The notes beneath the pieces were generated by a model. The model saw only the letters and a list, made by a program, of their open reading frames with translations. It ran no database searches and had not been told where the DNA came from. This document shows positions 1 through 41,825 of a stretch of 41,825 nt of DNA, piece by piece; the stretch's first letter is position 1, and the number at the start of each line of letters is the position of its first letter. Origin of the DNA: Bacillota bacterium (GTDB taxonomy: Bacteria; Bacillota; Dehalobacteriia; UBA4068; UBA4997); contig JAETTP010000018.1 of NCBI GenBank assembly GCA_021769035.1, positions 1 to 41,825 on the forward strand, written 5' to 3'. A program made the translations under genes and the position numbers.

Positions 1-145
1 TTCGATTGATTCCTCAATCATTTCTTTTCAAAGGATTTGCAGGGAAATTTTCATTTCCTTACTCATCTCTTATGCTTGAACTTGGCTGCTCACTATTTAG
101 TTCTCAAAGATCCGTTTCTCTCGCCGCCGTTTGACCAGCGACTTT
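1..145 (-). promoter_or_regulatory. rRNA operon leader (pre-16S), with the 16S gene expected just left of the window
   Basis: Minus strand carries the boxA-like sequence GGATCTTTGAGAACTAAATAGTGAGCAGCC (boxA core at 101-113), typical of Firmicute rrn leaders, downstream of two tandem strong promoters. The 16S gene itself is not in the window. Confidence 0.65.
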
Positions 146-148
146 ATT

Positions 149-177
149 ATTTTAACACACTCGCATTCGTTTGTCAA
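149..177 (-). promoter_or_regulatory. sigma-A promoter, proximal of a tandem pair
   Basis: Minus strand TTGACA (172-177), 17-bp spacer, TAAAAT (149-154). Confidence 0.7.
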
Positions 178-321
178 TACCCTTTTTTAACTTTTTTCAA
201 ATTTTTCCAGCCGGTTTTCTTGGCTACCAGCCCCAACCGCACCGGAAGATTTGTTAAGCAAAAACCCTGTATTAACCCCCGCCAGCGCCTTATCAGAGGC
301 GCGCTCAGCGAGTGCTTATAT

Positions 322-350
322 ATAATAACACTTTCCTACCCGTTTGTCAA
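322..350 (-). promoter_or_regulatory. sigma-A promoter, distal of a tandem pair
   Basis: Minus strand TTGACA (345-350), 17-bp spacer, TATTAT (322-327). Confidence 0.7.
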
Positions 351-511
351 CACCAAAATTAGAAATTTTTCAACTTTTTAACAACTTTTTCACACTCTCA
401 CGCCATGCTGTCAATCTTTATTCCCTCCCGCCTCGCCAAAACCTGCAAATTTGCCCATTTTTCCGCTTTTTTGCCGCCACGCCATTTAGTTTTTCAACAA
501 CTTAAACACCG

Positions 512-545
512 AAAGGCAGCCCTGGCCCACGCCAAAGCTGCCCTC
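512..545 (-). terminator. Putative terminator of the CHAP-SLH gene
   Basis: GGCAGC/GCTGCC stem just downstream of the stop at 568; U-tract is weak. Confidence 0.4.
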
Positions 546-567
546 CGTCCCATTTCTTCTATTATAA

Positions 568-3500
568 TTACTTCACGCTTTCCGCAAAGCGCATTAACAG
601 CATAGCCACCTCGGCCCGGCTTGCCTTATCAGCCGGCCGCAGTCTGCCCTCGTCGCCGTTCAGCAGCCCGGCGCCCACAGCCCACTGCACCGCTTCCTCG
701 GCCCAGTCAGCCACCGCCGCGCTGTCCGCAAAGCCGCTCAAATCGCCGCGCGCGCTCGCGTCCAGTCCCTTAAATTGCGCGTAACGGAACAATATCGCCG
801 CCAGCTGCTCCCGCGTGATATAATCCTCCGGCGCAAACTCCAGCTCATTGTAACCTTTCACCACGCCGTTGGCAGCCGCCCAGGCCACCGCCTCGCTATA
901 CCACTGGCCGCCGGCAACGTCACCGAACCCGCCGCCATTCGCCGCCGGCTCTTTCTCCAAACGGTGCAGCATAGTCACAATCATCGCCCGCGTGGTGTCC
1001 GCGTTCGGCTCAAAGCCCTTTTCCGTGCCTTTCATCAAGCCGTTATTATACACGTAAGCAATCGCCTCGCTGTACCAGGCGTTATTCTGCACATCGCCAA
1101 ACACGCCGGCAATCTCCCCTGCCGCCGCTGCCTTATCGCCGCCCGGCTGGTTCGTTTCCGCGCCCGGCTTGGTTTCCGTGCTTTCGGTGCCCGCCGCTGG
1201 TTTAGTCACCGGCCTATGGCTGCCGCCGCCACCGGAACTGCCGCCAGTATTACCACCAGGATTATTACCCGGTTCCTCCTGAGCATTGCTAAATACTGCC
1301 ATAAGCTCCTTGTTTTCCGCTATCTTAAAGCTGAAAACTGCTTCTGTACTTACCAAACTGCCATCGGTCAAATCTTGCCAACCCATAAATAGATAGCCGT
1401 TTACCGGAATTGCTTTCACTGTAACCTGAGCATCTGCCTCAAAAATACCGCTGCCCTCAACAGTGCCACCAGCTTCTGTATTAGTGCTTGGCCTTACTGC
1501 ATAATGAACTTTTTCATCGCTATTGTCAACCGACTCAAAAATTGCGTGCAAAATACAATCCGCCGCTGCCTCAAAGCTATACTCCTGCGCTGTACTCAAA
1601 ACCTGGTTAATATCTTCCTGCTTCACCCAAGCCACAAAACGTTGCCCAGCGTCAGGCATTGCTTTAACCGTTACCTTTTCCCCCAGTATATAAATGCCTG
1701 CACCACTAACTGTGCCACCCACATTATGGCTTAAAGCAACCGCGCAAACCCGGTCCTCTTCTTTCTCCTGCTCAGTTTGAAAAACTGCCTTTAGCTGCAC
1801 GTCCGCGTCAGCCCGCAGGCTATAAACACTCTGGCTGCTCACAATCCGGCCCTCCGCTTGCCAGTTTGCAAATTTCCAACCATTGTTAGCTTCTGCCCGT
1901 ACAGTCAAACTATCGCCTTGATTGTAAATGCCGCCGCCGCGCACAGTGCCGCCCTCTGCCGGCTCCGCACTCAAGCGCACGCTATATTTCACCGCCGGCG
2001 CAGACGGTGTCGGCTGGTCGGGGTCAGTCACCGGCAGCAGCTCAAACAGGGCCGTCAATGCTCTGTCCGCCGTTGCCTCAAAACTATAATTAGCCTCCTG
2101 GCTCACAAAATCAGTCCTGCCAGCTTCCTGCCAGCCCACAAACTTATAGCCCTCATCGGCAACAGCCTGCAAGGCAACCATTTCTCTCTGCTTGTAAGTG
2201 CCGCCGCCGTTAGCCGAACCGCCAACACTGGCAGACACCGTCACCCGATATGCAGGTATCACCGGCTCCGGTATTTCGCTGAAGCACGCCGTCAGGCTAC
2301 GATTAGCGTTGGCTGTAAATGTGTAAACCGCCTCCGTACTCACAATTTGCCCATTAGCCACGTCCTGCCAACCAGCAAACTGATAGCCTCCGCCAGGCGT
2401 TGCCGTTAACGTCACCGGTAAGCCCTCGCGATAAGTGCCGCCGCCCTTAGCGCTGCCGCCAGCCTGTGCACCAACGCTCACAGTATAATTATTATATATG
2501 GTAAATTTCTTTTGCACAATGCCTGAAGCCCAACTGCGATACCTCTTATTCAATGCCTGAATGCTTATAATGTAATTTCCAGGCTCCAAGGCTCCGGCTC
2601 TTGTATAGCTGGTAACATCTCCCACCTGCGCAGTATCCAATCGTGTTTCCGTACCATCAGCCGCCACCTTATACAATGCCAGCTGATAGTAACGCGCGTC
2701 CCACTTATCAGCCACCGGCACTGCTTTCCATTTGCAAGTAATTCCGTTGCTGTCGTAGCTAACCGTAAAGCCAGTTGGGGTTGCTGGCTGAGCCGGTTTA
2801 GTATAATTAATTTTATTTATACTAAAGGTTTGGTTCGCATTACCATTATATAGGGCGATGTTTGTGTTTGTGCCATTTGCAACCGCAGCTCCCACGGTTT
2901 TTGTCGGTATATTTAATGAAAACATATTAAAACCCGGCCGCCAAGGAAAGTTTACGCTTGAAGCCAAGTGGTATTTACCACCGTTAAGCACACCCATAAT
3001 ATACCAACGCTGAGCAAGCGTATTCTTACTACCAGCCCAAGCAACCACCTGCTGCCCCGACTCTGCCACAGCGTCTTTAATTGTTAATCTCCAACTATTA
3101 TATTCATTTGTGATATTATAATACCCACTACTATTACGTACAAAATGCCATATCTGTTTTGTATCGTTGTTATTATAGGTTTGGGTTGTTTTCACGTCCA
3201 TATATTTTAAATTATTGGAAGTTTGCAACACATCGTTACTTGCTAAATAGGAAACCTTTTTGCCGTTATAACTTATAGTTGCGTAAAAATCATCACCCAA
3301 ATTGGTAGGTATATTTTTCGCGTCAACCTTTATAATTTGGAAAGTTTGCGCGTCACTGAAGCCCTCGCCGGCCTTGTAACGGTTATTCCACAGCCAAATA
3401 TTGCGCCCCTCCAAAGGATTGCCGTCAATGCCCGCGTATATATCCATTACAAAATCCTGACTGCCATTAATTGGCGTAATATAGCATTTCTTTTGGCTGC

Positions 3501-4299
3501 CGCAGACATACCATTTATGACTAATACTATCATTTGATGGTTCTGGCACCAAGTTTATATTCGTCTGCGCAGCGTATTTACCACCCGCAAAATTTAAACA
3601 CTGCCCGTCCGCCATATTAATAATATTATAGCTGCCATCGTTTTGAGCAATGAAATACCACAGTTGCCCAAGTTCGCCCTCTTTTTTGCTGCCCAACTGA
3701 GCGTTTTGGTTAACATTCTCCACGTACAAACCACTGGCCGGATTGTAAATGTAAGCATAAAAACCGTTGCCAATATCCGACCAATGTAAAGGGTCAACCG
3801 GCTTAGGTGCTGGTTCAGGAACTTTATCAAGGTAGATATATCCTTGCGGCATACCTCGATAATCATTAGGAATTACGTGTCCATTATAAATGCCATCTTC
3901 TGAAACAACATTGCTATTTTTATCAGTAGGAGTAATTCCACCTTCATTACAAACAATCTTTCCGTTACTTCTCACCGCAGTAACATATGCAACATGCCCA
4001 TAGCCTGATGGAATTCCCAAGCCAGACGTCCAAACAGCTATGGAGCCTGCTCTCGGAACGGTTCCTGTTGCATAGCCATCTCTTTGAGCACCCGCTAACC
4101 AACTGCCGCCATTTCCCCAATTTGGTAGAGAAATGCCATGTTTACTATAAACCTGTTCCCACGCATAGTACGTACATCTAACAGTCGTTACACCACCAAT
4201 AGTTTGCCATTTACCATAGACATTGGCCCACGCCACCTGCGCCATACTCATCGCCAGCAAAACAGCCAGCAAAAGCACAGCTAAAAACTTTTTCTTCAT
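568..4299 (-). CDS. Secreted CHAP-domain, ricin-like, InlB B-repeat, SLH-anchored surface protein
   Basis: 1243 aa. Signal peptide MKKKFLAVLLLAVLLAMSMAQVAWA; CHAP-like segment (CTYYAWEQVY...GHVAYVTAV); lectin-like segments; Fn3-like segment; five B-repeats; C-terminal SLH repeats. SD AGGAGGG upstream. Confidence 0.9.
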   Translation of the reverse strand: MKKKFLAVLLLAVLLAMSMAQVAWANVYGKWQTIGGVTTVRCTYYAWEQVYSKHGISLPNWGNGGSWLAGAQRDGYATGTVPRAGSIAVWTSGLGIPSGYGHVAYVTAVRSNGKIVCNEGGITPTDKNSNVVSEDGIYNGHVIPNDYRGMPQGYIYLDKVPEPAPKPVDPLHWSDIGNGFYAYIYNPASGLYVENVNQNAQLGSKKEGELGQLWYFIAQNDGSYNIINMADGQCLNFAGGKYAAQTNINLVPEPSNDSISHKWYVCGSQKKCYITPINGSQDFVMDIYAGIDGNPLEGRNIWLWNNRYKAGEGFSDAQTFQIIKVDAKNIPTNLGDDFYATISYNGKKVSYLASNDVLQTSNNLKYMDVKTTQTYNNNDTKQIWHFVRNSSGYYNITNEYNSWRLTIKDAVAESGQQVVAWAGSKNTLAQRWYIMGVLNGGKYHLASSVNFPWRPGFNMFSLNIPTKTVGAAVANGTNTNIALYNGNANQTFSINKINYTKPAQPATPTGFTVSYDSNGITCKWKAVPVADKWDARYYQLALYKVAADGTETRLDTAQVGDVTSYTRAGALEPGNYIISIQALNKRYRSWASGIVQKKFTIYNNYTVSVGAQAGGSAKGGGTYREGLPVTLTATPGGGYQFAGWQDVANGQIVSTEAVYTFTANANRSLTACFSEIPEPVIPAYRVTVSASVGGSANGGGTYKQREMVALQAVADEGYKFVGWQEAGRTDFVSQEANYSFEATADRALTALFELLPVTDPDQPTPSAPAVKYSVRLSAEPAEGGTVRGGGIYNQGDSLTVRAEANNGWKFANWQAEGRIVSSQSVYSLRADADVQLKAVFQTEQEKEEDRVCAVALSHNVGGTVSGAGIYILGEKVTVKAMPDAGQRFVAWVKQEDINQVLSTAQEYSFEAAADCILHAIFESVDNSDEKVHYAVRPSTNTEAGGTVEGSGIFEADAQVTVKAIPVNGYLFMGWQDLTDGSLVSTEAVFSFKIAENKELMAVFSNAQEEPGNNPGGNTGGSSGGGGSHRPVTKPAAGTESTETKPGAETNQPGGDKAAAAGEIAGVFGDVQNNAWYSEAIAYVYNNGLMKGTEKGFEPNADTTRAMIVTMLHRLEKEPAANGGGFGDVAGGQWYSEAVAWAAANGVVKGYNELEFAPEDYITREQLAAILFRYAQFKGLDASARGDLSGFADSAAVADWAEEAVQWAVGAGLLNGDEGRLRPADKASRAEVAMLLMRFAESVK
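1280..2490 (-). repeat. Five divergent InlB/Listeria-Bacteroides B-repeats inside the surface protein
   Basis: Repeated (Y/C)xVxxSxxxGGxxxGxGxY...GYxFxGWQ...F/Y units: YTVSVGAQAGGSAKGGGTY, YRVTVSASVGGSANGGGTY, YSVRLSAEPAEGGTVRGGGIY, CAVALSHNVGGTVSGAGIY, YAVRPSTNTEAGGTVEGSGIF. Boundaries approximate. Confidence 0.8.
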
Positions 4300-4340
4300 A
4301 TTATAACCCTCCTGAAAAAAATCTTAACAGCCAACAGCCC

Positions 4341-4399
4341 CAAAGGCAGCCTGCTCAAACACGTGGAGGAGATAAAAAGAACACGTGAAGCCGCCTTTG
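4341..4399 (-). promoter_or_regulatory. Long leader stem-loop upstream of the CHAP-SLH gene
   Basis: Minus strand CAAAGGCGGC (4399-4390) pairs with GCTGCCTTTG (4350-4341), with an inner CACGTG/CACGTG stem (4387-4382 and 4365-4360). Confidence 0.5.
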
Positions 4400-4463
4400 C
4401 AAACTGTTTTGGCCGTCAAGATAACAAAAAATGCGCGCGCAGGTACAGTTACCCACACACGCA

Positions 4464-4487
4464 ATAAACCCCTTGTTCAGGAGGGGT
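4464..4487 (-). terminator. Terminator-like hairpin after the candidate structured RNA
   Basis: Minus strand ACCCCT-CCTGAACA-AGGGGT followed by TTATT. Confidence 0.5.
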
Positions 4488-4495
4488 CATTCTTC

Positions 4496-4690
4496 TTAAA
4501 GTGCAGCAGCACAACGCAAAATCGGGCTCAAACTCTTGCAGAACGGACAAAATTGTATTATACTATTTAAAGCGGTGCTGCGTCACAAATAAAGCAGTTG
4601 TGTATGGATGGCCTATTCATCCTGCATAGGGGCTCTAAGGTATTGGCGTACCAAAGGCCCTGCCGCTACTTTAATTGTTACCTTGCACTT
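4496..4690 (-). ncRNA. Candidate ~190-nt structured RNA (6S-like rod)
   Basis: End-closing AAGUGCA/UGCACUU, then ACAAU/GUUGU, AAAGU/AUUUU and GGGC/GCCC in colinear order on both sides; internal hairpin GGGCCUuuGGUA/UACCuuAGaGCCC; upstream promoter and downstream hairpin. Confidence 0.4.
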
Positions 4691-4692
4691 CT

Positions 4693-4722
4693 ATTTTAAC
4701 TCCAAACCTTGTAGATAGTCAA
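4693..4722 (-). promoter_or_regulatory. Promoter of the candidate structured RNA
   Basis: Minus strand TTGACT (4717-4722), 18-bp spacer, TAAAAT (4693-4698). Confidence 0.6.
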
Positions 4723-4775
4723 GCATTATTTTCAGATTAGCCCAAATTTTTCCAAATTTTTTCAAACCCAAAACC

Positions 4776-4810
4776 AAAAGCGCCCCTACGCTCAAAGGGA
4801 CGCTTTTTTC
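4776..4810 (-). terminator. Intrinsic terminator of the toxin-antitoxin pair
   Basis: Minus strand AGCGTCCC...GGGGCGCT followed by TTTTGGTTTT. Confidence 0.65.
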
Positions 4811-4812
4811 AT

Positions 4813-5148
4813 CTAATTTAAAATCCTTTCCCAAGCCCTACGGTTATATAAAATACGCACCACTATCACTTTGGCCTCCTCCTGACGCACCCTATAAAAA
4901 ATAAGGTAATTCGCCACCGGCAAAACTCTCAATCCCTTAGCTGCCAAATACACGTCGGCAACCAACGCCTGCCGTTCCGGCATAGTTTTAAGCGAATCAA
5001 ACGCCTTTTGAATTTCACGAATCAATTTCAATGCAGCCGACGCATTATACAGCCTATAAGCAATATAATCGGATATTTCTTCCAAATCCCTTTCCGCAGC
5101 CTCCGCAATTTCCACCTCAAACTGTTTCATCGCCAAGCCTGCTTTCAA
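4813..5148 (-). CDS. RelE/ParE-family toxin
   Basis: 111 aa; FEVEIAEAAERDLEEISDYIAYRLYNASAALKLIREIQKAFDSLKTMP...VANYLIFYRV...VVRILYNRRAWERIL is typical of ParE/RelE toxins. Overlaps the upstream antitoxin ORF. Confidence 0.85.
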   Translation of the reverse strand: MKAGLAMKQFEVEIAEAAERDLEEISDYIAYRLYNASAALKLIREIQKAFDSLKTMPERQALVADVYLAAKGLRVLPVANYLIFYRVRQEEAKVIVVRILYNRRAWERILN

Positions 5149-5413
5149 TGCGCCTTAAAACCTCGTCAGCCGGTTTAACCTTACCCAAGGCCACATCCCT
5201 AAATCCCTTTTCCAATTCAGCATAAAGCTCAAAACGCCCCACCAGCCTTTCATAAGCCTCAATGCTCATAACCGCCAAATCACCTGCGCCCTCATTAGTA
5301 ATATAAATCGGCTCATTATATTTATGGCACAACGCCGATATTTCATTGTAATTGCTGCCCAAGTCCGAACTCGGCCTAATCGTTGGCATATAAAACCCCT
5401 CCCATATTTCCAA
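5117..5413 (-). CDS. Phd/YefM-family antitoxin
   Basis: 98 aa; MPTIRPSSDLGSNYNEISALCHKYNEPIYITNEGAGDLAVMSIEAYERL is the Phd/YefM pattern. The MPTIR methionine is the likelier start. Confidence 0.85.
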   Translation of the reverse strand: MEIWEGFYMPTIRPSSDLGSNYNEISALCHKYNEPIYITNEGAGDLAVMSIEAYERLVGRFELYAELEKGFRDVALGKVKPADEVLRRIESRLGDETV

Positions 5414-5479
5414 TTCAATTTTTCTCCATATCTTTATTATATATTATTTACCCAACAATTACAACCTAATCCTGCAAAC

Positions 5480-5504
5480 TTTCACCACCTGTACGCCCGA
5501 TAAA
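5480..5504 (-). repeat. 25-bp repeat of an SLH gene 3' end (vestige)
   Basis: TTTCACCACCTGTACGCCCGATAAA is identical to 6168-6192. In the SLH frame it reads FLYRAYRW-stop, versus FIYRAYRW-stop in the intact gene. Confidence 0.6.
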
Positions 5505-5701
5505 GAAAACGCCGCCCGATAGGTAAAGGGCCACGTTTCCGCGGCCCTTTTGTAATAGACTTTGGCAGGCGTCCCAGTTCCCCTGCATCTCTCATATCCT
5601 CCAATTTTTCGTTGAAAGACATTGTCCTGCCAGCGGCGTGTGGTCGGGACGAAATTTACCACCTCAAAGCCTATCCATATCCTATTAACATTATAACAAA
5701 T

Positions 5702-6085
5702 TTATTCATGTTTGTAAAGAATTTTCTTGTTTCTTAAAAGTCGATTATATTCCTTTTTTCGAACCTTTATAAAAGTAATCACAGAGTTTTTTAAATCCAC
5801 AGCCTCAGATACAGCAATCAATCTAAGCGCCAAACGAAAACACTCCGATTTTTCGATATCAAAAAACTCTTTCAACACCATTGCCGTAGCCGGTCTTTCA
5901 TCTTGAAGTATATAATCAGGATTTGCAACAATTTCTGAAATATAACAGCCAAAACTTCTGTAAACTCCAGGGTGCCTTGCCTCAATATGCTGAATTCGCT
6001 CATCTGTAATAACAACATCTTCTGTCGCAATATCTCCAGCAACACAGCTATATATTTCTCTAGCAAGTTTACCAATATAATACAA
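5702..6085 (-). CDS. PBECR-type (phage-Barnase-EndoU-ColicinE5/D-RelE-like) nuclease-domain protein
   Basis: 127 aa; VVITDERIQHIEARHPGVYRSFGCYISEIVANPDYIL...AVDLKNSVITFIKVRKKEYNRLLRNKKILYK resembles PBECR-family nucleases of polyvalent phage proteins. Confidence 0.65.
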   Translation of the reverse strand: MYYIGKLAREIYSCVAGDIATEDVVITDERIQHIEARHPGVYRSFGCYISEIVANPDYILQDERPATAMVLKEFFDIEKSECFRLALRLIAVSEAVDLKNSVITFIKVRKKEYNRLLRNKKILYKHE

Positions 6086-6169
6086 GGCTGAAACCTCATT
6101 TACACTTTTCTATTTCAACTCCTAGTATATCATCAATAATAACCATTGTCAAAACATTTATTAAAAGTT

Positions 6170-7729
6170 TCACCACCTGTACGCCCGATAAATAAACGTC
6201 GCAATCTGGCCGCGGGTGCAGATTGCCTGCGGCTCAAATGCCGCCGCCGTCGCCCCAGTGGTGATTTTTTTCTCCACCGCCCAGGCCACGGCCGGAGCCA
6301 ACGCCTGCGACACATCAGCAAAGGCGCAGTCCTGCCCTGCCTGCGGTCTGCCGGCCAACACCCACAGATAGTAAACCACCTCGCCGCGGCTGCAAGGCTT
6401 ATCCCCCTCAAAGTAGGGGCCTGCAACCAATCCCTCGGCCCCGGCCCAAAGGGCCGCCGTCTGGTAAAACTTGCCGTCCAAATCAACAAAAGATTCCACC
6501 GCGTCCACCAACGGGCTGCCGTTGGCCCGCCAAAGCATCGTCAAAATCTCGCCGCGGGTGCAGGTTGCGTTGGGCGCAAAACTGCGGTCGGAAACCCCGC
6601 TGGCTATCCCGGCCGAAACCACCCACCGCACCGCGCCGGCAAAGTAGTCGTTGCCGCGCACATCGTAAAAATTGCGCGGTGCGCCAAAAAAGTCCACGGT
6701 GTAGCTCAGGCTGGCCGCCTGGCCGCTCTGGTTCCGCAACCCGCTAATCTCCACCTGATACGCCCCGTCATATAAACCAATCCCCTCCGGCCGAAAGACA
6801 ATACAATTATTCAGGCCGTAGCTGTGCGTGCTCACATTAAAGTAGGTGCCGCTGTCAGAAAGCTGATAGGTCTTGCCGCCAAAGCTCCAGCTGCGCCCGT
6901 CGGCCGCACGGGTCAGCTTAACCCTAACCGCAGCCGCTTCAGGCTGCTGATATTTATCAGGATTAACGGTTACGCTCCAAGGCGCATTCTTAGCAAACAC
7001 CTCCGCCGGAAAATTGCCGGAGGCCGGCCAGGCCACAAAATCATAATCCACCGCGCCGCCGCTCTTATCCAGCACCCACTCCACCGAGCAGGGGTTGTAG
7101 CTGTCCGTTCCCGCCGAGTAGCCAAATCCCACCTTGCCCATCGCCGGGTTCAGCTGCCAACGCCGGTGCCCCAGGTCGGCCAGGTTCTTATTCCCAGGGT
7201 CGTCCAGCCAAAAATCAATCGCCACCAGCAAATCAGTCGCCCGATAAAGGTTGCTCTTCGCCGCTCCCTCGCTGCCCAGGGCGTAAAAATCCGCGCTCAT
7301 ATCCGCCGGCTTCTCCGGCTCATGCGCCTTGCCACTGCCGCTGGCATAATTGGTGGCCGTCATCAGCACCGCCGCGTGCTGGGCCTTGCGGCACAGCTCC
7401 TCGTCCAGGCTCACCGACGGCAAGCCGGCAATCCGCCGTAGCGCATTAAACCGCGCCAACGCCGCCTGTTTAAGCGCCGGGCTCAGGTCGCCCGCCACAT
7501 ATGGTGCAGTATATACCGGCTGGCTGGCAAAAACAGCCTTTCCGCCCAAATTAGTTTGAGCGTTATCCAACAGCCGCCGAATTTCCAGCTTGCCCAACTG
7601 CGGCAGGTCAAGCTGGCCGCTCTGCCCGGCAGGCTCGGCCGCCCAAGCGCCGCCGGCCCAAGCCAGGCAAAAGGCCAGCAGCAAAAACAGCGTTCCCAAT
7701 CGTTTCTTCATTGTATACTGTTTCTTCAT
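6170..7729 (-). CDS. CAP/SCP-domain protein with C-terminal SLH repeats
   Basis: 519 aa; signal peptide; LARFNALRRIAGLPSVSLDEELCRKAQHAAVLMTATN...LGHRRWQLNPAMGKVGFGYS is CAP-like; SLH repeats end in GQIATFIYRAYRW. Confidence 0.88.
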   Translation of the reverse strand: MKKQYTMKKRLGTLFLLLAFCLAWAGGAWAAEPAGQSGQLDLPQLGKLEIRRLLDNAQTNLGGKAVFASQPVYTAPYVAGDLSPALKQAALARFNALRRIAGLPSVSLDEELCRKAQHAAVLMTATNYASGSGKAHEPEKPADMSADFYALGSEGAAKSNLYRATDLLVAIDFWLDDPGNKNLADLGHRRWQLNPAMGKVGFGYSAGTDSYNPCSVEWVLDKSGGAVDYDFVAWPASGNFPAEVFAKNAPWSVTVNPDKYQQPEAAAVRVKLTRAADGRSWSFGGKTYQLSDSGTYFNVSTHSYGLNNCIVFRPEGIGLYDGAYQVEISGLRNQSGQAASLSYTVDFFGAPRNFYDVRGNDYFAGAVRWVVSAGIASGVSDRSFAPNATCTRGEILTMLWRANGSPLVDAVESFVDLDGKFYQTAALWAGAEGLVAGPYFEGDKPCSRGEVVYYLWVLAGRPQAGQDCAFADVSQALAPAVAWAVEKKITTGATAAAFEPQAICTRGQIATFIYRAYRW

Positions 7730-7762
7730 TGTATCCTCCCCCAGTTCTCTTCTTTAATATGA

Positions 7763-7795
7763 GCAGAGCCGCTTTCCCAAACAAAGCGGCTCTGC
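7763..7795. other. Perfect 13-bp hairpin without a clear U-tract
   Basis: GCAGAGCCGCTTT-cccaaac-AAAGCGGCTCTGC. Confidence 0.6.
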
Positions 7796-7803
7796 ATCAA
7801 TGC

Positions 7804-8515
7804 TTAAAAATCAGCAATTTCGTCCTTATTGTAATCCAAAAGCTCAAAAACGTAAAGCTGACTGATCGTATCGCTAACCTCGTCAACGGTAATACTATCC
7901 CGACTGAAGTAATCCATACGCACCAGCACGCCGGCTGAATCCAGCCAGTAATCAACGTAGTTTTCCAACATCAGGCCGTCCGCCCCGTCCTTACTGCGGC
8001 TTTTGTTGGCCCGACTAATATATTTTTCGTTCTTATGCACGCGCCAGCCCTGCCAATCCGGGTGGTTCTCGTCGGTCAGGGCTTCCACCTCACCCACGTA
8101 GCCGGATTTCAGACCAGCCTTGAAAAAGAACGAAAGCAAATCAGGAAAATCACCAATCTTGCCGGCGTATTCCTCGTCCTCCGCGCCGGTTTCCAGGTCG
8201 TATTTATGCGCGTCAATCACCTTGTAGGGCGGCTCAATCAAAAGCTCGGTCGGCAAATAACGCTTCTCCACCACAAAGTTAAAAGTACGCACATCAATCC
8301 GATAACGGTAATCGTAGCTGTAAGCCGCATCATATCCCTGCACCAACCCCTGCTCGGCCTGGGTTCGGGTGGTCATCACCAGGTGACCGTTCTGCACCGC
8401 GCTCAGGGCCTCCACCCCAGCGTTAATCTGCTTAATCTCCTCGTCATAATCACCGCAACCGGCCAGCAGGCCTGCGCAGGCCAACAGCAGGCCCAGGGCG
8501 GCCAACGCTTTCAAT

Positions 8516-8529
<14 letters not shown>
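7804..8529 (-). CDS. Predicted lipoprotein of unknown function
   Basis: Lipobox LLAGC in [31 protein letters not shown]; the M at 8529 is favoured over the ORF-track start. Overlaps the rpoC 3' end by ~14 nt. Confidence 0.7.
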
Positions 8530-12379
<3,850 letters not shown>

Positions 12380-12413
12380 TCGCGGTTTTCATCACTCGCG
12401 AATGCTCGCAGTC

Positions 12414-15400
12414 TTAGTCATCCAAATCCAACGAGTAATCATCAGGGTCGCGCAAAGCGTCCAAATCGTCCAAATTGGTGGCGGTGCTCAAATCGTCCAC
12501 CTTAAACTGAACCATTTCGCGCTCCAGCTCAGCAATATCATTGGCTGTTGGCAGCCTATCCAAATCGACTTCCTCATCGTAATCGTCGTCCATATCATCA
12601 GGGTCGTCAGAGAAGTCCTCGTCCTCTTCATAGTCGTCGCCCTCCGGCCGGCCCAAGCCGTCGCCCTGGCCGATGTCCAAATCCAGCTCGCGGGCGGTTT
12701 CAGCCACGTTTTCGTTATATTCGTCCTCTTCCCGAATATCGATAATTTCATTGTTTTTATCGAGAATATCCACACTCAGGCACAAGCTTTGCAATTCCCG
12801 AATCAACACCTTAAAGGATTCCGGGATGCCGGGCTCCGGCACATTTTCGCCTTTCACAATCGCCTCGTAGGTGCGCACGCGCCCGGTTATATCGTCCGAT
12901 TTCACGGTCAAAATTTCCTGCAAGGTATAGGCCGCGCCGTAGGCCTCCAGGGCCCAAACCTCCATCTCGCCAAAACGCTGGCCGCCAAACTGAGCCTTGC
13001 CACCCAACGGCTGCTGCGTCACCAGGGAGTAGGGGCCGGTGCTGCGGGCATGGATCTTATCATCAACCAAATGGTGCAGCTTCAAATAGTACATATAGCC
13101 AACCGTCACCGGGCTGTCAAAGGGCTCGCCGGTGCGGCCGTCATACAAAATGGTCTTAGCGTCCTCACGCATGCCGGCTTCCGCCAAAATCTCTGCAATA
13201 TCGTTATCATTGGCGCCGTCAAACACCGGCGTCGCCACCCGCAGGCCCAACCGCTTGGCAGCCATGCCCAAGTGCGTTTCCAAAATCTGGCCGATGTTCA
13301 TACGCGAGGGCACGCCCAACGGGTTCAACACAATCTGCACCGGGGTGCCGTCCGGCAGGAACGGCATATCCTCCTGCGGCAGCACACGGGAAACCACGCC
13401 CTTGTTACCATGGCGGCCGGCCATCTTATCGCCAACGGAAATTTTGCGCTTCTGGGCGATGTAAATACGCACCAGATGATGCACGCCCGGCGGCAGTTCG
13501 TCGCCGCGGGCCGCGTCAAAGGTTTTCACATCCACAATCATGCCGGCCTCGCCGTGGGGCACGCGCAAAGAGGTATCGCGCACCTCGCGCGCCTTTTCGC
13601 CAAAGATAGCGCGCAACAGGCGTTCCTCGGCGGTCAGCTCTGTTTCGCCTTTGGGCGTCACTTTGCCCACCAGAATATCGCCGGGCCGCACCTCCGCGCC
13701 GATGCGGATAATGCCGTTTTCGTCCAAATCTTTCAGTATATCGTCGCCCACGTTGGGGATTTCTCGGGTAATCTCCTCCGGCCCCAGCTTGGTATCGCGG
13801 GCGTCGCATTCGTATTCTTCAATATGAATAGAGGTGTAAATATCGTTCTTCACCAGCTCCTCGCTGAGCAGAACCGCGTCCTCGTAGTTATAGCCCTCCC
13901 AGGTCATAAAAGCCACCAAGGCGTTACGGCCCAAGGAAAGCTCGCCGTGGTCGGTGGAGGGGCCGTCGGCAATCGGCTCGCCGGCATGCACTCTCTGGCC
14001 CACCTGCACAATCGGCTTTTGGTTCACGCAGGTGCCCTGGTTGGAGCGTTTGAACTTTTGCAGGTGATGAACCTCCAGCTCGCCGTCGTCGGTGCGCAAC
14101 ACAATCTCGTCGCCGCACACCCGGCTGATAACACCGTCGGCGCGGGCAATCTCGCACACGCCGGAATCCAGGCCGGCCTTAATCTCCATGCCAGTGCCCA
14201 CAAAGGGGGCCTCCGTCACCAGCAAAGGCACAGCTTGCCGCTGCATATTGGCACCCATCAAAGCGCGGTTAGCGTCGTCGTGCTCCAGGAAAGGAATCAA
14301 CGCCGTCGCCACAGAAATCAGCTGCTGGGCGCTCACATCCATATAGGTAATATCCTCGGCCGCCGCCACAAAAATATCGTTAGCGTGACGGGCGTTCACA
14401 CGCGGGCTGATAAAGTAACCGTTCTCGTCCACCGGCTCGTTAGCCTGGGCAATAACATGCTTATCCTCCTCGTCGGCCACCAGATAGTCAATTTCGTCCA
14501 GCACCCGGCAATTTTCCACCCGGCGATAGGGCGTTTCAATAAAGCCATATTCATTAATACGGGCATAAATAGCCAAGGAGCCAATCAGGCCGATGTTCGG
14601 GCCCTCAGGCGTTTCAATCGGGCACATACGACCATAGTGGCTGTGGTGCACGTCGCGCACCTCAAAACCGGCCCGGTCACGGGAAAGGCCGCCGGGCCCC
14701 AGGGCGGAAAGACGGCGTTTGTGGGTCAGCTCCGCCAGCGGGTTGTTCTGATCCATAAACTGGGAGAGCTGGGAGGAACCGAAAAATTCCTTGATGGCAG
14801 CCTGCACCGGCCGAATGTTCACCAGCATTTGCGGGGTGATGGACTCGGTGTCCTGAATGGTCATGCGCTCTTTCACCACACGCTCCATGCGGGCCAGGCC
14901 AATGCGGAACTGGTTTTGCAGCAGCTCGCCCACGCTACGCAAGCGGCGATTGCCCAAATGGTCAATATCATCCGGCTCATGCTTGCCGTCCATAACCTCC
15001 AAAAAGTAACGCAAAAAGCTGACAATATCAATCTGAGTCAGGTGGCGGATATAACGGCCGGCCAGGCGGGGATTAGCCAGCTCCCCCTCGATATAAGCCT
15101 GAGCCTCATCGCTCCAAACCAGGCCGTCCTCCCGCTGAAAACGGCCAATGCCGTTTTGCAGCTTCTTCTGCACCTTGTAGCGGCCCACGTTGCCCAAATC
15201 ATAGCGTTTGTGGTCAAAAAAGAAGCCGTAAAGCAAGGAGCGGGCGGAATCCACCGTGGGCGGCTCGCCGGGGCGCAGGAGGCGGTAAACCTCCAGCAAG
15301 GCCTGGTCCACACTCTCAGCCTGGTTTTTTTCGTTTTTTTCCAGGGTTTTGGCAATCGCCTCATGCCCGTCAAAAAGCGCCAAAATCTCCTCGTTAGTTT

Positions 15401-16001
15401 CATAACCCAAGGCGCGGATTAAAATAGTGGCCGGGAATTTGCGCATCCGATCAATGCGCACAAACACGCAACCGCTGGCGTCGCTTTCAAATTCCAGCCA
15501 AGCGCCGCGGTTAGGAATCAGGGTGGAGTTAAACAGCTTCACACCGTTCAAATCCATTTCGGAGCTGAAATAAGCGCCGGGGGAGCGCACCAACTGGCTA
15601 ACCACCACGCGCTTAGCGCCATTGATGATGAAAGTGCCGTTTTCCGTCATCAATGGGAAATCCCCCATGAAGACCTCCTGCTCCTTCAACTCGCCGGTTT
15701 CCTTGTTAATCAGGCGCACGCCCACTTTAAGCGGTGCGGCAAAGCTCACGTCCCTTTCCTCGCACTCGTCCAGCTCATATTTCGGCTTACCCAGAGAATA
15801 GCCCACATATTCCAAAACCAGGCTGCCGGTAAAATCCTGGATTGGGACAACATCCTCAAAAATCTCATGCAGGCCTTGCTTCAAAAACCATCCATAGGAA
15901 TCCCTCTGCACATCAATCAGATTAGGCATCTGCATAATCTGCTGATTTCTGGCGTAGCTTCTTCGCTCACGAATAGTGCTGGTTGTTTCCAAATTTGTCA
16001 C
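12414..16001 (-). CDS. rpoB: DNA-directed RNA polymerase subunit beta
   Basis: 1195 aa; [64 protein letters not shown] and [19 protein letters not shown]. Acidic C-terminal tail. Confidence 0.98.
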
Positions 16002-16334
16002 CCCTCAAAAAAATTACATTCAACGAGTTGTCCGCTAACAACCACAACCTGGCAAATTGCCGAAACAACAACAAGAAAAAACTGGTGCAACGATTACCTC
16101 GCCCACCCATTTTGCCGCATCCTGCTTCATCTTAAATTTGCCAAAAACTTTGCTGTTAATTGTGATTACCCCTATCGGTAAATCTTTTAATTGTTCACCC
16201 TAAATTTATCTTGCAACGCCGCTTCAAAACGAGGCGGCTCTATATCAAAATATCGCCCCACGGGCTGCTTCTCGCTATCCCAAACAGCCGCTTCCTAACC
16301 CGGCTGACACTTCAAGCAATTATAACAGTAATCT

Positions 16335-16363
16335 ATTATAGCATTTTATACGCCGTCAGTCAA
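16335..16363 (-). promoter_or_regulatory. Promoter of rpoBC
   Basis: Minus strand TTGACT (16358-16363), 17-bp spacer, TATAAT (16335-16340); implies a ~330-nt leader. Confidence 0.65.
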
Positions 16364-16560
16364 TATTCTCCAGCAATTTTTTTACGATTAAAAGTATATT
16401 TTTTTAAATTATGGGCAGGCAAACGGGAAATTAAACCCAATTTTACAAAATATTTGCCTAAAAAGTTCCCGCCAAAATTTTACCAACCTACAAAAAAGAT
16501 TGATTTTTTGCCGCCAATAAGCTACAATATAAGCACAGCCCAAACCCAAGGAGGTCTATC

Positions 16561-17070
16561 ATGCCAGGCAGTGAGTTAATTGTGCACCAAATTGCGCCGG
16601 TTTTTGCCGCCGACAGCCGCGTGCTGCTGCTGGGCAGCCTGCCGTCGCCCAAATCCCGGGCGCAGGGCTTTTACTACGGCCACCCGCAAAACCGCTTTTG
16701 GCCCACCCTGGCGGCCGTGCTGGGCGTGCCGCCACCGGAGCCTGCGGACATTGAGGCCAAGCGCCGCCTGCTGCTGGAACACCGCCTGGCCCTTTGGGAC
16801 GTGCTGGCCAGCTGCCTGATAACCGGCGCAGCCGATAGCTCCATCAGCCAACCCCAGCCCAACGACATCGCTAACCTGCTGCGGCAAACCCAAATTCAGG
16901 CCGTGTTCTGCACCGGGGCCAAAGCGCACAGCCTGTATCAAAAGCTGTGCCTGCCGCAAACCGGGCTGCCCGCCCATAAGCTGCCCTCAACCAGCCCGGC
17001 CAACAGGCGCTGCTCAAATCAACAACTAATCGAGGAATATCAAAAAATCTTATCTTATTTAATATCTTAA
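16561..17070 (+). CDS. DNA-deoxyinosine glycosylase (uracil-DNA glycosylase superfamily)
   Basis: 169 aa; RVLLLGSLPSPKSRAQGFYYGHPQNRFWPTLAAVLG...LWDVLASCLITGAADSSI...VFCTGAKAHSLYQKL...KLPSTSPANRR. Confidence 0.88.
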   Translation: MPGSELIVHQIAPVFAADSRVLLLGSLPSPKSRAQGFYYGHPQNRFWPTLAAVLGVPPPEPADIEAKRRLLLEHRLALWDVLASCLITGAADSSISQPQPNDIANLLRQTQIQAVFCTGAKAHSLYQKLCLPQTGLPAHKLPSTSPANRRCSNQQLIEEYQKILSYLIS

Positions 17071-17123
17071 ACAGTAAGATGTATTTACTAATCGAGGAAT
17101 ATAAAAAAATCTTATCATATTTA
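17026..17123 (+). repeat. Direct duplication (36 bp, period 62 bp) of the 3' end of the glycosylase gene
   Basis: CTAATCGAGGAATATCAAAAAATCTTATCTTATTTA (17026-17061) versus CTAATCGAGGAATATAAAAAAATCTTATCATATTTA (17088-17123). Confidence 0.9.
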
Positions 17124-17149
17124 AATTAGTGTATAGCAAAGGAGAATTT

Positions 17150-19078
17150 ATGTTAAAAATCAAAAAATTGCAGCCCACGCTGCTTCTCATCATCGCTCTA
17201 GCCCTGCTGCTGGCCGTGCCCGGTCGGGCCCAGGCCTATATGCTCTACGAAAATCCGCAGCGGATTATTCTGAACACGCCGGCCAACAACTACACCACAG
17301 CCAATGCCAACGTCAGCATTTTGGGGGCCTGCGACTGGACGCAGCCGCTTTATATGAACGGCCAGCCGGTCAGCTGCACGGAGCACGGCTTTTTCGCCGT
17401 TTACGTTAGCCTCCAGCCAGGAGAGAACACTTTCAATTTCAGTCAACCAAACGGCAACACCAAAAGTATCACTATCAAACGCCAGGGCAGCAGCTCCGGC
17501 GGCGGCTCCGGCGGATCGTTCAACTGGGAGCGCGTCACCTGGTACGAAACACCGCTTTGGGGCACGGTAAAAAGCAACAACATCACTCACCGCCGCCAGG
17601 CGGACAGCTCCCAAAGCCTGCTAAACGCCCTGGCAAAAGGAACCACCAGCCGGATTATCGGCGAATACGGCAGCTACTATTGCCTGGCCGACCGCACCTT
17701 TATCTACAAAAACAACGTCAATCTGATTGCGCAGCCGGCGGCCAACCAAATCACCAGCATCACCATCACGCCACGCACCGCCCAAAACTGCACGGAGGTC
17801 AACTTCAAAGCGGCGGTCAACGCGCTCTACAAAATCGAATCCGAGCAGGGCCAGCTGCGTTTCACCCTGTACGACACCAGCAATGCCTGCCAGCCAGTTT
17901 GGGCCGATAACCCGCTGTTCAGCGACATTCAGATAAACGACCTATCGGACGCGGGCGCGGTGCAGTACGTTTTCAACATCAAGCCGGATACCTTTGTCAA
18001 CGGCTACTACGTGGAGTTCCGGGAGGGCTACATAGTTCTGGGCCTTAAGCAGCCGCCCCAGCTGACCGGGACTGATTTGCAGGGCGCGGTTATCCTGCTG
18101 GACGCGGGCCACGGCGGCGCCGACGGTGGAGCCAGCGGCCCGCCCGGCTCCGCCGGCCCTCTGGAAAAGAACATCAACCTGGTGATTACCAATTACGCCA
18201 AAGCGTATCTGGAGAACCGCGGCGCAACCGTGATTATGACCCGCACTGACGACAGCGAGCTCAGCCTGTCCGCCCGCGTCAGCCTCATTTTGGAGCACAA
18301 GCCGGACCTCTCCATCTCTATCCACACCAATTCCATTGCCGAAACGGCGGATTACACCAGTATCAAAGGCCTACGCAGCTACTACACCTACGGCACTGCT
18401 AAATCCGCGGTGGATTTCATCACCCAAAGGGTCAGCCAGTATGCCGGCATAAACCAAACCACGCCGCAGGTTTCCAACCTGGCCCTCACCCGGATTGAAA
18501 ACACCCCGGCCCTGCTGCTGGAAAACGCCTTTATCAGCAGCCCCAGCGATTATGAAATGATGATTCAAAGCGAATATCAGCAACGCTTCGGCGAGGCTGT
18601 GGGCCAGGCGGCCGCGGAATATATCCTCAGCATTGCCCGGCCCGACGGCGGCGCCTACACCGTCAGCACCATGAGCCAAGCCACCGCCAGCGACCCCGCC
18701 AATCGCCCAATCACCGTTTATCTGGACGGCCAACCCCTCAGCTTCGACGTTGAGCCAATGCTGCAAAACGACAGCACCCTGGTGCCCTTGCGCGTCATCT
18801 TCGAGGCCCTGCAAGCCAGCGTCAGCTGGAACAACCAAACCAAGGACCTCACCGCGCGCCACCCGGCCACCGACACCAACATTTACCTGGCTTTGGGCTC
18901 GCCGCAAATGGAAATCACCCAGGCCGGCCAAACCCGCAGCGTCACCCTAGCCACCCCGGCGGCCATTGTAAACGGCCGGGTTCTGGTGCCTCTGCGCGCC
19001 ATCTCCGAGGGCTTCGGCTGCTCCGTCAGCTGGGAGACGGAAAGCCGCTCCGTGGTTATCCGAACGATTGAAGATTAA
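17150..19078 (+). CDS. N-acetylmuramoyl-L-alanine amidase (Amidase_3) with C-terminal copper amine oxidase N-like domain
   Basis: Signal peptide; VILLDAGHGGADGGASGP...EKNINLVITNYAKAYLENRGATVIMTRTDDSELSLSARV...SISIHTNS is Amidase_3; PITVYLDGQPLSFDVEPMLQNDSTLVPLRVIFEALQASVSWNN is Cu_amine_oxidN1-like. Start moved to the ATG at 17150 after AAAGGAG. Confidence 0.92.
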   Translation: MLKIKKLQPTLLLIIALALLLAVPGRAQAYMLYENPQRIILNTPANNYTTANANVSILGACDWTQPLYMNGQPVSCTEHGFFAVYVSLQPGENTFNFSQPNGNTKSITIKRQGSSSGGGSGGSFNWERVTWYETPLWGTVKSNNITHRRQADSSQSLLNALAKGTTSRIIGEYGSYYCLADRTFIYKNNVNLIAQPAANQITSITITPRTAQNCTEVNFKAAVNALYKIESEQGQLRFTLYDTSNACQPVWADNPLFSDIQINDLSDAGAVQYVFNIKPDTFVNGYYVEFREGYIVLGLKQPPQLTGTDLQGAVILLDAGHGGADGGASGPPGSAGPLEKNINLVITNYAKAYLENRGATVIMTRTDDSELSLSARVSLILEHKPDLSISIHTNSIAETADYTSIKGLRSYYTYGTAKSAVDFITQRVSQYAGINQTTPQVSNLALTRIENTPALLLENAFISSPSDYEMMIQSEYQQRFGEAVGQAAAEYILSIARPDGGAYTVSTMSQATASDPANRPITVYLDGQPLSFDVEPMLQNDSTLVPLRVIFEALQASVSWNNQTKDLTARHPATDTNIYLALGSPQMEITQAGQTRSVTLATPAAIVNGRVLVPLRAISEGFGCSVSWETESRSVVIRTIED

Positions 19079-19119
19079 TAATGAAGACGAAAAGCTGGTA
19101 TTATTTTCCCCAAAAAAGC

Positions 19120-19148
19120 TTGACTATCCCCCAACAAAGTATTACAAT
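19120..19148 (+). promoter_or_regulatory. Promoter of panB
   Basis: TTGACT (19120-19125), 17-bp spacer, TACAAT (19143-19148). Confidence 0.6.
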
Positions 19149-19162
19149 GAATATAATATTTT

Positions 19163-19195
19163 GCGGCCTGTCCGCAGCTTGCCAAAGCGGACGGG
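19163..19195 (+). promoter_or_regulatory. panB leader hairpin with two competing pairings
   Basis: CCTGTCCGC (19167-19175) pairs with GCGGACGGG (19187-19195); alternatively GCGG (19163-19166) pairs with CCGC (19172-19175). Confidence 0.45.
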
Positions 19196-19226
19196 TTAGT
19201 ATCAAAACAAAAGGGGGAAACCCAAA

Positions 19227-20066
19227 ATGAGTGAAAAACAAACCTGGCCCAAAATGCAGAAGATGAAAGAGGCTGGCGAGCGTATTTCTATGCTCACCGC
19301 CTATGATTACTCCAGCGCCTCTATGGCGGAAAAAGCCGGCGTGGATATTCTGCTGGTTGGCGATTCTCTCTCCAATGTGATCCAAGGCAACGACACCACC
19401 CTGCCCGCCACTGTGGACGAGATGATTTACCACACCAAGGCCGTGCGCCGCGGCGCACCCAACACCTGCATAATCTGCGATATGCCGTTCGGCAGCTATG
19501 AAATCTCCGTTGAGGAGGGCGTGCGCAACGCAGTGCGGATCATCAAGGAAACCGGCTGCGACGGTGTGAAGCTGGAGGGCGGGGCCGAGCGGGCGGAGCT
19601 GATTAAGGCGATCACCCAGGCCTCCGTGCCGGTTATGGCCCACATCGGCATGACCCCGCAGAAGATTGCCCAAATGGGCAGCTTTGGCGTGCAGGGCAAG
19701 AGCGTGGAGGCCGCCCAACGCCTGCTGAACGACGCCAAAGCTCTGGAGGCCGCCGGCGCTGTGCAGGTGCTGATGGAATGTGTGCCCAGCCCGCTGGCCG
19801 CCAAAATCACCGAAAGCCTCACTGTGCCCACCATCGGCATTGGCGCAGGCAACGGCTGTACCGGCCAGGTGCTGGTCTGGTACGATATGGCCGGAATGTA
19901 TGACAAGTTTACGCCCAAATTTGTCAAAAAATATATTGAGGCCGGCGCCCTAATCACTCAGGCTATGGCCGACTATGTGAAAGAGGTTAAGGAGGGCACT
20001 TTCCCTGACGAAGCCCACTCCTTTGGCCTAAAAAACGCCGAGGAAATTCTGCCCCGGCTCTACTAG
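19227..20066 (+). CDS. panB: 3-methyl-2-oxobutanoate hydroxymethyltransferase
   Basis: 279 aa; ISMLTAYDYSSASMAEKAGVDILLVGDSLSNVIQGNDTTLPATVDEMIYHTKAV, MAHIGMTPQ, PTIGIGAGNGCTGQVLVWYDM. Confidence 0.97.
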   Translation: MSEKQTWPKMQKMKEAGERISMLTAYDYSSASMAEKAGVDILLVGDSLSNVIQGNDTTLPATVDEMIYHTKAVRRGAPNTCIICDMPFGSYEISVEEGVRNAVRIIKETGCDGVKLEGGAERAELIKAITQASVPVMAHIGMTPQKIAQMGSFGVQGKSVEAAQRLLNDAKALEAAGAVQVLMECVPSPLAAKITESLTVPTIGIGAGNGCTGQVLVWYDMAGMYDKFTPKFVKKYIEAGALITQAMADYVKEVKEGTFPDEAHSFGLKNAEEILPRLY

Positions 20067-20081
20067 GTTTTAAGCAACTTC

Positions 20082-20113
20082 AAAGCCCCTGCGTTAATTT
20101 GCAGGGGCTTTTT
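20082..20113 (+). terminator. Intrinsic terminator of panB
   Basis: AAAGCCCCTGC-gttaattt-GCAGGGGCTTTTT. Confidence 0.9.
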
Positions 20114-20117
20114 GCTA

Positions 20118-20146
20118 TTGACAAAACGCTCACGCTAATATATAAT
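20118..20146 (+). promoter_or_regulatory. Perfect-consensus promoter of a short antisense RNA
   Basis: TTGACA (20118-20123), 17-bp spacer, TATAAT (20141-20146). Confidence 0.85.
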
Positions 20147-20152
20147 ATAATA

Positions 20153-20248
20153 AAAGGCACCGCAAGTAAGCGGTTAGCCCTTAATCTCAGTTTATATTTG
20201 ATAAACCGCTACTAATGGCCGTTAGTGGCGGTTTCCTCTATGTTTTTT
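20153..20248 (+). ncRNA. Candidate antitoxin (antisense) RNA
   Basis: Starts ~7 nt after the perfect promoter; ends near hairpin AAACCGCTACTAA-tggccg-TTAGTGGCGGTTT (20203-20234) and T6 at 20243-20248. Antisense to the 3' part of the minus-strand mini-ORF transcript. Confidence 0.55.
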
Positions 20249-20302
20249 GAGCTTTATGCTGATTACGACATGGAAATGCCATAAATCAAAGCTAATACGC
20301 AT
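20222..20302 (-). CDS. 26-aa candidate type I toxin peptide (MRISFDLWHFHVVISIKLKKHRGNRH)
   Basis: ATG at 20302, TAA at 20222-20224, SD AAAGGAGGTGA with ~5-nt spacing, perfect upstream promoter, hydrophobic N-terminal half and basic C-terminus. Not in the supplied ORF track because of size. Confidence 0.6.
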   Translation of the reverse strand: MRISFDLWHFHVVISIKLKKHRGNRH

Positions 20303-20486
20303 AGGCCTCACCTCCTTTACAAGAGGTTTGGCTAACCGTTAAGTGAGCAGTTAGCGATTGCCAAGTCCTGCGAAGCTGGACGCGGGCAAAGCTTAGTGCG
20401 AACAAATACCGCAGGTGCAAAAAGGATTGTACGAAAACAAAACTTTGTCCCTGCGGTGCCTACCGTTTTGTTACGATGCCTTTTTA

Positions 20487-20515
20487 ATTATACAAACTAC
20501 TGACTGTCTTGTCAA
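20487..20515 (-). promoter_or_regulatory. Perfect-consensus promoter of the mini-ORF mRNA
   Basis: Minus strand TTGACA (20510-20515), 17-bp spacer, TATAAT (20487-20492). Confidence 0.85.
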
Positions 20516-20535
20516 GCATTACAGTCAGTTTCTTT

Positions 20536-20862
20536 TTAATTATCAATAATAAACGTACAATCTAATAATTTTATAAAATTAATAAACGCATCTAGCTGTT
20601 TGCTATTTAAACGTCTTGACAAAAGCAGCAAGTCATTTTCAATATCTAATTTGCTTCTGCCTATATTAAAGAATTCGGCGGGTGTAATGCCTAGATATTC
20701 GCAAATATAGAAAAAATTTCTCATTGACGGTAAACTTTTTCTATTTTCAATGCTATTTATGTAATTAACGCTTTGGCCGATTGACAAACTCATTTCACGT
20801 GCAGAAACGTTTTTAGCAATACGCAGTTCCGCCAGCCTTTTGGCAAAACTTTCTTCTTTCAT
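20536..20862 (-). CDS. XRE-family helix-turn-helix transcriptional regulator
   Basis: 108 aa; FAKRLAELRIAKNVSAREMSLSIGQSVNYINSIENRKSLPSMRNFFYICEYLGITPAEFF. Confidence 0.9.
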   Translation of the reverse strand: MKEESFAKRLAELRIAKNVSAREMSLSIGQSVNYINSIENRKSLPSMRNFFYICEYLGITPAEFFNIGRSKLDIENDLLLLSRRLNSKQLDAFINFIKLLDCTFIIDN

Positions 20863-20953
20863 TGCAACATCTCCTCCTATTGTTTTAATTATACACTATA
20901 ATATTAACAAAATAAACTACCAAAATGGTCGTGACAAAAAAGCTGAAAAATAA

Positions 20954-20982
20954 TTGCAATCCGAAAAAAAATGTGTTAGAAT
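20954..20982 (+). promoter_or_regulatory. Promoter of the Rpn-like gene
   Basis: TTGCAA (20954-20959), 17-bp spacer, TAGAAT (20977-20982). Confidence 0.5.
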
Positions 20983-21003
20983 AAACATAAAGCAGGTGAT
21001 TAT

Positions 21004-21834
21004 TTGGACACTAAGGAAAAACGCTGGCAACGATATTTGGCTCAAATCAAAGCATTTCGGTTGATGGACGACGATTTTATGACCAAATGCTTTGAAGATA
21101 ACACGGAATGTGTAGAATTAATGCTGCAAATCATTCTCAATAAGCCAGACTTAAAAGTTACCGAAGCCAAAACACAGGTCTTTGTGTTAAACCTCAAAAA
21201 TCGCTCCGTGCGCCTGGACGTTTTAGCCACTGACAGCCACGGCCGCAAATATAATATAGAAATTCAGCGCGCCAACAGCGGCGCAGGCTTCAAACGGGCC
21301 AGATACAACAGCAGTATGATTGATGTAAATATGCTGCAAAAAAATCAGGATTTTGCCAACCTACCGGAAACCTATGTAATATTTATCACGGAACAAGATG
21401 TAATTGGCAAAGGCCTGCCGTTATACAGAATAGAGCGTTGTAATCTGGACACCCAAGAAATAATTGATGACGGAGAACATATACTATACGTAAACGGCGC
21501 TTGTCAAAATAATACGCCACTGGGTAAGCTAATGCAAGATATGGCTAATAATGACCCAACAACTATGAATTACAGCCTTTTGGCTAAATGCGTTGATTAT
21601 TACAAAAACAGCAAGGAGGGAAACGAAACTATGTGCAAAGCGATGGAGGACCTCTGGAATGAGGCTGCCAACGAGGGCAAAAAAGAAGGCTTAAAAGAAG
21701 GCAAAAAAGAAAGCCAAAAAGAAACTGCTTTTCGTATGTTAGCTGCCGGAACTTTAACTTTGGAACAAATTGCGGAGTTTTCCGGCCTGACAATAGAAGA
21801 AGTTAAGCAAATCCAAAAGGAAAAATCCGCCTAA
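21004..21834 (+). CDS. Rpn-family recombination-promoting nuclease / PD-(D/E)XK nuclease family transposase
   Basis: 276 aa; RLMDDDFMTKCFEDNTECVELMLQIILNKPDLKV...RLDVLATDSHGRKYNIEIQRANSGAGFKRARYNSSMIDVNML; TTG start. Confidence 0.88.
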   Translation: MDTKEKRWQRYLAQIKAFRLMDDDFMTKCFEDNTECVELMLQIILNKPDLKVTEAKTQVFVLNLKNRSVRLDVLATDSHGRKYNIEIQRANSGAGFKRARYNSSMIDVNMLQKNQDFANLPETYVIFITEQDVIGKGLPLYRIERCNLDTQEIIDDGEHILYVNGACQNNTPLGKLMQDMANNDPTTMNYSLLAKCVDYYKNSKEGNETMCKAMEDLWNEAANEGKKEGLKEGKKESQKETAFRMLAAGTLTLEQIAEFSGLTIEEVKQIQKEKSA

Positions 21835-21847
21835 ACATTATAAATAA

Positions 21848-21886
21848 AAAACTACGCTTCAGCTAAGCAGTTGAAGCGTAGTTTTT
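21848..21886. terminator. Bidirectional intrinsic terminator
   Basis: ACTACGCTTCA...TGAAGCGTAGT stem flanked by A- and T-tracts, between convergent genes. Confidence 0.85.
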
Positions 21887-21922
21887 GCTTAAAATCAAAT
21901 TTTCTCTCAGAGATAATCCAAA

Positions 21923-23059
21923 TTATTTTGAAAATAACTCCATAACCATTTTTGAAATAATTTTTGCGTCTACACCATCTTTTGCACTGCAAAGTATTTT
22001 TGTAACCTTTTCTATAAACTTATTGTCTAATGCAGCTTCCACTATTTCCCTTGCCCAAGCAATATCCTTGATTGATTTTTTACCCAAAGCAATCTGTTCA
22101 AAAATAAAAATTGAACTCTCGCCCAAAGCTGCAATCATACATCCTGCCACAATCGCATTAACAGCACTAGCAGCCAATCCTACACCTGGAATAGCTTTTA
22201 TTGCCCCTATTGCAGCTTTAGCCGCAAGACCAACTGCACCATATGTTACAAGCATTTCTATAAATTTCTTAAATTCATCATTCTTATTTATACCATAAAT
22301 TGTAGCCAGGCTATTTAATAAAACAACCTCAACCGGCACTAAAATTGCAGCATCAGCAAATGGTATAGGCACAGCACCAATCACAGCTCCAGCTGTCACG
22401 GCAGTTCCAACAACCCCTTGAGCAATAACTCTTTTTCGTGTAAGCTTAATTGCTGCCATTTTAGCCTGTGCCGCTTGTAAACCCTGCGGCATAAGCTCAT
22501 TTGTAGCGTCAATTAGTTCTGTTATATCATATGGCGAAGTATAAATGTTATCATCAAATTTAATTATTTCAGTCACCACAGAAATAATTCTAGGTAATTT
22601 TTTCTGTTTTGCAAAAGCATCTCTTACCGCATAAGCATTCTCGAAATAATCTGATACAGAATAAGATTTAGTAATAGCTACAATTATTGGAACATCGGTA
22701 AAACCTGCAACAGCTTTAGCCAGATTTTGAATTGTTTTCGGAAACAATTTACTTGAAGTTCCGTCAACACAAAACCAAATTAAATTGATAGCAGCATTCG
22801 TATCTCCCTTTTGAACAGCCTCTTTAAGCCATTTTTTTACTGCGCCAATGGCTTCCCACTTCTTCAAAGAACCTAGCTCTAAGGCAACTGTATCAATCAA
22901 ACGAAAAGGCAACTCTGAATCTACATATATTTTTAGTCTTTGAGTAGTACCCTTCAGACCAAATACTACCATAGCCTTATTTTGACCCAACACGGCATTG
23001 ATAAGCGTTGATTTTCCAACACCAGAATTACCAACAACCAATACATTCCCTTTTGGCAT
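21923..23059 (-). CDS. P-loop GTPase with C-terminal DUF697-like membrane domain
   Basis: 378 aa; Walker A GNSGVGKSTL; later hydrophobic GVVGTAVTAGAVIGAVPIPFADAAILVPVEVVLLNSLATIYGI resembles DUF697/YcjF-type GTPases. Confidence 0.8.
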   Translation of the reverse strand: MPKGNVLVVGNSGVGKSTLINAVLGQNKAMVVFGLKGTTQRLKIYVDSELPFRLIDTVALELGSLKKWEAIGAVKKWLKEAVQKGDTNAAINLIWFCVDGTSSKLFPKTIQNLAKAVAGFTDVPIIVAITKSYSVSDYFENAYAVRDAFAKQKKLPRIISVVTEIIKFDDNIYTSPYDITELIDATNELMPQGLQAAQAKMAAIKLTRKRVIAQGVVGTAVTAGAVIGAVPIPFADAAILVPVEVVLLNSLATIYGINKNDEFKKFIEMLVTYGAVGLAAKAAIGAIKAIPGVGLAASAVNAIVAGCMIAALGESSIFIFEQIALGKKSIKDIAWAREIVEAALDNKFIEKVTKILCSAKDGVDAKIISKMVMELFSK

Positions 23060-23073
23060 TTCAATCTTCCCCT

Positions 23074-23178
23074 TTATTTCCTTTTAATAATGCAGTACAC
23101 GAATAATCCCAGTAACCAAGCGCCTACAGTCAACCAAACCAACGCTAAATTAACAAGCATTTTCCCAAAAGTTCTCAT
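23074..23178 (-). CDS. 34-aa predicted single-pass membrane peptide upstream of the GTPase
   Basis: MRTFGKMLVNLALVWLTVGAWLLGLFVYCIIKRK; SD AAAGGAGGT upstream; ends 14 bp before the GTPase start. Absent from the ORF track. Confidence 0.65.
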   Translation of the reverse strand: MRTFGKMLVNLALVWLTVGAWLLGLFVYCIIKRK

Positions 23179-23273
23179 AATCATACCTCCTTTAATTTAT
23201 GAATTACTGATTTTATCAGTATTCATAACAAGGCATGTTTTTTTTACGAGCAAAAACGTTGCGATCTGCTTAC

Positions 23274-24152
23274 TCACCGATAATCCAGATACTCCATAAA
23301 CCGCCGCACCGCCAACGGCGCACTTTCCCGGCTGCGCAGACAAAAAACAATATCTCGCCAGGCCGGCACCTCCAGCTCCTTAGCCACAATCCGATAAGGC
23401 ACGCGCTGCAAAATCAGCTGCGGCAAAATGCTAATTCCCAGCCCGCTTTCCACCATCGACATAATCACGTAATCGTCCCAGGTGCTGAAATGTACCTGCG
23501 GACGGATTTTATGCCGGGCCAAAATCTCCGTCACGTCAGAGCACTCGCCGCTTTCCTGCAACATAAAAGGATATTCCGCCAAAGCCGCCAGCGGAAAACG
23601 CTCACAGTCTGCCAGGGGGTGGCCCTCCGGCAAAATCACCAAGTGCTTGTCCCGCTCAAGCAGCAGCGTTTCCAAATCCGGGCTGACGGGCAGCCTCAAA
23701 AAAGCGCAGTCCACCCGGCCCTCCAAAATCCAGCTTTCAATCTCGTCGTAATCGCCCAGCAAAACCTCATATTCCACGTTGGGATAGCTCTTTTGAAATT
23801 CTCGGATAATATTAGGGAGCCAATGCGTCGCCACGCTGGAAAAGGTGCCAATGCGCAGCAGGCCGCTTTGCAGACCGTTCAGCTCGTCAACCTCCGTTTG
23901 CAGGCGTTGGCATTGCTGCAAAACCGCACGCACATGGGGCAGCAGCTTTTGCCCCTCCGCCGTCAGCTGCACGCCGCCGCGGCCACGGGCCAAAAGCGGC
24001 AGGCCCCAGTCCCGCTCCAAATCGCTAATCATACGGCTAATGCCGGACTGCGAGCATTTCAGCTCCGCCGCAGCCTTAGTAAAACTGCCGTATTCCACCG
24101 CTTTCAGCAAAGCCAAATATTTTTGCAGGTTCATATTCATGGACAAACGCAC
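23274..24152 (-). CDS. LysR-family transcriptional regulator
   Basis: 292 aa; MNLQKYLALLKAVEYGSFTKAAAELKCSQSGISRMISDLERDWGLPLLARGRGGVQLTAEGQKLL. Confidence 0.95.
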   Translation of the reverse strand: MRLSMNMNLQKYLALLKAVEYGSFTKAAAELKCSQSGISRMISDLERDWGLPLLARGRGGVQLTAEGQKLLPHVRAVLQQCQRLQTEVDELNGLQSGLLRIGTFSSVATHWLPNIIREFQKSYPNVEYEVLLGDYDEIESWILEGRVDCAFLRLPVSPDLETLLLERDKHLVILPEGHPLADCERFPLAALAEYPFMLQESGECSDVTEILARHKIRPQVHFSTWDDYVIMSMVESGLGISILPQLILQRVPYRIVAKELEVPAWRDIVFCLRSRESAPLAVRRFMEYLDYR

Positions 24153-24194
24153 CTTTCGCCATCAAGCAACCAGTTTCTAATATAATAACATTGC

Positions 24195-24575
24195 TCAAAC
24201 CAGGCCGCGCAGCAGGCAAACTGCCAGCCATTGCCCCAGCAAAATGCCGCCAATGCACAGCCCCAGCGTCAGCATAGCATAAGCCGCCGCCAGCAGCCAG
24301 TAATGCGCCTGGGCCAAATCCACCAGCTCCAGCGCCAGCAGGGACAGGGTGGAGAAGCCGCCGCAAAAGCCGGCCCGCAAAAACAGGCCCAGCTGAGGGT
24401 CCAACCAGTTATGCCAATCCAGGCAGCCGGTGAAAAAACCCATCAGCAGCGCGGCCGTCGCATTAATAAGCAGCGTCATCAGCGGCAAATGCCCGCTCAC
24501 CGGCAACAGGCTCAGCAGATAGCGCAGCATAGCTCCCAGCGCGCCGCCCAGCCCCACCAGCAAACATTCCTTCAT
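24195..24575 (-). CDS. crcB: Fluoride channel CrcB/FluC
   Basis: 126 aa; GLGGALGAMLRYLLS...LLINATAALLMGFFTG...LFLRAGFCGGFSTLSLLALE. Confidence 0.93.
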   Translation of the reverse strand: MKECLLVGLGGALGAMLRYLLSLLPVSGHLPLMTLLINATAALLMGFFTGCLDWHNWLDPQLGLFLRAGFCGGFSTLSLLALELVDLAQAHYWLLAAAYAMLTLGLCIGGILLGQWLAVCLLRGLV

Positions 24576-24584
24576 CGCAAATCC

Positions 24585-25895
24585 TTAATCCTCCATAATA
24601 TCCACAGTTTCGCCTTTAAGCGCTTTGTTCATATTCCGCACCGCGCACATCTTGCCGCACATCGTGCAGGCCTCGTCGCAATCCGGCCGAGAGCTGGCGC
24701 GATAGCGACGGGGTTTTTCCGGGTCAATCGCCAGGCGGAACTGCTCCTCCCAGTCCAGCTGATGCCGGGCCCGGGCCATAGCGTCGTCCCAATCCCGAGC
24801 ACCAGGAATTCCCTTAGCTAAATCCGCCGCGTGGGCCGCAATCCGGGCGGCCACAATGCCCTCCCGCACATCGTCCACATCAGGCAGGCGCAGGTGCTCC
24901 GCCGGCGTCACGTAGCAGAGGAAAGCCGCGCCGGCCGCCGCCGCCACCGCACCGCCAATCGCGGCAGTAATATGGTCGTAACCCGGGGCCACGTCGGTCA
25001 CCAGCGGCCCCAGCACGTAAAACGGCGCGTCATGGCACAGGGTTTGCTCCAGCTGCATATTGGCGGCAATCTGGTCCAGCTGCATATGCCCCGGCCCCTC
25101 AATCATCACCTGCACGTCCTGGGCCCAAGCCCGTTCAGTCAGCTCGCCCAGCGTAATCAGCTCCTCAATCTGGGCCGCGTCGCCGGCGTCGGCCAGGCAG
25201 CCGGGCCGGCAGGCGTCGCCCAGGCTCAGGGTCACGTCATATTCCTGGCAGATAGCCAAAATCTCGTCAAAATACTCGTAAAAAGGATTCTCCTGCCCGG
25301 TTGCTTTCATCCAGGCAAACATTAGGCTGCCACCGCGGGAAACGATGTTCAGCAGGCGCGGGTTGCGCTGAAAACGCGCCGCCGTCTGCCGGTTCATGCC
25401 GCAGTGGATAGTCATAAAATCCACGCCGTCCTCCGCGTGCATGCGGAAAACCGCCAGCCATTCCTGGGCCGAAATCTCCGCCAGCGGCTTGTTATAGTAG
25501 ACCAGCGCATCGTAAATCGGCACAGTGCCCAGCATAGCCGGGCATTCCGCCGCCAGCCGCCGCCGGAAGCTGCGGGTATCGCCAAAGGTGCTTAGGTCCA
25601 TAATCGCCTCCGCGCCCATCTGCACCGCGCTTTGCACCTTGGCCAGCTCCACGTCCAAATCCAGGCAGTCGCGGGAAGTGCCCAAGTTCACGTTAATTTT
25701 GGTTTTCAACCGCCGCCCCACGGCGTAAGGCTTCAGGCATTTGTGCCCCTTGTTGGCCGGCAGGGCCGCCCGGCCCTCCGCCAGCTGCCGGCGCAGCTCC
25801 TCCGGCACAATGCCCTCGTGCGCCGCCGCCGCCTGCATTTGCGGTGTAATCAACCCCTGCCGGGCCGCGTTCATTTGTGTCGTATACTCTACCAT
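24585..25895 (-). CDS. thiC: Phosphomethylpyrimidine synthase ThiC
   Basis: 436 aa; [96 protein letters not shown]-terminal [11 protein letters not shown]. Confidence 0.97.
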
Positions 25896-25916
25896 TAAAA
25901 TTCCTCCCTTTTCAGG

Positions 25917-26483
25917 TCACATATTAATCTGACCGCCGGTCTGAGAATTATCTTGAGGTTTATCCTCAGGTTTAACTTCCGGCAGTTCCTCTATTTCGGG
26001 CAATTTGTCCAAATCGCTCATTGATATGTCAGTATCCACCATACCGGTCAGCATCAACTCAAATTGCAGCGTTGCGCCATCTTCGCTGCGCCATTCCAAA
26101 CGAGTTTCATTAGATGACAAGGGCAGCAAACACTCAACAGCCGCATTGGTTGTACCTCGCTTGTTATTGCTTTCCCACATCAGGACTTCATGCTGTCCTT
26201 GCGTGTCTATATAAACGTAAACCAGCTGCACCGCGCCCTGACAATCGGTCACATCCAAATAAAAATCAACGTCCTGCCCGATGTCCGTATTAAAGTAAAG
26301 CAGCGGCAAAACATCCTCAACATGCGCCTCCGCCGTCACCGTGTAACTGCCCGCCACACTGCCGTCGCCGGTAAATTCATTGTAGTAATTGCCTGTTTCA
26401 CCGTTTACCGATTTATCGCTCTGCTCAGCGCAGCCCGCCAGCACCAGGCAAAACGCCATAAGCATAAATAAACATTTTTTCAT
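25917..26483 (-). CDS. Predicted small lipoprotein
   Basis: 188 aa; MKKCLFMLMAFCLVLAGCAEQSDKS lipobox. Confidence 0.75.
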   Translation of the reverse strand: MKKCLFMLMAFCLVLAGCAEQSDKSVNGETGNYYNEFTGDGSVAGSYTVTAEAHVEDVLPLLYFNTDIGQDVDFYLDVTDCQGAVQLVYVYIDTQGQHEVLMWESNNKRGTTNAAVECLLPLSSNETRLEWRSEDGATLQFELMLTGMVDTDISMSDLDKLPEIEELPEVKPEDKPQDNSQTGGQINM

Positions 26484-26495
26484 ACTATCACCTCA

Positions 26496-27404
26496 TTATC
26501 TGCCAGGAAGCCGTAAGGCCAGGCCGGCTAATATCGTGTCCGGTTTGAACGTAAACACGCTCCGCATTTCCCCGGCCATACAAAAACCGCACTGGTCGCA
26601 AATGCCGGCGTTTTTGCCGGGGCACTCCGGCAGCCGGGTGCCGTCGGCCAGGATAAAATTGCTCACCCAGCAGTCCTTAGTGAATTGATTATGCCGCATT
26701 AGCTTCAAGCCGGAAATGCTGTTCATAATCGGATAGCCCCGGCGCTTAAAATCAATTATTTGGTCAATCAGCTGCTGGCGCACTTCCCAAGCCAGTGCCA
26801 TGTGCTCCGTGCCAGGGTAGGGCGTATGAAAATTCAGGGAAATCTGCCGGATATACGGGCTGGCCTTGGCGTATTCAATCGTTTCCGCCACCGCAGGATA
26901 ATTCAGGGCGTTGATTGCCATATTAACACTGAGGTTAGGGTGGCCGCAGCCGGCCAGATTTTCCTCCAGCCGGGCAAAGGCTCCGTCGCCGCGGATTTTA
27001 TCATGCCAGTGGCCCACGCCGTCCAGGCTGACCCAAACGGAATCAGCCCGCAGCCCGGCAAAGGGCCGCTGGGCGTTGGTGGTGACGGTAGCGGTGTAAA
27101 AGCCTAGCTGCCGGCTTAAATCCAGCAGGTCATTCAAATCGCGGCCCTGCTCGTCCCGCCAAAGGGTGGGCTCGCCACCCTCAAAATCCACAAAACGCGC
27201 GCCCAGCCGGTGCGAATATTCCAGCTCCTCCTTAATCTGCTGCCAGCTTTTGCTAAGCCCGCCGGCGTGGGTGTCATCCGCACAATGAGCGCAGCGCAAA
27301 TTGCAAATATTGGAAACAAAAAGCACCGTCTGCAAAGGGCGCTTCTGCCCCAAAATACGAGCCCGGAAAAACCACCAGGGCAGATAAAACAACTGCTTTA
27401 GCAT
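26496..27404 (-). CDS. Radical SAM protein with C-terminal cysteine cluster
   Basis: CNLRCAHC motif, DFEGGEPTLW, C-terminal CPGKNAGICDQCGFC. Likely start MLKQLFYL at 27404. Confidence 0.88.
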   Translation of the reverse strand: MLKQLFYLPWWFFRARILGQKRPLQTVLFVSNICNLRCAHCADDTHAGGLSKSWQQIKEELEYSHRLGARFVDFEGGEPTLWRDEQGRDLNDLLDLSRQLGFYTATVTTNAQRPFAGLRADSVWVSLDGVGHWHDKIRGDGAFARLEENLAGCGHPNLSVNMAINALNYPAVAETIEYAKASPYIRQISLNFHTPYPGTEHMALAWEVRQQLIDQIIDFKRRGYPIMNSISGLKLMRHNQFTKDCWVSNFILADGTRLPECPGKNAGICDQCGFCMAGEMRSVFTFKPDTILAGLALRLPGR

Positions 27405-27417
27405 AGCTTGCGCCCCC

Positions 27418-28431
27418 CTAAACTCTTGATATATAAGCCGCCAGCAAGCAGCACAGCGCAAACGCCACCGACAAATTGCGGGCCAGATACCAACGCACCA
27501 TAAACCAATCCAGCTTGCGCTCGCAAATGCTCTGCCAGTTGTTCATCGGGCCAAACCACCACAGCCGCGGAAAGCTTTGGCGGGGGTTGCGCAGCCACAC
27601 CTTAACCGAGGCGTAAAGCGCAGCCGCCAGCGGCATCGAAAGCAGCGGCAGCAGCCAGGCGGAGGAGATAATCTGCAAAATCGTCATAGCCTCGATAATC
27701 GCAAACGGGCCAAACGTCAGCACAAAGCAGGCCCACAGCTTGGCGCGCGGCGAGGGCAGCAAATCCGCCAGGGTTTTCTTATCCACATAACGGTCCGGGG
27801 CCACGTCCAGCAGCGAATGAACATAGCTGATATTAGCCACCAGCAGGCCCATCGCAATCGCCAGCGGCCAAATCATAAAGCTGAGGCTGCCGCAGGCCGC
27901 CAGATACACACCCAACATCAGCAATGGCCCAAAAACCACGCCGATAATCACATCGCCCAAACCGCGATAGCTCAAGCGCAGCGGCGGCGCGGAGTAAAAC
28001 AGGCCCAGCACCAGGCAGGTGGCCACCAGCCAAAGCACGCCCCAACCGCGGCAAATCAGCACCGGCAGGCCACAAAGGCAGGCCGCCGCGCCAAAGGCCA
28101 GGCAGGCCGCCAAAAGCTGGCCCGACGTAGCCTGGCCGCTGGTCAGATAAGGCGTTTTGCTGGTGCGCGACTTCTGCCCGGCTGCCGCCAGACGGTCGCG
28201 AAAGCCGCTGTGCAGCTTGCGATAATCAAAATAATCATCAAAAAGGTTCAGGCTTAAATGGGCCAGCTCCGCCCCCAGCACGGCTAGCAGGCCCAAAAGC
28301 AGATTAAAGCTTTGCGGCTGCTCGCTGGCCGCCAGCGCCAAAGCCAGCAGAGCCGGCAGCAAGCTTTGTGGCAGAGAAACCGGCCGTGCATTCTTAAACC
28401 AAAAACTCAGTTTATCCCAAACGTTTTCCAA
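27418..28431 (-). CDS. UbiA-family prenyltransferase (MenA-like)
   Basis: LSLNLFDDYFDYRKL and YVHSLLDVAPDRYVDKKTL with multiple TM segments. TTG start at 28431 after AAAGGAG favoured. Confidence 0.82.
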   Translation of the reverse strand: MENVWDKLSFWFKNARPVSLPQSLLPALLALALAASEQPQSFNLLLGLLAVLGAELAHLSLNLFDDYFDYRKLHSGFRDRLAAAGQKSRTSKTPYLTSGQATSGQLLAACLAFGAAACLCGLPVLICRGWGVLWLVATCLVLGLFYSAPPLRLSYRGLGDVIIGVVFGPLLMLGVYLAACGSLSFMIWPLAIAMGLLVANISYVHSLLDVAPDRYVDKKTLADLLPSPRAKLWACFVLTFGPFAIIEAMTILQIISSAWLLPLLSMPLAAALYASVKVWLRNPRQSFPRLWWFGPMNNWQSICERKLDWFMVRWYLARNLSVAFALCCLLAAYISRV

Positions 28432-28625
28432 AATATTAACTCCTTTCCAAAATTCCAAAAACAAAAATTTAAAAGCGGACTTCCAATTTGCTCCGCTATT
28501 GTTTATTATATATGTAGAAAAGCGCGCCGTCAACCAAAACGCCCACAAAAAAAATTATTTTTTTGGATTTTCTTGTGGCATTTTAGCCCGTTGCCGGGTA
28601 TTATTAGCAGAAAGGAGGATATTCA

Positions 28626-29156
28626 ATGCTTTTTGCAGCCGTTGAAACAGCCACAGGCGAGGAATCGGATTTTGATAAATTGCTGAAACGCAATGCGGAG
28701 ATGGTCTACAAACTGGCCTTTGCCCGCTGCGGCAACCAGGCCGATGCGGAGGACGTCTTTCAGCAGGTTTTTTTGCGTTATCTCACCCGCCAACCCAGCT
28801 TCGAGAGCGACGAGCACGAAAAGGCTTGGTTTATTCGCGCCACTATCAACCGCAGCAAAAGCCTGTGGGATTCCGCCTTTCGCAAGCACACGCAGCCCTT
28901 GGAGGAAACGCCCGCGGCAGACCCAACCAACCCCTTTGAGGCCCAGGAAAGGCGGGCGGATTTAGCCGCCGCCCTAGCTCAGCTGCCGGCCAATTATCGC
29001 ACACTTATCCACCTTTTTTACTATGAGGATATGTCCACTGCCCAAATTGCCCAGCTGCTGAAACGCCGAGAGGGCACTGTGCGCCAACAGTTGACGCGGG
29101 CCCGCCGCCAGCTACAGGAAATTATGAAAGGAGAAGCCGAATATTTTGACCTTTAA
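28626..29156 (+). CDS. ECF-type RNA polymerase sigma factor
   Basis: 176 aa; MVYKLAFARCGNQADAEDVFQQVFLRYL...LAQLPANYRTLIHLFYYEDMSTAQIAQLLKRREGTVRQQLTRARRQL. Confidence 0.93.
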   Translation: MLFAAVETATGEESDFDKLLKRNAEMVYKLAFARCGNQADAEDVFQQVFLRYLTRQPSFESDEHEKAWFIRATINRSKSLWDSAFRKHTQPLEETPAADPTNPFEAQERRADLAAALAQLPANYRTLIHLFYYEDMSTAQIAQLLKRREGTVRQQLTRARRQLQEIMKGEAEYFDL

Positions 29157-29691
29157 GGAAGATTACCGTGCCCTTTTTGACCAGTTGCAGCCCAGCGATC
29201 AGTTGCTGGCTGCCACCGCGGCTATGCGCCGCCGCCCAAACCCAAAGCCCGGCCGGCGTTTTCGGCTGCCCGCCGTGGCCGTCAGCCTTTGCACCATCTG
29301 CCTGCTGCTGCCCGGCAGCCTTGCCGGCGGTCTACAGCTGGGCCAAGCGCCAGAAAATCAACAGCCGGCCCTGCGCACAGCCCAACAACCGGCAGGCGCA
29401 AGCCGCAGCATTGACGCGCCGGACGAGGCCGCGCCGGAGGTCGCCCTGCTCTCCTCGTTGGAGCCGCAAACTGCCGCCTACAGCAAAGACACAACAAGCC
29501 AGCCCGCCTACCCCGGCCCGACTGCCGACCAGCCCGAACGCGCCGACTGCTACCCGGAAACGGAATACCTGTTGGCTAAAATGCGCCTCACGCCAGCGCC
29601 GCCGGCCAGCCTTTGGCTAACCAGCCCCAGCCTGCCGGCCTACTTTTACCAAACAGCCCTTTGGCTGTTCCACTGGACGCAATTTAAATGA
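29146..29691 (+). CDS. Putative cognate anti-sigma or regulatory membrane protein
   Basis: 181 aa, TTG start overlapping the sigma gene by 11 bp; single hydrophobic segment FRLPAVAVSLCTICLLLPGSLAGGL. Confidence 0.55.
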   Translation: MTFKEDYRALFDQLQPSDQLLAATAAMRRRPNPKPGRRFRLPAVAVSLCTICLLLPGSLAGGLQLGQAPENQQPALRTAQQPAGASRSIDAPDEAAPEVALLSSLEPQTAAYSKDTTSQPAYPGPTADQPERADCYPETEYLLAKMRLTPAPPASLWLTSPSLPAYFYQTALWLFHWTQFK

Positions 29692-29756
29692 AAGTGTGAG
29701 CATTGCCTTGGTTGGCGTATGTGGTAGGCCAATTTGAGGCAAAACAGAAAAAACAA

Positions 29757-29786
29757 AACCCTCCCGGAAAATCCGAGAGGGCTTTG
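29757..29786. terminator. Bidirectional terminator between convergent ECF modules
   Basis: CCCTCcCGGA-aaa-TCCGaGAGGG; minus-strand copy followed by TTTTGTTTTTT. Confidence 0.8.
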
Positions 29787-29831
29787 CTTATTTCATTTTA
29801 CTGCATTATTAAAGAGGAAACTTTTATTATT

Positions 29832-31100
29832 TCAGCGTACCGGCAATTCCTGGCCCAGGTAGTTAATGCTGGCAATATCCTCCACCGTCAGCAGTTGATT
29901 AAAGCCGAAAATCATCTGATGATGATTTTTCTCCGAATGGCCGCCGCCTCCATTGGTTTCCAGCACCGTGCCGTCCTGCAAGGTCACCGTGAAGAAGTCC
30001 AAATCACCCAGCACATCGCCCAGCCTAATTTCAATCGGCCTTTCACTGTAAGGAATCATTCTCTCCGTGCCGTCCGCGGCCATCTCCACACCGCCGCCCT
30101 GCGGCTCAACATAACCCTCCGGCGGCACGTAGCCCTCCGGATTGTCCACGTCCATATCCACAATAATGGTGAAAGGCGAAATCTCCAGGGAGTTCACGTG
30201 CACCGTGGCCTCGCCCAGCTGAATATCCACATTCTGCGGAATAATCTCACTGGTTGGCGTATAATCCAGCACAAAGCCCAGCTTCCATTCACCCGCCAGC
30301 TGTTGGGTGTAATCCATCGCCTCGGAGCTGTAGCCTTTCAGGCCGCCCAGTTCCAGGTCAAGCCGCTGCCCTTTCAGGGAAGCCTCCGTTTGCAGGCACA
30401 GCATCATACGCAGGTGATTATCCGCCGGGTTATCGTCCGGCAGCTGCTCAAAATAGTAACCCGCGCCGGTGCTCTTGGAAAGCGTGACCCAAGCCTGATC
30501 CCACTGATAGCTGTCCTTGTCCAGCACCGTGCCCTCCGGGGCCACAAAATCCAGCAGCACGTAAACGCTTTGATTATCGCCCAACACCTGCTCCACCGTC
30601 AGGGCGCCGTTCTCGTTGCGGTCCTGCATATTAATTTCCTGGCCGGATTGCTGCGGCAGCTGGCCGCTTTCGGCGTTGAAGAAGCCCAAAAAGTCCTGCT
30701 TCAGGGCAAATTCCGCCACCGCCAAGGAGCTCATCGCCAGCAGCATCACGGCGGCCAGGCCAAAAATCCACAAACGGCGGCGCGGCAGGCCCCGGCGCGC
30801 TGCGCGCGGCTCATTCTGCATATTCTGCATAGTTTTCTGCAAAATCCGCTGCTGTTCGCCGGCGGAAATCTCCTGCGGCTCCAACAAATCAGTATTAAAA
30901 TCGTTTGGCATAATATATTCCTCCATTAAAAGTCTAATCGCATTTTCTTCCTGTAAAATCTCCTCATCACCCACATCTACACACTTGTCTATATTCATTG
31001 CGGCCTGTTCGGCAACTGCAAGTTCCCGGCGGGCGCAGGCGGCCTCATTGTAATCAGTGCACTTTTCAGTGCATTTTGGGGTTTCATTCGCTCTGTTCAC
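29832..31100 (-). CDS. DUF4179-like membrane protein, putative anti-sigma factor
   Basis: 422 aa; one TM segment (LWIFGLAAVMLLAMSSLAVAEF) and a large extracytoplasmic part; overlaps the upstream sigma gene. Confidence 0.65.
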   Translation of the reverse strand: MNRANETPKCTEKCTDYNEAACARRELAVAEQAAMNIDKCVDVGDEEILQEENAIRLLMEEYIMPNDFNTDLLEPQEISAGEQQRILQKTMQNMQNEPRAARRGLPRRRLWIFGLAAVMLLAMSSLAVAEFALKQDFLGFFNAESGQLPQQSGQEINMQDRNENGALTVEQVLGDNQSVYVLLDFVAPEGTVLDKDSYQWDQAWVTLSKSTGAGYYFEQLPDDNPADNHLRMMLCLQTEASLKGQRLDLELGGLKGYSSEAMDYTQQLAGEWKLGFVLDYTPTSEIIPQNVDIQLGEATVHVNSLEISPFTIIVDMDVDNPEGYVPPEGYVEPQGGGVEMAADGTERMIPYSERPIEIRLGDVLGDLDFFTVTLQDGTVLETNGGGGHSEKNHHQMIFGFNQLLTVEDIASINYLGQELPVR

Positions 31101-31684
31101 AACTCAACACCTCTTTCCAGTAAGGTTTTTTTCAAACGCCGCCGCCCCTGATAAAGGCGGTTTTCCACCGCTTTGCTTTCCAGGCCCAAGCGGGCGGCTA
31201 TGTTCTTCACCTGCTCGCCAAAGTAGTAGCGCAGAATGAAAATATCTCGGTCCGGCTGCGGCATAGCGTCGACGCATTGCTGCACCAGCCGCTTTTGGTC
31301 GCTAGCCGCCAACTGGTCAGCCGGGTCGGCCCCGGCAAGGTCGGCCAAACCGGCTCGGCCGGCGTTTTCCGGCGGCATTTCCTGCCAGGCAGTACGGCTT
31401 AAACGCCGGCAGCGGTCCAAGGCCACGTGGCGGGCAATCCCGCACAGGTAGCTTTTCAAGCTGCGCCCGGCCTCAAACTGGTTGGCCTTGCCAACAGCCT
31501 GATAAAGCCGCCAAAAAACCTCCGAAACGCATTCCTCCACATCTTGCTGGCACGCATTGCCCAACACTCGCCGCACAACCGCCTGCACCAAACCGCCATA
31601 TTGCTTGATGGCCTCTGCCAGGCCTTGCTCCGGCTGCTGGCGGATTAGCAAAAGCAGGGCTTGTTCCCTGTCCACTTCCTGCAT
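31097..31684 (-). CDS. ECF-type RNA polymerase sigma factor
   Basis: VQAVVRRVLGNACQQDVEECVSEVFWRLYQAVGKANQF...MPQPDRDIFILRYYFGEQVKNIAARLGLESKAVENRLYQGRRRLKKTL. Starts MQEVDREQ at 31684 or MQEVSKN at 31765 are both possible. Confidence 0.9.
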   Translation of the reverse strand: MQEVDREQALLLLIRQQPEQGLAEAIKQYGGLVQAVVRRVLGNACQQDVEECVSEVFWRLYQAVGKANQFEAGRSLKSYLCGIARHVALDRCRRLSRTAWQEMPPENAGRAGLADLAGADPADQLAASDQKRLVQQCVDAMPQPDRDIFILRYYFGEQVKNIAARLGLESKAVENRLYQGRRRLKKTLLERGVEL

Positions 31685-31776
31685 AACTGCCTCCTCGCGG
31701 TTTGCTCCGGCCCGGCCTGATTCAGCGGGCCAAAGCAAGCTCAGATTTTTACTCACTTCCTGCATAACTGCCTCCT
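31673..31776 (-). repeat. 23-bp in-frame direct duplication of a translation-initiation region
   Basis: CACTTCCTGCATAACTGCCTCCT at 31673-31695 and 31754-31776 (period 81 bp); minus strand AGGAGGCAGTTATGCAGGAAGTG. Confidence 0.9.
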
Positions 31777-31908
31777 GGTGGTGTGCGAAGCCTACCACAA
31801 ATCTTTTTAGAAGATCTCCGCGCGTTTTAATCTTCACCTATTAATTCGCACCGAAAAGCAAAATCACTTATGGACTTGGAAAAAAATATTATCGCTAATT
31901 GTTCACGC

Positions 31909-31940
31909 AAAAAGGGCTATGCGAACATAGCCCTTTTAAT
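31909..31940 (-). terminator. Intrinsic terminator of the M23 peptidase gene
   Basis: AAAAGGGCTATG-cgaa-CATAGCCCTTTT, perfect stem. Confidence 0.9.
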
Positions 31941-31962
31941 CAGTTTCTTCTATTTTGATACC

Positions 31963-33321
31963 CTACTTAATATACAGCAACGGGTCGGTGGTGGAACCGT
32001 TAATGATAACCTCAAAATGCAGGTGGCTGCCGGTGCTGTTGCCGGTGCTGCCCTCCAAACCAACCTGCTGGCCTATTTCCACCTCATCGCCCACACTGAC
32101 TGAAATGCTCTGCATGTGCGCATATCTAGTCTGCAAGCCGTCGCCATGGCTGATAACCACTTCATTGCCGTAGGTGCCGTGATAGCCGGCGGAAACCACC
32201 GTGCCAGACTTGGCCGCCCAAACCGGGTCGCCAGCATCGCCGTCAATATCCAAGCCGGAATGATTATCCCCACTGCGCGGCCCGTAGTAGGAGCTAATCC
32301 GCGTGGCTGTGGTGGGCCAAATCATGCCCGCCTCGCTGGCCTGGGTTAAGGAACGAGAAGCAGTCTGCACCACAGCGCCCTCCAACACAATCTCCTCCAC
32401 CGGTTTAACCAGTGTGTTGGAGCTAATCTCCTGCCGGGCAATCTCCTCGCCATTAGCCTGGGCCAACTGAATGGTCACCTCGCGGCTGCCGTTCACGCCG
32501 GCCTGCTTAACCTTGGTCTGGCCGTAGCGCAAGGTGCCGTCCACCTCGTAGCTGGTGTTAAAAGGAACCTCCTCCACCTTGGTTTTTTCCAAAACCACCA
32601 GCACCGTCACCGGGGCCTCACCCGTCAGGCTGGTGTCCTTCATAGCCAGCTTGGCCTCGTCCAAATTGGCCAAATCGGCCACCAAAACCTCCTGCGGCTG
32701 CACCTGAATTTCCTGCTTAAACTTAACGTCCAACACCTGCATGGTGTCGTCCTCCGGCAAGTAAGTCAGCTTCAAATTCTCCAAAGCCTGTTTGGCCGTC
32801 TGCTCGTCAGCAGTGAAAACCAGCGGCTGCCCGTCCACCAAAATTGCCGCACCGTTGGTTTTCAAGGTGGTAGTTAAAGCCAAGGCGTCCAAAGCCTTGT
32901 TGCGGCTCAACACGTCGGAGCCCTCTCTGGCCTCCGGCGCCACCGTCACCTGCTCGGCAAAAAAGACCTCGCTGCCAATCTCCTTGGTTTGCTCAGCCAG
33001 ATAAGCCGCCACTGCGGCATTGGCCTGCTCCTCATCTTTCAACGCTGCCACCTGCTGGCCGTTCACCAAAATGGCCGCCGGCTCCCCAGCCAGCGCAAAG
33101 GAAAGGGCCACCGCCAAAAGCAGCACGGCCGCCAAAGCCGCGCCGCCGGCCAGCAGCAGCTTGGGCCGCTGCGCCAGCTTTTGCTTCAGGGCTTGCAAAT
33201 CGGCCGCCGAAACATTGGCCGGTTTAAGCTCGTTTTCCTTTGTTATTTCCGCTTCTGCCGGGGCAGCCTCAGCAGAAGCCAACTTCTCTGATTCATTATT
33301 CAAGACATGTTCGTTTGACAT
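31963..33321 (-). CDS. M23-family metallopeptidase with G5 domain
   Basis: MSNEHV start at 33321; TM segment; G5-like VEEVPFNTSYEVDGTLRYGQTKVKQAGVNGSREVTIQL; M23 NHSGLDIDGDAGDPVWAAKSGTVVSAGYHGTYGNEVVISHGDGLQTRYAHM...GSHLHFEV. Confidence 0.94.
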   Translation of the reverse strand: MSNEHVLNNESEKLASAEAAPAEAEITKENELKPANVSAADLQALKQKLAQRPKLLLAGGAALAAVLLLAVALSFALAGEPAAILVNGQQVAALKDEEQANAAVAAYLAEQTKEIGSEVFFAEQVTVAPEAREGSDVLSRNKALDALALTTTLKTNGAAILVDGQPLVFTADEQTAKQALENLKLTYLPEDDTMQVLDVKFKQEIQVQPQEVLVADLANLDEAKLAMKDTSLTGEAPVTVLVVLEKTKVEEVPFNTSYEVDGTLRYGQTKVKQAGVNGSREVTIQLAQANGEEIARQEISSNTLVKPVEEIVLEGAVVQTASRSLTQASEAGMIWPTTATRISSYYGPRSGDNHSGLDIDGDAGDPVWAAKSGTVVSAGYHGTYGNEVVISHGDGLQTRYAHMQSISVSVGDEVEIGQQVGLEGSTGNSTGSHLHFEVIINGSTTDPLLYIK

Positions 33322-33587
33322 AAAGCCTCCCTTACATTTCACGGCCTAACCGGAACGGACGGGCGCTGACAGCGAAGGCTGCTGGCAGATGTTCCAAAAA
33401 AACCAAAACTTTAACCAAAATTGTCCCAAAAGACTACAAAATTCCGGCGCAGCCGTTTTTTTTGGCCTGATTACCTGCATTCCTGCAAGCAAATCATCTC
33501 AAGCTGGCCTTATTATAGCATATTTTAAGCAAAAAATCAAGCCCGCCTGAACTGGCCTTTAAGGTCAAGCTGTCAACAAATTCCGGC

Positions 33588-34547
33588 TTACAATTCCTCG
33601 GCCAATTTTTCCAGCTTTTGCAAACGATGATACAAACCCGCCTTGGAGATTGGCTTGGCAAACAGGCGGGCCAGCTCCAGCAGGGAAAGCTCCGGGTTTT
33701 CCAGGCGCAGGCGGGCGGTTTCCCGTAGGCTGGGCGAAAGCCCCGCCAGGCCCTGCGGGCCTGACGCAGCCAGGCGGCGAATCGCCTGCACCTGCCGCTG
33801 GGCCGCGTCGATAGTCTTGTCCGTGTTAGCGGTGTCGCAGTTGATAACCCGGTTCACATTGTTGCTGGTGTCCTTGATGATTTTCACATTTTCCAGCTGC
33901 AAAAGGGCCCCGTGCGCCCCGATAACATTCAAAAAATCGCTGATTTGGGCGCTGTCCTTGCAATAGACCAAAAAGCGGCCCTTGCGCTCGGCCAGCTTAA
34001 AGCTCAGCTCATATTCCGCCGCCAAGGCCAGCAGAAAATGCGCCTGGGTCATATCCTGGCAAACAATTTCCAGATGATAGCTGCGTTTGGGGTCGCTGAC
34101 AAAGCCGTTGCCCAAAAAAGCGCCGCGCAGATAAGCCCGCCGGCAGCATTCCGCCGGCAGGGCCTCGGCCACGCTGAGGCCGCCGGGCTTAAAGCTTTGG
34201 CTGAGGCTCCAGGGGTTGCCGTCCGGGATTTGGCCCAGGCGCAGTAAAATGCTCTGCACACCCTCCTGCGGCGGAATCCGCAGCGTGTAAATACGGCTTT
34301 TTTTAAAATGCTGGCTGTCGCGCACCAAAATTTCCGCCCGCAGCTGCCAAAGCTCCTTAACCAGCTTAAAGTAACGCCGGGCAATGGCGGCGTTGCCGCT
34401 GGCCGCCAAAATACCGGCCTGCCCGCCAGCCGCCAGGCTGATGTTGCCGCTCATGCGCAAAAAAGCCAAAAACTCCGCCTCCCGGCAGCAGCGTTTGCTG
34501 GTGTTAATGCGCAGCAGCTGCTCTTTAACCTCCGCTGTAAATGACAT
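33588..34547 (-). CDS. whiA: DNA-binding protein WhiA
   Basis: MSFTAEVKEQLLRINTSKRCCREAEFLAFLRMSGNI...RRAYLRGAFLGNGFVSDPKRSYHLEI...NRVINCDTANTDKTIDAAQRQ. ORF-track start extended upstream; true ATG at 34547. Confidence 0.96.
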   Translation of the reverse strand: MSFTAEVKEQLLRINTSKRCCREAEFLAFLRMSGNISLAAGGQAGILAASGNAAIARRYFKLVKELWQLRAEILVRDSQHFKKSRIYTLRIPPQEGVQSILLRLGQIPDGNPWSLSQSFKPGGLSVAEALPAECCRRAYLRGAFLGNGFVSDPKRSYHLEIVCQDMTQAHFLLALAAEYELSFKLAERKGRFLVYCKDSAQISDFLNVIGAHGALLQLENVKIIKDTSNNVNRVINCDTANTDKTIDAAQRQVQAIRRLAASGPQGLAGLSPSLRETARLRLENPELSLLELARLFAKPISKAGLYHRLQKLEKLAEEL

Positions 34548-34557
34548 TTTATCCCCC

Positions 34558-35559
34558 TTAAAGCTGCAATTCCGCCCGCAGCAGCTCCGCCAGCTTGGCC
34601 CGGTTATGCTGCCAGACATTCCGATCGTCCACAAAATCAGCCGCCAGCAGCTCCACGCCAAAGGCCGCCAGCTTGGCCGCATCGCATTGCAACGGCACCG
34701 AGCCGCCCTTAGCCAGCTCCGCCAGCAGCGGCCCGGCGTAAGCGCCCACGTTGGCAATCACCTTATCCAGCAAATGCCCGCCCAGCTTCTCTGCCGCCCG
34801 CCGGTAATAATATTCCAAAACCGCCACCGAACAGCTAAGCGCCGCCGCCGGCATCTCGCCGGGCTCCGTCGCCATATTAGCGATGTAATAGACCTTGGCC
34901 GGGCTTTGCTTAATAGCCGTCGCCACCCCCGGCACCAGCAAATTAGCCACCAGGCTGGAATACATACTGCCCGGCCCAATAAAGATATAATCCGCCTCGG
35001 CAATGGCTTGCAGCACGTCGGCGCTGGCCTGGGGCGGCGCCTCGCCACTTTTGGGCAGCAGAAAAACCTCTTTAATCTGCCGCGCGTCCGCCGCAATCTG
35101 GCTTTCGCCCTGCAAACAGGTGCCGTCCTCCAGCAGCGCGCCCAGTGCCACGTCGGCCGTGGTGGAGGGCAAAACCCGCCCCTGAATAGCCAACAAAGCG
35201 GAAAGGCGCTCCGTGGCCGCAGCAAAATCCAGCTCCTCCGCCTGCATAATCGCCGCCAGCAAAATATTACCCACATTATGCCCTGAAAGGGTGCTGTCAT
35301 CCGGAAAGCGATAACACAGCAGGCGTTCCATATCCGGCTCGCTACAGCTCAACGCCACCAGGCAGCTGCGCACATCGCCCGGCGGCAGCATACCAAAATC
35401 CGCCCGCAGCTTGCCGCTGCTGCCGCCGTTGTCGGTCATCGCCACCACGGCGGTGGGCGCGCAGCCCAGGCTCTTCAGCACCCGCAGCAGGTTAGAAAGC
35501 CCTGTGCCGCCGCCGATTGCCACAATCCGCAGTTCCTCTGCGGCCCTATGTTCAGTCAA
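34558..35559 (-). CDS. yvcK: YvcK/CofD-like gluconeogenesis factor
   Basis: RIVAIGGGTGLSNLLRVLKSL...AVVAMTDNGGSSGKLRADFGMLPPGDVRSCLVAL...GHNVGNILLAA. Confidence 0.95.
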   Translation of the reverse strand: MTEHRAAEELRIVAIGGGTGLSNLLRVLKSLGCAPTAVVAMTDNGGSSGKLRADFGMLPPGDVRSCLVALSCSEPDMERLLCYRFPDDSTLSGHNVGNILLAAIMQAEELDFAAATERLSALLAIQGRVLPSTTADVALGALLEDGTCLQGESQIAADARQIKEVFLLPKSGEAPPQASADVLQAIAEADYIFIGPGSMYSSLVANLLVPGVATAIKQSPAKVYYIANMATEPGEMPAAALSCSVAVLEYYYRRAAEKLGGHLLDKVIANVGAYAGPLLAELAKGGSVPLQCDAAKLAAFGVELLAADFVDDRNVWQHNRAKLAELLRAELQL

Positions 35560-35604
35560 AATCTAAAACCCCACTCTCTATTGATATTAACAGCTTAACA
35601 CTCA

Positions 35605-36480
35605 TCACTTTGCATATTTAGCCAAATCACGGTGGCTCACCCGCACGCTGATACCCTCCGGCAGCCCAGCGGCCGTCAGCCGCGCGCCCAGCTCCTCCGC
35701 AATAGCCACGGAGCGGTGCCGCCCACCGGTGCAGCCAATGCCAATAGCCAGATATTGCTTACCCTCCGCCAGATAAAGCGGCAACAGCTCCTGCAAAAGC
35801 GCGGTGTACTTCTGCAAAAAGCTCTGCGTCACCGGCCGCTCCAGCACAAAATCGCGCACTGGGGCGTCCTGGCCAGAAAGCGGTTTTAGCTCCGGCAGAT
35901 AAAACGGGTTGGGCAAAAAGCGCACATCCATCACCAAATCAACGTCAATCGGCAGGCCGTACTTAAAGCCAAAGGAAAGCACCCGAACCTGCAAAAGGTC
36001 ACCGGTTTGGCCCTGGGCCAGCAAGGCAGCCGCGTGCTCCTTAAAATCCTGCACCCTAAGGCCACTGCTATCGATAATCACATCAGCCTGCCCGCGGATA
36101 CCCGCCAGCCGCTGCCGCTCCTCCTGGATTCCCTCCAACAGGCCGCGCTTGTAAGCCAGCGGGTGCCGCCGCCGGGTTTCCTTAAAACGCCGCACCAAAA
36201 TTTCATCGGAAGCCTCAAGAAATATTATTTCGTATTTAAGGCCTTTATTCTTCAATTCCTGCAAAACGCGGGTCACGTCCTGAAAAAACTTGCCACCGCG
36301 CACGTCGGCCACCAAGGCCACCTTGTCATAATCCGACTGCACCTGCAAAATCAGTTCCACAAACTTGCTGAACAGATTGGGCGGCAGATTATCCACGCAA
36401 TAGTAGCCCATATCCTCCAGCACTTGCACAAAGTTGGTCTTACCCGCGCCGCTCATTCCCGTAACAATTTTTAAGTCCAT
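35605..36480 (-). CDS. rapZ: RNase adapter protein RapZ / nucleotide-binding protein YvcJ
   Basis: IVTGMSGAGKTNFVQVLEDMGYYCVDNLPPNL...FGFKYGLPIDVDLVMDVRFLPNPFY...IGCTGGRHRSVAIAEEL. Confidence 0.96.
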   Translation of the reverse strand: MDLKIVTGMSGAGKTNFVQVLEDMGYYCVDNLPPNLFSKFVELILQVQSDYDKVALVADVRGGKFFQDVTRVLQELKNKGLKYEIIFLEASDEILVRRFKETRRRHPLAYKRGLLEGIQEERQRLAGIRGQADVIIDSSGLRVQDFKEHAAALLAQGQTGDLLQVRVLSFGFKYGLPIDVDLVMDVRFLPNPFYLPELKPLSGQDAPVRDFVLERPVTQSFLQKYTALLQELLPLYLAEGKQYLAIGIGCTGGRHRSVAIAEELGARLTAAGLPEGISVRVSHRDLAKYAK

Positions 36481-36517
36481 AAATATACCTCTGAAAATCC
36501 CTATTCAATTTTCAAAA

Positions 36518-38392
36518 TCATTCGCTCCGCTTATGCAAATATTCGTAAAGGCTGGCCGCCGCCCGCCGGTTCATAGTTTCCACCAGGGCCAGCTCCTCCT
36601 CGCTGGCCGCCATAATCTGCTCCAGGGAGCCAAAAGCCCGCAGCAGAGCCGCCCGCCGCGCCGGCCCAATGCCCGGCACATCGTCCAAGGCGCTGGCCTT
36701 TTGGCCCTTTTCCCGCAGCCTGCGCTGATAGGTTATGCCAAAACGGTGGGCTTCGTCACGCACCCGCTGCAAAAGCTGCAAGCCGTGGCTGGTTTTCGGC
36801 AGAATAATCGGCTCCGGGTCGTGCGGCCGGTAGAGCCATTCCTCGCTTTCGGCCAGGCCAAACACCGGAATGGTATCCAGCAGCCCCAGGGTTTCCAAAA
36901 TATCCACGGCCACCGCCAGCTGGCCCTTGCCGCCGTCAATCAGCAGCAAATCCGGCCATTCCGCCATCGGCGCTTCCTCCAGCCGCAGCTCGCCCTGCTT
37001 CAGCTGCTCCCGCTGGCTCAGGCCCCAGCCCATACGCCGGGCCACCGCCTCCCGCATAGCCATATAATCGTCGCCGTTGGTCTGCCCCTTAATGCGCATA
37101 TGCCGGTAAAGCGCTTTGGCCGGCTGGCCGCCCAAAAAGGTGACCAGCGCGGACACGGTGTAGGTGCCCTGCCAATGGCTGTTATCAAAGCATTCGATGC
37201 GCCAGGGCGGTTTGGGCAGCTGCAAAACCCGTTGCAGCTCGTCCAGGGCTTCGCCGCCGGCCGCCTTTTTGTAGGCCTGCTCCTCCAGCTCCCGGTTCAG
37301 CACAATTTCCGCATTATGCCGCACCAGCTCCAGCAGCCGCTTTTTTTCGCCAATTTTGGGGGCCAGCAAATTCACTCGGCCGCCGCGCTTTTGGTTCAGC
37401 CAATCGTTCACCGTCTGCATATCCTCCAGCGGCTCGCTCAGGCAGATTTCCGGCGGGATAAAATCCACCCCGCTGTAATATTGGCAGATAAAGGCCGTCA
37501 GCACCCGCTCCGGCGTGGTTTCACCCCGGTTATCCAAAAAGAAATGCTCCCGGCCCACCACCTTGCCCTCGCGCACGAAGAACACCTGCACCGCCGCCAG
37601 GCTTTCGTCCGGGGCCATCGCCACCGCCAACATATCCCGGTTATCGCTGCCCGCGTCCATATACTGCTTGCTCTGCACCAGCTTAATGGCAGCAATGCGG
37701 TCACGCAGCTGGGCGGCCTCCTCAAAGCGCAGCTCCTCCGAGGCCTTTTGCATTTGCGCCTGCAAATCCGCCAGCATACGGCTGCTTTTGCCCTCCAAAA
37801 ACTGCACCACCTGCCGGCACATTTCCCGATAAGCCGCCTTGTCCACCTTGCCAGTGCAGGGAGCCAGGCAGCGGCCGATATGGTAGTTCAAACAGGGGCG
37901 TTTCTGCTGCCGGAAGCTGCGGTTAGAGCAGCGGCGTAGCGGAAAAATCTCCCGCAGCAGCTTTTCGGTGATGTGCATAGCTCCCGCGCTGACGTAAGGC
38001 CCAAAGTAACGGCTGCTGTCATTTTTAACGGAGCGCACCTCAATCAACCGCGGATACTCCTCGCCCAGCGTCACCGCCAAATAGGGATAGTGCTTGTCGT
38101 CCCGCAGCATAATGTTGTATTTAGGCGCGTACTCCTTAATCAGATTGCTTTCCAGCACCAACGCTTCCATTGCCGAGGAAACCACAATCCATTCCAACTC
38201 CTCCACCACCCTCATTTGGGCGGCGGTTTTGGGGGCCAGGCGGCTTTCGTCCTGAAAGTAAGAACGCACCCGCTGCTTGAGGGATTTCGCCTTGCCCACG
38301 TAAACAACCTGGCCGTCGCCGTCACGCATAATGTACACTCCAGGACTAGCCGGAAGCTCTGCCAGTTTTTCTTTTAATTTCGGGTTTGCCAT
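36518..38392 (-). CDS. uvrC: Excinuclease ABC subunit C
   Basis: 624 aa; LPASPGVYIMRDGDGQVVYVGKAKSLKQRVRSYF; ECFDNSHWQGT; LLIDGGKGQL; DDVPGIGPARRAALLRAFGS. Confidence 0.98.
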   Translation of the reverse strand: MANPKLKEKLAELPASPGVYIMRDGDGQVVYVGKAKSLKQRVRSYFQDESRLAPKTAAQMRVVEELEWIVVSSAMEALVLESNLIKEYAPKYNIMLRDDKHYPYLAVTLGEEYPRLIEVRSVKNDSSRYFGPYVSAGAMHITEKLLREIFPLRRCSNRSFRQQKRPCLNYHIGRCLAPCTGKVDKAAYREMCRQVVQFLEGKSSRMLADLQAQMQKASEELRFEEAAQLRDRIAAIKLVQSKQYMDAGSDNRDMLAVAMAPDESLAAVQVFFVREGKVVGREHFFLDNRGETTPERVLTAFICQYYSGVDFIPPEICLSEPLEDMQTVNDWLNQKRGGRVNLLAPKIGEKKRLLELVRHNAEIVLNRELEEQAYKKAAGGEALDELQRVLQLPKPPWRIECFDNSHWQGTYTVSALVTFLGGQPAKALYRHMRIKGQTNGDDYMAMREAVARRMGWGLSQREQLKQGELRLEEAPMAEWPDLLLIDGGKGQLAVAVDILETLGLLDTIPVFGLAESEEWLYRPHDPEPIILPKTSHGLQLLQRVRDEAHRFGITYQRRLREKGQKASALDDVPGIGPARRAALLRAFGSLEQIMAASEEELALVETMNRRAAASLYEYLHKRSE

Positions 38393-38473
38393 AAATTATT
38401 TTTACCTATTAATTTTACTAAAATATAGAGAAAAATCTATAAGATTTTTTTTTGTAACGAAGCAGATGGGCCG

Positions 38474-41368
38474 CTATTGCAGTTTTGCCAGCTTTGCCGC
38501 CAAAAACTGCCCCGTATAACTTTCCGGCACCTGCACAATTTCCTCCGGCGTGCCAGTCGCCACAATCTGGCCGCCTCGGCCGCCGCCCTCAGGCCCCAGG
38601 TCAATAATATGGTCGGCGCATTTTATCACGTCCAGATTATGCTCAATCACCAGCACTGTGTTGCCGGCCTCCACCAGTCTATTAAGCACCTCCAGCAGTT
38701 TTTTAATGTCCGCAATATGCAGGCCGGTAGTAGGCTCGTCCAGGATATAAAAGCTTTGCCCCTGGCTGCGGCGAGAAAGCTCCGCCGCCAGCTTCACGCG
38801 CTGGGCCTCGCCGCCGGAGAGAGTGGTGCCGCTCTGCCCCAGCTGGATATAGCCCAACCCAACGTCCTGCAAAACCTGCAATTTATGGGCAATCCGCGGC
38901 ACGTTGGCAAAAAACTCCACCGCCTCGTCCACCGTCATCGCCAGCACGTCGGCGATGCTTTTGCCCTTGTATTTAACGTCCAGGGTTTCCCGGTTATAGC
39001 GCTGGCCCTTGCAGACCTCGCAGGGCACGTAAACGTCCGGCAGAAAGTGCATTTCAATTTTAATGATACCGTCGCCCTTGCAGGCCTCGCAGCGGCCGCC
39101 GCTGACGTTAAAGCTGAAACGCCCCGGCTTGTAGCCGCGCATTTTGGCCTCCGGCAGTTGGGCGTAAAGGTCGCGGATCAGGCTGAACAGCCCGGTGTAA
39201 GTGGCCGGGTTGGAGCGCGGCGTGCGTCCGATTGGGCTTTGGTCAATATCAATCACCTTTTCCAAGTTCTCAAGCCCCGTAATCCGGCGGAATTTACCCG
39301 GTTTGGTATGGGCACGGTTAAGCCGGTTGGCCAGGGTTTTGTAAAGTATTTCATTGATGAGGGTGCTTTTGCCGCTGCCGGAAACCCCGGTGACGCAAAT
39401 AAATTTGCCCAGCGGCAGCTCCAAGTCAATATTTTTCAGATTATTCTCCGCGCAGCCGAAAAGCTTCAGCACATTGCCGCTGCCTGGCCGGCGCAGCAGC
39501 GGCACGTCGATGCGCTGCTTGCCGCTCAGATACTGGCCGGTGATGGACTGAGGGCAGCGCATAACCTGCTGCGGCGTGCCGCAGGCCACCACCTGCCCAC
39601 CGTTGCGGCCCGCGCCCGGCCCAATATCCACCAGATAATCGGCGGAAAGCATCGTCTCGTCGTCGTGCTCCACCACAATCACGGTGTTGCCCAAATCGCG
39701 CAGCCGCTTCAAGGTGGCAATCAGCTGGCAGTTGTCCCGCTGGTGCAGGCCAATGCTGGGCTCGTCCAGGATATAGAGCACCCCAACCAAAGAGGAGCCA
39801 ATCTGCGTAGCCAGCCGAATCCGCTGGGCCTCGCCGCCGGAAAGAGTGGAGGCCGCGCGGGAAAGCGTCAGATAATCCAGCCCCACGTTCACCAAAAATT
39901 CCAGCCGGGCCCGGATTTCTTTCAACACCATGTGCACAATGCTCTCCTCCCGCTCGGAAAGCTGCAAGCCGGCGAAAAACTGCTGGGCTTCAAAAATCGT
40001 CAATTCGCTCAGTTGGTGGATATTCATTTCCTGCGGCTGGCCTTGCTCGTCCAAGTAGGTCAGCGTCACCGCCAAAACCTCCGGCTTCAAACGCGCCCCG
40101 TGGCAATCCGGGCAAGGGCTCTCCACCATATATTTTTCAATTTCCTCCCGGATAAAATCAGAATCCGTTTCCTGATAACGCCGCTCCAAATTAGGAATCA
40201 TACCCTCCCACGGCGCGTTAATATATTTCTCCCGGTGGTTATAATCGATATACTTAAACGACAAACGTTCCTTGCCGGTGCCGTACAAAATCAGCTGCAT
40301 TTGCTCCGGGGTCAATTCACGCAGCGGCACGTCCAACGAGAAGCCATACTGCTTGGACATCGCCTCAATAAAGCGGAACCACCAACCGGAGAAATTCTCG
40401 CTCCAGCGGGCCAGCGCACCCTCCCGCAGGCTCAACTCATCGCTGACCACCAGCAGGCCGGCGTCCACCTTCATACGGAAGCCCAAGCCGGAACAGCTGG
40501 GGCAAGCGCCGTAAGGATTGTTAAAGGAGAACATGCGCGGGGTCAACTCGTCCAGGCTGATACCGCAATCCGGGCAGGCCAGATTTTTGTTGAACTTGAG
40601 TTCCTGCTGATGGCTGATTTCCTGCCCCTCGTCGTCGGCGCCGCGGGTTTCCACCAGCACCAAAAGCTGACCGCCGGCCAGCTCCATCGCTGTTTCAATG
40701 GATTCCGCCAGCCGTTTCGCCACATCAGGCCGCACAGCCAGGCGGTCCACCACCACCTCCACCGAGTGCTTCTGCTGCTTGTTCACCTTGATTTCCTCGT
40801 CCAGCGTACGGATTTCACCATCTACCCGCACCCGCAAATAGCCGTCGCTTTTGATGTCGGCAAACAAACGCTGAAACTCACCCTTGCGTCCGCTCACCAT
40901 CGGAGCCAGCAGCTGCAAACGCGTGCCCTCCGGCAAGGCCAGCAGAACATCCACAATTTGGTCCACCGTCTGCTGGCTGATTGGCTTGCCGCACTTTGGG
41001 CAGTGGGGCTTGCCCACGCGGGCAAACAGCAAGCGCAGATAATCGTGGATTTCCGTCACCGTGCCCACTGTGGAGCGCGGGTTGCGGTTGGTGGTTTTCT
41101 GGTCAATCGCAATGGCCGGAGAAAGCCCCTCAATCACGTCCACCGCCGGCTTCTCCATCTGGCCCAAAAACAAGCGCGCATAGGAGGAAAGGCTCTCCAT
41201 ATAGCGCCGCTGCCCCTCGGCGTAAATAGTATCAAAAGCCAGCGAGCTTTTGCCGCTGCCGGAAAGGCCGGTTATCACCACCAGCTTGTTGCGCGGCAGT
41301 TTAACGTCAATATTCTGCAAATTGTGCTGTCGGGCCCCTTTTACGTAAATATATTCCTGTTTTGCCAT
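38474..41368 (-). CDS. uvrA: Excinuclease ABC subunit A
   Basis: 964 aa; [43 protein letters not shown]-like N-terminus, two ABC modules, zinc-finger cysteines, [13 protein letters not shown]-type second Walker A. Confidence 0.98.
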
Positions 41369-41528
41369 AATTTTTTATACTCCTCTTTTTCTGCATTATC
41401 ACATATTATTTACTTTTTTATCATTGTTATATTATACCGCATTACATTATACCATTTTATTGTCCCGAACACAAGTACGCAAAAGTATTTTTCCTGCAAA
41501 AGCTAAATGCTAAGGTGCTCTTTAATAA

Positions 41529-41562
41529 AAAATCCTCAGATTTATTTCTGGGGATTTTTTAT
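41529..41562. terminator. Terminator-like hairpin flanked by A- and T-tracts
   Basis: AAAAATCCTCAGA-tttat-TTCTGGGGATTTTTT. Confidence 0.65.
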
Positions 41563-41622
41563 TTATTATCCTTGCAGTTGATACCACACTAACATCTGTA
41601 TAATGAAACAAGAGAGAAACGG

Positions 41623-41651
41623 TTGACAATTTTTAACAAATGTATTAAAAT
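41623..41651 (+). promoter_or_regulatory. Strong promoter of a second copy of the structured-leader element
   Basis: TTGACA (41623-41628), 17-bp spacer, TAAAAT (41646-41651). Confidence 0.75.
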
Positions 41652-41657
41652 AAAAGT

Positions 41658-41825
41658 GGCTGTTTCCAGAGTGGACGGAAGCGGCAGGCACCACATTATC
41701 GCAGGGTGCTTTTTTATTTTCGCTCGTTATAAATTACACCTGCGATATTTGTTCACACTAAGCTCTTGCTTCGCCTTTCGCTATGCTCAGGCTTGCAAAT
41801 CGCTAAGTGTTCACTTAAAACGGTA
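41658..41825 (+). ncRNA. 5' structured leader homologous to the minus-strand leader at 20335-20480, truncated by the window edge
   Basis: Shares CACCTGCGRTATTTGTTCRCACTAAGCT and the GCAATCGCTAA...CACTTAA...ACGG block with the reverse complement of 20335-20416. Confidence 0.65.

Follow-up and report, generated by a model that had tools for sequence, protein, structure and literature searches.

The window analysed here, a 41,825-nucleotide contig of a Bacillota bacterium from the Dehalobacteriia, carries at 20118-20515 a compact locus in which all the elements described by a previous sequence-only reading are present: two convergent and perfect TTGACA-17-TATAAT promoters, both with 17-bp spacers, and, on the minus strand, a Shine-Dalgarno (SD) sequence, a 26-codon ORF and a hairpin spanning its stop codon. 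The features and their evidence are as follows.

20118-20146, plus strand: P1, antisense-RNA promoter, perfect TTGACA-17-TATAAT (TTGACA 20118-20123, TATAAT 20141-20146); 0-1 mismatch in 46/46 related elements
20487-20515, minus strand: P2, peptide-mRNA promoter, perfect TTGACA-17-TATAAT (TTGACA 20515-20510, TATAAT 20492-20487); 0-2 mismatches in 40/45 elements
20153-20248, plus strand: predicted antisense RNA, placed from P1 and the hairpin, both ends being predictions; a 93-nt stretch folds with z -3.2
20203-20234, both strands: terminator-like hairpin common to the two strands and including the ORF stop codon; covarying helix 6, G-U/A-C balance outside the closing helix
20302-20222, minus strand: 26-codon ATG ORF, MRISFDLWHFHVVISIKLKKHRGNRH, candidate toxin; pN/pS 0.18 in frame among the closest copies, profile matches
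Complement of 20308-20318, minus strand: SD, AAAGGAGGTGA; near-invariant AAAGGNGGTGAG in the 29-element alignment
20310-20327, minus strand: hairpin sequestering the SD (ACCUCUU-GUAA-AGGAGGU), from the MFE structure; helices 4-5, changes mostly G-C to G-U
20330-20338, minus strand: closing helix, inner 5' arm (CGGTTAGCC); helix 3, 95% of cells paired, compensatory change at 5 pairs
20474-20480, minus strand: closing helix, outer 5' arm (GGCATCG) at the mRNA 5' end; helix 1, compensatory change at 7/8 pairs, present in the window MFE
20156-20179, minus strand: closing helix, 3' arm (GGCTAACCGCTTACTTGCGGTGCC) at the mRNA 3' end; covariation, RNAalifold and window MFE
20339-20458: second dispersed repeat within the leader, at the internal loop of the closing helix and outside the module proper; absent from many copies, alone elsewhere in the genome

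The ORF would comprise 29 aa if begun at the upstream GTG at 20311. The leader of the window copy, put at ~180 nt in the earlier reading, indeed measures 187 nt counted from the -10, but it is untypical, being long because the second dispersed repeat lies inside it; copies without this repeat have leaders mostly of about 60-110 nt. The repeat itself (AAGTGAACACTTAGCG...GCTTAGTGTGAACAAATACCGCAGGTGC...) is nested in the leaders of several copies and stands alone at many places in the genome. It also forms the right end of the window (41723-41825), where the contig breaks, and at L023 (G000:C51:14500-15838) it lies within a gene similar to the window's PD-(D/E)XK family gene. Elsewhere in the window, a Skipping-rope RNA (Rfam RF02924) is found at 5557-5672 on the minus strand (49 bits).

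Distribution and genomic sites

The locus has 23 matches in its own 2.23-Mb genome, many of them at contig ends, and a peptide profile built from the own-genome copies retrieved about 19-20 good copies there, other copies including truncated ones. The same profile recovered further copies in three genomes of the same genus (G004, G005 and G008), none in the other genomes searched from the order or class, and one copy only in the remainder of a 399-genome phylum sample. Window-type peptides are also encoded in other gut Clostridia and in 20 IMG/VR contigs, some nearly identical among themselves. Vescimonas fastidiosa MM35 has them at several places, the best being intergenic and featureless in the incomplete PLSDB gene table, and this cultured human-gut host makes the module testable. 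Searches of phage records with a gut-type peptide (tblastn) and of phages with the window element (blastn) gave no match.

In the window, the interval between panB and LysR (20118-23274) contains the element followed by an HTH gene, a PD-(D/E)XK family gene and a GTPase gene. In G004 and G008, panB is directly followed by LysR and the element is absent, while G005 has a different insert. The occupancy of this site differs between the four genomes, which marks the panB-LysR interval as a variable spot and the element as dispersed. The empty sites retain TTGACAAAA...TATAAA at the position of the window's P1. At the left end of three other copies (L013, L015 and L057), a perfect inverted repeat, e.g., CAGATTGACAAAAGCAATCTG or CACCGGGCTTGACAAAACAAGCCCGGTG, has the P1 -35 in its loop, and in three genomes a similar inverted-repeat sequence (CTGCATAGGGG..GAGGTATTC..GTACCTCAGCCC..), with no Rfam match, adjoins the element upstream (L041, L056 and L058).

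Selection on the ORF and structure of its mRNA

The coding potential of the ORF was assessed over 16 core codons in 46 distinct elements. In frame, pN/pS was 0.36 overall, 0.18 for the copies closest to the window and 0.19 for the gut Clostridia and viral copies, while the two alternative frames of the ORF strand gave 0.7-2.5; the figures are descriptive, given near-saturated silent sites and non-independent pairs. Judged from these comparisons, the small ORF is a protein-coding gene under selection. The SD and the start codon are retained throughout the 29-element alignment. The promoter equivalent to P1 has at most one mismatch to TTGACA-N16-18-TATAAT in all 46 elements with enough flank (32 of them perfect), and it is always sited 50-85 nt past the ORF stop and aimed back at the ORF; by promoter sequence, all of these copies have an antisense promoter against the candidate toxin mRNA. 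The ORF promoter is kept with up to two mismatches in 40 of 45 elements, a level reached by only 5% of shuffled flanks. That the antisense promoter is nearer to the consensus than the ORF promoter would be expected if the antisense RNA is kept in excess. The sequence-only reading had made its case depend on the conservation of the SD, the ORF and the antisense promoter in homologous loci; all three are conserved and the locus has survived this comparison.

Three structures are supported by the alignment of 29 elements (17 of the window type and 12 carrying another cargo): a closing helix between the 5'-terminal ~30 nt and the 3'-terminal ~25 nt of the mRNA, the SD hairpin and the ORF-end hairpin. 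Compensatory double changes were counted in 101 cells, compared with 32.8 in shuffles (0/500) and 15-21 with slid partners, and RNAalifold, unaided, recovered the same structure. The closing helix contains 90 G-U but only 7 A-C cells, whereas the two are balanced outside it (35 G-U and 32 A-C), which is consistent with a terminator hairpin serving both strands. Because G-U pairs hold in the ORF-strand RNA only and are mismatches on the other strand, the closing helix is best read as an mRNA structure, one that, on this covariation, would act in the ORF-strand (toxin) mRNA and is not merely a DNA inverted repeat. The window mRNA (20480-20150) folds at z -6.1 into a structure that has the closing helix as well as the SD hairpin.

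The 3' linker, which would be matched only by the antisense RNA of the same copy, shows a likeness of 0.60 between own-genus copies compared with 0.58 when shuffled. Such unlike linkers would fit copy-specific pairing and equally fit a lack of constraint. If the module is what we propose, about 20 co-resident copies in one genome would need antisense pairing of this copy-specific kind.

The many dispersed copies, their inverted ends and the lack of the element at the panB-LysR site of G004, G008 and G005 would also suit a mobile repeat of the MITE/REP kind, bounded by terminal inverted repeats and containing the promoters and the ORF only as by-products. However, the ORF is under in-frame selection, the hexamers and spacing of the antisense-end promoter are kept in 46/46 elements, the G-U bias of the end pairing (90 vs 7) is unexpected from a DNA repeat, and no target-site duplication was apparent by eye at the copies inspected, so that we consider this explanation highly improbable. 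Mobility is compatible with a toxin-antitoxin function, and the mobile repeat is rejected only as a full explanation. The narrower idea that the ends are purely transposon inverted repeats is rejected on the G-U/A-C asymmetry of the closing helix.

The 120-nt leader insertion and the truncated copies elsewhere in the genome raise a separate question, namely, whether the window copy is the degenerating remnant of a formerly functional module. This seems unlikely: both promoters are perfect, the ORF and SD are intact, the predicted fold retains the closing helix despite the insertion, and the same insertion is found in several otherwise intact copies, also in G005.

The peptide and its RNA scaffold

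In the peptide, hydrophobic and polar residues alternate, so the hydrophobic N-terminal half noted earlier is not hydrophobic in the transmembrane sense. The K/R/H-rich C-terminus is present as described, but it is partly forced, since the ORF reads through the AACCGCCAC stem of the terminator hairpin, which the copies translate in different frames (..KNRH, ..KPATRPSDRF, ..KSPLRP). The earlier reading had not recognised the peptide as a member of a named toxin family; here, no window-type peptide scored above the cut-off in Pfam, NCBIfam, PHROGs or PADLOC, and none of 14 matched Hol_Tox (PF16935) at its gathering score. Similarly, the window-type element had no Rfam match above cut-off, the PDB searched by sequence and Foldseek searched by fold returned nothing significant (as expected, in the latter case, for a fold this small), and a literature search on the peptide motif found no paper. 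In an AlphaFold2 model of a 30-residue member, strands are placed at residues 3-9 and 12-18 (pLDDT about 83-84) and the basic tail is of low confidence; with 8 sequences only and a pTM of 0.28, this model is a lead only. Window-type peptides are thus predicted to form a distinct family, an amphipathic beta-hairpin with a basic tail, for which a membrane or a nucleic acid is a possible target. They have no transmembrane helix, unlike most type I toxins, which are helical membrane peptides, RalR and SymE being cytosolic exceptions (PMC8309996; PMC6563280). Type I toxins have been found mainly via hydrophobic helices, and a family of beta-hairpins that none of Pfam, NCBIfam, PHROGs and PADLOC detects would, if true, widen the kind.

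The surrounding RNA is more widespread than the peptide. A DNA pattern of the leader only (GGTAGGCGGTTNNC-N5-35-AAAGGNGGTGAGG) was found in 32 stretches from Oscillospiraceae, Lachnospiraceae, Peptococcaceae, Defluviitaleaceae, Mogibacterium, others and one Synergistaceae bin, and also in 4 viral contigs. Some of these loci encode window-type peptides (e.g., MRITLHIGAFTVTIIVKSRNRHSAK), and most encode hydrophobic ones (e.g., MSIYEALTLLIAFAALIVTIIKDRKK), of which 4 of the 8 scanned matched Hol_Tox in Pfam above the cut-off (E 1e-8 to 1e-11). There is no Hol_Tox in the own genome, and the Hol_Tox loci of a genome from the same order show the same plan. In a single alignment, the leader, the closing helix, the SD hairpin, the ORF-end hairpin and the convergent promoter are common to both types of cargo. 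A Hol_Tox locus (L100) matched the Rfam BsrG model (RF01412) over its full length with 35.4 bits, below the gathering score of 55 (E 4e-5 in a 29-kb search and 6e-7 in a 401-base search), while the window and another locus (L094) gave no match to this model. Four loci (L067, L070, L071 and L078) combine the scaffold with hydrophobic peptides that lack a Pfam match above cut-off, e.g., MVEWVFMILALVLVLYIIREIKRK, and the scaffold may therefore have more cargo types.

Altogether, the RNA scaffold is already known and the window-type cargo is not, which makes the latter a new type of candidate toxin within an established type I architecture. Because the same scaffold otherwise carries the toxin-like Hol_Tox peptides, the window-type peptide is, by analogy, probably toxic. 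An antisense-controlled peptide with a signalling or regulatory function, or an RNA with a dual function, would account for its dissimilarity to known type I toxins (a predicted beta-hairpin with no family match). Nevertheless, the multi-copy, unannotated and polymorphic occurrence and the Hol_Tox scaffold suit toxins better, and a non-systematic look at the copies showed no shared partner gene; we regard a non-toxin role as unlikely. An antisense-controlled peptide module on the Hol_Tox scaffold, the toxic role included, is quite likely on the sequence evidence. Whether window-type peptides represent a new class of type I toxins, with 25-30 residues forming an amphipathic beta-hairpin and a basic tail and carried as exchangeable cargo of a BsrG/Hol_Tox-like scaffold across gut Clostridia, is in our judgment an even question. 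A shared scaffold would also allow more systems to be found by searching for the RNA frame, not the peptide.

Proposed mechanism and relation to known type I systems

We propose that P2, on the minus strand, would produce a ~330-nt mRNA whose ends pair in the closing helix and whose SD is held in a hairpin, both structures being supported by covariation, so that the full-length mRNA would be poorly translated. On the plus strand, the conserved P1 would drive a ~90-nt antisense RNA able to pair without mismatches over the final ~8-9 codons of the ORF and on through the mRNA 3' end. By analogy with txpA/RatA and bsrG/SR4, the duplex resulting from this pairing would disrupt the closing helix and target the mRNA to RNase III. 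A shortage of the antisense RNA (e.g., after locus loss or under stress) would allow the 25-30 residue peptide to be made.

A type I-like toxin-antitoxin module with the Gram-positive convergent 3'-overlap layout is thus the likely identity of the locus, as far as sequence comparison can tell. What stands of the original type I proposal is backed by strong conservation (the selected ORF, the antisense promoter, the covarying mRNA, the sequestered SD and the Hol_Tox scaffold), while the hok/aapA/fst layout, the classical hydrophobic helix and the notion of a single locus do not hold. Points against a toxin-antitoxin module are the lack of a BsrG match for the window type, the 120-nt insertion in the leader, the naming of Hol_Tox itself as putative and the peptide having no transmembrane helix.

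Like the window mRNA, those of hok/sok and aapA/isoA are locked at full length by a long-distance 5'-3' interaction. However, the antisense RNAs of these systems target the 5' leader, whereas P1 lies past the ORF stop in 46/46 copies and the predicted antisense RNA overlaps the mRNA 3' end, as in txpA/RatA and bsrG/SR4; the layout is therefore not that of hok/sok or aapA/isoA, to whose peptides no relation of the window type was found. In fst/par (RNAI/RNAII), convergent RNAs also meet at a shared hairpin near the ORF end, but they pair via direct repeats, while the end repeats of the window are inverted, so the two RNAs share, and do not complement, that sequence. Together with the lack of a Pfam or NCBIfam match for an Fst peptide, this sets aside the likeness to fst that had been suggested.

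The closest systems in layout are txpA/RatA and bsrG/SR4 of Bacillus subtilis, with convergent genes, a 3' overlap and an SD sequestered in the toxin mRNA, the 3' overlap at the window following from the geometry of P1, the hairpin and the ORF, with RNA ends that are predictions. The related B. subtilis antitoxins bind the 3' ends of the toxin mRNAs and promote their decay and, in bsrG, SD sequestering is extended (PMC6562991); as in the window, the main helix of the BsrG model joins the mRNA ends. In contrast, the window type does not match the BsrG model, its peptide is unrelated, and the antisense RNA predicted for it, at about 90 nt, falls short of the 163-222 nt of RatA, SR4 and SR5. The Hol_Tox loci of Clostridia (PF16935, putative holin-like toxins) have the leader, closing helix, SD hairpin, ORF-end hairpin and convergent promoter of the window. 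Their peptides have one hydrophobic segment, KKRK ends and a stop just ahead of the hairpin, whereas in the window type the ORF runs into the hairpin and polar and hydrophobic residues alternate. A precedent for cargo exchange is given by the bsrG/SR4 loci reported to encode BsrE/H instead (PMC6562991), and our observations suggest, beyond this replacement in Bacillus, an exchange of cargo within one conserved RNA frame across Clostridia.
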